Source: Bacteroidaceae bacterium
GTDB taxonomy: Bacteria; Bacteroidota; Bacteroidia; Bacteroidales; Bacteroidaceae
Assembly (NCBI GenBank): GCA_017470425.1
Contig: JAFUYT010000012.1
Location: 1 to 61,394, forward strand
Direction: 5' to 3'
DNA: 61,394 bases
Shown: in pieces, positions 1-61,394 of the stretch
Numbering within the stretch: position 1 is the first letter of the stretch
Layout: the number at the start of each line of letters is the position of its first letter
Program-made: the position numbers and the translations under genes
The notes under the pieces: generated by a model
What the model was told of the DNA's origin: nothing
What the model saw: only the letters and a program-made list of their open reading frames with translations
Databases searched by the model: none

Positions 1-491
1 CCAACCGTGAGGTAGCAGGCGAGATGGTGAATGCTGTCAGGAAGAACCAGTGGAAACCCGTGGTCGATGCCATCGAGCAATCGCGTCAGCTGTTACAGGC
101 GACGCTCGACGGCGATGCCGAGGCGGTGGCGCGCGGTGTGGAGGCGGCCCACGACGAGAACACGAGCATCCTCTCGTACAACAACGAGAATTCCCTGGCC
201 TGCGTGCTCTCCATCGCCTACTACTATGCCCGCAACGACTACGTGATGCACCGCGAACTGGCAAGCGGGAAAGGCTTCGCCGACATCGTGCTCATCCCCC
301 GGAAGAACGTGGACTCTCCCGCCATCATCCTCGAGCTGAAGGTGAACCGCGATGCTGACAGCGCCATCGAGCAGATCCGCCGCAAGCAGTACCCGGCGAA
401 GGTCGCCGACTATGCCGACCGCCTGCTGCTCGTGGGCATCAGCTACGACCGCCAGACCAAGCAGCACTATTGCCGGATCGAGCGGCTTTGA
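1..491 (+). CDS. PD-(D/E)XK nuclease-like protein (DUF1703 family), C-terminal fragment
   Basis: The frame is open from the left edge, so this is the end of a longer gene that starts outside the window. The C-terminal part carries a PD-(D/E)XK-type core: GFADIVLIP (the Asp strand) followed by AIILELKVN (the E-x-K strand), preceded by SLACVLSIAYYYARNDY. Proteins of this family in Bacteroidales usually have an N-terminal AAA-like ATPase domain and this DUF1703 nuclease-like domain. Many are accessory genes of unknown role. The ATPase half cannot be seen here. Family call is good; the biological role is unknown. Confidence 0.8.
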   Translation, partial: NREVAGEMVNAVRKNQWKPVVDAIEQSRQLLQATLDGDAEAVARGVEAAHDENTSILSYNNENSLACVLSIAYYYARNDYVMHRELASGKGFADIVLIPRKNVDSPAIILELKVNRDADSAIEQIRRKQYPAKVADYADRLLLVGISYDRQTKQHYCRIERL

Positions 492-714
492 CCTCCAGTC
501 GCAAAGTTCGCCATGTTTTCCGCAAAAGTTTTTTCAGGCGATTCTTGTACAATATTGGTACTTTTCCATAGGGGCGGAGGTGGGTAACGGAGGTAAGATG
601 CTCATGAACAGCGGAGTTATACGATTCGGAACAAATGCATTTTTTCCATGAGTCCATTGACACAACCTACAAGAAAAAGGCGTACCTTTGCCGCAGATTT
701 CAAAGCCTGATGAC
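492..714. other. Intergenic region with a dispersed 29-bp repeat and a promoter
   Basis: No gene is visible. At 506-534 there is a 29-bp sequence built around ATGTTTTCCGCAAAAGTTTT that recurs with a few mismatches at 6471-6499. Further right is the promoter at 683-690. Confidence 0.6.
657..690 (+). promoter_or_regulatory. Bacteroidetes-type promoter of the TPR/HTH gene
   Basis: TACCTTTG at 683-690 is an exact match to the TAnnTTTG -7 element, and a TTG lies at 657-659 (23 nt apart, slightly long). It lies 24 nt before the start codon at 715, which supports that start over an in-frame upstream ATG at 688 that would overlap the -7 element. Confidence 0.65.
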
Positions 715-2109
715 ATGAAGACCTGTCGAACGCTTATCGTATTATTGCTTATGCTGTCTGCTGCGGCCTGTCACAGGGGTGGAGCCGCAGGAGAGGGAAA
801 GCATAGTGCCCAACAGCGCTTCGAGCAGGCCATCGCAGCACTGGACAGCGACAGCGTGCGGACGGGTGAGCTGCTGCTGAACGACGCTATCCGCCTGGCG
901 CACAAAGAGAAAGACTGGCATACGCTATATCTGGCACAGCAACGGCTGGCGGAGTCGCTGGCATGGGGGAACAGCCAAGCGGCACTGGAGATGGCTCAAC
1001 AGGCATTGAGAACCTACGAGCAGCACCCCGACGATGAGCGGAACCACATCATGCTATTAGACTACGCTGGCACGTATGCCTCGCAGGTGGCATTTAATGA
1101 AACCACCGATTTCACCGAAGCTTTTGCCTATACACAACGTGCCTATGAACTGGCAGATAGTCTGGAAGATGCAGAACTGCTCTGTGAGACCCTGACGAGC
1201 CTCGCCAATATCCACTGAGCCACGGAAGACTTTCAAGAGGCGCTTCGATGCGCGCGGGAAGCTGAGAGATACGCACCCGAATACCTGTTGCCGGGAACCT
1301 TGCAGGTGTTGGCGCGCTGTCTGGTCAGCTGCGACTCGGTCGCCGCGGCTGAAGCAATCTATCAACAGATGGAACCGGGTGATGATGTGCAGGCTGCATA
1401 TATCGTGCAGAGCAATTTAGCCAAACTGGCTTTGCGCCGCCACGACACGGAGTCAGCAGAGGCCGCCATCGACGAGGCTTTCAGCCATGCCGAGGAACTA
1501 CACTACAGAGCCCTACGGCAAAAAGATGACTACTACGAAACAGCGCTCTCCCAGGAACGCGAGAACGAACGGTTGCGATATACCGATGCACTGCATCGTA
1601 TGATGTTATGGGGCAGTTTGGTGCTGATAAGCACTGTGGCGCTTGCCATCTTTGTAGCCATGCAAGGGCGCCTGCGCACCCGCGAATTGCTACACCGCCA
1701 GGAGGCCGTGGCACAGCAGGAGCAGCTGCGACAGCGTGACAGCATGATTCATTTCCTGCAGGACTTCATTCTGGAACGTTCAGAGATTATCCAAAAGCTC
1801 GGCGAGAGCGCAGACCGCCATATCCACATATCACCGCACGAATGGGAGGAGATGGAGCGCACCCTCGATGCCATCGACAGTGACCGCTTCATGCGTTTGC
1901 GCGCCCGATACCCCGATTTGAAGGATGAAGATGTCCGCCTCTGCATTCTCATCCGCCTCCATCTCACCAACCGCGCCATCGGCAACATCTTCGGCATCAG
2001 CATCTCTGCCGTGCAGCACCGTAAGCTCAAACTGAAGAAGGAAGTCTTCGGCGAGGAAGACCCGGAGACCACGCTGGAGCAGGTAATCGATAGACAGAAT
2101 CTACATTAA
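715..2109 (+). pseudogene. TPR-TM-HTH regulator lipoprotein, interrupted by in-frame TGA
   Basis: The start at 715 gives a lipoprotein signal (MKTCRTLIVLLLMLSAAAC). TPR-like helical repeats follow up to a TGA at 1216-1218. The same frame stays open and clearly coding from 1219 to 2109: more TPR-like sequence, a membrane segment (MLWGSLVLISTVALAIFVAM), a coiled coil, then a C-terminal helix-turn-helix resembling sigma region 4/LuxR (LTNRAIGNIFGISISAVQHR). In Bacteroidales such proteins are transcriptional regulators with an extracytoplasmic or membrane-linked TPR part. The stop falls in a TPR helix where Trp (TGG) would fit. It is either a recent nonsense mutation or a sequencing error. The likely target is the secreted protein 12 nt downstream. 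Confidence 0.8.
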
Positions 2110-2121
2110 ACCTATACAACT

Positions 2122-5100
2122 ATGAAACGACTATTATCCATCATGCTTGGCTGCTTGTTGCTATGTGGGAACATGAGGGGACAAGAAACATCTCCCAATG
2201 AAGATCCCGCTGTGCCTAAAAGTGGAATCTATAATTTTGTCATGACGATTTCTCATAATCAAGGGGGGACTGATGGCATTCTGTTCAGAGAATCGGATGT
2301 TCCTTCAGCAGACATGACGCAACGAAGGACTACTTCATTTATCATCAAACTCATCCAGGTGACTACATCCACAGAAATAACAGATGTGATATTCTGCGCT
2401 GCAATATACGATACTGCTACAGGAGCCACAAGTGATATCACGTGGCATGAAATGGAATTAAAGGAAAAAAAACGTGGCCATTGGGAACTCGATTATGGAA
2501 ATGGACTTGAACTCATTGAACCCGAATGGCTCAATGAGGACGTCACAAAGACCTTTGTGTTCTATATCAAAGCAAAATCCGATGGAACTAACGTGTTATA
2601 TAATAATGGTGGCGAGAACTACAAAGTGACATTCACTACAGGCGAGGGCAGTGGCTACGACTGGCGTATCAAGTTCTCCCCAAATACTGCCGCCTCAGTG
2701 AATTTAAGTGGTAATAATTATACTTTTACAGGTGATGGTGAACGTAATCCCAATGAACAGATAGGGAATACAAGGACGTTGTATCTTGACCGATTTTACG
2801 TTAATCTCATTCTCAATGAGGATGTTGAAATCAAGAACGTAAGTATGCTGTACAAAGTGTATGAAGAGGGTACAGATTCCGAATGGTCTGAGATTGATGC
2901 CACTTCATCCTTAACAAGTATGCAATATAAAATAGAAACCATGATCTGGGAAAGACATGTGACATACGAAACATCTCCACTTGTCAACCTAAATATAACA
3001 GAAGATCTGATACAGGGCAAAAACTATATCTTAGAAATCATGTTCCGAGTGGAAGATACCGATAATAATTGTTACACTCTCCTACAAGATAAAGAGGACG
3101 GCCGAATTTGCTTCACTTATTTAGGACCAGATATTAAGAAGCCTTTTCTATACCACCCTTTCATTGAGATCGGAAAGCTATGGAAGGTTCACGACTTCAG
3201 CATGGGAAGCCACCACACTGTCACCGATTATTATTTCTCACGTGATAAGGTCTTGTTCGAGAGAAACGGACATAGCTACGAAGAACTGTGTGCCAGAATG
3301 GAGGATGGAGAGGAGGAGCATATAGGTTGGTTCCGCGAAGAGGGGCAAAAGGTGTATCGCTATGATGAAGAAGGGCAGACGGAATATGCCATCTATGACT
3401 TCTCACTGGAAGCGGGCGACACGTTCTATGACGCCCGAAACGATATCTCGTACATCGTCGAGCGCACCGACCAGCTGATTGTCAATGGCGACACGCTGAA
3501 AGCGCTGCGCCTTGACGCTCTTGATGGAGTACATACAGCAGAGTGGGTGGAAGGCATCGGTAACCCACAAGAGCCACTGAAATATTTCTATAATGATACA
3601 CCAGTTTCAAGATCCCATTATACTGCATACGTTTTAGGATCAAGCTATTGGCCCCTTACCTTCGGTGCAAGCTGGAATGGCTGGTGGGGTACACAGCTGA
3701 AGCAATTTGGCAGAAAAATATATCGTCAACAGACAGATAGTTTGACCTATGACCTGGTGTATTATCCCGAAAAAGATCTATGTAGCCTTCATGTATATGG
3801 ATGGCAACGCATAAGTTGTGGTCCGAACCACTATATTTACTGCATCACCGAACCGACTGAAGATATCATGGTTCAGCGACTGAAGTTCAAGATTGAAGAT
3901 TTGGAGCCTGTTGCAGACTGCAAAAGTGCACAATACGTCAGCTACTCCTTTCCCTTCTTCGACAAAAATAAGACCTATATCATTACTGATAAACAAGGTG
4001 ATCACGTTGTACCCGTCCGCCAATCAACTACCTATCGTCACTTTATAGAGGAAGGAAAAGTGTGGAAGGTGGGTTGGTTCCCAGGTGGAACGGATACGGC
4101 GAAGAAATTGGATTACTACTATTTTGACGGGGATACGATTATCAACTACTGCCCCTGCAAGAAGATGATGTGTCGGCATGAAGCTGCTGAAGGTTGGGGC
4201 AATACAGAGCCGTGGGTAGAGTATGCCGGAGCCGTGTACGAAGAGGAACGACGAGTCTATTGCGCTTTCCCCGAAAGCGAAAATCTTGAACTGCTTTACG
4301 ACTTCTCTTCTGCGATAGGGACCACTCTTTCGATTCACGGAGGCTCCTGTATTATCGCGGGCAGAGGTGTTTCCCGAGAATCATTTTTTAAGGGTAACTA
4401 CACCCATATAGCCTTATACCAAATGGTTCTGAACGACGCGACGGGGATGATGGACGGTTATGACTTCGACTTCATGCCCGATCATTTAAATCATTGGCTG
4501 GAAGGTGTTGGCATGGGGATGAGCCCGTTGCTCAATTGCATCGAGAATGATGTCGCAGGAAACTATTATTGTCTGATGACATGCTACATAGGCGACGAGG
4601 TCATCTACAAACATCCCTCTCCCAATATCGTGGATGGAGTGACACCCGTGGAAACAGACGTGAAGAAACAGTGGCTCGACTTCACGCACATTATGAAGCC
4701 GAGACCCAAAGCTCCAAGATATGCTGAGCTGAGAGAGGTGAGCGGTGACACCGACGACGAGGATGCTCTGGAAGAGCTACAGGGTGAATATTCAGCCAAG
4801 GAGCTCACGGTCAACCTGAAGACACTATCGGGACCATACACCATTTCCCTCACTGACGCCACTGGCAAAGAGGTCTATCGCAAGGAGGTACAGACGAGCA
4901 GCGTCATAGCACTCAATACCGACTTGACGAAATATGAGGATGGTAGATATACCCTTACAGTGGAGAACGGCGAGGAGCAATACGTTGCCACACTCACCCT
5001 GCCGCTCGATGATGTGGCTGTCCGCGACATTCCCAACACGTCCGCCACCACTCCTGTCCACCTCTTCGACCTTACCGGCCGCCGCCTCACTGCCCTACCC

Positions 5101-5148
5101 GCCAAAGGCATCTATATCCGAGATGGCAGAAAGGTTCTTGTGAAATGA
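2122..5148 (+). CDS. Large secreted protein with C-terminal T9SS-like sorting tail
   Basis: A 1008-residue protein with an N-terminal signal peptide (MKRLLSIMLGCLLLCG). Two copies of a roughly 280-residue module are visible, marked by HPFIEIGKLWKVHDF near residue 345 and RHFIEEGKVWKVGWF near residue 637. Each is followed by aromatic/Asp-rich beta-strand sequence of the DYYYFDGDTI type. A linker leads to a Por-secretion-like domain (LTVNLKTLSGPYTISLTDATGK) and the terminal motif FDLTGRR...GIYIRDGRKVLVK, typical of Prevotella proteins sent out by the type IX secretion system. It starts 12 nt after the broken regulator and is probably cotranscribed with it. The function of the repeated module is unknown. 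Base composition is lower in GC than that of the neighbours, suggesting faster-evolving or acquired sequence. Confidence 0.75.
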   Translation: MKRLLSIMLGCLLLCGNMRGQETSPNEDPAVPKSGIYNFVMTISHNQGGTDGILFRESDVPSADMTQRRTTSFIIKLIQVTTSTEITDVIFCAAIYDTATGATSDITWHEMELKEKKRGHWELDYGNGLELIEPEWLNEDVTKTFVFYIKAKSDGTNVLYNNGGENYKVTFTTGEGSGYDWRIKFSPNTAASVNLSGNNYTFTGDGERNPNEQIGNTRTLYLDRFYVNLILNEDVEIKNVSMLYKVYEEGTDSEWSEIDATSSLTSMQYKIETMIWERHVTYETSPLVNLNITEDLIQGKNYILEIMFRVEDTDNNCYTLLQDKEDGRICFTYLGPDIKKPFLYHPFIEIGKLWKVHDFSMGSHHTVTDYYFSRDKVLFERNGHSYEELCARMEDGEEEHIGWFREEGQKVYRYDEEGQTEYAIYDFSLEAGDTFYDARNDISYIVERTDQLIVNGDTLKALRLDALDGVHTAEWVEGIGNPQEPLKYFYNDTPVSRSHYTAYVLGSSYWPLTFGASWNGWWGTQLKQFGRKIYRQQTDSLTYDLVYYPEKDLCSLHVYGWQRISCGPNHYIYCITEPTEDIMVQRLKFKIEDLEPVADCKSAQYVSYSFPFFDKNKTYIITDKQGDHVVPVRQSTTYRHFIEEGKVWKVGWFPGGTDTAKKLDYYYFDGDTIINYCPCKKMMCRHEAAEGWGNTEPWVEYAGAVYEEERRVYCAFPESENLELLYDFSSAIGTTLSIHGGSCIIAGRGVSRESFFKGNYTHIALYQMVLNDATGMMDGYDFDFMPDHLNHWLEGVGMGMSPLLNCIENDVAGNYYCLMTCYIGDEVIYKHPSPNIVDGVTPVETDVKKQWLDFTHIMKPRPKAPRYAELREVSGDTDDEDALEELQGEYSAKELTVNLKTLSGPYTISLTDATGKEVYRKEVQTSSVIALNTDLTKYEDGRYTLTVENGEEQYVATLTLPLDDVAVRDIPNTSATTPVHLFDLTGRRLTALPAKGIYIRDGRKVLVK

Positions 5149-5179
5149 GTAAAGGAAACCGTTAAAAAAGAGGGATTCC

Positions 5180-5210
5180 TTTGCTCAAAAGGCAATAAGC
5201 CGTACCTTTG
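5180..5210 (+). promoter_or_regulatory. Bacteroidetes-type promoter
   Basis: TTTG at 5180-5183, 19 nt, then TACCTTTG at 5203-5210: a full match to the Bacteroidetes consensus. It drives the small lipoprotein at 5243 and probably the beta-barrel gene after it. Confidence 0.8.
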
Positions 5211-5242
5211 CGGAGTCAAATTCTTAAACATACACAACCAAG

Positions 5243-5668
5243 ATGAAAAAAATGCTGTTCTTTCTTCCTGTTGCCCTGGGATTGATGCTGTCATCCAGCA
5301 CGTGCTCCGATGACTACGAGGATCTGGACGATGGCTTCATCTTCCAGAACGAGAGCAATGACACGCTGAAGCTGGTAATCAGCACGGAGTACCCCGACAC
5401 GCAGTATCCCATTGATGCTGAAGGAACGTATCGCTATGTGATGCCGAAGTCCGACATACGAATCGGCGACCGGGCGCTGGGGGAGTGGTTCCGCGAGAAT
5501 CCTGTTCTTCAGCTCTTCGTCTATGACTATGAAGTGCCTCTGGGCGTATTCCTGCGTGAACACCATGCGGAGCGTGCCCGCTATGAGCTGACGGAGCAGG
5601 GACTGCGGCAGCAGAAATGGATTGTGAAGTTCCCTTCGGCTGAGCCCGCTATTCCGAATAACAACTAA
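5243..5668 (+). CDS. Small lipoprotein of unknown function
   Basis: A 141-residue product with a signal peptide and a lipobox-like end (SSSTC, Cys at residue 21), followed by an acidic stretch (SDDYEDLDDG) of the kind that flags outer-membrane lipoproteins in Bacteroidetes. The mature part contains IFQNESNDTLKLVI and a predicted beta-rich core. It has its own promoter and is followed 13 nt later by an outer-membrane beta-barrel-like gene, so the two may work together. I do not recognise a family. Confidence 0.65.
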   Translation: MKKMLFFLPVALGLMLSSSTCSDDYEDLDDGFIFQNESNDTLKLVISTEYPDTQYPIDAEGTYRYVMPKSDIRIGDRALGEWFRENPVLQLFVYDYEVPLGVFLREHHAERARYELTEQGLRQQKWIVKFPSAEPAIPNNN

Positions 5669-5681
5669 TCTGGTTTGCGTC

Positions 5682-6383
5682 ATGAAAAAGATATTTCTTG
5701 CTCTCTGCATCGCGGCCGTCAGCGCCGGATCTGCCTTCGCCCAGGACAACGACGAGGGGCATATCAGCCGCTTCAAATACCATCGCAGCTACTTCCACCG
5801 CCATGAGTTTGGCCTTACCTGGGGCATCTCTTCACGCTCCGACAGGGCCCACAGGTTCAGCGACTACGTGGAAGAGAATCAGTATCGTTATCTACTGGAT
5901 AAAGATCATATTGACATAGTCCCCTTTTCCCTTAGCGGGCACTATATGTACCACTTCAACGACCGTTTAGCCCTGGGCGGCCTCTTGAGTTGCTGTACCA
6001 CGTATGAGGCCCGTGTCACGCGCTCTATCTATGAGGCACCCTCTACCCCGCAGGACCGATGGCGCCTGGTCGAAGAGCGGAACGGTGATATCCTCGGCAA
6101 TTACTTCTCGCTGATGCCCATGGTGAAATATACATGGCTCATCAGCAAGCGCGTCCAGCTTTATTCCAAGGTCGGCTTGGGAGGTGACGTGCAATGGTTT
6201 CGTCTTCAGGGCGCCGGTTGCGGCACACACAACGATGTCAAGTTCCAGTTCGGTTACCAAGTCACACCCGTCGGCATTGAGTTTGGGAAGAAGACGGTTC
6301 GCTTCTTCATGGAAGTCGGCTATGGATCTGAGGGCATCATGATGGTTGGCGTGAACTGCCACCTCGGGAAGGAGGAGCAGTGA
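5682..6383 (+). CDS. Outer-membrane beta-barrel-like protein
   Basis: A 233-residue protein with a clear signal peptide ending AGSAFAQ. Amphipathic strands alternate with aromatic residues (HEFGLTWGISSRS, YHFNDRLALGGLLSC, LYSKVGLGGDVQWF, VTPVGIEFGKKTVRFFMEVGYGS), the usual look of a small Bacteroidetes outer-membrane barrel. The last residues do not end in Phe. It probably shares a transcript with the lipoprotein just upstream. Substrate and role are unknown. Confidence 0.65.
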   Translation: MKKIFLALCIAAVSAGSAFAQDNDEGHISRFKYHRSYFHRHEFGLTWGISSRSDRAHRFSDYVEENQYRYLLDKDHIDIVPFSLSGHYMYHFNDRLALGGLLSCCTTYEARVTRSIYEAPSTPQDRWRLVEERNGDILGNYFSLMPMVKYTWLISKRVQLYSKVGLGGDVQWFRLQGAGCGTHNDVKFQFGYQVTPVGIEFGKKTVRFFMEVGYGSEGIMMVGVNCHLGKEEQ

Positions 6384-6640
6384 GCGCCCCCAAAAGCGAA
6401 AGATCATGTCATAGTTGCTCTATCATTATCGAGAGATGAGAATACAGAGATTCCAGTAGCAGTGCGGAAGGTTCGTAATGTTTTCCGAAAAAGTTTTTGT
6501 GGAAAGTGGTGTGGTGCGGATGGCGAAAGTGTGTTTTTTTGTTTCTTTTATGAGTTTTTTGCGTTTCGGTTGCTGTTATTATTTTTATTCGTCGTACCTT
6601 TGCGCGGAATTTCAAACATTACATTCAATATCACACCCCT
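6384..6640. other. Intergenic region with repeat copy and promoter
   Basis: No gene is visible. 6471-6499 is the second copy of the 29-bp GTTTTCCG-AAAAG repeat found at 506-534. TACCTTTG at 6595-6602 is an exact -7 element with a TTG at 6570-6572. It serves the TPR lipoprotein at 6641. Confidence 0.65.
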
Positions 6641-8335
6641 ATGCGTAAACTTACGTTTCTCTCCGTCGCTGCCATGTCGGCTCTCGTGCTGACCTCTTGC
6701 AGCAAGCTCGGTGCACTGAGCGCCGACAACGTGACTGTCACCCCGACTCCGCTCGAAGCAGTGGGCGGTGAAGTGTCGGCCACCATCAACGCCACCTTCC
6801 CCGAGAAGTATATGAAGAAGAAGGCCACCGTCACCATCACGCCGGTCCTGAAATATGCAGATGGCGAGGCGACCTCTGCCAGCTCCACCTTCCAGGGTGA
6901 GAAGGTACAGGGCAACGGCACCACCGTCGCCTACAAGGCCGGTGGCAACTACACGATGCGCGCCAACTTCCCCTTCCGCGAGGAGATGCTACAGAGCGAC
7001 CTCTACCTGCGCTTCGACGCGAAGCTGGGCAAGAAGGTCGTCGCACTGCCTGACCTGAAAGTGGGCTACGGCGTCGTCGCTACGAGTGACCTGCTGCGCT
7101 ACACCGTGGGCAGCGCGAACCCCGCTCTGGCCCCCGATGCCTACCAGCGCATCATCAAGCAAAAGCAGGAGGCACAGATCAAGTACCTCGTCAACCAGGC
7201 CAACATCCGCGCCAGCGAGCTGAAGACCACCAGCATCCAGGACTTCGCCAAGATCCTCAAGGAGATCAACGACAATCAGGAGACGCTGCGCCTGCAGAAC
7301 ATCGAGGTGAGCGCCTACGCCTCACCGGAAGGCCGTTACGACTTCAACGAGAAGCTGGCCGAGAAGCGCCAGAACACCTCCTCGGCATACGTCAGCGAGC
7401 AGCTGAAGAAGAACAAGATGGCCGCCGATGTCGATACGAAGTTCACGGCTGAGGACTGGGACGGCTTCCAGCAGCTCGTCAGCACCAGCACCATTCAGGA
7501 TAAGGATGTGATCCTGCGCGTACTCTCGATGTACCAGGATCCCGCCGAGCGCGAAGCACAGATCCGCAACATGAGCGTCGTCTATGACGAGCTCGCCAAG
7601 GGCATCCTGCCCGAGCTGCGCCGCGCACGCCTCATCGCCAACTACGACGTCATCGGTCGCAGCGACGAGCAGATCCAGGAGCAGTTCGCCGCCGACGCGC
7701 AGGAGCTGAGCATCGAGGAACTGCTCTACGGCGCCAACCTGCAGGGCGACAACCAGCAGAAGCAGCAGTGGTACGAGCGCACGGCACAGATCTACTCCAA
7801 CGATGCCCGCGCCTTCAACAACCTGGCCAACCTGGCCTATCAGCGTGGCGACCTGACGGCTGCCGCCAACTACCTCCAGAAAGCCAAGAGCCTGAACCCG
7901 AACAGCGCCGAGGTGGCTACGAACGAGGCTCTTCTGGCACTGGCCAAGGGCGACGTGACCACTGCGGAGACCGCACTGGCCAAGGGCACCAGCGCCAACA
8001 GCTACTCCGAGATCCTGGGTAACCTCAACCTCGCCAAGGGCAACTACGCTGCCGCCGCCAGCAACCTCGCAGGCAGCAACACGAACAGCGCCGCCCTCGC
8101 ACAGATCCTCAACCGCGACTACGCTGCCGCCACGAAGACCCTCGGCGCCGTGAAGAACGCCGACGCATACACCGCCTACCTGAAGGCTGTCCTCGGTGCC
8201 CGCCAGGGCGATGCCGACGCTGTCGTCAGCGGCCTCCAGAGCGCCATCCAGCAGAACCCCAGCCTCGCCGCACGCGCAGCTCAGGATCTGGAGTTCGCCA
8301 ACTACGCCTCTCAGATTGCCAGCCTGGTGAAATAA
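6641..8335 (+). CDS. TPR lipoprotein with OmpA-like segment
   Basis: A 564-residue lipoprotein (lipobox LTSC, Cys 20). The N-terminal part is beta-rich (about 25-150). Residues around 222-250 (IEVSAYASPEGRYDFNEKLA) resemble an OmpA-like segment, as in peptidoglycan-binding proteins. A C-terminal TPR region follows (FNNLANLAYQRGDLTAAANY and the next repeat). The codon use is that of a strongly expressed gene. It is likely an outer-membrane lipoprotein facing the periplasm and acting as a scaffold. It is followed after 1 nt by the next lipoprotein gene. Confidence 0.75.
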   Translation: MRKLTFLSVAAMSALVLTSCSKLGALSADNVTVTPTPLEAVGGEVSATINATFPEKYMKKKATVTITPVLKYADGEATSASSTFQGEKVQGNGTTVAYKAGGNYTMRANFPFREEMLQSDLYLRFDAKLGKKVVALPDLKVGYGVVATSDLLRYTVGSANPALAPDAYQRIIKQKQEAQIKYLVNQANIRASELKTTSIQDFAKILKEINDNQETLRLQNIEVSAYASPEGRYDFNEKLAEKRQNTSSAYVSEQLKKNKMAADVDTKFTAEDWDGFQQLVSTSTIQDKDVILRVLSMYQDPAEREAQIRNMSVVYDELAKGILPELRRARLIANYDVIGRSDEQIQEQFAADAQELSIEELLYGANLQGDNQQKQQWYERTAQIYSNDARAFNNLANLAYQRGDLTAAANYLQKAKSLNPNSAEVATNEALLALAKGDVTTAETALAKGTSANSYSEILGNLNLAKGNYAAAASNLAGSNTNSAALAQILNRDYAAATKTLGAVKNADAYTAYLKAVLGARQGDADAVVSGLQSAIQQNPSLAARAAQDLEFANYASQIASLVK

Positions 8336-8336
8336 A

Positions 8337-9287
8337 ATGCTGAGAATCCTGACATCCATCAGATATTACGCATGGTTACTGCCATGCGTAATGTTTTATG
8401 GATGTCAGGACGGCAGCACCTTCCGCCTGCGCGGCGACTTCCGCCACCTTCGGCAGTCGGAGTTCTTCATCTACAGCACCGACGGCGGTATCGACGACAT
8501 CGATACCCTCCACGTGGTCGATGGGCAGTTCGACTGGACGACCCCGCTGGAGCATGAGGCCACCTTCCACGTCATCTTCCCCAACCAGAGCGAGCAGATC
8601 GTCTTCGCTGCGCCGGGCAAGAGCGTGAAGATGCGGGGTGATGCAGAGCACTTGCGCGCCACACGCGTCGAGGGCAGCGCCGACAACGACCAGCTCACGC
8701 GCTTCCGCCTCGAACACCTCGAAGACAGTCCTGCACAGTACGACGAGGCCATGCGGCAGTACGTCAACGACAACCCCGACAGCCGCGTCAGCACCTATCT
8801 GCAACACCAGCTCACGCTGCGCAAGAGCCAGCTCTCGCGTCTCCGCACGGGGCAGCCGCTGCCCGCCATCACCCTGCCGCCCGACGGTCTCTCGACCGAT
8901 GAAGACACGCTGCGCATCGACAGCGGACAGCCCGCACTGCTCATCTTCTGGGCCAACTGGAAGCGCGACAGCCAGGATGCTTTCTACCTCATCCGACGCA
9001 CGCTCCGTGCCAACGAGGATGCCGACCGCCGCCACCGTCTGCAACCCGTCAGCGTCAGCCTCGACGCCGACCTCTCGAAATACTTCTACACGGTGCGCTA
9101 CGATTCCATCACATGGGCCTCGCGCTGCTACCGCCTGGCGTGGGACACGCCCGTGGTGCAGCAGCTCGGCATCCGCGACATCCCCTACTACGTCCTCACC
9201 GACACGCTCCGCCGCGTGGTGGCCCTTGGGCGCAACTGGGAAAAAGACATCGCACCACACATCGATCCCCTGATTCGCCAGAACTGA
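8337..9287 (+). CDS. DUF4369-like lipoprotein with thioredoxin fold lacking Cys pair
   Basis: The start directly follows the upstream stop. A signal peptide ends in a lipobox (VMFYGC). Residues about 28-120 look like the DUF4369 beta domain (FRLRGDFRHLRQSEFFIY, DTLHVVDGQFDW). Residues about 180-316 have a TlpA/thioredoxin-like pattern (PALLIFWANWKRDSQDAFY) where the usual WCxxC is replaced by NWKRD, so redox activity is not expected. The first 25 codons lie inside a long perfect inverted repeat (8347-8410). Probably cotranscribed with the TPR lipoprotein and the DUF4294 gene. Confidence 0.7.
   Translation: MLRILTSIRYYAWLLPCVMFYGCQDGSTFRLRGDFRHLRQSEFFIYSTDGGIDDIDTLHVVDGQFDWTTPLEHEATFHVIFPNQSEQIVFAAPGKSVKMRGDAEHLRATRVEGSADNDQLTRFRLEHLEDSPAQYDEAMRQYVNDNPDSRVSTYLQHQLTLRKSQLSRLRTGQPLPAITLPPDGLSTDEDTLRIDSGQPALLIFWANWKRDSQDAFYLIRRTLRANEDADRRHRLQPVSVSLDADLSKYFYTVRYDSITWASRCYRLAWDTPVVQQLGIRDIPYYVLTDTLRRVVALGRNWEKDIAPHIDPLIRQN
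8347..8410. repeat. Long two-stem inverted repeat across the start of a lipoprotein gene
   Basis: 13-bp arms (8347-8359 and 8398-8410) enclose 11-bp arms (8365-8375 and 8382-8392). Both are perfect, separated by symmetric 5-nt internal loops and a 6-nt apical loop. The arms encode the signal peptide of the lipoprotein starting at 8337. Confidence 0.9.
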
Positions 9288-9300
9288 CGCCGCAGGAACT

Positions 9301-9951
9301 ATGCTACGATTCCGACTGATCTGTCTGATGTTCCTCGCCGCCGTCACCTTACGCGCGCAGGAGGAGATTCCCGAGGAGGACCTGATGCCCCGGGATCCTA
9401 TCGACATGCCGTCGCTCATCAACCTCCAGTTCTATCGCTACAAGAACCCCTACTACGACCCTCTCCACGGCGACACCATCTGGACCTACCTCATGCCCGA
9501 GTTGCCCGTCTATAAGCCTCTCGTCTTCAAGAGCAAGAAAGAACGGCAGCGCTACGACCGCATGGTCATCAACGTCAAGCGCGTACTGCCTCTGGCCAAG
9601 AAGGTCAACATGATGCTCTGCGAGACCTACGAGGTGCTGGAGACACTGCCCACAAAGGAAGCCAAGGATCATCACATCAAGCTCATCGAGCAGGAGATCA
9701 AGCGGCAATACACCCCGGAGATGAAGAAGCTCACCTTCACGCAGGGCAAGCTCCTCATCAAGCTTGTCGATCGCGAGTGCAATCAGTCGAGCTTCGAAAT
9801 CGTCAAGGCTTTCCTCGGCCCCGCCCGCGCCACCTTCTACCAGATCTTCGCCTGGACCTTCAAGGCAAGCCTCAAGAAGGAGTACGACGCGGAGGGCGAA
9901 GACGCGATGATCGAGCGCATTGTACGGCAGATAGAAGTAGGTCAACTTTAA
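9301..9951 (+). CDS. DUF4294 family exported protein
   Basis: A 216-residue protein with a signal peptide (LICLMFLAAVTLRAQ). The body matches DUF4294 of Bacteroidetes: YKPLVFKSKKERQRYDRM, VKRVLPLAKKVN, FTQGKLLIKLVDRECNQSS and ATFYQIFAWTFKASLKKEYD. It is probably periplasmic; the function is unknown in the family. It starts 13 nt after the previous gene and is 25 nt before mutS. Confidence 0.8.
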   Translation: MLRFRLICLMFLAAVTLRAQEEIPEEDLMPRDPIDMPSLINLQFYRYKNPYYDPLHGDTIWTYLMPELPVYKPLVFKSKKERQRYDRMVINVKRVLPLAKKVNMMLCETYEVLETLPTKEAKDHHIKLIEQEIKRQYTPEMKKLTFTQGKLLIKLVDRECNQSSFEIVKAFLGPARATFYQIFAWTFKASLKKEYDAEGEDAMIERIVRQIEVGQL

Positions 9952-9976
9952 ACCATAGACTTTCAACTAAAAAAAC

Positions 9977-12589
9977 ATGCCCGAAGTCACCCCCATGATG
10001 AAACAGTTCTTCGACCTGAAGGCGAAGCATCCCGATGCGATCCTGCTCTTCAGATGCGGAGACTTTTATGAGACCTACGCGCAGGATGCCGTAGAGGCCG
10101 CAGACATTCTCGGCATCACACTCACCAAGCGCAACAACGGCAAGGAGAACGAGAGCACGGCGATGGCGGGTTTTCCGCACCACGCGCTGGACACCTACCT
10201 GCCGAAGCTGGTGCGCGCGGGGCGCCGCGTAGCGATCTGCGACCAGCTGGAGGATCCGAAGCTGACGAAGAAGCTCGTCAAGCGCGGCATCACGGAGCTG
10301 GTAACGCCCGGTGTGGCCATGACGGACACGGTACTCAACTACCGCGAGAACAACTTCCTGGCCGCCGTGCACTTCATGAAAGAGGACCTCGTGGGCGTGA
10401 GCTTTCTGGACATCTCCACGGGCGAGTGGCTCGTGGCGGAGGGTCCTGCGGAGTACGTGGATAAGCTGATGGGCAACTTCGGCCCCAAGGAGGTGCTCTA
10501 CGAGCGTGGCCGCAAGGGGCTGTTCGAAGGGTGCTTTGGCAAGAAGTTCGTGACCTTCGAGCTCGACGATTGGGTGTTCACGCCCCAGACGGCCCACGAC
10601 AAGCTGACACGCCACTTCGAGGTGAAGAACCTGAAGGGCTTCGGCATCGACGGCCTCCGAGCAGGCGTCATCGCCGCCGGCGCCATCCTGCAATACCTGG
10701 AGCTGACGCAGCACACACAGCTCCGCCATATTACCTCCATCAGCCGCATCGAGGAGGAGCGCTACGTGCGACTGGACAAATTCACGGTGCGCAACCTGGA
10801 GCTCATCCAGTCGATGAACGAGGGCGGCCGCTCGCTGCTGGATGTCATCGACCACACCATCACGCCGATGGGCGCCCGCATGCTGCACCGCTGGCTGCTG
10901 TTCCCGCTGCGCGACACGGCACAGGTCAACCAGCGCCTGGACGTGGTCGATTACTACTTCCGGCATCCTGAATTCCGCGAATTTATCGCGGAGCAGCTGC
11001 ATCAGATTGGCGACCTGGAGCGCATCACATCGAAGATCGTCACGGGACGCGTCTCGCCGCGCGACGTCGTGCAACTGCGCGTAGCCCTGCAGGCCATCGA
11101 GCCGATCAAGAAGGTGTGCCAGGCTGCTGACGATGCCACCCTACAGCAGATCGGCCAGCAGCTCAGCCTCTGCACAGACCTCCGCGACCGCATCGCCCGC
11201 GAGATACAGCCCGACCCGCCTCTCGCCGTGCAGAAGGGTGGCGTGATCGCCTCCGGCGTCTCCGCCGAACTCGATGAGCTCCGGCAGATCGCCTACAGCG
11301 GCAAGGACTACCTCCTGCAGATTCAGCAGCGCGAGGCAGAAGCCACCGGCATCCAGAGCCTCAAGGTAGCCTACAACAACGTCTTCGGCTACTATCTTGA
11401 GGTTCGCAACACCTACAAGGACCGCGTGCCGGCGGAGTGGATCCGCAAGCAGACACTCGTCAACGCCGAACGCTATATCACACAGGAACTGAAGGAGTAC
11501 GAGGAGAAAATCCTGGGCGCCGAGGACAGAATCCTGGGCCTCGAGGGGCAGCTCTTTGCAGCGCTCGTGGGCACCGCCGCCACCTTCACACCCGAAATCC
11601 AGCGCGACGCACAGCTCGTGGCACAGCTCGACAGCCTCCTCTCCTTCGCAACTACAGCGGCCGAAAACCACTACATCCGCCCCGTTGTAGATGACTCCAC
11701 TGACATCGATATCCGCCAAGGGCGCCACCCCGTCATCGAGCGCCAGATGCCAGCCGGCGAACGCTACATCGCCAACGACGTGCACTTGGACACTGCCAGC
11801 CAGCAGATCCTCATCATCACGGGTCCCAACATGGCAGGTAAGAGCGCACTGCTGCGCCAGACAGCGCTCATCACGCTGTTAGCACAGATTGGCTCATTCG
11901 TGCCCGCCGAGAGCGCTCGCATCGGGTGGGTGGATAAGATCTTCACCCGCGTGGGAGCGAGCGATAACATCTCCGTCGGCGAGAGCACGTTCATGGTGGA
12001 GATGAGCGAGGCGGCCAACATCCTGAACAACATTTCAGAACGCTCCCTCGTCCTGTTCGATGAGCTCGGACGCGGCACCTCGACCTACGACGGCATCAGC
12101 ATCGCCTGGGCCATCGTAGAGTTCATCCACGAGAACGCCCGTGGGCGGGCTCGCACGCTCTTCGCCACGCACTACCACGAACTCAACGAGATGGAGAAGC
12201 ACTTCGCCCGCATCAAGAACTTCAATGTCAGCGTGCGCGAGGTGCGGGGGAAGGTTATCTTCGTGCGCAAGCTCGAGGCTGGCGGCTCGGAGCACTCGTT
12301 TGGCATCCACGTGGCGAAGCTCGCCGGAATGCCACGCGACATTGTACGCCGCGCCGAGGTCATCCTGAAACAACTGGAGAGCAGCGCCGACCGCGAAGGC
12401 CTCGGAACGGGAGCCAAGATCGGCGCTATGCCCGAGACGGATCACATGCAACTCTCCTTCTTCCAGCTCGACGACCCTGTGCTCAGCCAGATCCGTGACC
12501 AGATCCTCGGCCTCGACATAAACAGCCTCACCCCCATTGATGCCCTCAACAAGCTCGCCAGCATCCAACGCATCCTCACCGGTAAGTAA
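9977..12589 (+). CDS. mutS: DNA mismatch repair protein MutS
   Basis: An 870-residue protein of normal MutS length. The mismatch-reading Phe-x-Glu is seen in [13 protein letters not shown] near residue 33. The connector, lever and clamp regions follow, then the ABC-type ATPase with Walker [14 protein letters not shown], the signature region ([14 protein letters not shown]), Walker [17 protein letters not shown] and the switch histidine in LFATHYHEL. It recognises mispaired bases and recruits MutL. The gene ends exactly where the convergent deacetylase gene ends (12589/12590), leaving no room for a terminator. Confidence 0.97.
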
Positions 12590-13234
12590 TCAGTCAAACA
12601 CACGGAACTCGTAGCCCTCGGCAATGAGCCACTCGAGGGCGGTGGGGAGTATCTGCTCCAACTTGGCAATGCTACGGAGACTGTCGTGGAAGGTGATAAT
12701 GGAGCCAGCCCGCGCGTAGCGCTTCACGTTCGCCAGTACCTCGGCGGCATTGAGGCGGCGGCTGTAATCACGCGTGACGAGGTCCCACATGACGATGCGA
12801 TAGCCCTTCCGCCGTATGATGCGATATTGAAGGGGACGCATCCACCCATGAGGGGGACGGAAGAGGGGATGGGCGCTGTTATCATGGTGAGGAAGAAAGG
12901 TATTGATCAGCTCCTGCGCCTTCTTCGTGTTGCGCAAGTAGTTGCGGGAGAGCCAGCGAAAGCCGCCAATGTGATTGAAAGTGTGATTACCGACCTGATG
13001 CCCCTCGGCGATGATGCGGCGGAAGAGGTCAGGATGCTTGCGGACGTTGTCACCCACCACGAAGAAAGTGGCCTTGATGCCGTAGCGCGCCAGCGTGTCC
13101 AGCACGAAGGGCGTCGCCTCTGGGATGGGCCCGTCGTCGAAGGTCAGATAGACGGCCTTCACCGACGGGTCCATGCGCCAGGTGGCATGGGGGTATAGCC
13201 ACCGCAGGAAGCGGGCGGGTTGTTCGATGATCAT
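12590..13234 (-). CDS. Polysaccharide deacetylase (NodB homology domain)
   Basis: A 214-residue protein with the carbohydrate esterase 4 motifs: YLTFDDGPIPEAT (catalytic Asp and metal-binding Asp), GNHTFNH (metal His pair), FRPPHG (catalytic Arg) and ITFHDS at the end. It likely removes N-acetyl groups from a cell-wall or surface polysaccharide. No signal peptide is obvious. Its ATG overlaps the TGA of the upstream GT117 gene by one base (TGATG), so the two are translationally coupled. Confidence 0.88.
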   Translation of the reverse strand: MIIEQPARFLRWLYPHATWRMDPSVKAVYLTFDDGPIPEATPFVLDTLARYGIKATFFVVGDNVRKHPDLFRRIIAEGHQVGNHTFNHIGGFRWLSRNYLRNTKKAQELINTFLPHHDNSAHPLFRPPHGWMRPLQYRIIRRKGYRIVMWDLVTRDYSRRLNAAEVLANVKRYARAGSIITFHDSLRSIAKLEQILPTALEWLIAEGYEFRVFD

Positions 13235-16200
13235 CAGTAGTTGGTGCGACTTTGGAGTTGGTCGCTATAGTGGCGCAGTGCCACGTCGTAGGTCTGGCTC
13301 TTCTCGGGTGCAGCATCGTCGAGGATGCGCAGGGCGTCGTTGAGCTGATAGAGGTAGTAGAGGCACTCCTCCTGGCTGAGCTGCAAGCGCCGGTCGCTGA
13401 GGCTGGTGTACCACTCGCAGTACTCGGCAGCACTCCGGGCCACGGCATCGGCGATGTGTGCGGCCTCGGTTTTCTTGCCCAGCGCCAGCCACGTGCGTGC
13501 CAGCTCCAGTGAGCCGCCCTGATAGTTGTGGGGCAGTGTCGCCTCGGGGATAGCTTCCTCAGCGCGTTCAACCACCTTGAGTGCCTTATCGCGCTTGCCC
13601 TCCTTGAGAAGCTCGGTGGCGAGCTGCGAGAAGATGCGGCGGTGGGTGTAGCACATCCGGGCCACGGTCTCGTCGAGATAGATGTCGGGGTTGTCGATGC
13701 CGCCGAACTTGAAGCGGTTCATCACGTTGTCATACATCTTCTCTGTATCCACGCGGCGGCCACTCTGCTTCGTGTTGAAGGGTGTGATGCGGTTGGCAAG
13801 ACCCTCCTGGACGAAGTTATTGCCGAGGTTGCCGTAGTTCTCGCTGCCAACGGTCATCGCCACGTATAGCGGGCGTTCCCAGTTGCAGCGCGCCAGCATC
13901 TCGTACATCATCATCTCGCTCTTATACACGGCACGCTTGCCTTTCAGAGAAATATGCATCACGTCGGGGATGCTGTCACCAGCCATCATCGTGCCAGAGC
14001 GGCGGACAGCGTCCTTGTCGATGGTGATGACGACGCTGTCGGTGGGGAAGATCTGCATGTCGGGGTTGGGGTGGAGAATCCACTTCTCGATGATGGTGGA
14101 GAGTTCGTAGGGGTTCTCGCCCACGAGCTGGCGGCAGGTGATGGGGTCATCCTTATAGTGCTCGAGCACCTGCTCAAGCGTACCGGGGCTGACGCGGATG
14201 CCCTCACGCGTACCGGCCACGTAGTCGATGCGCTTCCAGGAGATGGGCACGCTGGGCGAGTCGTAGGCGGGACGCTTCATCTGGTCGATGTACCAGTCTG
14301 TCTGTAAGTAGGAGAGATTGCAGACGCGGGCATCGGTGCGCACGCCCTCGGTCTCCTGATTGTACCAGAGCGGGAAGGTGTCGTTGTCGCCGTTGGTGAA
14401 GATGATGGGGTAACCCTCGTCGGGCAGCGTCATCAAGTAGTTCTGTCCGAAGTCGCGACAGGTGTAGCGACCGCTGCGGTCGTGGTCATCCCATGTCTGG
14501 GAAACCATCTGCACGGGCACGAGCAGGCAGAGCAGCGCGGCAAGCGAGCCGATGATCAATTTCCCATCTTTCAATTTTAATTTCTCATTGATCAGGTCGG
14601 CGATAGCAGCAGCGCCTAAGCCAATCCAAATGGCGAAAGCATAGAAGGAACCTGCGTAGGCATAGTCACGCTCGCGCGGCTGCATCGGTGTCTGGTTCAG
14701 ATAGACCACGATGGCCAGGCCGGTCATGAAGAACAGGAAGAAGACCACCCAGAACTGCTGGATGCCCTTGGGCGAGCGGGTGCCGTCGGGATCCTCGACC
14801 TCCTTCCACGCTTGCCAGATGAGGCCCAGCAGGCCGAGCAGCAAGGGCAGGCAGTAGAACACGTTGCGACCCTTATTCTCCCGAAGGTCGCTGGGTAGCT
14901 TGCTCTGGTCGCCAAGGCGGGCATTGTCGAGCGCGGGCAGTCCCGAGAGCCAGTTGCCGTGCTCCAGTTCGCCGTTGCCCTGAATGTCGTTCTGCCGGCC
15001 GACGAAGTTCCACATGAAATAGCGCCAGTACATGAAGTTGACCTGATAGCTGAGGAAGAAGCGGATGTTCTCCAGCTGCGACGGCATCTTCACCATGATA
15101 GGCTCACCGCAGCGGTCGAAGGGAATCTGCGTGCCCGTGACGCCGCCCAGCCACGACTCATAGGCCTGAGCGTGGCGGTCGCTGTACATACGGGGGAAGA
15201 GCATATTCTGGGCATAGACATATTCGATGTCATAGCGCTGAATCTCATAGCGGTCGGGCTCGTCGGGCGATGCCTTTTCCTTGCGCTGATAGACGGGTGC
15301 ACCCTCCTTGGAGACGGGTACACAATAGCCGCCCTCGGTCTTCAGCTTCACCTGCGAGGTGTAGGCCTGGCCGTAGAACAGCGGACGCGAGCCGTACTGC
15401 TCACGGTTGAGGTACTGTCCAAGCGTGAAGATGTCCTCGGGGGAGTTCTGATCCATCGGTGTGTTGGCGGTGGAGCGGATCACGATGACGGCATACGAAG
15501 AGTAGCCGATCATGATCATCAGCATACACAACAGCGAAGTGTTCATCACCCGCGCCGACACCACCGGCCGCCCCTCGCGCTTCCACTCGAGCAGGCCGTA
15601 GATGACCGCCAGGATGACAAGACCGATCAGGATGCTTGTCCAGCCGTAGCCATAGAACGGGATACCGAGCATGGCCACGCTCACTAAATAAGAGATGTTC
15701 GCGCGCAACCGCGAAAATCCAGCCTGTTGCAAGCGGTCCGTCCGCTGGGAGCGTTCCGTCTGTTGCGACTGTGTCGCAACTCCTCCCCCCCTCTGCGTCT
15801 CCCAGATAGCCCACAGCACCACAGCGATGAGCAACAGGATATACACGATGAGGCCGCTATTGAAAGGCAAGTTGAGGGTATTCACGAACAACAGCTCGAA
15901 CCAGCCACCCACCTTCACGATACCCGGCACGATGCCGTAGAGCACGGCCGCCACGAGTACGAAACTGCCCAGAAGCGCCAGGATACTGCCCTTCAGCGTG
16001 GCATGAGCGGAGCGTTTGTAGTAGTAGATCAGCACCAGCGCCGGCAGGCAAAGCAGGTTCAATAGGTGTACGCCAATGCTGAGACCCGTCAGGTAGGCAA
16101 TCAGCACCAGCCAGCGGTCGCTATGAGGTTTGTCTGCATTGTCCTCCCATTTCAGCATCAGCCAGAACACCAGCGCCGTGAACAGGCTGGAGTAGGCATA

Positions 16201-16638
16201 GACCTCGCCCTCGACGGCCGAATACCAGAACGTATCGCTCCAGCAGTAGGCCAGAGCGCCTGTCATGGCAGCAGCTTCCACGGTGATAAGCTGCGCCACG
16301 TTCTGCACCCATCCACCTGGGCAGATGAGCTTGCGGGCCAGATGCGAGATACTCCAATAGAGGAACATGATGCACAAGGCACTCAGCAGGGCATTCATGA
16401 TGTTCACCATCAGCGCCACCTGCGACGGGTCGCTGGCCAGCTGCGTGAACAAATTACCCGTGAGCATGAAGAAGGGTGCCCCGGGCGGGTGACCCACTTC
16501 GAGCTTGTAAGCGGTGGTGATGAACTCGGGGCAGTCCCAGAACGAGGCTGTGGGCTCCACCGTCGAGCAGTAAGTAAAGGCCGCGATGGCGAATGCGAGC
16601 CATCCCAGCAGGTTATCAACTAAGCGGAAATGTTTCAT
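13234..16638 (-). CDS. DUF2723 / GT117 family membrane glycosyltransferase with C-terminal tail
   Basis: About 1134 residues. The start is set at 16638 (MKHFRLVDNLLGW) because the family motif TVEPTASFWDCPEFI begins at residue 26 and a promoter lies just upstream. The N-terminal half has many membrane segments and the acidic first-loop motif WDCPEF plus VGHPPGAPF, typical of the protein O-mannosyltransferase-like DUF2723 family. The C-terminal half is soluble and helical. It probably transfers sugars from a lipid carrier to exported proteins. Around 14557-14597 an AT-rich stretch bounded by TGATCAAT/ATTGATCA encodes a lysine-rich loop. Confidence 0.85.
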   Translation of the reverse strand: MKHFRLVDNLLGWLAFAIAAFTYCSTVEPTASFWDCPEFITTAYKLEVGHPPGAPFFMLTGNLFTQLASDPSQVALMVNIMNALLSALCIMFLYWSISHLARKLICPGGWVQNVAQLITVEAAAMTGALAYCWSDTFWYSAVEGEVYAYSSLFTALVFWLMLKWEDNADKPHSDRWLVLIAYLTGLSIGVHLLNLLCLPALVLIYYYKRSAHATLKGSILALLGSFVLVAAVLYGIVPGIVKVGGWFELLFVNTLNLPFNSGLIVYILLLIAVVLWAIWETQRGGGVATQSQQTERSQRTDRLQQAGFSRLRANISYLVSVAMLGIPFYGYGWTSILIGLVILAVIYGLLEWKREGRPVVSARVMNTSLLCMLMIMIGYSSYAVIVIRSTANTPMDQNSPEDIFTLGQYLNREQYGSRPLFYGQAYTSQVKLKTEGGYCVPVSKEGAPVYQRKEKASPDEPDRYEIQRYDIEYVYAQNMLFPRMYSDRHAQAYESWLGGVTGTQIPFDRCGEPIMVKMPSQLENIRFFLSYQVNFMYWRYFMWNFVGRQNDIQGNGELEHGNWLSGLPALDNARLGDQSKLPSDLRENKGRNVFYCLPLLLGLLGLIWQAWKEVEDPDGTRSPKGIQQFWVVFFLFFMTGLAIVVYLNQTPMQPRERDYAYAGSFYAFAIWIGLGAAAIADLINEKLKLKDGKLIIGSLAALLCLLVPVQMVSQTWDDHDRSGRYTCRDFGQNYLMTLPDEGYPIIFTNGDNDTFPLWYNQETEGVRTDARVCNLSYLQTDWYIDQMKRPAYDSPSVPISWKRIDYVAGTREGIRVSPGTLEQVLEHYKDDPITCRQLVGENPYELSTIIEKWILHPNPDMQIFPTDSVVITIDKDAVRRSGTMMAGDSIPDVMHISLKGKRAVYKSEMMMYEMLARCNWERPLYVAMTVGSENYGNLGNNFVQEGLANRITPFNTKQSGRRVDTEKMYDNVMNRFKFGGIDNPDIYLDETVARMCYTHRRIFSQLATELLKEGKRDKALKVVERAEEAIPEATLPHNYQGGSLELARTWLALGKKTEAAHIADAVARSAAEYCEWYTSLSDRRLQLSQEECLYYLYQLNDALRILDDAAPEKSQTYDVALRHYSDQLQSRTNY

Positions 16639-16700
16639 TGATAGTTGGTTTTGAGGTTGTTGAACGGGTGATGCAATCATCCGCTGCGCATAATGCGTGG

Positions 16701-16708
16701 CAAAATTA
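16701..16708 (-). promoter_or_regulatory. -7 element of the GT117 gene
   Basis: On the minus strand TAATTTTG matches TAnnTTTG, 63 nt before the chosen ATG at 16638. Confidence 0.55.
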
Positions 16709-16762
16709 GATAATTTAGATGGAATAGCCGCAGAAAAAACAAAGATTCTCTGCCTGCGGCCT

Positions 16763-17089
16763 TCATTTTTCAGTTTCGGAGCCTTCCGCGCCATGTGTCG
16801 GGTGTTGATGAGGCGGCACAAACAGGATGACAGGGATCATCATCGCATAGCCAATGAACAAGGGAATAGGTGCCCACCGGATGCGCTGCGCCGCAAAAGC
16901 GCCAGGTCCCGGTGCCGCCGCATAGCGCCCGCCCACCGTGTTGCGGACATCCTTCTCAGGCAGCATCAGCAAGCAGCCTGCGACGATACACGCCAGAGCA
17001 ATGCCCGTCAGCGCATAGTGCCACCGCCCGAAGACACTATGCCACCGCGTGACAGTCTGCTTCGTTGTTGTTTTTTCTTGTCTTTTCAT
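16763..17089 (-). CDS. Small two-TM membrane protein, DUF3098-like
   Basis: 108 residues with a basic N-terminus, a TM helix (YALTGIALACIVAGCLLML), a short loop with YAAAPGPGAFAAQRIRWAP and a second TM helix (IPLFIGYAMMIPVILF). Topology and spacing resemble DUF3098, another member of which lies at 40558-40863. Homology is not proven by eye. It lies downstream of a membrane-anchored winged-helix regulator and behind three 11-bp-spaced direct repeats, so it is the obvious candidate target of that regulator. Confidence 0.65.
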   Translation of the reverse strand: MKRQEKTTTKQTVTRWHSVFGRWHYALTGIALACIVAGCLLMLPEKDVRNTVGGRYAAAPGPGAFAAQRIRWAPIPLFIGYAMMIPVILFVPPHQHPTHGAEGSETEK

Positions 17090-17116
17090 AACCTTTGCTT
17101 TTTAGGAAACACGCTG

Positions 17117-17148
17117 CAAAGGTCATCAAAAAGCGTGAACGTAGCCAA
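17117..17148 (-). promoter_or_regulatory. Promoter of the small membrane protein gene
   Basis: On the minus strand TTG (17146-17148), 21 nt, then GACCTTTG (17117-17124), one mismatch from TAnnTTTG, placed 28 nt before the ATG at 17089. The TCTGAC repeats lie directly upstream of the -33 position. Confidence 0.55.
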
Positions 17149-17156
17149 GCGAAAAG

Positions 17157-17211
17157 TCTGACATCTGTCTGACATTTGTCTGACAATGCACGGTCAGCGA
17201 CATTGTCAGAC
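17157..17211 (-). promoter_or_regulatory. Candidate operator: three TCTGAC direct repeats at 11-bp spacing plus an inverted copy
   Basis: TCTGAC occurs at 17157, 17168 and 17179, exactly 11 bp apart, within longer units of the form TCTGACATYTG. An inverted copy (CATTGTCAGAC, 17201-17211) overlaps the regulator's stop codon and pairs with 17178-17188 in an 11-bp perfect hairpin. OmpR/PhoB-type winged-helix proteins bind 11-bp direct repeats upstream of the promoter, which is where these lie. Confidence 0.6.
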
Positions 17212-17910
17212 TTCTTCCCCGTTGAGTATCAGCTGATAGGAGTCACCGCGGCGGCACACAATTGTCATGCCTGTCTCCGCCCGCAACACAGGTTTCAGAC
17301 GGCGAATGAGCGTGTAGAGCGTGGCCGAGGCATCAGGCTTCTTGGGCCACAGGCGGTCGCAGATCTCCTGTTGCGACAGGCGGTGGCCGGGAGCCTGCCA
17401 GAACAGCTCCATCAGTGTCTGCTGCATCGGCGTGAAGTGCACCGCGCGACCGCCGGCATAGAAGCACTGCTGAGGCCGGTCAAATCGGAAAATTTCGCTG
17501 TTCTGCTCCTCCGCACGAGTACCGGGAACCGGCTTGAAAAACAGGCTGAGCAGCAACCACAGAACCGCCACGACAGACAAGGCGCCTGAGGCGCGTTGGT
17601 CAGACAGCGCCCACAGCCCCGCAAAGGTCAGCCCCGTGCGTGCCGTAAGCTTCAGCTGACGCTCCTCGCCCCGCATGTCCAACGTCAGGTAAGCCGTGTC
17701 GCGCACACCGTTCATGGTGATGAAGCTACGATAGACCTGAATCGTGTCCGTATCAATGCGGTCAGGTTCACAGAGTTCGATGGTGCGCGCCAGCGCCTGA
17801 TCAACCGCCTGCTGTGCCCGTCGCTCCGTGCGACAGAGACTGTCGATGCCCGTCAGCACTGCCGAGGACACCAGCAACAGGAACACTAAGATAGCCAACT
17901 GTGGTTTCAT
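17206..17910 (-). CDS. Membrane-anchored winged-helix transcriptional regulator
   Basis: About 234 residues from ATG 17910. A GTG four codons upstream is the alternative. Order: N-terminal TM (LAILVFLLLVSSAVLTG), an extracytoplasmic domain of about 75 residues, a second TM (ALSVVAVLWLLLSLFF), then a cytoplasmic C-terminal OmpR/PhoB-type winged helix (FTPMQQTLMELFWQAPGHRL, ICDRLWPKKPDA, LIRRLKPVLRAE, RRGDSYQLI). The layout implies one-component transmembrane signalling as in ToxR-like proteins, with the sensor half first. It starts 15 nt after the MGMT gene; the next gene downstream has a matching operator-like repeat. Confidence 0.75.
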   Translation of the reverse strand: MKPQLAILVFLLLVSSAVLTGIDSLCRTERRAQQAVDQALARTIELCEPDRIDTDTIQVYRSFITMNGVRDTAYLTLDMRGEERQLKLTARTGLTFAGLWALSDQRASGALSVVAVLWLLLSLFFKPVPGTRAEEQNSEIFRFDRPQQCFYAGGRAVHFTPMQQTLMELFWQAPGHRLSQQEICDRLWPKKPDASATLYTLIRRLKPVLRAETGMTIVCRRGDSYQLILNGEEV

Positions 17911-17925
17911 ACGTCCATTCACTCA

Positions 17926-18246
17926 TTATACTGTTTTTACATCACCTTCATCAATCACCCACTCATGCGCGCGCATATCCACACAGCCGTTCGCCTTGAT
18001 GCGCACGCCCTCGGACATGAGCAGCACCGCCTGCTGATGCCATCCCGGCACCGTGCGCCCCACGCTGTTGACCACGCGGTGGCAGGGCAGCTCCAGCGCC
18101 AGCGGAGCATCGTGCATCGCACGCCCCACCAGCCGCGAGTGATGCGGCCACCCGATGAGCTCCGCAATGCGCCCGTACGACAGCACCCTTCCGGCGGGAA
18201 TCTGCCGCACGACATCATAGACTTCTGCATAGAACAGCTCGTTCAT
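17926..18246 (-). CDS. MGMT-family DNA alkyltransferase, DNA-binding domain only
   Basis: The start at 18246 (MNELFYAEVYDVVRQIPAG) is preferred because a -7 promoter element covers 18277-18284, making longer starts untranscribed. The 106-residue product is the C-terminal domain of O6-methylguanine-DNA methyltransferase: GRVLSYGRIAEL, the Arg finger region, and the active-site motif LPCHRVVNS. The Cys is kept, unlike alkyltransferase-like (ATL) proteins with PWHR. Either a minimal repair methyltransferase or an ATL-type damage sensor with a Cys. Confidence 0.8.
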   Translation of the reverse strand: MNELFYAEVYDVVRQIPAGRVLSYGRIAELIGWPHHSRLVGRAMHDAPLALELPCHRVVNSVGRTVPGWHQQAVLLMSEGVRIKANGCVDMRAHEWVIDEGDVKTV

Positions 18247-18276
18247 TCGTTCCTGTGATAATCTTGAAAGCAACGG

Positions 18277-18284
18277 CAAAGATA
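18277..18284 (-). promoter_or_regulatory. -7 element of the MGMT-regulator operon
   Basis: On the minus strand TATCTTTG is an exact TAnnTTTG match, 30 nt before ATG 18246. It likely drives the MGMT and regulator genes together. Confidence 0.6.
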
Positions 18285-18444
18285 TAACCTTTTCCGTTTT
18301 CCCCTCACATTTACCGTCGTTTTTTATAATTTGTTCACTTACTTACAGGACTCAGCGGAGTGATTCTGTGTCGGAGTAGGGCAAATCGCACTGCGTATTT
18401 GCATTTTTCAGACGCTTTATGACCCCGTTACAGATTATTTTCCT

Positions 18445-18452
18445 TACCTTTG
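18445..18452 (+). promoter_or_regulatory. -7 element of glyS
   Basis: TACCTTTG, an exact match to the Bacteroidetes -7 element, about 105 nt before the glyS ATG. The leader it produces holds the AAACTTT repeat and a GCGGC-TAA-GCCGC hairpin (18538-18550). Confidence 0.6.
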
Positions 18453-18504
18453 CGCCCGAATTGCCCGCACTGCCCGCGAAGTTAGCAGAGCAGCCGACCT
18501 CATT

Positions 18505-18537
18505 AAACTTTAAACTTTAAACTTTAAACTTTAAACT
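18505..18537. repeat. Heptanucleotide tandem repeat (AAACTTT)n
   Basis: Almost five perfect copies of the 7-bp unit AAACTTT, inside the glyS leader. Copy number could change by slippage. Confidence 0.95.
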
Positions 18538-18557
18538 GCGGCTAAGCCGCGATAAGC

Positions 18558-20102
18558 ATGGCACAACAAGAAGACGTTTTCAAGAAGATCGTCTCCCACT
18601 GCAAGGAGTACGGTTTCGTGTTCCCCTCAAGTGATATCTACGATGGCCTCGGCGCTGTCTATGACTACGGACAGAACGGCGTGGAGCTGAAGAACAACAT
18701 CAAGCAGTACTGGTGGCAGTCGATGGTGCTCCTGCATCAAAACATCGTCGGCATCGATGCCGCCATCTTCATGCACCCCACCACGTGGAAGGCCAGCGGA
18801 CACGTAGATGCCTTCAACGACCCCCTCATCGACAACCGCGACTCGAAGAAGCGCTACCGCGCCGACGTCCTCATCGAGGACCAGATGGCCAAGTACGACG
18901 AGAAGATCGACAAGGAGGTTGCCAAGGCCCGCAAGCGCTTCGGCGACGCCTTCGACGAGGAGCAGTTCCGCACCACCAACGGCCGCGTGCTCGAGTATCA
19001 GGCCAAGCGTGACGCTCTGCACGAGCGCTTCCAGAAGGCCATGAACGCCAACGACCTCGACGAGCTGAAGCAGATCATCATCGACGAGGAAATCGTTTGC
19101 CCCATCAGCGGCACACGCAACTGGACCGACGTGCGCCAGTTCAACCTCATGTTCAAGACCGAGGTAGGTTCCACCGCCGAAGGCACCTCAACCATCTACC
19201 TGCGCCCCGAGACCGCACAGGGCATCTTCGTTAACTACCTCAACGTGCAGAAGACGGGCCGCATGAAGCTCCCCTTCGGCATCGCACAGATCGGTAAGGC
19301 CTTCCGTAACGAGATCGTGGCCCGCCAGTTCATCTTCCGCATGCGCGAGTTCGAGCAGATGGAGATGCAGTTCTTCGTCAAGCCTGGCACCGAGCTCGAC
19401 TGGTTCGCCAAGTGGAAGCAGACACGCATGGCCTGGCACCAGGCCTTAGGCTTCGGCGCCGAGAACTACCGCTTCCACGACCACGACAAGCTGGCCCACT
19501 ACGCCAACGCCGCCACCGACATCGAGTTCCACATGCCCTTCGGCTTCAAAGAGGTCGAGGGTATCCACTCCCGCACCAACTTCGACCTTTCGCAGCACGC
19601 CAAGTACAGCGGCAAGAAGATTGAATACTTCGACCCCGAGACCAACGAGAGCTACACGCCGTTCGTCATCGAGACCTCCATCGGTGTGGATCGTATGTTC
19701 CTCAGCGTCATGTGCCACTCTTACTGCGAGGAGCAGCTCGAGAACGGCGAGACGCGCGTCGTACTGCGCCTGCCCGCAGCCCTGGCTCCAGTGAAGCTCG
19801 CCGTGCTACCGCTCGTGAAGAAGGACGGCCTGCCCGAGGTGGCACAGCAGATTGTCAACGACCTGCGCTTCCACTTCAACTGCAAGTACGACGAGAAGGA
19901 CACCATCGGCAAGCGCTACCGCCGTATGGACGCCATCGGATGCCCCTACTGCGTCACCATCGACCACGACACGCTCGAGGACCACTGCGTCACCCTGCGC
20001 GACCGCGACACGATGGAGCAGAAGCGCGTGCCCATCGCTGACCTCCGCAGCATCATCGAGGACAAGGTTAGCATCACCAGCCTGCTGAAGAAGCTGCTAT
20101 GA
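18558..20102 (+). CDS. glyS: Glycine-tRNA ligase
   Basis: A 514-residue, class II, single-chain homodimer-type glycyl-tRNA synthetase. Visible motifs are the N-terminal FVFPSSDIYDGLGAVYDYG, motif 2 region FRNEIVARQFIFRMREFEQ, the glycine-binding EMQFFVKPG, motif 3 ETSIGVDRMFL, and the C-terminal anticodon domain (AVLPLVKKDGLPEVA). It charges tRNA-Gly in the cytoplasm. Length is normal for Bacteroidetes. Confidence 0.97.
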   Translation: MAQQEDVFKKIVSHCKEYGFVFPSSDIYDGLGAVYDYGQNGVELKNNIKQYWWQSMVLLHQNIVGIDAAIFMHPTTWKASGHVDAFNDPLIDNRDSKKRYRADVLIEDQMAKYDEKIDKEVAKARKRFGDAFDEEQFRTTNGRVLEYQAKRDALHERFQKAMNANDLDELKQIIIDEEIVCPISGTRNWTDVRQFNLMFKTEVGSTAEGTSTIYLRPETAQGIFVNYLNVQKTGRMKLPFGIAQIGKAFRNEIVARQFIFRMREFEQMEMQFFVKPGTELDWFAKWKQTRMAWHQALGFGAENYRFHDHDKLAHYANAATDIEFHMPFGFKEVEGIHSRTNFDLSQHAKYSGKKIEYFDPETNESYTPFVIETSIGVDRMFLSVMCHSYCEEQLENGETRVVLRLPAALAPVKLAVLPLVKKDGLPEVAQQIVNDLRFHFNCKYDEKDTIGKRYRRMDAIGCPYCVTIDHDTLEDHCVTLRDRDTMEQKRVPIADLRSIIEDKVSITSLLKKLL

Positions 20103-20110
20103 CTTGTGAA

Positions 20111-20145
20111 ATGATAAATGATAAATAATAAATGATAAATAATAA
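20111..20145. repeat. Heptanucleotide tandem repeat ATRATAA, left copy
   Basis: Five consecutive heptamers of the form ATGATAA or ATAATAA. A 25-bp part is perfectly complementary to part of the block at 20206-20246, so the two can pair across about 60 nt. Confidence 0.9.
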
Positions 20146-20155
20146 GCATAAGAGC

Positions 20156-20833
20156 ATGAACCATCCTTTGTCACATTCCTCACGTTGCATAGGCCATCGC
20201 CATGCATTATTATCATTTATTATTTATCATTTATTATTTATTATTTCGGCTGTTTTCGTCTCCTGCAGTGACAACGAAGAATATAACCCCTACGACGACT
20301 GGCAGGAGCGCAACACGGAGTGGTTCCGCCACGTTGCCGATACGGCGCGCACGGCCATCAACGCCGCCAAGGCCGAATACGGCGATGCGTGGCAGGAACA
20401 CTGCGACTGGCGTATGTACAAATCGCTGCGCAAGAGCCCGAGCTACCAAAGTGGCATCGTCGAGGACAGCATTTGCGTGCGCATCGTCAAACCGGGCACC
20501 GGCACGCACCAACCACTGCTGACAGACGTCGTAAAGGTGGCTTTCCGCGGATGGCTGATGCCCACGCAGGACGCCGCAGGCAACACCTTCGAGAAAGTGT
20601 TCTCCCAGACGTTCTACGGTGCCTACAATGAGCAGACGGCAGCCTCCACAGAGAACACCGTGTCCTCGTTCACCGAAGGTTTCGAGACAGCCCTGCAGTA
20701 CATGACCGAGGGCGCAGAATGGATGGTCTGCATCCCCTATTCCCAGTTCTACAACGATCAGGAACAAGGCAGCGGCACCATCCCGGCTTACAGTTCCGTA
20801 CGCTTCAGGATCATCCTCATGAAAGTCTATTGA
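20156..20833 (+). CDS. FKBP-type peptidyl-prolyl isomerase-like lipoprotein
   Basis: An in-frame ATG at 20132 is an alternative start. The signal region (LLSFIIYHLLFIISAVFVSC) ends in a lipobox, and its hydrophobic core is encoded by the TTATCATTT heptamer repeat at 20206-20246. The body has a helical part followed by an FKBP-like C-terminal fold (LTDVVKVAFRGWL, NTFEKVF, EGFETALQYMTEGAEWMVCI, IPAYSSVRFRIILMKVY). Probably a periplasmic or outer-membrane folding factor. Its 3' end overlaps the convergent gldH gene by 7 nt. Confidence 0.8.
   Translation: MNHPLSHSSRCIGHRHALLSFIIYHLLFIISAVFVSCSDNEEYNPYDDWQERNTEWFRHVADTARTAINAAKAEYGDAWQEHCDWRMYKSLRKSPSYQSGIVEDSICVRIVKPGTGTHQPLLTDVVKVAFRGWLMPTQDAAGNTFEKVFSQTFYGAYNEQTAASTENTVSSFTEGFETALQYMTEGAEWMVCIPYSQFYNDQEQGSGTIPAYSSVRFRIILMKVY
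20206..20246. repeat. Heptanucleotide tandem repeat, inverted copy, in a signal-peptide coding region
   Basis: Repeats of TTATCAT/TTATTAT on the plus strand, the reverse complement of the 20111-20145 family. Read in frame it encodes isoleucine/leucine/phenylalanine-rich sequence forming the signal-peptide core of the FKBP lipoprotein. Confidence 0.9.
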
Positions 20834-21315
20834 ACTTTCACTCCGACATCCGAAATGCCTGTCAGGCTCTGGCGTCGCATGATGTGATAGACCAACAGCC
20901 GGACAGGCATTTGCTGTACCGTCAGGTCAATGGTGGCGACGCTGTCCTCGCACTCATGGATGACCGTCCCTGTCGTCTGCCACACTGACATCTGCTGCCC
21001 ACTTCTCTGCAGACCTCCTGCACCTTGTTCCCCGTTCACCTGCAAGCATAGTGTGTCGCGATGGCGGCTGTCATCAGCGTCGCGCCGCTCCACGACCAGC
21101 CACAAATCCTCATAAGGATATAGGTTTGTGGTGCGCACGCCCACGCTCACCTGGTAGCGACCGTCCACAGGCACCTCTGCCAGCTCAAAGCACAGCGTGT
21201 CCGTCGTGTGCCACTCGCCCGAGGGTAGCGGCTGATAGACATAGAACAGAGGTCGCTGGCGACAAGCGCAGAGACAGCCCATCAGCATCATTGCCCATAA
21301 ACAAATCCGCTTCAT
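20827..21315 (-). CDS. gldH: Gliding motility-type lipoprotein GldH
   Basis: The start at 21315 gives a lipoprotein signal (MKRICLWAMMLMGCLCAC). The 162-residue body matches GldH: WHTTDTLCFEL, VSVGVRTTNLYPYEDLWLVVER and the C-terminal LTGISDVGVKVQ. GldH is required for gliding in Flavobacterium but is found across non-gliding Bacteroidales, where its role is uncertain. It follows ricT after 13 nt in the conserved holB-ricT-gldH order. Confidence 0.85.
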   Translation of the reverse strand: MKRICLWAMMLMGCLCACRQRPLFYVYQPLPSGEWHTTDTLCFELAEVPVDGRYQVSVGVRTTNLYPYEDLWLVVERRDADDSRHRDTLCLQVNGEQGAGGLQRSGQQMSVWQTTGTVIHECEDSVATIDLTVQQMPVRLLVYHIMRRQSLTGISDVGVKVQ

Positions 21316-21328
21316 CGCCAATCCATGC

Positions 21329-22432
21329 TCAATCTTTATTCTCCCCTCTCCCTTCCTGTGGCTTTCTCTTCTTCTTTTTCTTCTTCTTGCGCGCACTGTC
21401 GAAGCGCGTCAGATCCTCCTGCGTAGCCAGGTCGATGGGCTTCTGCGGCTGTGCCACGACGCGGTCGTCAAGCGCATCGGGCTTCTGGCCCTCGCGGTTC
21501 ATGGCGATGATTTCCTTGGCGCGCTCAGCCGTGATGGTCGTCAGATTGGCGGCGATGCGGCGGTCGGTGCTGTAGGTGATCATGTTCGAGAGGATGTCAG
21601 CCTTGAAATAGTAATAGGTACCGTCGATGGTCTCCAGCTGGATCTCGCGCGAGGGCAGGCGGCGACTTGCCTCCACATACTGATCCACCTCGTAGTTCAT
21701 GCAGCACTTCAGCTTCGCACACTGTCCGGCAAGCTTCTGCGGATTGAGGCTGAGGTCCTGAAAGCGGGCGGCAGCTGTGCCCACGCTGACGAAGTTCTTC
21801 ATCCACGTGGTGCAACACAGCTCGCGGCCGCAGGGACCGAAGCCGCCGATGCGCCCGGCCTCCTGGCGGGCACCGATCTGCTTCATCTCAATGCGCACAT
21901 GGAAGGCATCGGCCAACACCTTGATGAGCTGCCGGAAATCCACACGCCCATCGGCGATATAATAGAAGATTGCTTTGTTGCCGTCGCCCTGGTATTCCAC
22001 GTCGCCGATCTTCATCTCCAGCCCCAGGTCCTTGGCAATCTGCCGACTGCGGATCATCGTCTCGTGCTCACGCGCCTTCGCTTCCTCGTACTTCTCCATA
22101 TCCACGGGGCGCACCTTACGATAGATACGCTTGATGTCGTCGGGATTGCGCGGCGGCGTACGCTTCATCTGCAGCAACACCAGTTTGCCCGTGAGCGTGA
22201 CGGTGCCGATATCGTGCCCTGGCGAGGCCTCCACCGCCACCACGTCGCCCTTCTCCAGTGGCAAGTTGTTACTGTTATGATAGAACCCCTTACGGGTGTT
22301 CTTGAACTGCACCTCCACGAGATCCGTGGCCTCCGCATTGCCGGGGATGTCCGCCAGATAGTCATAGACATTCAGTTGGCAGCTCTGCTTGGGGCAGCCC
22401 CGATAGATGAGGCCGCGATATACGTTTTCCAT
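21329..22432 (-). CDS. ricT: PSP1-domain protein RicT (YaaT)
   Basis: A 367-residue protein with the RicT signature: GGFGPCGRELCCTTWMKNF, and further Cys in GQCAKLKCCMNYEVDQYV, which in Bacillus RicT bind iron-sulfur clusters, plus SREIQLETIDGTYYYFKAD. The tail is Lys/Arg-rich (KKKKKKRKPQ). In Firmicutes RicT works with RicA/RicF on RNase Y; its role in Bacteroidetes is less clear. Its ATG overlaps the stop of holB by one base. Confidence 0.9.
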   Translation of the reverse strand: MENVYRGLIYRGCPKQSCQLNVYDYLADIPGNAEATDLVEVQFKNTRKGFYHNSNNLPLEKGDVVAVEASPGHDIGTVTLTGKLVLLQMKRTPPRNPDDIKRIYRKVRPVDMEKYEEAKAREHETMIRSRQIAKDLGLEMKIGDVEYQGDGNKAIFYYIADGRVDFRQLIKVLADAFHVRIEMKQIGARQEAGRIGGFGPCGRELCCTTWMKNFVSVGTAAARFQDLSLNPQKLAGQCAKLKCCMNYEVDQYVEASRRLPSREIQLETIDGTYYYFKADILSNMITYSTDRRIAANLTTITAERAKEIIAMNREGQKPDALDDRVVAQPQKPIDLATQEDLTRFDSARKKKKKKKRKPQEGRGENKD

Positions 22433-23472
22433 TATTTCTGTATCAGTAAGACAATCATTTTCAGGGATAAATCGAAGAACACCATGCGGGCGTTCACGTT
22501 CTGCGCAATATCGCGCTCCGCAGCTGCCAGCTCCTCGGTGATGGGGATGACATTGCGCTCGTTCACGAAGCGCGCAAAGTTGCGGCTGAAGGCGGCTTCC
22601 TCCTCTGTTTGGCTGTTGAGCGCCGACTCATGGAAGTTATAGACAAAGTTCTCGCGCACCTGCCGTTGGCAGAACTGCAGGAAGCTCTTCTGCGTCTCAC
22701 GTCCCATGCCGGCCAGATGCTCGCTCCAGTCGCGCATATCCTTCACCTTGCGCTGGTAGGAGAGGCGCATCAGCATGATGAACAAATCCAGGAACTGGCG
22801 TTCGTCCTTCGGCGGATGCGCTTGTCGGTACTCCTCCTGCGAGAGAGGTGGCACCAGCAGCCGTTGCGTGCGGCTTAGGATAGTGCCCAGCACCAGATCG
22901 GGCTCCTCAGAGACCATCAGGAAATGCGTGCCCGCCGGCGGCTCCTCGAAAAGCTTCAGCAGTTTGTTCGCCGTCTCCTGGTTCATCTTCTCCGGCAGCC
23001 ACACCACCATCACCTTACGCCCGCCCTGGTTCGACTTCAGCGCCAGCTTGCGCTGGATATTATCGCTCTCTGCCACGTAGTACGTCGCCTGCTGATTGGC
23101 AGCCCCCATATCCTCGAGCCAGTCGTTCAGGTCGAAATAAGGGCTTTCGAGCACACGTGCGCGCCATTCCTTAATATAGACATCCGAGACGGCGCCCTCA
23201 GGCGTCTTGATGCGCGCCCCCTTCACGATGGGGAAGGTGAAATGCAAGTCAGGGTGCTCCAGCTTCGCAGCCATCTTGCACGAGGCACACTCGCCGCACG
23301 CACTGCCGTCCTCACGCGGGTGCTGACACAGCAGCGTCTGCGCGAACGCCACCGCCAGCGCCAGCTTTCCCGAACCCTCGGGGCCACACAGCATCAGCGC
23401 ATGGGGCACGCGGTCAGCCTGCAGGTCGGCGAGCAGCCGTTGCCACGTCGCCTTCTGTCCAATAAACGGCAT
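22432..23472 (-). CDS. holB: DNA polymerase III subunit delta' (HolB)
   Basis: About 346 residues from the ATG at 23472 (MPFIGQKATWQRLL). Earlier starts are unlikely because a -7 promoter element (TAACTTTG, 23502-23509) lies just upstream. Motifs: P-loop-like LCGPEGSGKLALA, zinc module CGECASCK, VVWLPEKMNQETANKLLKLF, EEPPAGTHFL and the SRTQRL sensor. It is a clamp-loader subunit and the first gene of the holB-ricT-gldH unit. Confidence 0.92.
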   Translation of the reverse strand: MPFIGQKATWQRLLADLQADRVPHALMLCGPEGSGKLALAVAFAQTLLCQHPREDGSACGECASCKMAAKLEHPDLHFTFPIVKGARIKTPEGAVSDVYIKEWRARVLESPYFDLNDWLEDMGAANQQATYYVAESDNIQRKLALKSNQGGRKVMVVWLPEKMNQETANKLLKLFEEPPAGTHFLMVSEEPDLVLGTILSRTQRLLVPPLSQEEYRQAHPPKDERQFLDLFIMLMRLSYQRKVKDMRDWSEHLAGMGRETQKSFLQFCQRQVRENFVYNFHESALNSQTEEEAAFSRNFARFVNERNVIPITEELAAAERDIAQNVNARMVFFDLSLKMIVLLIQK

Positions 23473-23501
23473 TGTGAGACCTTGCTTCTCCATTTCGGGG
23501 T

Positions 23502-23509
23502 CAAAGTTA
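23502..23509 (-). promoter_or_regulatory. -7 element of holB-ricT-gldH
   Basis: On the minus strand TAACTTTG is an exact match. Transcription would begin near 23497, so the ATG at 23493 would be almost leaderless and the ATG at 23472 is favoured. Confidence 0.6.
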
Positions 23510-23689
23510 CAACAAAATGTTGGGATAAGCCTCATAAATCACAAAGGAATCGTCTGCCGCTGATTAAAATCGGCCACATTCACCTGTTTTTTTACACTTT
23601 CTCTTAACTCATACTACAACATTTTCCCACTTATACCACGATAGAACATGGCGGAGAGAGGGGCCTAATGTCGGAAAAAAAGGGTTTTC

Positions 23690-23721
23690 TTTGGCTGCGT
23701 GGAAAACAAACACTATCTTTG
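23690..23721 (+). promoter_or_regulatory. Promoter of sufCD
   Basis: TTTG (23690-23693), 20 nt, TATCTTTG (23714-23721): full Bacteroidetes consensus, 42 nt before sufC. Confidence 0.8.
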
Positions 23722-23763
23722 CAGCCAAAATGAGGCATGATTGTCTCTTAATGGAAGTATCAG

Positions 23764-24515
<752 letters not shown>

Positions 24516-24519
<4 letters not shown>

Positions 24520-25754
24520 AGGCAGTCAGGCAATATCTGGATTTCTTCCGCAGTGAGCGCCAGCGCCTCGAAGCGGGGTCACTACCGCTGCTGAACGCGC
24601 AGCGCGAGGCGGCCGCGGCAGCGTTGGAGCGCCTGCAGTTCCCCTCGCAGAAGGTGGAACGCTACAAATACACCGACGTGGAAGCTGCCTTCGCGCCCAA
24701 CTACGGCATCGAGCTCACCCCGCAGAAACCCGCAGACACCACCGAAAAGCACTCGCTAGAACCCGAAAAGCACTCGCCCGCTACGGTTTCCCCGTCACAC
24801 CCGGAAGCCCTGTCGCACTACGCCACCCTGACTGATGTGAACGCCGACGCGATTACTGCGCTGAACACGATGCTCGTGCAGGATGTGACGGTCATCTATG
24901 CGGCCCCTGGCGAGCGTAAGGAGCACCCCGTACAGATTACTCGCACGCTACAGGCCACAGCGCCGCTGATGCAGAACCGCCGCCTGCTCATCGTGGCAGA
25001 AGCGGGTGCGGAGCTGACGGTCATCCTCACGGACAAGGCTGTAGCGGGACAGGACTTCCTGACGACGCAGGTGACGGAGGTCTTTGTGGGCGAGGGTGCC
25101 CACGTGGAGCTTTACGACATCGAGGACACGCAGGAGCGCTGCCACCGCTTTCACCAAGTCTTCGCACAGGTCACTGCGGGCGGGCACTTGACGCACGGCG
25201 TCTTCACGCTCGCGGGAGGTGTCAGCCGCAACCAGACCGACATACGACTCACGGGCGAAGGTGCCGCCGTGCAACTGCTGGGTTGCGCCGTGCTGGGAGG
25301 AACGCAGCACGCCGACAACAACACGCTCATCGACCACCTCGCACCGGGTTGCACCAGCCGCGAGCTCTATAAATATGTCGTGGACCAGCAGGCCACGGGC
25401 GCCTTCGCCGGACGTGTCCTCGTGCGCGAGGGCGCCGTGCAGACCGACTCCGTGGAGCGCAATGCCAACCTCGTCTGCACCAGTCAGGCGCGGATGTGGA
25501 CGCAGCCGATGCTGGAGATCTACGCCGACGATGTGAAGTGCTCCCACGGCTCCACCGTAGGACAACTCAACGACGACGCCCTCTTCTATATGCGGCAACG
25601 CGGCATCAGCGAGACGGAAGCCCGCACGCTCCTGAAGCAGGCTTTCGCCAGCGAGGTGCTCAACGAAATCCCCCACGAGGCGCTGCGTCAGCGGCTGCAC
25701 GTGCTCGTGGAGAAACGCTTCCGCTCCTGCGAGAACTGCCAACTTTGTAAGTAA
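24516..25754 (+). CDS. sufD: Fe-S cluster assembly protein SufD
   Basis: A 412-residue protein with the SufB/D beta-helix core: RLLIVAEAGAELTVIL, LGGTQHADNNTLIDH, GAFAGRVLVREGAVQTD, EIYADDVKCSHGSTVGQL and the C-terminal NEIPHEALRQRL. It partners SufB and SufC. The N-terminal region has a 7-residue tandem repeat (EKHSLEP, EKHSPAT) from a direct repeat of CCGAAAAGCACTCGC at 24742 and 24763. The stop overlaps the ybeY start (TAATG). Confidence 0.93.
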
Positions 25755-26170
25755 TGATTACCTTCCAGACCATCCACGCAGAGATGCCCGCCATCGACAC
25801 ACAGGCCGTGACGGCATGGGTGCAGGCCGTTGGCGCAAGCTACGGCCGCCGCATGGGCGACATCGCCTACATCTTCGTCGATGACGAGGAAATCCTGCGT
25901 GTGAACCGCCAGTTCCTCCAGCACGACTACTACACCGACATCATCACCTTCGACTACAGCGGCGGCTCCCTCATCAGCGGCGACCTCTTCATCAGCCTCG
26001 ACACCGTGCGCACGAATGCTGAGGGGCTGGGTGTCGCCTACGAGCAGGAGCTCCACCGCGTCATCATCCACGGCATCCTCCATCTCTGCGGCCTGGGCGA
26101 CAAAGGCCCCGGCGAGCGCGAGTTGATGGAAGCTGCCGAAAACCGAGCCCTCGCCCTCCTCAATAGATAA
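25754..26170 (+). CDS. ybeY: Endoribonuclease YbeY (rRNA maturation)
   Basis: A 138-residue protein with the UPF0054 zinc signature HRVIIHGILHLCGLGD (H-x3-H-x5-D form) and NRQFLQHDYYTDIITFDY. It processes the 16S rRNA 3' end and takes part in ribosome quality control. Coupled to sufD by a one-base overlap. A GC-rich hairpin after the stop (26177-26197) may end the transcript. Confidence 0.93.
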   Translation: MITFQTIHAEMPAIDTQAVTAWVQAVGASYGRRMGDIAYIFVDDEEILRVNRQFLQHDYYTDIITFDYSGGSLISGDLFISLDTVRTNAEGLGVAYEQELHRVIIHGILHLCGLGDKGPGERELMEAAENRALALLNR

Positions 26171-26176
26171 AGTGTG

Positions 26177-26197
26177 CCCGCTGGTTTACCCGGCGGG
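26177..26197 (+). terminator. GC-rich hairpin after ybeY
   Basis: CCCGCTGG, a 5-nt loop, CCGGCGGG: an 8-bp stem with one G-U pair, just past the ybeY stop. The following sequence is pyrimidine-rich but not a clean T run. Confidence 0.5.
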
Positions 26198-26235
26198 TCT
26201 CCTTTCCCGCATATACCCCCTTAACCCCTATCATC

Positions 26236-27348
26236 ATGATGAAAAAAATCCTCTCCCTCGCTGCCATCGCACTGATGTTGTGCGTAGCAGCATGTAAGAA
26301 CGACGGCTACAAGATCACCGGTACCGTCACGGGTGCCGAGGACGGCGACACCGTCATCCTGGCCACCGTACGCAGTATGCTTGACATCGACACCTTCCAG
26401 ACCACCGTCATCAACGACGGCAAGTTCGTCTTCAAGGGCGTTCAGGAGACCGCTGCCATCCGCTATGTCATCTGGAAGTCCAACAACAACCCCGACCTGC
26501 TGATTGCCACGCAGTTCGCGCTGGAGAATGCCGACATCACCATCCAGCTCGACACCGCCGAGAACGCGGTCGCTGAGATCAGCGGCACACCCGCCAACGA
26601 GGCTCTCACCGCGCTCGCACGACAGGAACTCGACGTGAACCGCCAGGCACAGGATGTCTTCCTGGTTCTCAACGACGTGGAGGCCACCGACGAAGCCAAG
26701 GCTGCTGCTGAGAAGGTCCTCAACGACCTGCAAGACCAGATAACAGCAATCTACCAGGAGTTCATCACTGCCAATATTCAGAACGTGGCTGGGCAGACCT
26801 ATCTCACCGGCTATGCTGGTATGCTGAGCGATGAGTTCGTCGCTGAGCAGCTTGCAGCGCTGCCCGAAGATGCCAACTCCGAGGAGATCAACGAACTGCG
26901 CGAAGTCTATGCCGAAAAGGCCAAGACGGCTGTCGGCCAAGACTTTCTGGACATCAAGGCTGCTACGCCCGAAGGCGGAGAGCTCAGCGTCAGCGAGGTT
27001 GCTGCTGGTGCCAAGGTGCTCATGATCGACTTCTGGGCAAGCTGGTGCGGCCCCTGCCGCCGCGAGATGCCCGCTGTGAAGGCTGCCTATGAGCAGTACC
27101 ATTCACAGGGCTTCGAGATCATCGGCGTCAGCCTCGACAAGGATGCCGGTGCCTGGAAGCAGGCCATCGCTGACCTGGGGATGACGTGGCCGCAGATCTC
27201 TGACCTGAAGGGCTGGGAGTGCGAAGGCGCTGCCACCTACACCGTGCGCTCCATCCCCGCCACCGTACTCATCAAGGGCGGCAAGATTGTTGCCCGTGAC
27301 CTCCGCGGCGAGAAGCTCGCAGAGAAGGTCGGTGAACTGCTGAAATAG
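26236..27348 (+). CDS. DUF4369-thioredoxin (TlpA-like) lipoprotein
   Basis: A 370-residue lipoprotein (lipobox VAAC). The N-terminal DUF4369 beta domain runs to about residue 120 (YKITGTVTGAEDGDTVILAT). A helical middle follows, then a C-terminal thioredoxin domain with a complete active site, FWASWCGPCRREMPAV, and the cis-Pro loop RSIPATVLI. It is probably a periplasmic thiol-disulfide oxidoreductase attached to a membrane. Contrast the Cys-less relative at 8337. Confidence 0.88.
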   Translation: MMKKILSLAAIALMLCVAACKNDGYKITGTVTGAEDGDTVILATVRSMLDIDTFQTTVINDGKFVFKGVQETAAIRYVIWKSNNNPDLLIATQFALENADITIQLDTAENAVAEISGTPANEALTALARQELDVNRQAQDVFLVLNDVEATDEAKAAAEKVLNDLQDQITAIYQEFITANIQNVAGQTYLTGYAGMLSDEFVAEQLAALPEDANSEEINELREVYAEKAKTAVGQDFLDIKAATPEGGELSVSEVAAGAKVLMIDFWASWCGPCRREMPAVKAAYEQYHSQGFEIIGVSLDKDAGAWKQAIADLGMTWPQISDLKGWECEGAATYTVRSIPATVLIKGGKIVARDLRGEKLAEKVGELLK

Positions 27349-27366
27349 AGAAAAGAAGAGAAGACG

Positions 27367-28575
27367 GTGAACGCTGCAACGCTTGACTTCATCCAGCAGC
27401 ACGCGCAGGATGACGTGCGCCAGCTGGCACTGCGCACAGCGCCGGCAGAAGTCGATTTGCGCACCGCACTCACTCAGATTGAAGGCCGTCAGCTGGCCGC
27501 CCGCAAGATTCCCACGTGGGCGGCCACCGACGGCCTCCTGTTTCCCCCTCGCCTGGCGATGGAGCAGTGCTCCAGTGAGGCGACAGCACGGTACAAGCAA
27601 GTAGTGTTAAGAGAAAAGAGGCCAGAAGATGCTTCTTTCATAGACCTCACCGCAGGCTTTGGGGTCGATTTTGCCGCCATCGCTCCCTTGTTCACCAGCG
27701 CGACGTATGTCGATAAGCAGGAAGAGCTCTGCCGTCTCGCGCGCCACAACCTGCCGCTGCTGGGCTGCACTAAGGCCAAGGTCTGCTGCACGTCGGCAGA
27801 AGAGATGCTGGACGCCTTGGCAAAGGAACCGCAACAGAAGCGTGTCCTCATGATAGACCCGGCACGCCGCGATGCGGCAGGGCGCAAGGTAGCGCTCATC
27901 GAGGCCTGCACGCCCGATGTCTGCCGTCTGCAAGAGCAGCTGCGCGCCCTCGCCGACTACACGCTCATCAAACTCTCACCCATGCTCGACGTGACCGCCG
28001 CCGTGCGGGCACTGCGAGGCATCGAGGAGGTGCACATCGTGAGCGTAGAGGGCGAATGTAAGGAGCTGCTGCTGGTGATGACCGCAGATAGCATGCCCCC
28101 GTCTGCACCCGCCATCCACTGCGTGAACCTGCCCTCCGAGAGCACCTTCACCTTCCAGATGGCTGAGGAAGAGGCAGCGGTGGCACAAATGGCGGAGCAC
28201 CTCTGCAAGTACCTTTATGAACCCAACGCCAGCATCCTGAAGGCTGGTGCCTTCAAAACCATTTGCCAGCGCTATCCCGTATGCAAGCTATCACCAGAAG
28301 CCCATCTCTACACCTCCGACCAGTTCATCGCCGACTTCCCTGGTCGCCGCTGGCGCATCCTCGACCACGCCACGTTCAACAAGAAAGAACTGAAACGCCT
28401 TCTCGCCGGCATCACCGCCGCCGACCTGACCGTGCGCGGCTTCCCCATGCCCGTAGCGGCACTGCGGCGACAGCTCCGTCTCAGCGAAGGTGGACAGCAT
28501 CATCTGATTGCTACGACCTTAGCCCGTCAGAAATGCCTCCTCCGCGTAGAAAGAATCCTACACCATGAACCATAG
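27367..28575 (+). CDS. SAM-dependent methyltransferase with THUMP-like C-terminal domain
   Basis: The start is GTG at 27367, preceded by an A/G-rich GAAAAGAAGAGAAG stretch. 402 residues. The Rossmann part carries FIDLTAGFGVDFAAIAPLF (SAM loop), TYVDKQEELCRLA and MIDPARRD (catalytic D-P-x-R). The C-terminal part matches the THUMP-like domain (PNASILKAGAFKTICQRY, DHATFNKKELKRLL, TVRGFPMPVAALR). It is likely an RNA or protein methyltransferase; the substrate is unknown. It overlaps the next gene by 11 nt. Confidence 0.85.
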   Translation: MNAATLDFIQQHAQDDVRQLALRTAPAEVDLRTALTQIEGRQLAARKIPTWAATDGLLFPPRLAMEQCSSEATARYKQVVLREKRPEDASFIDLTAGFGVDFAAIAPLFTSATYVDKQEELCRLARHNLPLLGCTKAKVCCTSAEEMLDALAKEPQQKRVLMIDPARRDAAGRKVALIEACTPDVCRLQEQLRALADYTLIKLSPMLDVTAAVRALRGIEEVHIVSVEGECKELLLVMTADSMPPSAPAIHCVNLPSESTFTFQMAEEEAAVAQMAEHLCKYLYEPNASILKAGAFKTICQRYPVCKLSPEAHLYTSDQFIADFPGRRWRILDHATFNKKELKRLLAGITAADLTVRGFPMPVAALRRQLRLSEGGQHHLIATTLARQKCLLRVERILHHEP

Positions 28576-29113
28576 CCCCCTCCCCACTGCCTATCTCGCC
28601 CCAATCTCGTGGTATCACAGCTACCGCGCCGCAGCCAATCCCGTCATCGACACCGCAGAGCGCTATGTAAAGCAGACTCTACGCAACCGCTGCACCATCG
28701 CCATGCCCGACGGTCCCCAGCACCTCGTTATCCCCGTGGAGGCGGCATCCAGCCATGTACCCATCCGCGACATCCGCATCAGCGAACACGGCAACTGGCG
28801 CCACCACCACTGGAACGCCCTGCGCACAGCTTACGGTAAGAGTCCGTTCTTCGAGTACTACGCCGATGACTTCGCGCCGTTCTATCTCTCCCGTACCCAC
28901 GACTACCTCATCGACTTCAATGCCGCCCTGCACGAGCTCGTCAGCGCACTGATCGACCTGCAGCAAGAAGTGCCCGCCACCTTGCAGCGCAGCCGCGAGG
29001 GTGCACCCCTCCCCTACTACCAGGTTTTCCGTCAGCGTCTGGGATTCCTCCCGGATCTCAGCATCGTCGATCTCCTCTTCAACATGGGACCCGAAGCCAT
29101 CTTCTACCTATAG
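28565..29113 (+). CDS. WbqC family protein
   Basis: 182 residues matching WbqC: YLAPISWYHSY, ERYVKQTLRNRCTIA, HGNWRHHHWNALRTAYGKSPFFEYY and LPYYQVFRQRLGFLPDLSIVDLLFNMG. WbqC-like proteins are found in some O-antigen loci, but the biochemical role is not settled. Overlaps the methyltransferase gene and ends flush against the convergent PAP2 gene (29113/29114). Confidence 0.85.
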   Translation: MNHSPLPTAYLAPISWYHSYRAAANPVIDTAERYVKQTLRNRCTIAMPDGPQHLVIPVEAASSHVPIRDIRISEHGNWRHHHWNALRTAYGKSPFFEYYADDFAPFYLSRTHDYLIDFNAALHELVSALIDLQQEVPATLQRSREGAPLPYYQVFRQRLGFLPDLSIVDLLFNMGPEAIFYL

Positions 29114-29761
29114 TCAATAGATCCAAACACCCAGGAAACCGCAGAGGACACCCAGGAGCGTGCCGGCAATGACCTGCCACAGCGTATGTTGGCGCAGGAG
29201 CATACGGCTGCTACCCAGCAAACCGGCAAAGAGGATGCAAAGGCAGAGCCACCCGAGGGGATTGAAATAGAAAAGGATGCTGTAGCCCGCCAGCGCACCG
29301 ATGACACCACCCGCACCCGCACAGTGCATCGAGATCTTCCAGCGCAGATTGATAAGGAAGCAGGCGCTCTGGATGAGCAGTGAACCCACGAGGATGCCCG
29401 ACATGTAGTGGGGCAGATGGAAGCGGTTCAGCGTGTGGAGCGTGAAGGCGTAATATAATATATATATAAGGTAGGGGAAGTAGCGGTTCTGCCGGAGGCG
29501 CAACAGATGGCGTTCCCATCCGCGGGCGCGGCGCCAAAAGAGGATGGTCCAGCGAGGCAGCAGCACCGTGCCCAGCAACACCAACAGCAGCACAGCACCC
29601 TTGAACGCCCAGGGCAGGAGACTCAGGTAGGTGAACAGGAACAGCGCCCCGAAGCCCAGCAGCGGGAAGAACTCCGGACGGAAGATGGCAGAGAGCCAAT
29701 GGGCCACCAGCAGGAGGTAGGACTCCAGACGGTCCTGGGAGAGGTGGGGTTGTGTGCTCAT
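29114..29761 (-). CDS. PAP2-like membrane protein
   Basis: 215 residues with about six membrane segments. The C-terminal half keeps PAP2-type motifs: KISMHCAGAGGVIG (S-x-H-x-x-G) and SSRMLLRQHTLWQVIAGTLLG (S-R-x5-H). The first KX6RP motif of the family is not evident, so activity is uncertain. A lipid or undecaprenyl phosphatase-like role is the family expectation. Confidence 0.7.
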   Translation of the reverse strand: MSTQPHLSQDRLESYLLLVAHWLSAIFRPEFFPLLGFGALFLFTYLSLLPWAFKGAVLLLVLLGTVLLPRWTILFWRRARGWERHLLRLRQNRYFPYLIYILYYAFTLHTLNRFHLPHYMSGILVGSLLIQSACFLINLRWKISMHCAGAGGVIGALAGYSILFYFNPLGWLCLCILFAGLLGSSRMLLRQHTLWQVIAGTLLGVLCGFLGVWIY

Positions 29762-29806
29762 TTGAGTGCAGAAAATCTTATTATATGACGTGTATGATGT
29801 ACATTC

Positions 29807-31285
29807 TTATCGCCGCAGGCGCGCCACGGGAATGCCCAGAGCGATGCGGTATTTTGTCACGGTGCGGCGCGCCACATCGAAGCCGTGGCGCTGGAGTTGG
29901 GTGGCCAGTGCATCATCAGAGAGCGGGTGGCGCTTGTCCTCGGCATCAATGATTTCCTGCAAGGTAGCCTTGATGCTACGCACACTGACCTCGTCTCCGT
30001 CCTGCATCCGGGCGGCCGAAGTGAAGAACCAGCGCAGGGGGTAGATGCCATAGGGCGTCTGCACCCATTTGCTGTTGCTCACGCGTGAGACCGTGGAAAG
30101 ATGCAGTCCTGTGCGCTGTGCTACGTCCTCGAGAGTCATGGGGCGCAGCAGCGTCTCGTCGCCGCTCTCGAAGAAGGAGTGTTGCAGCTGCATGATGGTC
30201 TTCATGGTCTGCGTGAGAGTGCGGCGGCGCTGCTGCAAGGCATCGATGAAGCTACGCGCTTTCTCGACACGTTCGCGCAGGTAGAGGACTCCGTCGCGCT
30301 CAGAACGCGACAGCGTCTTGGGATCGCGACCCTCGTAGGAGTGCAGAAAACCAAGGTCGTCCTCGCTGACGCGCAACGGCGGGATGCGCCCGTTGTTCAG
30401 CGACAGGGTCAGATGGCCGTAGGGATCGGTATCAACGATGAAGTCGGGGGTGATTTGCTGCAAGCTCTTGCCCAGCGCCTCGCCCATGGAACTGCCGGGA
30501 CGAGGGTTCAGGCGCCGCACCTCACGCTGCAAGCGCGCCACGTCGGAATCAGTCAGTTTCATGGACCGCTGGATGCGATCCCAGTGGTTCTGCATCAGGT
30601 TGTCGAACTGCTCAGTGAGCACGCGCTCCAGCTTCTGCTTCAATGGTGAGGCGTGGTCGGGGGAGCGCCGCACTTGCAGGAGCAGGCACTCCTGAAGACT
30701 GCGAGCACCGATGCCGGCAGGTTCGAAGCGCTGCAGGGTGCTCAGTATATGCTCCAGCTCATCCTGTGAAGTCGGAATGTTGTGATAGACCTCCAGCTCG
30801 TCCTGAATCTGTTGCAGAGAGGTGCGCAGCAGGCCGTCGTCATCCAGCGAGCCGATGAGGTAGCGGATGATCTCTTCCTCATGTTCGGTGAGATGGAAGA
30901 AACCGATCTGCTCCTCCAGCTGATCGTAGAACGACATCATCTCGCCGACGACGCCCCCACGTTCTTCACGCGAGGAGGCGCCACCGCCGTAGTCCTCGGC
31001 CAGCAGTGCATCGCCGAAGTCTCCCGCATCGCCATAGCTCTGGATGCCGTCGTCGTCCCCGCTCTCTGCCGATGCGGTCGCGTCCCCGTCGGCAGACGAC
31101 AGGGGGGACTCTTCCTCGCTGCTGTCACGCTCCAGGGCGATATTCTCCTTCAGTTCCTGATCCACCCGCTCATAGAGCGCCTCCACGGGCATCTCCGTGA
31201 GCTGGCTCACCAACAGCTGCTGGAGTGACAACTGCTGAGTCTGTGTCTGCACCTGCGTGCCTGTCTGTGAAAACTGATTAGCCAC
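29807..31285 (-). CDS. rpoN: RNA polymerase sigma-54 factor
   Basis: 492 residues. Region I has the Gln/Leu-rich QQLSLQQLLVSQLTEMP, followed by an acidic region II, the core-binding domain (FEPAGIGARSLQECLLLQ), the HTH region (TLEDVAQRTGLHLSTVSRVS) and the RpoN box (ARRTVTKYR) near the C-terminus. It directs transcription from -24/-12 promoters with AAA+ activators. No -24/-12 site was recognised in this window. Lies 28 nt after the porin gene. Confidence 0.96.
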   Translation of the reverse strand: MANQFSQTGTQVQTQTQQLSLQQLLVSQLTEMPVEALYERVDQELKENIALERDSSEEESPLSSADGDATASAESGDDDGIQSYGDAGDFGDALLAEDYGGGASSREERGGVVGEMMSFYDQLEEQIGFFHLTEHEEEIIRYLIGSLDDDGLLRTSLQQIQDELEVYHNIPTSQDELEHILSTLQRFEPAGIGARSLQECLLLQVRRSPDHASPLKQKLERVLTEQFDNLMQNHWDRIQRSMKLTDSDVARLQREVRRLNPRPGSSMGEALGKSLQQITPDFIVDTDPYGHLTLSLNNGRIPPLRVSEDDLGFLHSYEGRDPKTLSRSERDGVLYLRERVEKARSFIDALQQRRRTLTQTMKTIMQLQHSFFESGDETLLRPMTLEDVAQRTGLHLSTVSRVSNSKWVQTPYGIYPLRWFFTSAARMQDGDEVSVRSIKATLQEIIDAEDKRHPLSDDALATQLQRHGFDVARRTVTKYRIALGIPVARLRR

Positions 31286-31313
31286 GATCCTATCAAATAA
31301 TTATTCATCCATT

Positions 31314-32333
31314 TTAAAATCTCCAATAAAGCTGCAGATCGACGGTGTGGTAGCGCTCATCCGCCGAGGTCTTATCCACGAGGAAGCCGTAGTTGGCCTG
31401 GAGCATCAGATTGGGATGGAAGGTGTGTTGCGCGGAAAGGCCGTAGATGCTCTTGGCGCGGTCCATCGTGCGACCTTCGCGATAGACATCATAACGGACA
31501 AAGAGCTTCGTGCGGTGCCAAGCCGGAGTGCCCACGATGGCATACCAGGCATCGGCACCCTCGTCGGCACTTTCCACCGCATACTCTGCACGAGCCGTCC
31601 AGTCACCTGTGTAGTTGACGCCGAAGCTATAGCGCTTGCGATCAACGGTAGTGCCGTCGTCGCGCACGTAGTCACCGCGCCAGCCGAACGCTCCAATCTG
31701 GAGATCCTTGACAGGCACCACCCAGAGGCCTCCAATGATATCCTTGCGCGTGTTCTTGTCAGCGTGGTTGATGCCCTGACCCGTATAGACGCCCGCCTGA
31801 TAGTGGAGCCATCGGTGACCGTCGCGCTTCGAGGCGAAGAGGTCGCCTTGCAGCTGGAGACCGAAATCGCGGCCGTTGGAGGCGTGTTCGCCCGTGCGGT
31901 CGTTGAAGCCCGCCAGACGGTCAGTCAACTGGGAGTAGGTGCCACAACCGAGCAGCCACGGATGCATCGGGTTCTCAAACGTGAAGCAGCGCTTGAACTG
32001 TCCGAACTTCACGCGCAGCTCCTTCCAGTGCTGCCACTCGGCCCACGCATCCACGAGGTGCACGCTGTTCTCCTTCTTGTTCAGGGGACTGCCTGAGACG
32101 TGCATCTGCAACTTCATGGCGAAGTCCCCGATCTTCGTATCAACATAGACGCGCGCCATGCGCACACCCATGTCGGCCTTCACGTCGGCGTTGTCCTGCG
32201 TCGTGGCATTTACCTTACCGATGACATAGCCGCCAAAGGTGGTGTTCTGCTTGAGTTGTTCGCCGACGGACTGTGCCGACAGCGGCATCGCCGCCATCGC
32301 CGTCATCCCTATCATCAGTAGCTTCTTCACCAT
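31314..32333 (-). CDS. Outer-membrane porin (phosphate-selective porin O/P-like)
   Basis: 339 residues with a signal peptide ending PLSAQS. The barrel shows regular strands: TTFGGYVIGKVNATTQ, MARVYVDTKIGDFAMKLQMH, LVDAWAEWQHWKELRVKFGQF, YSFGVNYTGDWTARAEYAV. It ends in VDLQLYWRF with the C-terminal Phe used by the BAM machinery. The substrate cannot be read from the sequence. Confidence 0.8.
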   Translation of the reverse strand: MVKKLLMIGMTAMAAMPLSAQSVGEQLKQNTTFGGYVIGKVNATTQDNADVKADMGVRMARVYVDTKIGDFAMKLQMHVSGSPLNKKENSVHLVDAWAEWQHWKELRVKFGQFKRCFTFENPMHPWLLGCGTYSQLTDRLAGFNDRTGEHASNGRDFGLQLQGDLFASKRDGHRWLHYQAGVYTGQGINHADKNTRKDIIGGLWVVPVKDLQIGAFGWRGDYVRDDGTTVDRKRYSFGVNYTGDWTARAEYAVESADEGADAWYAIVGTPAWHRTKLFVRYDVYREGRTMDRAKSIYGLSAQHTFHPNLMLQANYGFLVDKTSADERYHTVDLQLYWRF

Positions 32334-32356
32334 GTTCTGATTTTAGCTTTGCTGAC

Positions 32357-32380
32357 TTCAATTTTCAATTTTCAATTTCC
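32357..32380. repeat. Heptanucleotide repeat (TTCAATT)n at the lgt 3' end
   Basis: Three TTCAATT units, the first covering the lgt stop codon. The repeat encodes the last residues of Lgt (KLKIEN). Confidence 0.85.
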
Positions 32381-33197
32381 TACTCCCTCTCCACATCCAA
32401 TAAGCGCCCAGAAGGATGAAGGGCACAGACAGCAGCTGACCCATGTTGAACAGCATCCCGTTCTCGAACGAGACCTGCACCTCCTTGGTGTATTCGATGA
32501 AGAAGCGGAACGTGAAGATCAGGAAGATGCACAGCCCGAAGAAGAAACCCGTGCCCACTCGCTCCGGGCGGCGGCGATAGAACCACCAGCCGACGAAGAA
32601 GAACAGGAAGTAGGCGATGGCCTCATAGAGCTGTCCCGGATGGCGTGGCAGCTGATCCACCTGCTCGAAGATGAATGCCCAAGGTACATCGGTGGGTTTG
32701 CCGATGATCTCGGAGTTCATCAGATTGCCCAGACGGATGGCACAGGCGCAGATGGGGGTGACGATGGCGATGTTGTCGAGCACCGTCAGGAACGGCACCT
32801 TCGTGCGGCGTGAGTAGAGCCACAGTGCCACGATGAACATGAGCGTGCCGCCGTGGCTGGCCAGCCCGGTGTAGCCCGTGAAGTGCCAGGAGCCGTCGGC
32901 ACCCAGCTTGGCAGGAACCACCATCTCCAGCATGTGCTGGGGCGAGCTCAGGAAGTATTCGGGCTCATAGAATAGACAGTGTCCCAGGCGTGCGCCTATC
33001 AGAATACCCAGGAACGAGTACATGAACAGCGGCTCAAACTTCTCGTCGGGAATCCTCTGCTCCTTGAACAGACGCTGCTCCAGCAAGAACACTGCCAGCA
33101 GACCGAGACACCAGCACAACGAGTACCAGCGGATGCCGAACGAGCCGATGCTAAAGGCTATGACGTCGGGATTCCAAACAATATAAAGGAGATTCAT
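32358..33197 (-). CDS. lgt: Prolipoprotein diacylglyceryl transferase
   Basis: 279 residues, polytopic. Family motifs: GIRWYSLCWCLGL, GARLGHCLFYEP, GLASHGGTLMF, the signature RLGNLMNSEIIGK and HPGQLYEAIAY. It adds diacylglycerol to the lipobox Cys of lipoproteins, many of which are encoded nearby. The last residues come from the TTCAATT repeat. It starts 3 nt after the ychF stop. Confidence 0.95.
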   Translation of the reverse strand: MNLLYIVWNPDVIAFSIGSFGIRWYSLCWCLGLLAVFLLEQRLFKEQRIPDEKFEPLFMYSFLGILIGARLGHCLFYEPEYFLSSPQHMLEMVVPAKLGADGSWHFTGYTGLASHGGTLMFIVALWLYSRRTKVPFLTVLDNIAIVTPICACAIRLGNLMNSEIIGKPTDVPWAFIFEQVDQLPRHPGQLYEAIAYFLFFFVGWWFYRRRPERVGTGFFFGLCIFLIFTFRFFIEYTKEVQVSFENGMLFNMGQLLSVPFILLGAYWMWRGSRKLKIEN

Positions 33198-33200
33198 ATT

Positions 33201-34304
33201 CTAAACATTAAACCGGAAATGCATGATATCGCCGTCCTGTACGACATAGTCCTTGCCCTCGACGCCCATCTTGCCCGCCTCGCGGACAGCAGCCTCAGAG
33301 CCGTACTGGATATAGTCGTCGTACTTGATGACCTCAGCGCGAATGAAGCCCTTCTCGAAGTCGGTGTGGATGACGCCCGCGCACTGCGGAGCCTTCCAGC
33401 CGCGACGGAACGTCCACGCCTTCACCTCCATCTCGCCGGCGGTGATGAACGTCTGGAGTCCCAGCAGCGAGTAGATTGCCTTGATGAGGCGGTCGCAGCC
33501 GCTCTCCGTGAGGCCCATGTCCTCAAGGAACATCTGCTTCTCCTCGTAGCTCTCCAGCTCGGCGATGTCGGCCTCGGTCTGTGCCGAGATGATGAGTAGT
33601 GCCGCATCCTCGTCGGCAATGGCCTTGCGGACGGCTTCCACGTAGGCATTGCCGGCAGCCGCCGAGGCATCATCGACGTTGCACACGTAGAGCACGGGCT
33701 TCGTCGTCAGCAGGAACAGGTTCTTGGCTGCTGTCTCCTCATCCTCAGTGTCGAAGCTGACGGTGCGTGCGCTACGCCCTTCCACGAGCGCCGCCTTATA
33801 GGCCTCGAGCACGCCCAGCTCCACTTTGGCCTGCTTGTCGCCGCCCACACGCGCCTGTTTCTCCACACGTTGCATACGGCTCTCGATGGTCTCGAGGTCC
33901 TTCAGCTGCAACTCCGTGTCGATGATTTCCTTGTCGCGCACGGGATCCACGCTGCCATCGACATGCACGATGTTCGGATCGTCGAAGCAGCGCAGGACGT
34001 GGATGATGGCATCGCACTCGCGAATGTTACCGAGGAACTGGTTGCCCAGCCCCTCGCCCTTCGAGGCACCCTTCACCAGACCGGCGATGTCAACAATCTC
34101 GCAGGTCGCGGGGACGATGCGTCCGGGATGCACCAGCTCTGCCAGTTTATTCAGGCGCTCGTCAGGGACAGTAATCTGCCCCATCTGAGCGTCGATAGTA
34201 CAAAAAGGGAAGTTCGCTGCCTGCGCCTTGGCGCTCGACAGACAGTTGAAGAGTGTGGATTTACCCACGTTGGGGAGGCCCACAATGCCTGCTTTCAATG
34301 CCAT
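33201..34304 (-). CDS. ychF: Redox-regulated ATPase YchF (Obg family)
   Basis: 367 residues. G1 motif [14 protein letters not shown], switch [18 protein letters not shown]3 DIAGLVKG, and NVDD in place of the GTPase NKxD, as expected for the ATP-preferring YchF. The C-terminal TGS domain is present ([20 protein letters not shown]). It binds ribosomes. First gene of a run ychF-lgt-porin-rpoN. Confidence 0.95.
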
Positions 34305-34309
34305 ATCGC

Positions 34310-37141
34310 TTATTCTTCTTTGTTTTCAGGTTCCATCACCACGCGCACGCGGTTGCCGTTCTTGAGGATGGTCTTTGCCATCTGCTGGATGTCGCGGGCT
34401 GTGATGCCGGCGAGAGTCTGCTCGTACGCCTTAGAGGAATCGTACTTGCGGCGCAGGATGCCGCCGATGCGTCCCATCCAGTAACCGTTCTCGCGCTGGT
34501 TCTGCGTGAAGGTCTTGAGCATATACTCCTTGGCCTTGCTGATGCTCTCTTCATTGGCGCCGTTGGCAGCAACGTCCTCCAGCACATCCTGCACAATCTG
34601 CAGGCAGGTGTCGGTCATCTCGGGCTTCAGCGGGAAAGCAGCTTGCAGGATGTAGTAGGTCTTGTCGTCGGCACCACGGTTGATACCGCCCTGTGCGCTG
34701 GTGCTGTAGGCTGCACCGAGCTCCTCACGGATTTTCTTGAGATAGGTCTCGGCGATACAGGTGCCGAGGATGTCCATCACGATGTCGTTCTTGACGGTGA
34801 GCTTGATGGGTCCCGTCCAGGCGCTGACGATGAAGCTCTGCGGCGTCTCCATCTTCTTCTGGTAGCGGTTGAGGACATCGCCCTTGACGAAGCGGACGCC
34901 GCTATCTACGGGCTTATCGTTGCGCTTCACGGTGGACAGCGTGGCCAGATACTGCTTGGAGAGCTCGCGGATCTGGTCCTCGTTGATGTTGCCAATGAAG
35001 AAGAAGGTGAAGTCGCTGGCATCAGCGAAGCGGTCGGCATAGATCTCCAGGATGCGGTCGTAGTTCACTTGATCAACCTCGGCCTCGGTGAGGGGTGTGA
35101 GCATCGGGTGATGACCGTACAGCGTGGCGCTGATGCTGTCGCCGAGACTGGACATCGGGTTCAGGTTCTTGTTGCGGAGGCTCTCGCGGAGGCTGGATAG
35201 ATAGGCATCCACGGCATCGGTGTCCTTCAGACGGGGCTGGAAGCTGAGGTAGATGAGCTCGAAGAGCGTCTGCACATCCTTCTTGCTGCTGTGGCCGCTC
35301 ATGCTCTCCTGGCGACCGCTGACGTCTGCGCTCGCTCCGGCCTGCTTACCGGCCAGCGCCTTGCCCAGCTCCACCTGTGTGAAGCCGCCGAGACCGCTAC
35401 GCCCGATGACGCCGTCGAAGACATCGAGGTTCACGCGCTCGCCCAGACCATAGCGGCTGGTGCCGCCATCGCTCCAGGCTGTCATGCGGATCTCATCATC
35501 CTTGAAGTCGGTCTCCTTCATCACAACCTTCACGCCGTTGCTGAGGGTGAGGATCTTGGAGTCGAAGGGACCTGCGCTCTCCTTCTTGATGGTGCCGGCA
35601 GCGGGCAGCTGTTCAATGAGCGGACCCGTCTTCACATTGTCCTCCCAGGCGGTGAGCTCCTGCTGCTGGGCGGCGTGGATGGCGTTCAAAAGCGCCTGCT
35701 CGGCAGGAATCTCCAAACCATCCTTGTCGGGGTTCAGCGAGAGCACGACGAGGTTCGTGTCGGTGCGGCTGATGAGCTCCTGCAGGGTCATGTTATATGC
35801 TTCCACGGGGATGTTGGGCAGCATCTGCTGCACCAGCTGGTACTCCATCTCGATACCGGGGATGGGGTCGTTGTCGAGGAATGAGCGGTAGTACTCACGG
35901 GCGTAGGAGATGGACTTCTGCTTCTCGCGGTTGTTGTAGGATCGCTCGTAGTTGCTGATGGTCTCGGCCACCATGCGGTCAATCTCGCCCTTGGTGAAAC
36001 CGAACTGATCCAGTCGATAGACCTCAGCCATGACCGCCTGCACGGCTTCCTCCACGCGTCCTTCCTTGGGCATGACCTCGATGTTGAAGGCTCCAGTGAC
36101 CTTCGAGGAGAGCAGGAAGGCACCATCGCTGATGCTGGCACCCTTGAAGGGGCACTCGGGCTTCAGGGCCAACTCACCCAGACGCTGGTTGAGGGCGGAA
36201 CAGGCGATGCTCTTGACCACCTCGGAAAGATAGATGCCGAAGGTGTTGCGGATGCTGTCAGGGATGGCTTCGTGCTTGAGGGAGATCATCACTACCTGCG
36301 AGGTCACCTCAGGGTCCTTGTCAGCAATGACGATGGCCTCCGTATTGTCGGGCACGCTGTAGTTCACGCGCTGAGCCACGGGCTGCTCCACGGTGATGGA
36401 GCCGAAGAGATTGCGGATCTTGCTCTCAATCTGATTCACGTCGATGTCACCCACGACGATGATGCCCTGCAAGTCGGGACGGTACCATTTGTGGTAGTAG
36501 GCGCGCAGCGTGTCGTAGGGGCACTCATCGACGACCTCCATCAGACCGATGGGGAAGCGGCGGCCGTAGCGGCTGTCAGACATCAGCTTCTCGAGATGCT
36601 TCACCAGGATGCGCGTGAAACCGGTGTTGCGCATACGCCATTCACCGTGGATGACACCACGCTCCTTGTCAATCTCCTTGCCGTCGAGGGTCAGATCATG
36701 GCTCCAGTCGTGCAGGATCAGCAGACAGGAGTCGATGGCACCCTCGCGCGCAGGTACATTATCTATATTATAGACTGTCTCTTCCACGCTCGTGTAGGCA
36801 TTGAGCTGTGCACCGAACTTCACACCGATGCTCTCCAGATAGTTCACGAGGGAGCTGTCGGGGAAGTGAGTGGTACCGTTGAAGCACATGTGCTCCAGGA
36901 AGTGGGCGAGGCCGCGCTGGCTCTCTTCCTCCTGAATGGAGCCCACCTTCTGGGCGATGTAGAAGAAGGCCTGGTTCTTGGGTTCTTCGTTGTGGCGGAT
37001 GTAGTAGGTCAGACCGTTGTCCAGACGACCTACCCGTACTTTGGAATCAATGGGCATGGGTTGCATCATGGCTTCCATGCCCTGTGCCCATGCAGCAGCC
37101 GTGGCTACCAGCATCATGAGCGAAACGACGATTTTTTTCAT
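34310..37141 (-). CDS. M16 family zinc protease, two-module form
   Basis: 943 residues with a signal peptide (ATAAAWAQ). The inverted zinc motif HFLEH lies at residues 80-84 (RGLAHFLEHMCFNGTTHF), with the downstream Glu in SVEETVYNIDNVP. The second, inactive-like M16 half (about 520-943) includes MTAWSDGGTSRYGLGERVNLDV-type sequence and RYQKKMETPQSFIVSAW. Likely a periplasmic pitrilysin-type peptidase for peptide breakdown. Confidence 0.92.
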   Translation of the reverse strand: MKKIVVSLMMLVATAAAWAQGMEAMMQPMPIDSKVRVGRLDNGLTYYIRHNEEPKNQAFFYIAQKVGSIQEEESQRGLAHFLEHMCFNGTTHFPDSSLVNYLESIGVKFGAQLNAYTSVEETVYNIDNVPAREGAIDSCLLILHDWSHDLTLDGKEIDKERGVIHGEWRMRNTGFTRILVKHLEKLMSDSRYGRRFPIGLMEVVDECPYDTLRAYYHKWYRPDLQGIIVVGDIDVNQIESKIRNLFGSITVEQPVAQRVNYSVPDNTEAIVIADKDPEVTSQVVMISLKHEAIPDSIRNTFGIYLSEVVKSIACSALNQRLGELALKPECPFKGASISDGAFLLSSKVTGAFNIEVMPKEGRVEEAVQAVMAEVYRLDQFGFTKGEIDRMVAETISNYERSYNNREKQKSISYAREYYRSFLDNDPIPGIEMEYQLVQQMLPNIPVEAYNMTLQELISRTDTNLVVLSLNPDKDGLEIPAEQALLNAIHAAQQQELTAWEDNVKTGPLIEQLPAAGTIKKESAGPFDSKILTLSNGVKVVMKETDFKDDEIRMTAWSDGGTSRYGLGERVNLDVFDGVIGRSGLGGFTQVELGKALAGKQAGASADVSGRQESMSGHSSKKDVQTLFELIYLSFQPRLKDTDAVDAYLSSLRESLRNKNLNPMSSLGDSISATLYGHHPMLTPLTEAEVDQVNYDRILEIYADRFADASDFTFFFIGNINEDQIRELSKQYLATLSTVKRNDKPVDSGVRFVKGDVLNRYQKKMETPQSFIVSAWTGPIKLTVKNDIVMDILGTCIAETYLKKIREELGAAYSTSAQGGINRGADDKTYYILQAAFPLKPEMTDTCLQIVQDVLEDVAANGANEESISKAKEYMLKTFTQNQRENGYWMGRIGGILRRKYDSSKAYEQTLAGITARDIQQMAKTILKNGNRVRVVMEPENKEE

Positions 37142-37187
37142 TATTGAATGGTGTTATGATTTGTTTTTGATAGTTCTGGAGTTACTG

Positions 37188-37640
37188 TCAGCTGGCGGCG
37201 AGCAGCGAGCGAAGCTCGGACAGAGGACGCATGACGAAGTCGCGGTCATGCATGAGAGGATGAGGAATCTTGAGGTCGGGCTCATCGATGTGTTCGTCGC
37301 CATAGAGAAGGATGTCGATGTCGATGGGGCGGTCCTGATAGGAGGGGAGGGGGACCGTGCCTGACGGTACGGACACGGCAGTTGTCTTCTCTTTACGCCC
37401 CAGTTCACGCTCAATGGCTTGTGTGATGACCAGAAGCTCACGCGGTGAGAGCGTGGTGCGGAACAAGGCCACGGCATTGAGGAAGGGATGCTCAGAGACG
37501 AAGCCCCACGGCTCGGTCTCAATGAACGAGGAGCAGCGCACAAGACGTCCCACCCGCTGCACCAGTTGCTCGATGGCGGCGAGGAGCAACGTGTGGCGGT
37601 CGCCGAGATTGCTGCCTAAACCCAGATAAACGTCAGTCAT
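37188..37640 (-). CDS. folK: HPPK (folate biosynthesis pyrophosphokinase)
   Basis: 150 residues with [33 protein letters not shown] and the HPPK signature [16 protein letters not shown] followed by [16 protein letters not shown]. It pyrophosphorylates 6-hydroxymethyl-dihydropterin. Overlaps queA by 8 nt. Confidence 0.95.
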
Positions 37641-38697
37641 TGAGGATGAGCATAGCGTCGCCGTAGGTGCCGAAGCGGTAGCGGCTGTCGCGGAGAGCTT
37701 CCTTGTAGCCCTTCATGACAAGGTCGTAGCCACCATAGGCACAGGTGAGCATGAGTAAGGTGGAATAAGGGAGATAGAAATTGGCCACCATCGCGTTGGC
37801 AATGCCGAAATCGTAGGGCGGATAGATGAACTTATTGGTCCAGCCGTCGAACTCCTTCAGGTGCTGATCCGCGCCGATGGCGGTTTCGAGGGTGCGCTGC
37901 ACGGTGGTGCCTACGGCACAGATGCGGCGCCCGGCATCCTTGGCCGTGTTGACGATGCGACAAGCCTCAGCACCCACGTGGATCTCCTCGCTCTCCATCT
38001 TGTGCTTGGAGAGATCCTCGACATCGATCTCACGGAAGTTGCCAAGACCGCAGTGCATCGTGATGAAGGCCATCTCGATGCCCTTGATCTCCATGCGCTT
38101 GAGCAGGTTCTTGGAGAAGTGGAGACCCGAGGTAGGAGCGGTGACGGCGCCCTCGTTCTTGGCGAAGACACACTGGAAGTCCTCCATGTCTTGCGGCGTG
38201 GCCTTGCGGGTGATCATCTGTCGGGGCAGCGGTGCCTCGCCGAGGGCGTAGAGGGCCTCCTTGAACTCCTCGTGGGGGCCGTCGTAGAGGAAGCGCAGCG
38301 TGCGGCCGCGGCTGGTGGTGTTATCGATGACCTCGGCCACCATGCTCTCGTCCTCGCCGAAATAGAGCTTGTTGCCGATGCGGATCTTGCGGGCAGGCTC
38401 CACGAGGACATCCCACAGGCGCAGCTCCTGGTTCAGCTCGCGCAGCAGGAAGACCTCGATCTTCGCTCCCGTCTTCTCCTTATTGCCTTCGAGGCGGGCG
38501 GGGAAGACCTTCGTGTCGTTGAACACGAAGACGTCCTTGTCATCGAAGTAGTCCAGGATGTCATAGAAATGATCGCGGTGCTCGATGACGCCGCTCTTGG
38601 TGTGCAACACCATCAGTCGGCAGTCGTCGCGGAACGGGGTGGGCTCCTGTGCAATGCGTGCGGGGTCGAGTTTAAACTTGAATTGGGATAGTTTCAT
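37633..38697 (-). CDS. queA: S-adenosylmethionine:tRNA ribosyltransferase-isomerase
   Basis: 354 residues matching Que[61 protein letters not shown] and FIYPPYDF. It makes epoxyqueuosine in tRNA. Part of the conserved ftsX-DUF3098-uppP-truB-queA-folK order of Bacteroidales. Confidence 0.96.
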
Positions 38698-38719
38698 ATT
38701 GGGTAGGTTTTTTATGAGG

Positions 38720-39670
38720 CTAATGGGAGATTTGTGTGTCGAGCCAGGCAGGAAACTCCTCCATGCTCATGCAGTCCTCCACGCGGACTTCGCCGACGCG
38801 CGTGCGTCGCAGCGCTGTCAGGTGGGCGCCGCTGCCGAGAGCCTGACCGATATCACGGGCCAGCGCCCGGATGTAGGTGCCCTTGGAGCAGACCACGCGG
38901 AGGGTGATGCTGGGGTAGTCGGCGGTGTCCTGCGGAGTGGTGGGAGCGGTGAGGAAGGCTTTGTTGCGCATACCGGTGCGGGGGATTGGCCCCTCTCCCC
39001 GCTCCCCCCGTGGGGGGGAGGGCCGCATAGCCGTGTCATCTTTTCCTCCAGGGTATAGGGAGTCCTCCCCCCCACGGGGGGAGTTAGAGAGGGGCTCTTT
39101 GTACTCCAGCAACTCTATCTCGTCGATGACCAGCACCTTGGGTTTGAGTTCCACGTCCTTCTCCTTGCGGGCGAGGTCGTAGGCACGTTTACCATCGACC
39201 TTCACGGCAGAGTAGGCGGGCGGCACCTGTTCAATGCGCCCGAGGAACTGCTTCAGGGTTTCCTCCACCAGCTCGCGGGTGATGTGCTCAGTGGGATAGT
39301 AGGCATCGATCTCATGTTCCAGGTCGAAGCTGGGCGTGGTGGCACCGAGGCGCAACGTGGCCACATATTCCTTCGTGTGGGCCTGCAGCTCATCGATGCG
39401 CTTGGTGGCACGACCCGTGCAGACAATCATCACGCCCGTGGCCAGCGGATCGAGTGTGCCGGCGTGCCCCACCTTCAGCTTCTTCGTGCCCAGATGCTTG
39501 CACAACAGCCACCGCACCTTGTTGACCACGTCGAACGAGGTCCAGCGCAGGGGCTTGTCGATGTAGAGGATGCGGCCGGGGTCAACCCAGGACCCGGCAG
39601 ACCCACCCTCAATCACTCCCGTCAGGGAGGGAAGTGGCTGGTGCGAAGAAGTGGAGATACTATTCAACAT
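38720..39670 (-). CDS. truB: tRNA pseudouridine-55 synthase with repeat-derived insert and N-terminus
   Basis: 316 residues. The core is intact: [35 protein letters not shown] (catalytic Asp), [17 protein letters not shown] and [18 protein letters not shown]. Two parts are abnormal. About 55 residues between ELLEYK and PSITL are low-complexity Pro/Gly/Arg sequence ([20 protein letters not shown]) from a palindromic element at 38988-39096. The first 30 or so residues come from a second element around 39600-39751. The usual start would be near [13 protein letters not shown], so a GTG there (VDPGR) is an alternative. Confidence 0.92.
38988..39096. repeat. REPIN-like element E1 inside truB
   Basis: Two inverted copies of a sequence of the form GCCCCTCTC...CTCCCCCC-GTG-GGGGGGAG, themselves palindromic, flank about 40 bp of unrelated sequence. 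The whole element is read through in frame by truB. Confidence 0.85.
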
Positions 39671-39751
39671 TTCGATATTCCGTTATTTCGACATCTCGAC
39701 TACCACCCCACAGGTACTCCCCTCCCTAACGGGAGGGGTTGGGGGTGGGTC
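39600..39751. repeat. REPIN-like element E2 over the truB start
   Basis: Arms at 39600-39637 and 39716-39751 are inverted copies of GACCCACCC...ACTCCCGT-AGGGAGGG, with a palindromic core. The spacer holds ATTTCGAY-type short repeats (about 39667-39700) and the truB start codon. Confidence 0.85.
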
Positions 39752-39757
39752 TTTTAT

Positions 39758-40561
39758 TCAACCAAAGATGATCAGCAGTGCACCCACGATGGCGCAGTAG
39801 ATACCAAAGTAGATAAGCTTGCCGCGACGGACGATGCCGATCATCCACTTGCAGGCCAGACAACCGCTGATGAACGCGGCGAGGAAACCGGCCACGAGGG
39901 GCACGGTGCCGATGCCGGCGGTGGCGGCCTCGGCCCCACCCTTCAGCATCTTCAGCACATCCAGCAGCGCCTCACCCAGGATGGGCGGGATGACCATGAG
40001 GAAGCTGAACTGCGCCAGCGTCTCCTTCTTGTTGCCCAGGAGCAGACCCGTGGCGATGGTGGAGCCCGAGCGGCTGACGCCCGGCAGCACGGCCACGGCC
40101 TGTGCCAGACCGATGATGAAGGCATCCTTCAGGGAAATCTCTTCTTTATGACGCGGACGGGCGTAGTAACTGAAGATGAGCAGGGCGGCCGTCACGAGCA
40201 GGCAGCAACCCACGACGAAGAGGCCTGCGCCGAAGATCTCCTCGACATAGTCCTTGAAGAACACGCCGACGATGCCCACGGGAATCATCGACACGAGGAT
40301 GGCCAGCGCATAGCGCTGCTCCTTGTTGAGCTGGCCGTCCCAGCGGAACAGCCCTTTCAGAATCCACACGATCTCACGCCACAGGATGACGAGCGTGGAG
40401 AACACCGTGGCCACGTGCACGGCAATCGTGAACGTGAGGTTCTGCTCACCATCCACGCCGAAGAGGGCGGCGCCAATGGCCAGATGGCCGCTGCTGCTGA
40501 CAGGCAGGTACTCCGTGAGGCCTTGCACAAGGCCCATCAGGATTGCTTCGATGGTATTCAT
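39758..40561 (-). CDS. uppP: Undecaprenyl-diphosphatase UppP (BacA)
   Basis: 267 residues, polytopic. BacA motifs: [20 protein letters not shown], the catalytic [17 protein letters not shown], and [14 protein letters not shown]. It recycles the lipid carrier for peptidoglycan and O-antigen. Overlaps the DUF3098 gene by 4 nt. Confidence 0.95.
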
Positions 40562-40863
40562 TCTGAACGCTCTGATTCGGTTCCCTGCTTGGGATGGTAC
40601 ATGATTCCGTAAATGATGAAGACGAAGCCGAGGAAGGCCGTCACGGGAGCCACCTTGACGCGCAAGGTGCTGAAGATGTCGGGATTGAACTGGGTCTCAT
40701 CGGAACCTGCGCCCGACATCAGCACGAATCCCAGGATGACCACCGCCATCCCGATGGCTATCAGGATGTAGTTCATGCGGTCAAAAGCAAAGGAGGACCC
40801 ACCCCCCGCCCTCCCTTGTAGGGAGGGAGTAGTTTCTTTTTGAGTGTTGTTTTGTTGTGCCAT
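40558..40863 (-). CDS. DUF3098 membrane protein
   Basis: The start at 40863 ([10 protein letters not shown]) gives about 101 residues: a repeat-derived N-terminal stretch ([12 protein letters not shown]), a TM helix ([18 protein letters not shown]), a loop with [14 protein letters not shown], and a second TM helix ([13 protein letters not shown]). DUF3098 commonly lies between ftsX and uppP in Bacteroidales; the function is unknown. The N-terminus lies in the arm of element E3. Confidence 0.85.
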
Positions 40864-40938
40864 TAGAATTGTTTCTATCAAATAAAGATTTTTTTAGTAA
40901 TAGCTCCCTCCCTACAAGGGAGGGCAGGGAGAGGGTCC
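40795..40938. repeat. REPIN-like element E3 between ftsX and DUF3098
   Basis: Inverted arms at 40795-40832 and 40902-40938, each with the palindrome CCCTCCCTTGTAGGGAGGG, flank about 70 bp that include the DUF3098 start codon. The right arm stops 2 nt short of the ftsX stop codon. Confidence 0.85.
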
Positions 40939-40939
40939 C

Positions 40940-41812
40940 CTACCGGTACATCTCCGCCTCCTTCATCCGCAAGAAGTGTCCGACGCTCAGCCACGTGCAC
41001 ACAAAGGTGAGCAGCAGACCGGCAGCGAGCACGGAACCGGCCATGATGACAATGATCTCGGGCGTGACGATGGTCGCCACCATCTCGTCCTGCACCATCG
41101 CCCAGTGGATGCCGCCGAGCAGCAGGCCGTCGGCGAGCACGGCAGCCGTCAGGCCGATGCCGAGGCTGCGCTTGATGAACGGCCAGCGGATGAAGCCCCA
41201 CGAGGCACCCACGAGGCGCATCGTGTGGATCGTGAAGCGGCGCGCATAGACGCTCAGCCGCACCGTGTTGTTGATGAGCACCACGGAGATGATCATCAGC
41301 AACAGCGCCAGCACGGCCAGCACGAGGGTGGCCTTCTGGAGCGTAGCGTTGAGGTTATCCACGAGGTCGCGCTGATACACGACATCCGTGATCTGCCACA
41401 TCGACCGGAGCTCCTTCGTGATGACCAGGAGGCTGTCGGTGCAGGCGTAGTCAGCGCCCACGTTCATCTCTATGCTGGCAGTGTAGGGGTTCTCGCCACC
41501 CAGGAACTCCGTGGGGTCGGTGCCCATGCGCTCGCTCTCCTCCTTCAGCGCCTGCTCCTTGGAGATGACGGTGGTCTGGCGCACATAGGGCTTCGCCTGC
41601 AAGCGCATCGCCAGCGTGTCGGCCTGTGCCGTCTCGACATCGTCGTCGAGCAGCAGCGTGATGGTCAGGTTCTCGCGCACGGACTTCGACAGCTCACGCG
41701 CCGACAGCCCGAACAACACAACCAGACCCAGCAACAGCAGGACCAATGTGGTGGAGATGCAGGAAGTCACCCACTGCATCCGCCCGAAAGCTTTATTTCT
41801 TTTCTTTTTCAT
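40940..41812 (-). CDS. ftsX: Cell division permease FtsX
   Basis: 290 residues with four TM segments and a large extracytoplasmic loop after the first. Typical features: SVRENLTITLLLDDDVE, AKPYVRQTTVISKEQALKE, NTVRLSVYARRFTIHTMRLVGAS. It works with FtsE to activate cell-wall hydrolysis at division; ftsE is not adjacent. Just before the start there is a CTTCGA...TCGAAG inverted repeat with ATTTCRA words (41819-41842). Confidence 0.92.
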   Translation of the reverse strand: MKKKRNKAFGRMQWVTSCISTTLVLLLLGLVVLFGLSARELSKSVRENLTITLLLDDDVETAQADTLAMRLQAKPYVRQTTVISKEQALKEESERMGTDPTEFLGGENPYTASIEMNVGADYACTDSLLVITKELRSMWQITDVVYQRDLVDNLNATLQKATLVLAVLALLLMIISVVLINNTVRLSVYARRFTIHTMRLVGASWGFIRWPFIKRSLGIGLTAAVLADGLLLGGIHWAMVQDEMVATIVTPEIIVIMAGSVLAAGLLLTFVCTWLSVGHFLRMKEAEMYR

Positions 41813-41857
41813 CTAATTCTTCGACATTTCAATATTTCGAAGTGAAACTTTTATTCG

Positions 41858-43183
41858 TCATTCTTCTCTTCCCTTCAGCGTAGCGGAGCTGCTGTCAGTG
41901 ATGAGCACCTCCACGCGGTCGCCGATGTGGTGACTGCCGCGGTCGAAGACCACGACGCGGTTCTGCTCCGTGCGCCCGAAGAGCTGGTCGCGGGAGCGCT
42001 TGCTGGTGCCTTCCACGAGGACTTCCACCCGCTTCCCCACCTGCACCGCATTGCGCTCGGCAGAGATCTCGTTCTGGAGTGCGATGAGTTCGTTCAAGCG
42101 GCGGATCTTCACCTCCTCGGGGATGTCGTCGGGCAGGTGCTTGCTGGCGTAGGTGCCAGGGCGCTCGCTGTACTTGAACATGAACGCCGAGTCGTAACCC
42201 ACCTCGCGCATCAGCGACAGCGACAGCTGGTGGTCCTCCTCGGTCTCGCCGCAGTAGCCCACGAAGATGTCGGTCGAGAGGCCGCAGTCGGGGATGATAC
42301 GGCGGATGGCGGCCACGCGGTCGAGGTACCACGCGCGGGTGTATTTCCGATTCATCCGTGCCAGCACGGCATCTGATCCGCTCTGCACGGGAAGGTGGAT
42401 GTGTCGGCAGACGTTCGGCTCCTCAGCAATCACCCGCAGCGTCTCGTCGGACATGTCCTTGGGGTGGCTGGTGGTGAACCGAACCCGCATCTCGGGCACA
42501 GCTTGGGCGACGCGCTTCAACAACTCGGGGAAACGAATTGTCCACTGTCCACTGTCCATTGTCCATTGATAGCTGTTCACGTTCTGTCCCAAGAGCGTCA
42601 CTTCCTTGAAGCCGCGGTCGCGCAGGTCACGCACCTCGCGCAGGATGCTCTCCACATCGCGGCTGCGCTCGCGACCACGTGTGTAAGGCACGATGCAATA
42701 GTGGCAGAAGTTATTGCAACCGCGCATGATGCTCACGAAGCCACCGATCAGATTGGCGTGGAGGCGCTGCGGCACCACATCACGGTAGGTCTCCGTGGTA
42801 GATAGCTCCACGTCGATGGCCTTGTGCCCAAGCTCCACCTGCCCGATCAGGTCGGGCAGCGCCATATAGGCGTCGGGGCCGCAGACGAGGTCTGCGCCAT
42901 GCTGCTCCAGCAACGCGTTCTTCACGCGTTCCGCCATGCAGCCCAGCACACCGATAATGAGCGGCCGGCGGCGGCGGATGCTCCGCAGGAACTCCAGGCG
43001 CGACAGGATCTTCTGTTCCGCATTGTCGCGCACCGAACACGTATTCAGGAACACCGCATCGGCCTCCTCGATGGTCTCCGTGACCTCATAGCCCACCATC
43101 TGCATCACCGACGCCACCACTTCGGAATCGGCCACGTTCATCTGGCACCCGTAGGTCTCTATCAAAAGCTTCTTCATCTTCAA
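41858..43183 (-). CDS. miaB: tRNA methylthiotransferase MiaB with heptamer insert
   Basis: 441 residues. N-terminal cluster: KKLLIETYGCQMN, VFLNTCSVRDNAEQKI, GCMAER; radical SAM cluster GCNNFCHYCIVPYTRGRERS; C-terminal TRAM domain (VGKRVEVLVEGTSKR). It adds a 2-methylthio group to i6A37 of tRNA. Between VNSYQW and FPELLKRV lies an extra SYQWTMDSGQWTIR-type segment encoded by four heptamers (42537-42570). Start is 43183 or two codons later. Confidence 0.95.
   Translation of the reverse strand: MKMKKLLIETYGCQMNVADSEVVASVMQMVGYEVTETIEEADAVFLNTCSVRDNAEQKILSRLEFLRSIRRRRPLIIGVLGCMAERVKNALLEQHGADLVCGPDAYMALPDLIGQVELGHKAIDVELSTTETYRDVVPQRLHANLIGGFVSIMRGCNNFCHYCIVPYTRGRERSRDVESILREVRDLRDRGFKEVTLLGQNVNSYQWTMDSGQWTIRFPELLKRVAQAVPEMRVRFTTSHPKDMSDETLRVIAEEPNVCRHIHLPVQSGSDAVLARMNRKYTRAWYLDRVAAIRRIIPDCGLSTDIFVGYCGETEEDHQLSLSLMREVGYDSAFMFKYSERPGTYASKHLPDDIPEEVKIRRLNELIALQNEISAERNAVQVGKRVEVLVEGTSKRSRDQLFGRTEQNRVVVFDRGSHHIGDRVEVLITDSSSATLKGREE
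42537..42570. repeat. Heptanucleotide repeat (ATTGTCC/ACTGTCC) inside miaB
   Basis: Four 7-bp units ATTGTCC, ACTGTCC, ACTGTCC, ATTGTCC plus a partial fifth. Same word family as 43343-43391. It adds about ten residues to MiaB without breaking the frame. Confidence 0.9.
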
Positions 43184-43211
43184 TGATTGCTTATCAGCTC
43201 AATTTCGGGTG

Positions 43212-43242
43212 CAAAGATACTACCTCAGAAAGGCGATGTCAA
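43212..43242 (-). promoter_or_regulatory. Promoter of miaB
   Basis: On the minus strand TTG (43240-43242), 20 nt, TATCTTTG (43212-43219), about 29 nt before the ATG. Confidence 0.75.
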
Positions 43243-43299
43243 GTAAAACGACAACTTTTTTCAAAAATACCTTCCTTTTGGAAGAACTTTCCCCTGCCC

Positions 43300-43440
43300 A
43301 TTGTCCATTCTTGAAGGGTCAAGCGTCCCGTTGGGCCGAGCGGTCAACTGTCAATTGTCCACTGTCAATTGTCAACTATCAATTGTCCGCTTGAGCTTGC
43401 TCGCTCGATACTTCGAGAACTATCAACTGTCAACTCCCTT
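43300..43440. repeat. GTCAAYT heptamer array plus 38-bp element, copy 1
   Basis: From 43343 seven consecutive heptamers (GTCAACT, GTCAATT, GTCCACT, GTCAATT, GTCAACT, ATCAATT, GTCCGCT) run into a 38-bp element at 43387-43424 (CCGCTTGAGC...TTCGAGAACTATC) and two more heptamers. The array supplies the last codons and stop of the cbiG-cobM gene. Confidence 0.85.
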
Positions 43441-45456
43441 ACGGAAAAGATGGGTGAAATGTTTGTTATAGAGTTCCGAAAGCCCCTTTCGGTTGTCAAT
43501 GGCCTCGCCCACGACGAGCATCGTGGTGAGCGTCAGATGGTTGTCGTGGACTATCTGGGCAAGATCCTTCAGCTTGCCGCGGTAGATGTGCTGGTCAGGC
43601 CAGGTCAGGTGGTAGCAGGCAGCGACGGGTGTATCCGCGGGGTACTCCTGCAGGAGCTCCTTCTGCACGTCATCTACGATGGCGGCGCTGAGGAAGATGC
43701 ACATAGTGCTCTGGCTGCGGGCCAGCAGGTGCAGCTTCTCGCGATCGGGCATCGGTGTGCGGCCCTCGCCGCGTGTGAGGATGATGGTCTGTGTGCGCTC
43801 GGGGATGGTGAACTGGCTCCGCAGTTCGGCGGCAGCAGCCAGGAACGAGGAGATGCCTGGGGTGATATGGTAGCTCATGCCGTGGGCATCGAAGAAAGCC
43901 ATCTGCTCCTGAATGGCACCGAAGATGCAGGGGTCGCCAGTGTGGAGGCGCACGATGAGGTGTCCCTTGTCGTAGTGCTCCTTCATCAGCACGCACTGCT
44001 CCTCCAAAGCCATATCCGCTGAAGAGCGAACGACGGCGCCCGCCTTGTGACACTCTGTCAAGGCCTTGGGAACCAACGAGCCAGCATATAGAATCAAGTC
44101 CGCCTGCTCCAGAAAGCGGCGCCCGCGAACACTGACAAGATCCGGGTCACCGGGCCCCGCCCCCACAATCTCAATATGCCCCCCGCTTTCTCCCCGCTGC
44201 CCGCCTTCGCCCTGTCCCCCGCCTTCTCCCCGCTGCCCGCCTTCGTCCTGTCCCCCGCCTTCTCCCCGCTGCCCGCTTTCGTCCTGTCCCCCGCTTTCGC
44301 CCTGTCCCCCGCTTTCTCCCCGCTGCCCGCCTTCGTCCTGTCCCCCGCTTTCTCCCCGCTGCCCGCTTTCGCCCTGTCCCCCGCCTTCGCCCTGCCGATA
44401 GCGCCCGGCGATTTGATCGCCGGGTCCCCCCCCTCCTCTTAAGAAGCGGCGCTCAATGGCTACAGCGTAGGTCCACTTCTCGCCCTTCTGCTTCTCGACA
44501 AGGAGCTCGCCGCCCTCGCTGGACAGCAGGGCGGCGGCCTCGCTGACGCTGGGCGTGCCCACGTGGCGGGCAACGGTGTCACTGGGTGTGGGCACCTCTA
44601 TCTGTGCCAGCTCGTCGGCTGTATAGAAGCGGACAGGGAAGCCCTCTTCCTGCAGTTGCCGGATGACCGGCTCATCGGCCTTCACGTCGATGGTGGCAAA
44701 CTCGCGGATCGCATAGGTCAGCAAATCCTGCCGCCCCCATAGGTCGCTGTAGATCTCGCCCCAGATGACCTGAGCGGGCACTGCCTGATGCGCCAGCCCG
44801 ATGCCCACGGAGAGCACCCGGGGGATATAATGGATGGCGGGGATGGAAGGGTCGTAGTCGTGGTTGCGGAAGGAGACGAAGACCAGCGCCTCGAAGTCCG
44901 CAGCGGTCGCGGGATCCCAGTCGGCTTCCTCGAAGATGGTGACATGCTCGGGACAGGTCTGCTCCAGGTAGTCGGTACCCTCATCGCGCACGCCTAAGAT
45001 CTGCGCCACGGGACGGCGGTTCACGAAGGCGAAGAGCACCCGGTTCTCATCGTCGCCCGACAGCTTATGCCACCCGAACTGCTGATCCAGACAATCCAGC
45101 GCCCACAGCCCCGTGAGATCACTCTGCGTGGTGATGACAGGGTGGGCGGAGAGGTGTTCAGACAACAGCTCCGTCAGACGGTTAGCGCCACCCACATGCC
45201 CCGAGAGGACGGAAATGACGTGGTAGCCTAACGTGTCGATGCAGAGGACAGCCGGGTCGCTGTGCTTATCCTCGATGAGCGGGGCGATGGTGCGGACGCA
45301 GATGCCCAAGGCACCCACGAAGACAAACGCCTCGTAGTCATGCCACCTTCCTTCTACCTCGGCGCGGGCTATGAGCTCGCCGCCTGTAAGTTGCTGCACC
45401 CTTTGTGCCACGCGGTTGCCCGCCTCACTAATCTGTATAATCGCTATCTTTACCAT
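43423..45456 (-). CDS. CbiG-CobM/CbiF fusion (cobalamin biosynthesis) with VNTR linker
   Basis: 677 residues. Residues 1-340 are CbiG (cobalt-precorrin-5A hydrolase): VGALGICVRTIAPL, SVLSGHVGGANRLTELLS, and the C-terminal GIGLAHQAVPAQVIW region. Residues about 341-426 are a Gly/Gln/Glu tandem repeat (units like GESGGQDEGGQR). From 427, HIEIVGAGPGDPDLVSVRG starts a CobM/CbiF precorrin-4 C11-methyltransferase (LYAGSLVPKAL, RLHTGDPCIFGAIQEQM, HITPGISSFLAAAA). Two consecutive ring-contraction-stage steps of corrin synthesis are thus fused. The C-terminus (KGVDS) and stop lie in the repeat array. Confidence 0.93.
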   Translation of the reverse strand: MVKIAIIQISEAGNRVAQRVQQLTGGELIARAEVEGRWHDYEAFVFVGALGICVRTIAPLIEDKHSDPAVLCIDTLGYHVISVLSGHVGGANRLTELLSEHLSAHPVITTQSDLTGLWALDCLDQQFGWHKLSGDDENRVLFAFVNRRPVAQILGVRDEGTDYLEQTCPEHVTIFEEADWDPATAADFEALVFVSFRNHDYDPSIPAIHYIPRVLSVGIGLAHQAVPAQVIWGEIYSDLWGRQDLLTYAIREFATIDVKADEPVIRQLQEEGFPVRFYTADELAQIEVPTPSDTVARHVGTPSVSEAAALLSSEGGELLVEKQKGEKWTYAVAIERRFLRGGGGPGDQIAGRYRQGEGGGQGESGQRGESGGQDEGGQRGESGGQGESGGQDESGQRGEGGGQDEGGQRGEGGGQGEGGQRGESGGHIEIVGAGPGDPDLVSVRGRRFLEQADLILYAGSLVPKALTECHKAGAVVRSSADMALEEQCVLMKEHYDKGHLIVRLHTGDPCIFGAIQEQMAFFDAHGMSYHITPGISSFLAAAAELRSQFTIPERTQTIILTRGEGRTPMPDREKLHLLARSQSTMCIFLSAAIVDDVQKELLQEYPADTPVAACYHLTWPDQHIYRGKLKDLAQIVHDNHLTLTTMLVVGEAIDNRKGLSELYNKHFTHLFRKGVDS
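44176..44396. repeat. 36-bp VNTR encoding the interdomain linker
   Basis: About five copies of a 36-bp unit plus one 18-bp half unit, made of CCCCGCTTTCTCCCCGCTG / CCTTCGCCCTGTCC blocks on the plus strand. In frame on the minus strand they read as GE[S/G]GGQ[G/D]E[S/G]GQR. Units are multiples of three, so copy changes keep the frame. Confidence 0.9.
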
Positions 45457-45470
45457 AATCTATTAACTAT

Positions 45471-45552
45471 CCGCTCGAGCTTGCTCGCTCGATACTTCGA
45501 GAACTGTCACCTATCCGCTCGAGCTTGCTCGCTCGATACTTCGAGAACTGTC
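45471..45552. repeat. 38-bp element, copies 2 and 3, in tandem
   Basis: CCGCTCGAGCTTGCTCGCTC...TTCGAGAACTGTC at 45471-45508 and again at 45515-45552 (period 44). A third copy lies at 43387-43424. The right copy encodes the CobL C-terminus (DSSRSIERASSSG). Confidence 0.92.
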
Positions 45553-46878
45553 CTTCCTCGCCTTTAGGATCTCAATCGGATGATGATCATCGAGAACAAT
45601 GCGCGTAGGTGGCTCTTGCCTGAGCCCCAGCTCCCGGCAAGCCTCATCCCAGAGACGATGACTGTCCGTGAGCACCTTCGGTGCCTTCACGCTGTTCAAC
45701 ACGATGACACCACCTGGCGCCAAGACCTCCACGACCTTCGCCATGATCTCCTTCAGCCGTCCGCCGTGGCCACCAATGAACACCGCATCGGGAACCATCG
45801 CCCCCCCTCGGGGGGGCAGGGCGGGGGCTTCCAAGAAATCCCCGATATGCACCTCAATGCCCATCGCCCCATGGCGGCGCATATTCTCGTGGATGATAGC
45901 CTCGCACTCCGGACGTATCTCAAAAGCCTCAATCCGAAGATGCGGAAACAGCAGGCGTGCCTCGATGGAGACGCTACCCGTGCAAGCGCCGACGTCCCAG
46001 AACATATGGCGGTGCGGCAGCTCCAGCGCCTGCAGCGTCAGCAACCGTATCGGCATCTTGGTAATCATCTTCTCGCGACCATCCAAGAGCGCAAAAGAGG
46101 AATCAGGGAGGCCAAAAGAGCCCCTCTCTAACTCCCCCCGTTGGGGGGAGAACACTTTGTTATTTGGAGGGAATGCAGACGTCTGCTTTGGGTCCCTCCC
46201 CCCCACGGGGGGAGCAGGGAGAGGGGCTAATATCAGGCAGTTCGGCATCGTGAACTCCCGTCCCGCTGCCTCTTCGAGCGTGAGCCCCGTCACCCTCTCC
46301 TTCTCAGGATTGCCCAAGTGCTCACCCACGTACATCATATACTCCTTGTAGCCATACTCCAGCATCCGCTGCGCGATAGCAGCAGGCGTATGTTCCTTAT
46401 CCGTCAGCACCCCGATCTTCGGCGCCCGCTCGATGAGCGCCCGGTCGAACTCCGGCCACGGGCGTCCCGTCAGCGAGACTACGCGCATATCATGATAAGG
46501 CATCACCAACCGGTGCGCCAGCATCTGCAGCGAGTTGAAAGTCGGGAACACCCGTATCTCCGCCTCCGGGAACCTCCGCCGCAGCGTATTCGCGAACCCG
46601 AAGAACAACGGATCCCCGCTGGCAAAAACGATGATTGGAAGCCCCTCTCCTACTCCCCCCGTAGGAGGGAGAGACTGGTAGTGTGTGAAGACCCCCTCCA
46701 GCGGCACCGTGACATCAATCCACGTCACCCCCTGCGGCAGCAGGGGCGCCACAATCTCATGATGCCGCTTGCCGCCCGAGAACACGCGCCCGCCATTTAT
46801 AATCTCCACTATCTCAGGAGAAAAGAACGGCTGCGGCGCATCCGTGATACCTATGACAATAAACCGTTTATTACTCAT
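45511..46878 (-). CDS. cobL: Precorrin-6Y C5,15-methyltransferase (CbiE-CbiT) with repeat inserts
   Basis: About 455 residues from ATG 46878 (MSNKRFIVIGITDAPQ). CbiE half: IIVFASGDPLFFGFANTL, VISLTGRPWPEFDRAL-like region and PNCLIL. CbiT half: GREKMITKMPIRLLTLQAL, FWDVGACTGSVSIEARLL, DAVFIGGHGGRLKEIM. Three inserts come from CCC/GGG palindromic elements: SLPPTGGVGEGLP (46639-46676), about 38 residues exactly at the CbiE/CbiT junction (46117-46228), and APALPPRGGAM (45797-45832). The C-terminus DSSRSIERASSSG comes from the 38-bp element. It methylates and decarboxylates precorrin-6Y. Confidence 0.93.
   Translation of the reverse strand: MSNKRFIVIGITDAPQPFFSPEIVEIINGGRVFSGGKRHHEIVAPLLPQGVTWIDVTVPLEGVFTHYQSLPPTGGVGEGLPIIVFASGDPLFFGFANTLRRRFPEAEIRVFPTFNSLQMLAHRLVMPYHDMRVVSLTGRPWPEFDRALIERAPKIGVLTDKEHTPAAIAQRMLEYGYKEYMMYVGEHLGNPEKERVTGLTLEEAAGREFTMPNCLILAPLPAPPVGGRDPKQTSAFPPNNKVFSPQRGELERGSFGLPDSSFALLDGREKMITKMPIRLLTLQALELPHRHMFWDVGACTGSVSIEARLLFPHLRIEAFEIRPECEAIIHENMRRHGAMGIEVHIGDFLEAPALPPRGGAMVPDAVFIGGHGGRLKEIMAKVVEVLAPGGVIVLNSVKAPKVLTDSHRLWDEACRELGLRQEPPTRIVLDDHHPIEILKARKDSSRSIERASSSG
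46117..46228. repeat. REPIN-like element E4 inside cobL
   Basis: Inverted arms AGAGCCCCTCTC...CTCCCCCCGTTGGGGGGAG and its reverse-complement copy flank about 45 bp. Size (112 bp) and arm sequence match E1 in truB. Translated in frame. Confidence 0.88.
46639..46676. repeat. Solo palindrome of the REPIN-like family in cobL
   Basis: AGCCCCTCTCCTACTCCCCC-GTAGGAGGGAGAG, one arm only, encoding the LPPTGGVGEG insert of CobL. A weaker copy lies at 45797-45832. Confidence 0.75.
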
Positions 46879-46948
46879 TGCGGCTGCAAAGTAACACATT
46901 ATTCCCTATTCCGCAAATTATTTTTGCGAGAAACTATACGAACATTAC

Positions 46949-46990
46949 GCATTTCCCCGACTTGGACATTCTCCGTGCTCATTTTGCAGG
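46949..46990. repeat. Dispersed 42-bp repeat, copy 1
   Basis: Contains ATTCTCCGTGCTCATTTTGC and upstream GCATTTCCC-GACT-GG. A second copy at 59202-59244 differs at a few positions. No coding sense is apparent. Confidence 0.85.
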
Positions 46991-47004
46991 TAAACATTCG
47001 ACAA

Positions 47005-47202
47005 AGGGCAGGTGTGCTGCCGTCGGCCGAAAGGGCAGATGATGTCGGCCGAAAGGGCAGGGGGTGTTGGTCGAAGGGCTGCGGGCCATTGGCCGACAGG
47101 GCAGGGGGTGTTGGCTGACGGGCTGCGGGCCATTGGCCGACAGGACAGAGGGTGTTAGCCGAGAGGACAGGGGGTGTTAGCCGAAAGGACAGGGAGTGTT
47201 GG
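47005..47202. repeat. 22-bp minisatellite, about nine units
   Basis: Consecutive 22-bp units such as CCGACAGGGCAGGGGGTGTTGG, CTGACGGGCTGCGGGCCATTGG and CCGAAAGGACAGGGAGTGTTGG, with units of two alternating types on the left. 22 is not a multiple of three, so it is not a coding repeat. It lies upstream of cobL. Confidence 0.9.
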
Positions 47203-47290
47203 GTGGATCACCGTGGTGATCCACCTGATAGGGCACGAGGTGTAGCGCAGAAGGATGCGTGGTTTAGGGTGGATCACCAAGGTGATCCAC
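47203..47290. repeat. Two copies of a GTGGATCACC/GGTGATCCAC palindrome
   Basis: GTGGATCACC-GT-GGTGATCCAC at 47203-47224 and GTGGATCACC-AA-GGTGATCCAC at 47269-47290. Arms are identical and the copies start 66 bp apart, three times the minisatellite period. The first directly abuts the last minisatellite unit. Confidence 0.92.
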
Positions 47291-47390
47291 TCAGTACGTT
47301 GTGAGGTGTGGCGGCGCAGGGCTTGACGTGTGTCCCGACGGGACATGGGGTTGTTGCCCAAAGCCTGCAGTGTTCAGGCCGTCTCCTGCT

Positions 47391-47932
47391 AATTAAATAT
47401 AATTTATAATGTGATGATGCTATTTTCACTAAATGTGCTGTAAATTATTCAGATACAACTAAATAAACTGATGAAAAAGGCCAAATAAATGCCCAATAAT
47501 TGTGAAATAAATGGCAAATAACAGTGAAAATAGGGTATTTTTAAGGTGAAAATAGCGTAAATTATGCCGTTTAATGTGTAAAAATCATATTTAAATAGGG
47601 AATTTTTCGCATTATTTGCCTTTTTTATTTGCATTATTCATCAAAATTACTGCAAAAAAATTACATCATAAAGTCAATGTCAAGGATATTTATATGGTGT
47701 AAATTGCGAAATAATGATAAGAATTGAGGCAAATTTTCACTCAATTGAGGCAAATTATCACTCAAAAAAGCCAAAAAAACATCATCAAAACAACCATAAA
47801 TCGCCTTTTTTCACCCATATTATGCTATTAAATCCTATATTTTCACTAATTAATTGCGATTTAGCAAAGAGCTAATCATAAGAAATACAACTATATAAGC
47901 CATATTTAGTGAAAATGTCTAAAAAGTAAATA
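47391..47932. other. AT-rich non-coding block with GTGAAAAT motifs
   Basis: No convincing gene. GTGAAAAT or its complement occurs at 47422, 47524, 47546, 47733, 47839 and 47909. A 21-bp tandem duplication (AATTGAGGCAAATTTTCACTC, one mismatch) covers 47722-47763. Base composition is far from that of the flanks. Confidence 0.7.
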
Positions 47933-47980
47933 TTATATTATGTCATCCATCTGCAATTCTTCAAATTCTTCCTTGATCAT
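47933..47980 (-). CDS. Possible 15-codon ORF behind a consensus promoter
   Basis: ATG at 47980 encodes MIKEEFEELQMDDII and stops at TAA 47933-47935. The predicted transcription start is about 30 nt upstream. It could be a remnant of a lost gene, a leader peptide or chance. Confidence 0.25.
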   Translation of the reverse strand: MIKEEFEELQMDDII

Positions 47981-48017
47981 AAATGTAACAGTTGCAGTTT
48001 GTGCACTATTGCGGCGG

Positions 48018-48048
48018 CAAAGGTACAGCTAAACTACAACTGCTACAA
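48018..48048 (-). promoter_or_regulatory. Consensus promoter facing the AT-rich block
   Basis: On the minus strand TTG (48046-48048), 20 nt, TACCTTTG (48018-48025). It points away from the tubulin-like operon and toward the AT-rich block and cobL, 1.1 kb away. Confidence 0.65.
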
Positions 48049-48117
48049 CGGGTATTCTATCGGATGCTTACGGATGAATTTCTTATACCGAAGTCACGTT
48101 AATAGACAAACTGTAGA

Positions 48118-48148
48118 GCCATACCCCGAATAGAGTTGGGGGTATGGC
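48118..48148. terminator. Hairpin downstream of the tubulin-like operon
   Basis: GCCATACCCC (48118-48127), an 11-nt loop, GGGGTATGGC (48139-48148): 10-bp perfect stem 59 nt past the last stop. No strong T run follows on the minus strand, so terminator function is likely but not certain. Confidence 0.55.
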
Positions 48149-48206
48149 CCTACATAATCATAATTCTTCCAAACTCTTAACCGAGAACTTGGAAGATGAG
48201 TGGTGT

Positions 48207-49211
48207 TTAGTATTCCTGCAGAAACTGGCGGATTTTCTTTGAGGGAATGCCGTAGTTGAAACCCTGTGTGCCATCGTAGCCGGCATAGTTGACGGCAACG
48301 AGGAAGCCATATTCATTCACCACAGGGCTACCGCTGGAACCGTGGAGCGAAGGTATGCTGTAGAGGATGCTCTCGCCGTCACCACGCTGTGTGACATTAC
48401 CGCTATAAATCTGTGACTGCACTTCGCCGGATGATGTCTTACCGATAGTGAAACCGCGATTGAAACCAATCATGTACAATTTTTGGTCAAGCGTGAGAGG
48501 TTTGTCGGCGGCTTCATCGCGCAGGGAAAAGACGTGAGCATCTTCGGGTGTCGTGCCGTCATCGAGCTGAATGATAGCCAGATCTACCCCGTCGTTGGCA
48601 ACTGCAACGAAGTCACAGGGAGCCATATCATCGTAGGACAGCACATGCTGATTGTTATAGACCACATAGAGCTTGCTATGGATATGGATGTCAGACTCAC
48701 TCATGTCCATGTCATCCACGCTCTCAAGCGCTCTCTGATAGGCTTGGTACCTTTGATAAATCTGCGCCTGCATGGCATCCTGCCCTGCATAGGCATGGAA
48801 CTGCCGTGTCAACTCATTGATACGCTCCTGATAGCTGCTCTTGATTACCTTCTTCACTCCCCGTAGGAAAAGTTTGACATTACTCTCGCTCACCTCCGGA
48901 CGTGCCACGTGGTGGTTGGTCATTATCTGCCCATCGGTGGTGATAAAGAAGCCTGTACCTGTCGCCACATTGCTGTGAGCATAGGCTTCGCCCGCATCAT
49001 CTGTCAGTCCGCTCACCCTTCCTTCGTCATCGACATCCGTAAAGTACAGCTCTTCACCCGTAGGGAGAGTGACTGAATAGTAGTAATCATTTACAATAAG
49101 CACCACTCCCGATGCAACTTTTTGATAGATTTCCTCAGAATTCAGAGGACGACTGCAAGCCGTGATGGCTGTTACCACCACGGCTGCAAAGAGATAGGAG
49201 AAGATTTTCAT
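48207..49211 (-). CDS. Trypsin-like serine protease, lipoprotein
   Basis: 334 residues. Lipobox ITAC (Cys 19). A chymotrypsin-fold triad is visible: His 101 in TNHHVA, Asp 210 in GVDLAIIQLDD and Ser 293 in HGSSGSPVVNEYG. A helical insert of about 85 residues separates His and Asp. It ends with the HtrA/trypsin_2-like YGIPSKKIRQFLQ, without a PDZ domain. Last gene of the operon; probably membrane-attached in the periplasm, processing partners or sensing damage. Confidence 0.85.
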   Translation of the reverse strand: MKIFSYLFAAVVVTAITACSRPLNSEEIYQKVASGVVLIVNDYYYSVTLPTGEELYFTDVDDEGRVSGLTDDAGEAYAHSNVATGTGFFITTDGQIMTNHHVARPEVSESNVKLFLRGVKKVIKSSYQERINELTRQFHAYAGQDAMQAQIYQRYQAYQRALESVDDMDMSESDIHIHSKLYVVYNNQHVLSYDDMAPCDFVAVANDGVDLAIIQLDDGTTPEDAHVFSLRDEAADKPLTLDQKLYMIGFNRGFTIGKTSSGEVQSQIYSGNVTQRGDGESILYSIPSLHGSSGSPVVNEYGFLVAVNYAGYDGTQGFNYGIPSKKIRQFLQEY

Positions 49212-49226
49212 CTTGTATGCATTGCT

Positions 49227-50042
49227 TTATGCTGCGAGTTCCTTCTCCAGCTCATCGTCGGAGATATCGTCGAGGCTCTTGCTGGCATCTTCCGGTGCTA
49301 CATTGTACTGGGCAAACTGCTGTGCGAAAGCCTCAGCCTCGGCTTTGAGCTCATCCTCGCTCTTGGCTTGCTTCTGCTCCACGATGGCGGTGTATGCCTC
49401 GTCCTCGGGCAGGATTTCCTTGATATAGCAGCATTTGTTCAACTTCTTGAGGGCTGCTTCGTCGAAATAGTTCAATGATGCAGGGTCTTCGATGGCGCCG
49501 TTCTTGAGTGCCTTCCATTTCTTGGAGTTGGCCACCCACTGCCCGCGTACAGCCTTGATTTCCTTGATGCCCTGGGTGAAGATGACGGCTCCTCCCTTGA
49601 CATATTTGCCAAATGAGAACGCTTTCAAACCCAATTCAGGAAGTTCCAGGACAGCATCGGCCGTGAGGAGCTGTGCATTCGTGATATCGAGTACGATGTT
49701 CAATCCATCAGCCACCGCGTTGGCACACTGCCAGTTCACCTGACCACGCGTCACCATTTCATTTTGGGCATTCAGCATATACGCCACAGCATAATACTTG
49801 CCGTTGATGGAAATGGTATCGCCCGCCATGCGGTAGTTATCCATCGTCTCTTTGTATTGTTGGATCTCCTTGTAGGTCTTATCTATCGTCACGAGATAGT
49901 TGTCAATCGTGGCATTGCCTGAGCGTGTGCCATCCCAGTCCCATTTGATTTCTTTCTTTTTCTTCTCCTTAGGTGCGGGTGTGGCGTTCAAGGTAGTACC
50001 CAACGTAAGCATTGCGACAGCAAGCCAAAGAATCTTTTTCAT
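49227..50042 (-). CDS. Exported protein of unknown function
   Basis: 271 residues with a signal peptide (MKKILWLAVAMLTLGTTLNA), then a Lys-rich stretch (PKEKKKKEIKWDWDGT). A mixed alpha/beta body follows (DNYLVTIDKTYKEIQQYKET, LLTADAVLELPELGLKAFSF), with an acidic helical tail (KSLDDISDDELEKELAA). No family recognised. Gaps of 31 and 15 nt to its neighbours place it in the tubulin-like operon. Confidence 0.6.
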   Translation of the reverse strand: MKKILWLAVAMLTLGTTLNATPAPKEKKKKEIKWDWDGTRSGNATIDNYLVTIDKTYKEIQQYKETMDNYRMAGDTISINGKYYAVAYMLNAQNEMVTRGQVNWQCANAVADGLNIVLDITNAQLLTADAVLELPELGLKAFSFGKYVKGGAVIFTQGIKEIKAVRGQWVANSKKWKALKNGAIEDPASLNYFDEAALKKLNKCCYIKEILPEDEAYTAIVEQKQAKSEDELKAEAEAFAQQFAQYNVAPEDASKSLDDISDDELEKELAA

Positions 50043-50073
50043 AGTTGAATGAATTTTAGGTGAATAGTATATT

Positions 50074-51153
50074 TTAGTGAATGACTATATGGATATCTGT
50101 GTCTTTCGGACTGACGTAGTGTGCCTGTTTCTTTTCCCCATCGACAAAAATATATTTCATATCGTCGGGAACAACAATCGTGAATGTGCCATCGGATCGG
50201 ACACGTCCAATGAGGCGACAGTTCTTGCGGTCAATTTTCGCAGTCGGAGAGGCATAGACGCTGAGCGAGTTGAAGGGAATTGCCTCGTATTCGTTCTTGA
50301 AGCTGACGTGCCCCGTGACCTGCTGACGCTGCACCGTTACTTCCTGCCGCACAATGTCAGAAGCCTTGGGATGCTGCACCAGACGTCCGTGCACCTCGTC
50401 TTGGATAGGCTTGAAGCCCCCCACCTCAGGATATTCCTCCACGAGTTTCGAGATGAACTTGTACTCTCCGCTGAGATACTTATAGACATCATCACTCTCG
50501 AATCCTTTCTCGGCCTCAGCCTTGCGGGCAAGTGTGTCACTGCGCTCCCGGAAATATGCAGTCTTACGAATGGCTGCCAGCCGGTTGCGCTCCTGATAGA
50601 TGGCATCCCGCTCTGCCTGCGGGCAGTCGTTGTGCCCGATGGCCTGGTCGTAGGCTGTGACAGCTGCGAGATAATAGCTGCTCTCGGTATGTTCGCGATA
50701 GTTGCGACTGTATTCGCGGGCGATATCTATGAGCTCTTCGAAAGTGGTGGCGATGGTGGGGACATCGAGCTCGATGCGATAGACATTCTTTCCCTCGATG
50801 GGAATGGGGTTGCCCGCCTCGTCCTTCAGATAGTCGGCAAAGATGATTTCCCCGGAAGGGAAGTTCTCGTGGCGGAACTTGAGTTTCTTCGCGCCAGGAT
50901 AGACCCACACCTTATACTCACCAGGTATATATTCCTGGTCACCTACCATGAAGCTGTTGCTGAACTGGATTTCCTTCACCATCGGCACGGCAATGCGCAC
51001 GAGAGCACACTCCTTACCGTCGCTGCTCAAGCGGGGATGTGTACGGGCGGCCAAATCGTTCTGCAGCCAAGTAATGCTCTTGACCTTGATCTCCTGCGCC
51101 TGAGTGAAACCTGCTGCCAGCAGGCAAAGACTTATTAGCAGAATCTTTCTCAT
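50074..51153 (-). CDS. Exported protein with N-terminal PEGA-like domain
   Basis: About 359 residues from ATG 51153 (signal peptide MRKILLISLCLLAAGFTQAQ). Residues about 40-125 have the look of a carboxypeptidase-regulatory/PEGA-type beta sandwich (ECALVRIAVPMVKEI, YIPGEYKVWVYPGAKKLKF). A helical middle follows (YYLAAVTAYDQAIGHND), and a second beta-rich C-terminal region (VTGHVSFKNEYEAIPFN, RLIGRVRSDGTFTIVVPDD). Function unknown; in the tubulin-like operon. Confidence 0.6.
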   Translation of the reverse strand: MRKILLISLCLLAAGFTQAQEIKVKSITWLQNDLAARTHPRLSSDGKECALVRIAVPMVKEIQFSNSFMVGDQEYIPGEYKVWVYPGAKKLKFRHENFPSGEIIFADYLKDEAGNPIPIEGKNVYRIELDVPTIATTFEELIDIAREYSRNYREHTESSYYLAAVTAYDQAIGHNDCPQAERDAIYQERNRLAAIRKTAYFRERSDTLARKAEAEKGFESDDVYKYLSGEYKFISKLVEEYPEVGGFKPIQDEVHGRLVQHPKASDIVRQEVTVQRQQVTGHVSFKNEYEAIPFNSLSVYASPTAKIDRKNCRLIGRVRSDGTFTIVVPDDMKYIFVDGEKKQAHYVSPKDTDIHIVIH

Positions 51154-51197
51154 AGGATAAGTTCTCCGTTGGGGGGTAATATTTATTTCTAATAGGT

Positions 51198-52202
51198 TCA
51201 ATCATCATCAATGTCGAAGTCCGCGAGGCTGAGGACCTGATCTTTGGGGATACGGGTCTTCTGGCCGCTACCCGTCTGGTCGAAGGCGTCAGGCTGCCAG
51301 GTGCGCACGTGGATCTGCGGATGCTGCTCGTTCTGGAAGTCCCATAGCAGGAAGACGTAACCATCGTCGTGGTATCCCTGAGCACCGTTTTTCTTGAAGG
51401 AGCTATACCCCTGATGCAGCGTGACACCATAAAAGTCGGACCTCGTGGGATGACGCATCACTTCGATTTCATCAAAAGAGACGTTAATGCGCCCATTGTT
51501 GTCGAAGATGGCAAAAAGGCTATTCAGATACTCACGCTTTCCTTGCTTCTTGTAGATAATCTTATCCGGCAGCTTGATGCCATCCTTGGTGCGTTGAGTG
51601 ACAACCTTTCCCGTAATGATGAGGGCATCGTCACTGAAAATATCTTCAAGAAAGTTCTTGTTCTTCTCGTTGTAGGCCGTACGGAAGCGTTCTACATAGT
51701 CGAGGATGAGCTGTCGGCGGCGCAGGTCGGTCATCTCCAGATTACTCTTGATGACCTGCATATAGAGTTGCTGGTCGATGGTGAGATGGAGGCTCTCGAT
51801 ATGTCCTTTCCTGTCGAAGTCGAGCACAGCCTCGTGGTACTCACGCTCATTGAAGTTGCCGCCGATGGGGCGCATCATCAAGGGGATGTTGCGCACCTGC
51901 CAGCCTGTGGAGGTGGTGAGGGCGCGCAGGACGAGTTCCGTGTCCTCACACATGAAAGGCGTATTCTCCCACAACATACTCAGTGAGGTGCTCACGCCAT
52001 CTGCCAGATGCAAGTGCGAACAATCCAGCTCGCGCCCTGCAGCCTGTGCGGCATTAGCCTCGTCCAAAAGCACAGTAATAGTGGCCTCCATAGCAGCCTG
52101 AATATTGGGATCATCCACGTCGGTAACCATCACTTTGATATGATCAGCCTTCACAGAGAGGCTGGAAAGGAGGGTAATGAACAAAAATATCTTTTTCATC
52201 AT
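51198..52202 (-). CDS. Exported protein with NTF2-like domain
   Basis: 334 residues with a signal peptide (FLFITLLSSLSVKA). The middle, about residues 165-290, has a SnoaL/NTF2-like pattern: DYVERFRTAYNEKNKNFL, EDIFSDDALIITGK, KREYLNSLFAIFDNNGRINV, DFYGVTLHQGYSS and DGYVFLLWDF. Such folds bind small ligands or serve as docking modules. It ends in an acidic tail (LADFDIDDD). Part of the tubulin-like operon. Confidence 0.6.
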   Translation of the reverse strand: MMKKIFLFITLLSSLSVKADHIKVMVTDVDDPNIQAAMEATITVLLDEANAAQAAGRELDCSHLHLADGVSTSLSMLWENTPFMCEDTELVLRALTTSTGWQVRNIPLMMRPIGGNFNEREYHEAVLDFDRKGHIESLHLTIDQQLYMQVIKSNLEMTDLRRRQLILDYVERFRTAYNEKNKNFLEDIFSDDALIITGKVVTQRTKDGIKLPDKIIYKKQGKREYLNSLFAIFDNNGRINVSFDEIEVMRHPTRSDFYGVTLHQGYSSFKKNGAQGYHDDGYVFLLWDFQNEQHPQIHVRTWQPDAFDQTGSGQKTRIPKDQVLSLADFDIDDD

Positions 52203-52221
52203 GTTTAAAGCATTATCTCTA

Positions 52222-52989
52222 TTATTCTTTATTTCCGGCTTTCAGCTGTAGCCAAATGGCACCGCAACCCTTATAGTTCTCGATGTTGTCGTCCTGCATC
52301 GTATTGAGATTAAGCAGCGTGCCGTCTGCCTCACGCCGCAGATTGGCAGCGATGTTCCCTTGACGGTCATAGACCAGCAGGTAGCATCTTCCCGCCTGTG
52401 GAAGGGTCTTGTACTTACCATAGCTTTCGAGCAGGTCTGCATCTTGAAGCGCCTTCACCTTTCCTTCTACTTCACTGAACAATCTAATCGCTGCAAGCTC
52501 CTTCTCCTGGGATGTAAGGGTGACGGCAGCCTTGAGGACCTCCACGGAGGAGACCTCAGTGCCCTCGTTGGCATTGTCGGTAACCTCGTCGGCAACAGCC
52601 TGTGAGTTGCGGTTCTCAATAACCATTGTGCCACTGCCGACCCCTACGGGAATGATGTCGTTCTTCTTGACATAGACGAAAGCGCGGTGGTACTCTCCAC
52701 GCTTGGTCTTGATGGGCGTGAAATGCTGCTTAGCCTGAATGATAAAGGCATCGGCGTTGCTGCCTTTCTTCTGGGATGCCATCCAGTCCGAGATGGTCAT
52801 CTCAAGGATAGCCTGTGCGCCGCTGAGGGCTTCAGCCTCGTCGCGCATGGTGGTCTCCGCATAGAGATAATCCTTGCTGAGCTTGATGCGGTTGATTTCC
52901 TTGGCGGCATCAGCGGGTGTCTGTGCCATAAGCGATGCAGGCATAAGACTTAGCAGAAGAGCGATGAGGGGAAGACATAGGGTTCTCAT
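52222..52989 (-). CDS. Exported protein of unknown function
   Basis: 255 residues with a signal peptide ending ASLMAQ. The first part (YLYAETTMRDEAEALSGAQAIL...RAFVYVKKNDIIPVG) resembles LPP20-type domains by eye only. The C-terminal part (GRCYLLVYDRQGNIAANLRR) is beta-rich. Its start overlaps the upstream gene by 4 nt, so translation is coupled. Confidence 0.55.
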   Translation of the reverse strand: MRTLCLPLIALLLSLMPASLMAQTPADAAKEINRIKLSKDYLYAETTMRDEAEALSGAQAILEMTISDWMASQKKGSNADAFIIQAKQHFTPIKTKRGEYHRAFVYVKKNDIIPVGVGSGTMVIENRNSQAVADEVTDNANEGTEVSSVEVLKAAVTLTSQEKELAAIRLFSEVEGKVKALQDADLLESYGKYKTLPQAGRCYLLVYDRQGNIAANLRREADGTLLNLNTMQDDNIENYKGCGAIWLQLKAGNKE

Positions 52990-53927
52990 ATCTTGAATCG
53001 TTTTTGCTTCTTTTCGATATATTGTTTATACAGATTTTTCACGTTGTGCGTGGGAATGTAGCCGTTCAGCCGTGCCTGCAGCACAACATCGGGGGCCGTC
53101 ACGAAACCGCTGGGAATGATGACGGAGAGCGTATGGTTGTACTTGAGCTCACGACTCTCAGCCACAAGGAGCATCTTCAGCCCATCCTCGCGCTCTTCCT
53201 CAAGACCGCAATACACATGCAGACCGTGTGACCGGCAGAAGTGAACCCACTGGGAAAGAGACAATTTAATATGGAGACTGCTAAAGTCAAAAAGCGAGAG
53301 CTCCACATGCAGAGAGAAATCACGATGGATAAGGCCATGCAACAGGTTGGCAGCCGAATAGTCAAGATGTTCTTGAGAGAAGAGGGGCTCGAAGCCAGCT
53401 TGCTGGTTCTTCACATAATAGAGAGCATCGTTCAGCGACGGGAGGTAGTAGCTCTCCTCCGGAGTTGCCCATACACCCTTCTCGACCTCTTCCAGACCTT
53501 GGGGCGTGGGCTGCTGCGCGAACCCTTGAGGTTGGCTGCGCAATTCTACGGGAAGACGTTCGACCAGTTCCCGCTGTGAGAGACCCGTAATGAGTGTATT
53601 CTGTGCAGGAAAGGCAAGACACAGGAAGGGCAGCGTTCCATGAGACCAAGTCATTTCGTAGTATCCGCTCCCGGCTGTGATGTTCAAGTCATAGTCGGCG
53701 GGCAGATGAACGAGATCCTTGAGCGTGCCCTGCAGAAAGAGGACTTTGTCATCGGCCAGCTGCCGCTCAACCAACAAGGGATTCTTCAAGGCTGTCAGCT
53801 GTCTTGCATAGCGATGTGCAAAGTCCTGCAGCAAGGCGGCCGTCTCCGCAGTCACCCCTGTCTGCCCTCGGAGCGTGAGGGCGGACAGGGTGACAATGCA
53901 GAGAAAAAACAACCGGCGTAGTGTCAT
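52986..53927 (-). CDS. Exported protein of unknown function
   Basis: 313 residues with a signal peptide (LFFLCIVTLSALTLRGQ). The body has helical and beta parts (KVLFLQGTLKDLVHLPADYD, GYYEMTWSHGTLPFLCLAFP) and a basic tail (NLYKQYIEKKQKRFKI). No family recognised. Overlaps the next gene by 4 nt. Confidence 0.55.
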   Translation of the reverse strand: MTLRRLFFLCIVTLSALTLRGQTGVTAETAALLQDFAHRYARQLTALKNPLLVERQLADDKVLFLQGTLKDLVHLPADYDLNITAGSGYYEMTWSHGTLPFLCLAFPAQNTLITGLSQRELVERLPVELRSQPQGFAQQPTPQGLEEVEKGVWATPEESYYLPSLNDALYYVKNQQAGFEPLFSQEHLDYSAANLLHGLIHRDFSLHVELSLFDFSSLHIKLSLSQWVHFCRSHGLHVYCGLEEEREDGLKMLLVAESRELKYNHTLSVIIPSGFVTAPDVVLQARLNGYIPTHNVKNLYKQYIEKKQKRFKI

Positions 53928-53953
53928 GTCAATGGTATGAGTTCAAGTTACAA

Positions 53954-54916
53954 TTATTCGGGGCGTCCCAGCAGCAGGCTTCCCTTTTGGGATCCGTCGG
54001 CACCATACCACTTGGCCGTTTCCACGTGACCCTTGTAGAACAGGCCGCTCACGTAGTCGCCAGCCTCTGCCACACGTCCTTTGCTATCACGGCTGTCTAT
54101 GGTGTGAGAGGTTGTGAAGGTGAGGGTGCCGGTTCCATGAGGCTGTCCATTCTCCATCTCACCCTTATAGGTGGCATAGCCTAAATTCTTGGAACCGCTG
54201 GATTTGCGGCCTGTAGTCCCTGGCTTCTGCTTTTTCTTGGCTTTCAGTATGGAATCTTGTCGGAGGGAGTCTTCGATGGCTTTCTGCCGAGCTGCTGCCT
54301 CGGCTGCCGCCTGTGCCTCAGCTGCCGCTTGTGCTTCAGCTTCCTGACGCTGCCGCTCCAACTCCTCGTCGGAGGGTCCTGCCTCTTCTACCTTTACCTT
54401 GCATCGGCTCTTGAGCATGTTATTCTCCTCTGTAGAGAGGATAATAGTCGTCTCACCTGCCTTAAGGGCTGTGACCTCACCTCCCTTTGTGACAGTTACA
54501 ACGGCCTCATCGTTGGACGTCCACGTATAGGTGACCTTAGCGTCTGAGGGCTCAACCGTTGGATTCAGCAACACGCGTTGTCCCGGTTGCAGCACCAGTT
54601 CCTTCTTATCGAGCTCTATCTTGACATTCTTGGAGTTGCTGCCTTTGAAGAGCTGCGCGATGCCGAAGCCGCCACCACCGAGGAGTGCGAGGGCAGCCAC
54701 CACGATGATGATGAGCCTGCCATTCTTGCTCATACCGCCCTTGCCCTTCTTATGGGGAGGGGCACAGGGTGAAAGTGGTTTCTTACAGTTTTCCTCGGGA
54801 CAGATGAGGTCGCCACGTTCTATTTCTATCTTCTGGCGGTAATTGGGGCAATTGGGATTGGTGCAGATGCCCCATCTGCTTTGGCGACTAGTAGTCCGCC
54901 TTACTTCATTTGCCAT
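53954..54916 (-). CDS. Zinc ribbon-TM-Big2-MORN protein
   Basis: 320 residues. Order: an N-terminal zinc ribbon with two CX4C pairs (CTNPNC, CPEENC); a TM helix (LIIIVVAALALLGGGGFGI, about 65-83); a Big_2-like Ig domain (LDKKELVLQPGQRVLLNPTV, SNDEAVVTVTKGGEVTALKA); an Ala/Glu/Gln-rich coiled coil (about 180-235); and a MORN-like C-terminus (YKGEMENGQPHGTGTLTF). The ribbon would be cytoplasmic and the rest periplasmic, making this a plausible link between the tubulin-like protein and the periplasm. Confidence 0.75.
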   Translation of the reverse strand: MANEVRRTTSRQSRWGICTNPNCPNYRQKIEIERGDLICPEENCKKPLSPCAPPHKKGKGGMSKNGRLIIIVVAALALLGGGGFGIAQLFKGSNSKNVKIELDKKELVLQPGQRVLLNPTVEPSDAKVTYTWTSNDEAVVTVTKGGEVTALKAGETTIILSTEENNMLKSRCKVKVEEAGPSDEELERQRQEAEAQAAAEAQAAAEAAARQKAIEDSLRQDSILKAKKKQKPGTTGRKSSGSKNLGYATYKGEMENGQPHGTGTLTFTTSHTIDSRDSKGRVAEAGDYVSGLFYKGHVETAKWYGADGSQKGSLLLGRPE

Positions 54917-54953
54917 TATCTTCTGACTTTTAGAATTAGATATTTCCTGTTAT

Positions 54954-57900
54954 TCACGCAAGAGGCGGGGGGGTAGGACCCGCAGGCGGCATGGGAGGCA
55001 TCCCCGGCATGGCAGGGGGAACAGCGGGTGCAAAGAGGGGTGCCAGTTTGGAGACCTGTCCAGCAGGCATCCATGCGGCCATACCTTGTTCCCACACCAT
55101 CGTCTCTGGCGTGAGTTGGTTATTCTGTTTCAATTGTTTACAGGTGCCCCAATCATAGGGTCCATAGTTCTGCCCCCCAATATTCAGGAAGAGCTGCACC
55201 TGCGGCTCAACAGGTGGAGGGGTGACACCACCAAAAGGCGGAGGGGTGACAGGAGGGGTTATGGGCGGCGGAGTAGGACCGGCAACAGGTGGTACAGCAG
55301 AACCTGCGGCTGGCTGCATAGGTTGTGCTGGCTGTTCAGCTACGCGCTTTGCGTCCATTTCCTTCAATTCTTCGTTGGAAAGCGCAAAAATGGAAGGCAG
55401 GTTGCTGCCATCACCTTCACAATGCAACAGAATCCGATGACTCAGGTCATTATTGGCATTTCCTGTATTGAGATACCTTTCGTACCTTCTGCAGTAGTCC
55501 CTCATCCACGTCATTGCACGCATGGGGTAGCAATAGCTGATAGTGATGATGGAAAGTTCATTCTTGCGCGTGCTCTCGGTGAACACCGTGGGAGCCTTGT
55601 TGCCTTGTGTAGTCTGTGCTCTGAAAGCGGCTTCCAGCTGTTGGGCAAAGCGCACAACATTCGGGTTATCATCTGGAGCTGGCATAGAGATAAACACTTC
55701 CTTCAGCTTGATGTTCTGGTTGTCATCGGGAATGGGGTTGTTGCGCACGTGGAAGCTCATCTGATTGGCGTCCAAATAGAGGTACGCACCACTCTGCTCC
55801 AGGATATCGTGGGCGAACTCGTGGATCTTCTTCTCCGTGTCGAGCTTCTGCTGCAACTGTGTCAGGATATTCAATCCCAGCACCTTGGTATCTGTCTTGG
55901 GCTTGTCGGCGTGCTTAGTCTTGACGATTTCAGAGAGTGTCACGTCGAAAGCTTTCTTGATATCTTCTACACTCAAACGTAGTGTCAAATCGCCAAAGCT
56001 GATAAAGGACCCAGTGATGATGGCTTCACGTAGTTTCTGGGATATCTGAGTCATAACAGTCTTATCATGCGTCAGTTCCTGCTCGAAATCCACCATGCTC
56101 TCGTCCTCGCTGACTTCCACGACAGCACCCTTCATGTCATCCAGGCCCTTATTGACCTTACGCTGGCTGGTGATGAGGCGGTTGGTCTCGTCAATGGCAT
56201 CACTCACAAGTTTGCTGAAGCCGCCAATCTCACTGCTCAAGGCCGTAAACTCACGTACAAGCGCCTGTTGCAGTTTAATGGCAAAGGCCAGTGCGACGGA
56301 CATCGTGCGTGCCTCGAAGTAGTAAGGCAACTCCACTTGAAAATCAGAATAAAAATCATCTTTGTTCTTCTTCAAACCCACCATCACGCCCAGACCACGG
56401 GCACTCGACCAGTCCCTACGGATATTGTCGAGATTCACCTTACTCTCTTCCAGCTTTTCGGCTGTCTTTTCAACCTCCACATCGAGAACTTCCTTCTTCA
56501 ACTCATGGACATACTCAAGCAGGATGTCTGCCACGCGAGTCAGCTCTATAATGGAAATCTCGCCCGAACGCCACTTGTTGAAGAGTTCGATCTCGGACAC
56601 TTTTCGAATCTCTGCAGCAATCTCCTTAAGGGATCGCTCCTTTCCTTTGTAGTATTCCTCAACACCGACACCACGGAACGAGTTAGTGAACATGAAGTCC
56701 ATCTGCGACTGCAGCTCCTGCAAGGGATTATCTGCCTCAGCGCTTGTCTCGGCAAAGTCACTGATGAGTGACTGCCAGTCATCGAAGAATGCGGGGTATG
56801 CAGCATCGCTCGGCAGCACCTTGCTCTCGAGCGTGATGTGCTTGAGGTCGAGCATCCAGTCCGTCAGATGTTTCTCTGTCAGATAGAGGCCGCGATAGTC
56901 TTTGTTTGCCTCTTCCTCCACGTAGCCGATGCTTTCGCGCCAATTATTGAACTTGAACTGATCCAGGGCGGCCTTACCCGTTGTATAGGTGATATGTTTG
57001 AGTACGCGCAACTCAGGGTATATGACACGCTTGATGCCGAAACTATTGATCTTCTTTGTGCGGACGATGGGCAGTTCCATGTCGTCTCTCAACTCTGTGG
57101 GGGGCACTGTCTCGTCGAACTCCAACGCGAAATCATCCATATTCTCGAAGTTGTACGCACGTATGATGTCCTTGCAACCGTCGATGTCGGGATTGATGAG
57201 GAAGACGCGCGAATAGACATAGTCACTCACTATCTTCGGCAGTTCGTTGAAGGAATCCACGATGCGCCCATTCTCATTGGCATTACTATAAATCGTAATA
57301 CCATTGGCTACGCCCTTTATACGGGGATCGAAAAGGTCGGTCATAAGTGCGCCCTCACCCGTCACATCATGCAGTTGCAGACGTCCGCACTGCAGGGCAT
57401 TGAGCTCGTTAAGGGCGGCATAGCCGTTTTGATAATACCGTCCTTTATCCATATCGGGTTTAGGGAGGTCCCTCTCTGGCATCATTGCATAGACATTGAT
57501 GATTGCATCGTCCCATAACTTACGAGCCTGTGCAATGGCATCGATGATAGAGCCGGAACCGGTACCACCATTCAAACCGGCAAAGATGTGGACCACTTTC
57601 GTATTATTACCAGATTGTGCATGGCAACGGCCATAGGCATTTTGCAACGCACGTACATAACTCGACGCATTGGCAGCGAAGAGCAGGCGACCGGCGCGAC
57701 GCTTCTGACCTGCCGCCTCACCAAGAGAGCCGATAGCTGTGCGCACAGCCTGCACATTGTTCACAATAGCTTTTAACTGCGGATAATTCCCAATGTTGTC
57801 CAGAAGGGCTGGCACATCGATTCCCTTGATGAACAGGAACTCATCTTCCGTAAAGGAAGCATCCTTGCCCATCACATTGAAATCTTCGCGCCCAATACCC

Positions 57901-58055
57901 ATCATCTCACGAGTAGAATCAACATAGAGGAGCGCAACAGGTTTCCTGCTGCGTTCCTCAAAATCAGGAAACTCCTCGAACATACGCATTTTAAAGGCAC
58001 GCAGGATCTTGCCACCTGTGCCACCTAATCCCACTAAAATGTGATTTGTTGCCAT
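54954..58055 (-). CDS. Tubulin-like (FtsZ superfamily) protein with C-terminal GYF_2 domain
   Basis: 1033 residues. The N-terminal nucleotide-binding region has a glycine loop (LVGLGGTGGKILRAFK, residues 7-22), YVDSTREM, and the tubulin signature AGLNGGTGSGSIIDAIAQ with GGTGSGS at 163-169, as in Tubulin_2/FtsZl-type proteins. A long helical middle (about 430-800) is coiled-coil rich. A Pro-rich linker leads to a GYF_2 domain (LNIGGQNYGPYDW, TPETMVWEQGMAAWMPAGQV), then a Pro-rich tail. GYF domains bind Pro-rich peptides, so self- or partner-binding is likely. It probably binds GTP and polymerises at the membrane. Confidence 0.82.
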   Translation of the reverse strand: MATNHILVGLGGTGGKILRAFKMRMFEEFPDFEERSRKPVALLYVDSTREMMGIGREDFNVMGKDASFTEDEFLFIKGIDVPALLDNIGNYPQLKAIVNNVQAVRTAIGSLGEAAGQKRRAGRLLFAANASSYVRALQNAYGRCHAQSGNNTKVVHIFAGLNGGTGSGSIIDAIAQARKLWDDAIINVYAMMPERDLPKPDMDKGRYYQNGYAALNELNALQCGRLQLHDVTGEGALMTDLFDPRIKGVANGITIYSNANENGRIVDSFNELPKIVSDYVYSRVFLINPDIDGCKDIIRAYNFENMDDFALEFDETVPPTELRDDMELPIVRTKKINSFGIKRVIYPELRVLKHITYTTGKAALDQFKFNNWRESIGYVEEEANKDYRGLYLTEKHLTDWMLDLKHITLESKVLPSDAAYPAFFDDWQSLISDFAETSAEADNPLQELQSQMDFMFTNSFRGVGVEEYYKGKERSLKEIAAEIRKVSEIELFNKWRSGEISIIELTRVADILLEYVHELKKEVLDVEVEKTAEKLEESKVNLDNIRRDWSSARGLGVMVGLKKNKDDFYSDFQVELPYYFEARTMSVALAFAIKLQQALVREFTALSSEIGGFSKLVSDAIDETNRLITSQRKVNKGLDDMKGAVVEVSEDESMVDFEQELTHDKTVMTQISQKLREAIITGSFISFGDLTLRLSVEDIKKAFDVTLSEIVKTKHADKPKTDTKVLGLNILTQLQQKLDTEKKIHEFAHDILEQSGAYLYLDANQMSFHVRNNPIPDDNQNIKLKEVFISMPAPDDNPNVVRFAQQLEAAFRAQTTQGNKAPTVFTESTRKNELSIITISYCYPMRAMTWMRDYCRRYERYLNTGNANNDLSHRILLHCEGDGSNLPSIFALSNEELKEMDAKRVAEQPAQPMQPAAGSAVPPVAGPTPPPITPPVTPPPFGGVTPPPVEPQVQLFLNIGGQNYGPYDWGTCKQLKQNNQLTPETMVWEQGMAAWMPAGQVSKLAPLFAPAVPPAMPGMPPMPPAGPTPPPLA

Positions 58056-58093
58056 AATTGATGTGTATTTAGTTTATAATATCTGATCTGTCA

Positions 58094-58717
58094 TTATCGG
58101 CGACGAGAATTGCGCCGGAGACGTTCATCGCTCCTGCCCTGAGAGAGCGTATGATTTCCTCTACGAGATACTGTACCTCTTCGAATTTGCACTCCCCTTC
58201 CCTTCGTGTGTTCCATCAGTATAGAAATACCCAATATGGCTACTGCAATGAAACACATACTCCACGCTACACGGCGGACAATGTACCAATTGAGATAGAC
58301 ATGAACTTTATGGGTGAGGGCTTCGCCCAAAGTCATATCTTCATCCTGAGTGATGAGTTCGGCATCTATCAACGTCGCTGCTACGGGGAAAGCAGCAACG
58401 GCCTGAGAGACCGCATCGTTGATGTCTTCGCGAGAGAAAGAGCCGTCCGTGGACTTCTCCGGGACAAGAACGTCAATCCAAGAGGCCACTTCCGAGCAGG
58501 TGTGTTTTAGGCTGATAGAACCAAAGAGCAAGAATAGCTGAATCGCCAAGAGGGGCAATAGCGGAACAGCAATGAGGTAGCTGAGAGGTGTAAATTTCTT
58601 GTTTCCTCCCTGTAGCACATAGATGATGAGATATATGACAGCGATCACAACAATAGCCGCTACAATACCCAACCAGATATTGCTTGCCTGCTTAATAAAG
58701 ATGCCCAAAATATTCAT
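58094..58717 (-). CDS. Multi-TM membrane protein, first gene of the tubulin-like operon
   Basis: About 207 residues from ATG 58717. The longer frame begins only with TTG. Three TM helices: about 14-36 (IWLGIVAAIVVIAVIYLIIY), 46-66 (IAVPLLPLLAIQLFLLFGSI) and 145-165 (WSMCFIAVAILGISILM). A loop between the second and third has acidic sequence, and a strongly basic tail (SDERLRRNSRRR) is likely cytoplasmic. No family recognised. The start lies 44 nt after the leader-RNA terminator. Confidence 0.65.
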   Translation of the reverse strand: MNILGIFIKQASNIWLGIVAAIVVIAVIYLIIYVLQGGNKKFTPLSYLIAVPLLPLLAIQLFLLFGSISLKHTCSEVASWIDVLVPEKSTDGSFSREDINDAVSQAVAAFPVAATLIDAELITQDEDMTLGEALTHKVHVYLNWYIVRRVAWSMCFIAVAILGISILMEHTKGRGVQIRRGTVSRRGNHTLSQGRSDERLRRNSRRR

Positions 58718-58761
58718 AAGCAATAATGCTTTAGGGTTCGTCAATCAACTGACACATACAT

Positions 58762-58803
58762 AAAAAAAGCGTGGGAGACTGTACCCTGTTGCATCGTCCC
58801 ACG
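58762..58803 (-). terminator. Intrinsic terminator before the tubulin-like operon
   Basis: On the minus strand CGTGGGA (58803-58797), a 20-nt loop, TCCCACG (58776-58770), C, then seven T (58768-58762). The 3' strand can alternatively pair with GCGTGGG at 58860-58854. Confidence 0.8.
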
Positions 58804-59112
58804 GTCTAAGGCTCTAGCATTGCCCATCAAGTCTGAACGGTGCAACGCAGAAGCCCACGCAAGGAGATATGTTATATGCCTCTCGCGCGTACCTTAATAA
58901 TATTAGGGTACACTGAGGGCTATACGATACATATTCCCACATAGGGCATCTACCGTTGCTTTGTTTTCGACTTGACTTTGGAATTTGCTAGATTCAGACC
59001 GTCAAAGAACAAAGCGCTGAGTAAACGCCTTTTACATGATGTGTGTCCCACCCGCCCAGCTTCTGCTCATCAGAGTCTCTCAACCCATAAAACATCCACC
59101 TACGTAATGAAG
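58762..59112 (-). ncRNA. Structured RNA of about 350 nt ahead of the tubulin-like operon
   Basis: Bounded by a consensus promoter (59119-59149) and a terminator (58762-58803). Complementary pairs seen: GCGTGGG (58854-58860) with CCCACGC (58769-58775) and, nested inside, GTTGCA with TGCAAC; GTACC/GGTAC around 58911-58889; and TGTACCCT (58905-58912) with AGGGTACA (58780-58787), which would cross the terminal stem as a pseudoknot. It could be a free RNA (6S-like or a Bacteroidales-specific class) or an attenuation leader. I could not match it to RNase P, tmRNA or SRP RNA. Confidence 0.55.
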
Positions 59113-59118
59113 ACGCCG

Positions 59119-59149
59119 CAAAAGTAAGGATTCGGAGCGAAACGACAAA
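59119..59149 (-). promoter_or_regulatory. Consensus promoter of the leader RNA / tubulin-like operon
   Basis: On the minus strand TTTG (59146-59149), 19 nt, TACTTTTG (59119-59126): a complete match to the Bacteroidetes consensus. No other promoter is evident before the first start codon at 58717. Confidence 0.8.
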
Positions 59150-59201
59150 GAAAAAAGGAAAAATATTTGGCAAGAGACACAAAAATACTTTCCGATAAAA
59201 A

Positions 59202-59244
59202 GGCATTTCCCTGACTAGGCCATTCTCCGTGCTCATTTTGCAGG
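59202..59244. repeat. Dispersed 42-bp repeat, copy 2
   Basis: Same sequence as 46949-46990 with a few changes (GCATTTCCCTGACTAGGC... then ATTCTCCGTGCTCATTTTGC). The two copies lie outside the two ends of the tubulin-like operon region, 12 kb apart, in direct orientation. Confidence 0.85.
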
Positions 59245-59270
59245 ACGCTCACCGCGCTCGGCCTTCAAGA

Positions 59271-59332
59271 TGACTTAATACAGAAAAGGTGCACATGATT
59301 TAACAAATGTGCACCTTTTCTGTATTAAGTCA
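59271..59332. terminator. 26-bp perfect inverted repeat after the BspA-like gene
   Basis: Arms 59271-59296 and 59307-59332 (TGACTTAATACAGAAAAGG...) are perfectly complementary around a 10-nt loop. It lies 3 nt after the BspA-like stop codon. Long for a terminator, with no T tract on the minus strand beyond the stem, but T-rich inside the arm. A hairpin transcript-end element or a miniature insertion is possible. Confidence 0.6.
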
Positions 59333-59335
59333 GTT

Positions 59336-61216
59336 CTATTTCACCAGCACTTTCCGGGTCGTGCCGTCGGCAGCGCGAATGATGTTCACGCCTTTGACGG
59401 GACGTGTTACTTGGATGCCGTTGGGCGTGAACCAGACAGCGGCGCCGGTTTCCATCTGATTGATATCAGAGATGCCCGTGGGAACGGCTTCCAACTGCCA
59501 CATGCCACCATCGTCTGTGCGACCACGCGTGTCAACCCAGAAACCGAGATAACCAGCATTGCTACCATACTGCGTGATGTAATCCTGCTCTGAGCCGAAC
59601 CGCAGCAGGTTGAACCCGGCGAGGTTGCGGATGAGCTCCCAGCGCTCTGTACTCCCGGCACGCATCAGGGCATAATTGCCGACCTTGGTAAGGCACTGGT
59701 CAGCACCTGCCGCCTTGTTGAGGATGATGAAACCGGTGTGCGGCGTTCCCATGAACGCCCACTGGAAACGATCTTCCTCCTGCTTGACAGCCGTGGGGAA
59801 ATAGGGTTCCGTGTCATCCATGCAGATGTAGTAGTTATAGCGTATCTTGGCGTAGTACCACGCGGCAGCGTCATAGCTCTCGCTGACATCAAACGGCAAA
59901 TCCCACGTCACCTTCACCTGCACCGTATTCTCTCCGCTCTTCATGGTCGCGGGTGTCACCGTGTAGAAGCAGTAGTCCTTCTGTAGTTCCGTCGGGACGC
60001 TGTTGATGACAGTACCAGCGACCGTCCCCATCGGCTCCGAGCGGGTGACGACGCCGCCGGGCTCTTCGAACACGTAGCAGACGGTGTTGTTGGGATGGAA
60101 GTAAACGTCCAGGAGCTCCAACGCCTCCGTGGCATCATATTCCGTATTGACAATCGTCATCTGATACGTGTTGCCGCCATTGCCGCCTTCGAAGTCTTTC
60201 CATGTGTTCATGTAAACCGACGGCTTGTTGTCCATGTTCATCCAGTTCCCGAAGCTGTCCTCCAGATACCAAGGATATGCCGGGAACCCTGTTTCGCCCC
60301 ACGTCAGCCCTGTCACCGCCTTGCCGAGATCTGTTCTGCTTTCCAATGCGAGGTTGCCTACAGTTCTGGCCTGGGCAGCTACGGTATGGACCACAAAGTT
60401 CTTGTGCGTGGCATCATAGAGGTAGTTCGTGTTGCCATAGTCGATGATAGCAAACTGCGAGGCATTCTCTTTGCTGGTGCCACACAGGGAAGAGCCATTG
60501 TAGCCCACATATCCACGTGCGCAGTTCAGGGTAAAGGTCTGGACGGTCACCTTGGGGTTGTCCGGTTGGTCAATAGCTACAATCGCACCAAACTTGCTCC
60601 ATACCTCTGATGCCCTGTAGCTTTCGAGGGATGCCTCTGGCACATGGAGGGTGATATTTTCAGTGTTCACGCCTTCTCTGAAGCCATCACATACAAATGG
60701 TGGATTGGGGGCTAAACAATAGAGGTCTTTCAACGCACTACAACCGGCAAAGGTTCCTGAACCTATAAATTCAGCACTACTTCCGATACTTACTTTTTCA
60801 AGTTCCGAGCACCAATAAAAGGCACCAATAGATGTACTTTCATTGGTTGGCCAAATTAAATCTCCGATATACTTCACGCTATTGGGTATCTTTACCTCTT
60901 TCAAGCCTGTGTAATAAAAAGCCCCACTACCGATGCATATCGTACCTTCGGGAATAGTTACTGCCTTCAGTTGTGTCAAACCGGAAAATGCTGCGCTTGT
61001 TATACTTTTTACACCATCTTTCAGTACAATCTCCAAGTTGTCTGGCACGCTGTTCCGCGATTGGTATTTGTATGTATAGGCTATATCGCCCAAATATACA
61101 ACATCGTTAATCGGTTGGCTGTTGTACCACGCTGTATTATGGAAAGCCGCCCAGCCTACCATATTCAAGTTCTCTGGGATATTGATAGTGGCCAGTTTGG
61201 TACAAGAGGTGAATTT
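59336..61216 (-). pseudogene. BspA-like leucine-rich-repeat secreted protein, 5'-truncated
   Basis: About 625 codons remain. The N-terminal part has LRR_5/BspA repeats (TKLATINIPENLNMVGWAAF, GLTQLKAVTIPEGTICIGSGAF, LEKVSIGSSAEFIGSGTFAGC). A long beta-rich region follows, then a C-terminal sorting-type tail (GVNIIRAADGTTRKVLVK) like that of the protein at 2122. Going upstream, the LRR pattern ends near 61216 and a stop lies at 61232-61234, with no signal peptide. The true 5' part is lost or displaced. Confidence 0.75.
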
Positions 61217-61394
61217 GCAAGTCGTTTTATATCAACGACTTGTGTGTTAAACAGTAGAAAAATGTCGACGTGGATTCTGTGAAGGACAAAAAGGATGAAG
61301 ATTTAACGAATTTAACTTTTGCAAACCACAAAAAGAGGGGTTTTGTGCAAGTTTTCTCATAACCATATCAGCATCTGGCTTCATCGATATGTCA
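61217..61394. other. Breakpoint region upstream of the truncated BspA-like gene
   Basis: Starts with a 9-bp inverted repeat (CAAGTCGTT...AACGACTTG, 61218-61240), directly where LRR coding ends. The rest is AT-richer. A minus-strand frame enters from the window edge and ends near 61247 (MRKLAQNPSFCGLQKLN...), which may be chance or the end of a mobile element. No family recognised. Confidence 0.4.

What the first reader, a model, noticed from the sequence alone, without database searches (positions are those of the whole stretch)
48207..58717. Nine-gene operon built around a tubulin-like GYF protein, a zinc-ribbon/MORN bridge and a lipoprotein protease
All nine genes are on one strand with gaps of 15-44 nt or 4-nt overlaps. 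Seen: a GGTGSGS tubulin signature and GYF_2 domain in a 1033-aa protein; a protein with cytoplasmic zinc ribbon, one TM, Big2 and MORN-like domains; a three-TM protein; five secreted proteins, one with an NTF2-like pattern; and a serine-protease lipoprotein with a full triad. Known: tubulin-like (FtsZl/Tubulin_2) families outside FtsZ have been proposed to remodel membranes, and GYF domains bind proline-rich peptides. Inference: a polymerising GTPase is coupled across the inner membrane to a periplasmic assembly that ends in a protease. I know of no described system with this set.
Basis: partly seen in the sequence, partly recalled or inferred. Interest (0 to 1): 0.82.

Follow-up and report, generated by a model that had tools for sequence, protein, structure and literature searches.

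The report
Tubulin-based trans-envelope operon in Bacteroidales
A set of eight neighbouring genes, kept together in many gut and rumen bacteria, appears to join a tubulin-like protein inside the cell to a group of exported proteins outside the inner membrane, and parts of the same exported group are elsewhere joined to a protein kinase, which makes an unexplained cell-surface device testable.

Summary
In detail: all nine genes are at the stated coordinates, including a Tubulin_2 protein (E 9.8e-42) ending in GYF_2 and a zinc-ribbon/TM/Big_2/MORN bridge. It is no chance neighbourhood: in 55 flank-complete Bacteroidales loci, g1 is kept in 52, g3 55, g4 54, g5 52, g6 54, g7 49, g8 33, while most flanks differ. 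Corrections: the protease (g9) is in only 3 of 78 sources, and GYF belongs to one clade. Additions: (1) a confident AlphaFold model matches nearly whole CetZ, FtsZ and tubulin chains, so the C-terminal half of the fold seems present behind a ~410-residue helical insert; a 2010 description of the family could not find it. (2) Exported genes g4 and g6 recur without tubulin; in two loci they follow a Ser/Thr kinase carrying the bridge's MORN domain. (3) g1 was found in none of 11 tubulin-less loci. Best reading: a reusable periplasmic sensor/scaffold that controls tubulin assembly at the inner membrane. Gene set, order and fold are well supported; polymerisation, contacts, direction and purpose are inferred. 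It is a new variant of the predicted FtsZl1/Tubulin_2 membrane systems, without their vWA, GTPase or GAP1 partners.

The parts
58094..58717 (-). g1: small inner-membrane protein, 3 predicted TM helices, Arg-rich C-terminal tail (13 R/K, 3 D/E in last 45 residues)
   Evidence: before g2 in 52 of 55 loci; no hit in 11 tubulin-less loci
54954..58055 (-). g2: 1033-aa tubulin-superfamily protein; GTPase half ~1-370, helical insert ~370-783 with long hairpin 502-559/565-630, C-terminal half ~784-892 (borders inferred), Pro-rich tail, GYF_2 956-1004
53954..54916 (-). g3: bridge: cytoplasmic zinc ribbon (C18 C23 C39 C44), 1 TM, Big_2, Ala-rich linker, MORN-like domain
   Evidence: (4 Cys invariant in 27 of 27)
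52986..53927 (-). [not shown]
52222..52989 (-). g5: exported protein; a possible LPP20-type relative by way of one fused protein (L149, weak)
51198..52202 (-). g6: exported protein with an NTF2-like C-terminal domain (weak but recurrent Pfam matches)
50074..51153 (-). g7: exported protein; variable slot, in some relatives PEGA, CarboxypepD_reg, FGE-sulfatase, Sel1, TPR or WG domains
49227..50042 (-). g8: exported protein; glycine-zipper match in some family members (8 of 22 at E<=0.1), not in the window's own
48207..49211 (-). g9: trypsin-like serine-protease lipoprotein; lineage-specific, not core
48165..48196 (-). terminator-like hairpin just after g9 (consensus match only)

Best explanation
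The operon most likely encodes a trans-envelope receptor/scaffold with two plug-together halves. The exported half (MORN domain of g3 plus g4-g8) assembles in the periplasm, perhaps reaching the outer membrane or peptidoglycan. The inner half is g1, the tubulin-like g2 and the zinc-ribbon end of g3. The state of the exported complex is passed through the single TM helix of g3 and controls assembly of g2 into GTP-dependent filaments on the inner face of the membrane, with g1 as a second membrane contact. In some relatives the MORN domain is fused to a Ser/Thr kinase instead, giving a phosphorylation output. Supported by computation: gene set, order, predicted topology, predicted fold, module exchange. 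Inferred: GTP-driven polymerisation, physical contacts, outside-to-inside direction, the ligand, and the purpose.
Against: No biochemistry, no complex prediction (the tool folds single chains) and no phenotype. Of 11 tubulin-less loci read, six have g4 and g6 with TPR-type genes and no bridge of the g3 kind (one of them, L147, has a weak g3/MORN-like exported gene nearby), and g5 is missing from eight; so the exported proteins may have a function of their own and the coupling may be loose. Only two kinase fusions beside g4-g6 were read. Some tubulin copies have lost motifs. Receptor-kinase direction is an analogy.
Confidence: 0.45

Rival explanations
1. Inside-out scaffold: tubulin filaments position or move the exported assembly (surface layer, adhesin or envelope-shaping parts), comparable in principle to the Myxococcus Glt machinery.
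For: The variable g7 slot carries PEGA, Sel1, TPR, FGE-sulfatase and WG domains in some members, as expected of environment-facing parts; the g2-family profile matches a solved fragment of Adventurous gliding motility protein X over the GYF stretch (7z3c, E 6.9e-5).
Against: g4 and g6 also occur with a kinase or without a g3-type bridge, so they do not need a filament. NCBIfam GltJ scores are 22 and 24.9 bits against a cut-off of 450. No motor genes recognised among the nine.
Confidence: 0.25
2. A conflict (immunity or cell-death) system of the kind predicted by Kaur et al. 2020, where tubulins with coiled coils, ZnR, PEGA, NTF2, GYF, trypsin and kinase/PP2C parts form membrane-proximal complexes.
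For: Patchy distribution (31 of 301 genomes; 5 of 61 in the genus; 3 of 198 in the order by full-length match) and often unlike flanks, e.g. L045 and L075 at 97.9% g2 identity with no shared flank cluster; overlapping domain vocabulary (PMC7159879 section 29); caspase and FHA genes beside the kinase-type locus L144.
Against: DO-GTPase2 and GAP1-N2 not found in the own genome (genome 72% complete); no vWA or HSP70 match in the nine genes; PADLOC gives only protease-type matches for g9 and weak ones for g8 (E 0.008 and worse); most parts are exported.
Confidence: 0.22
3. Loose neighbourhood of unrelated envelope genes with no common function.
For: The g4 profile hits 19 of 301 genomes that have no g2 match; some closely related loci share flanks, so part of the conservation is plain descent.
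Against: Order kept down to 24% g2 identity (L034) and in 8 of 8 loci of a second, divergent subfamily (L128-L135); short gaps and mostly unlike flanks.
Confidence: 0.03

Closest known systems
FtsZl1 family (Makarova and Koonin 2010, PMC2875224; Pfam Tubulin_2)
   Same: g2 belongs to the same Pfam family; extended coiled coil after the GTPase part; extra to the cell's own FtsZ; membrane-linked neighbours; OmpA proteins in some neighbourhoods, compare L118 here. Bacteroides caccae is among the species of their figure 1 alignment; in which family's row I did not see.
   Different: Their usual vWA partner and the P-loop GTPase are absent here; the g1, g3-g8 set is not described in the parts I read; they could not identify T6-H7 or the C-terminal domain, which the model here appears to contain.
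GAP1-N2 GTPase-centric systems, tubulin theme (Kaur et al. 2020, PMC7159879)
   Same: Tubulin fused to coiled coil or helical domain, ZnR, PEGA, NTF2, GYF, trypsin somewhere in these systems; alternative kinase theme; membrane proximity.
   Different: Tubulin theme reported as restricted to firmicutes and actinobacteria; core GAP1, DO-GTPase and vWA not found here.
GltJ/AgmX of the Myxococcus gliding machinery
   Same: Sequence match over the GYF stretch (7z3c; that 7z3c is its GYF domain is recalled); potential integral membrane protein of an envelope machine (PMC3169522, passages). ZnR plus GYF in one protein is recalled, not from a call.
   Different: No tubulin; fails the curated GltJ model.
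Bacteroidales kinase-TM-MORN proteins (L144, L145)
   Same: MORN domain of L144 50% identical to the window's; g4-g5-g6 downstream.
   Different: Cytoplasmic output is a kinase instead of zinc ribbon plus tubulin; no g1.

Membership tests
Tubulin/FtsZ superfamily | Tubulin fold | tested here: met
   [not shown]
Tubulin/FtsZ superfamily | GTP-binding signature loop | tested here: met
   GGTGSG 163-168 in 49 of 49 aligned full-length members
Tubulin/FtsZ superfamily | GTP-dependent polymerisation | not testable with these tools
   no assay
FtsZl1 / Tubulin_2 | PF13809 over the curated cut-off | tested here: met
   143.9 bits against 27
FtsZl1 / Tubulin_2 | Extended coiled coil after the GTPase part | tested here: met
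   long helices 502-559 and 565-630 in the model; that they coil together was not measured
FtsZl1 systems | vWA-domain partner gene (in the majority of predicted operons) | tested here: not met
   no vWA in the nine genes or the LRR gene beside them; the other loci were not scanned gene by gene
GAP1-N2 GTPase-centric systems | DO-GTPase and GAP1 components | tested here: not met
   none in the nine genes; PF19993 and PF20013 absent from the own genome, which is only 72% complete; DO-GTPase1 was not searched in the genome
GltJ gliding protein | NCBIfam NF033761 over cut-off | tested here: not met
   22 (g2) and 24.9 (g3) bits against 450
GYF domain | PF14237 over cut-off | tested here: met
   49.6 bits against 25.8; only GYF_2 match in the own, incomplete genome
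MORN repeat | PF02493 over cut-off | tested here: inconclusive
   21.3 bits against 22.5 in the window; over it in L144, 24.8

The most novel reading that the evidence does not exclude
Bacteroidales own a 'plug-in' envelope receptor whose periplasmic complex can drive either a tubulin filament or a Ser/Thr kinase, that is, a bacterial receptor that signals by nucleating a tubulin cytoskeleton. Its tubulin keeps the whole two-domain tubulin fold split by a ~410-residue arm, which may hold for the whole FtsZl1 family.
Probability: 0.3. Interest if true: 0.9.

Novelty: new variant of a known kind. Interest (0 to 1): 0.7.

Why it matters
A tubulin-superfamily protein tied by conserved gene order to exported envelope proteins would be a cytoskeleton that acts across the inner membrane, in common gut and rumen bacteria. 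The exchange of the tubulin module for a kinase on the same exported proteins makes the role of the tubulin directly testable by swapping. The model also suggests that the 2010 uncertainty about how FtsZl1 proteins could form filaments came from a long insert that hid the C-terminal half.

Tried and rejected
Protease as end of the pathway: rejected, g9 in 3 of 78 sources (window, L078 in the same slot, L113 divergent and upstream). Some of the 78 are cut short after g2, so a few could have been missed; 55 have 7.5 kb after g2.

GYF of g2 binding a PPP motif beside the TM of g3: raw table 52/9/3/15 (both / GYF only / PPP only / neither; 79 loci), recounted with other patterns 50/9/2/16 of 77. 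By eye my patterns misread L060, L082 and L099. The tree needs only 2 changes of the GYF label, one of them the truncated L091, so this is in effect one event and no independent support; the window itself has CAPPHKK, not PPP. Kept as an idea only.

Residue-level superposition of g2 on tubulin was not available; the place of the insert (about 370-783) and the T7 assignment (E304/N305) are inferred from the order of secondary-structure elements, the aligned ranges and invariance. A 561-aa paralogue in L081 (the same contig as L155, judged by its length and coordinates) lacks the insert, but its T1 and T4 loops are altered, so it may be a decaying copy.

Limits of the counts: the scan works from two peptide patterns and is a lower bound. 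L112 equals L032 and was left out of the counts; 21 of 76 loci failed the flank or length filter; L123-L126 repeat L100, L080, L064, L046 (100% identical g2) and were left out of the tree. Of the 19 genomes with g4 but no g2 match I read loci from 7 (G647, G649, G711, G717, G724, G774, G834); the other four tubulin-less loci (L138, L139, L146, L152) are second places in genomes that do have g2. Four loci with g6 alone or its domain were also read (L148-L151).
Full report
WHAT IS THERE. Nine minus-strand ORFs lie at 48207-58717, with gaps of 38, 37, 26, -4, 19, 44, 31 and 15 nt when g1 and g7 start at ATG. In order of transcription: g1, three predicted TM helices and an Arg-rich tail; g2, 1033 aa, Tubulin_2 E 9.8e-42 and GYF_2 E 3.4e-13; g3, zinc ribbon, one TM, Big_2 E 1.9e-10, MORN E 2.2e-4 just under its cut-off; g4-g8, five proteins with a signal-peptide-like start; g9, a trypsin-like lipoprotein, Trypsin_2 E 8.1e-17. 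Across the families a hydropathy test finds such a start in 64 of 67 g4, 64 of 64 g5, 64 of 67 g6, 57 of 58 g7 and 38 of 39 g8, against 1 of 82 for g2 as control; g1 has three TM in 65 of 69 and g3 one TM in 69 of 70. A terminator-like hairpin follows g9 (consensus match only).

IS IT MORE THAN A CHANCE NEIGHBOURHOOD. A scan of one genome per species returned 75 loci with a relative of g2 (two peptide patterns, so a lower bound). Profiles built from the window proteins were run on these plus L032, L034 and the window, 78 sources. Of 76 loci (L112 left out as a copy of L032, window left out), 55 have at least 1 kb before and 7.5 kb after a g2 of 900 aa or more; in these, contiguous with g2: g1 52, g3 55, g4 54, g5 52, g6 54, g7 49, g8 33; same strand in 53; commonest order g1-g2-g3-g4-g5-g6-g7-g8 in 26. 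The largest other gene cluster spans 8 loci. Flanks mostly differ: 113 of 2186 pairs share any flank cluster; L045 and L075, 97.9% identical in g2, share none; but some close pairs do share flanks (L094/L098 8 clusters, L055/L081 5, L052/L096 5), as plain descent would give. A second, divergent subfamily has the same order g1 to g6 in 8 of 8 loci fetched (L128-L135). So the block is a unit, patchily present: 31 of 301 genomes in the window's family and 13 of 30 genera, 5 of 61 in its genus, 3 of 198 in the order by full-length match, own genome included (47 further genomes match, nearly all only over the GYF part), and 7 of 395 in the phylum, 3 full-length.

WHAT VARIES. GYF is present in 59 of 77 tree rows and needs two label changes, one being a truncated row; the other full-length members end in a different sequence, not folded here. 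Big_2 is in some bridges only. The g7 slot varies in length and domains: at E<=0.1 PEGA in 6 of 23, CarboxypepD_reg in 6, FGE-sulfatase in 4, others with TPR, Sel1 or WG, and tandem copies in some loci. g9 is in 3 of 78 sources. Two loci (L128, L130) carry a second, 774-aa tubulin without the T4 glycines next to an intact one.

THE MODULE EXCHANGE. In the 301 genomes the g4 profile finds 49: 30 of the 31 with g2, and 19 without. The g6 profile finds 94, including 30 of the 31, many others only by its C-terminal domain. The MORN domain of g3 finds 35: 30 of the 31, plus G647, G649, G711, G834 and a weak G799. The one miss in each is G791. I read 11 tubulin-less g4-g6 loci, from 7 of the 19 genomes plus four second places in g2-bearing genomes. 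Two, L144 and L145, have Pkinase (E 3e-29, 1.5e-30) - TM - MORN-type domain in one protein followed by g4, g5, g6 (g3 profile over the C-terminal part), with HLDxKPxN and DFG kept. One, L152, in a genome that also has the tubulin operon, has a zinc-ribbon protein of 814 aa (Zn_Ribbon_1 over cut-off), one of 733 aa (zinc-ribbon matches under cut-off) and a 525-aa protein with TPR and the g3 C-terminal part (E 5.8e-37), followed by g4-g8. Two, L142 and L143, have a MORN protein with a lipobox-like start (read by eye) and g4, g6, g7, g8. Six have g4 and g6 with long TPR-type neighbours (one, L138, tested: Sel1 and TPR) and no g3-type bridge, though L147 has a weak g3/MORN-like exported gene nearby (E 9.3e-5). 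g5 was found in three of the 11 (L144, L145, L152); g1 in none. The MORN domain of L144 is 50% identical to the window's. In L118, from another class of the phylum, a g2 relative is followed by a g3-like protein with PBP_like_2 and OmpA domains, with no g4-g8 on the short contig.

HOW IT MOST LIKELY WORKS. The natural cut is between an inner half (g1, g2, zinc-ribbon end of g3) and an exported half (MORN domain, g4-g8). Since the exported half is also wired to a membrane-anchored kinase, I take it to be a sensor or assembly platform whose state is passed inward, and the tubulin to be the output: filaments form or are held at the membrane when the exported complex is in the right state. The OmpA domain in L118 suggests a peptidoglycan contact. 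All contacts, polymerisation and direction are inference. The two serious rivals are an inside-out scaffold and a conflict system.

COMPARISON WITH WHAT IS KNOWN. g2 is a member of Tubulin_2/FtsZl1 by profile and fold. The system is not the vWA/GTPase system of 2010 and not a GAP1-N2 system of Kaur et al. 2020 (PMC7159879; passages and section 29): the nine genes hold no vWA, GTPase of that kind or GAP1, and DO-GTPase2 and GAP1-N2 are absent from the 72%-complete own genome. It shares much vocabulary with the latter, including tubulin and kinase as alternative themes. A 2023 paper on FtsZ/tubulin origins (PMC9871819, passages) calls the Tubulin_2 group scattered and sparse. Paper searches that found no description of this gene set; listings only except for the papers named; the library holds open-licence papers, no preprints, and supplements could not be read.

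VERDICT. A real, conserved operon without a description that I could find; observation confirmed, interpretation partly supported; new variant of a known kind; interest 0.7.

Noticed in passing
L155:15240-16925 (by length and coordinates the same contig as L081:19337-21022): A 561-aa second tubulin after g8 lacks the whole ~390-residue insert, joining the two halves of the fold; its T1 and T4 loops are altered.
   Followed up: partly
L128:8980-11304 and L130:8087-10411: A 774-aa degenerate tubulin without the T4 glycine loop stands in tandem before an intact 1032-aa one, a possible pseudo-GTPase partner.
   Followed up: partly
L149:4522-6534, L148:4597-6519: Proteins of ~650 aa carry the g6 NTF2-like domain at the C-terminus; in L149 the N-terminus matches LPP20 (PF02169 4.5e-5, under its cut-off) and weakly g5 (0.0024), a hint that g5 and g6 act together.
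   Followed up: partly
L153:1-10300: Cluster with kinase-MORN and kinase-FGE-sulfatase proteins, FHA-like and PP2C-like genes (last two by eye) and no g4 match: a signalling relative.
   Followed up: no
L089:6760-8109 and cluster mates in L057, L065, L075, L086, L102, L114: A protein kinase gene (Pkinase 7.8e-26, one member tested) lies in the fetched flank in 7 of 78 sources, in some on the other strand.
   Followed up: no
L044, L061, L073, L076, L099, L107, L108, L117 downstream of g7: Two further gene families (clusters c8 in 8 loci, c9 in 7) stand where g8 is otherwise found; one member of each tested, no Pfam match over cut-off.
   Followed up: no
L085 (Xylanibacter muris) and L111: g2 reading frame is interrupted (755+265 aa; 102+972 aa); assembly error or decay not resolved.
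   Followed up: no
L096: Record labelled Clostridium sp. sits beside a Paraprevotella row in the tree; probably a mislabelled MAG.
   Followed up: no
window 58760-59335: Long intergenic stretch before g1 with a palindrome near 59270-59335 (by eye); no Rfam match at gathering scores.
   Followed up: partly
window 59336-61168: BspA-type LRR protein (LRR_5 5e-20) upstream of g1 on the same strand; no cluster of its kind recurs beside the block in the other loci.
   Followed up: no
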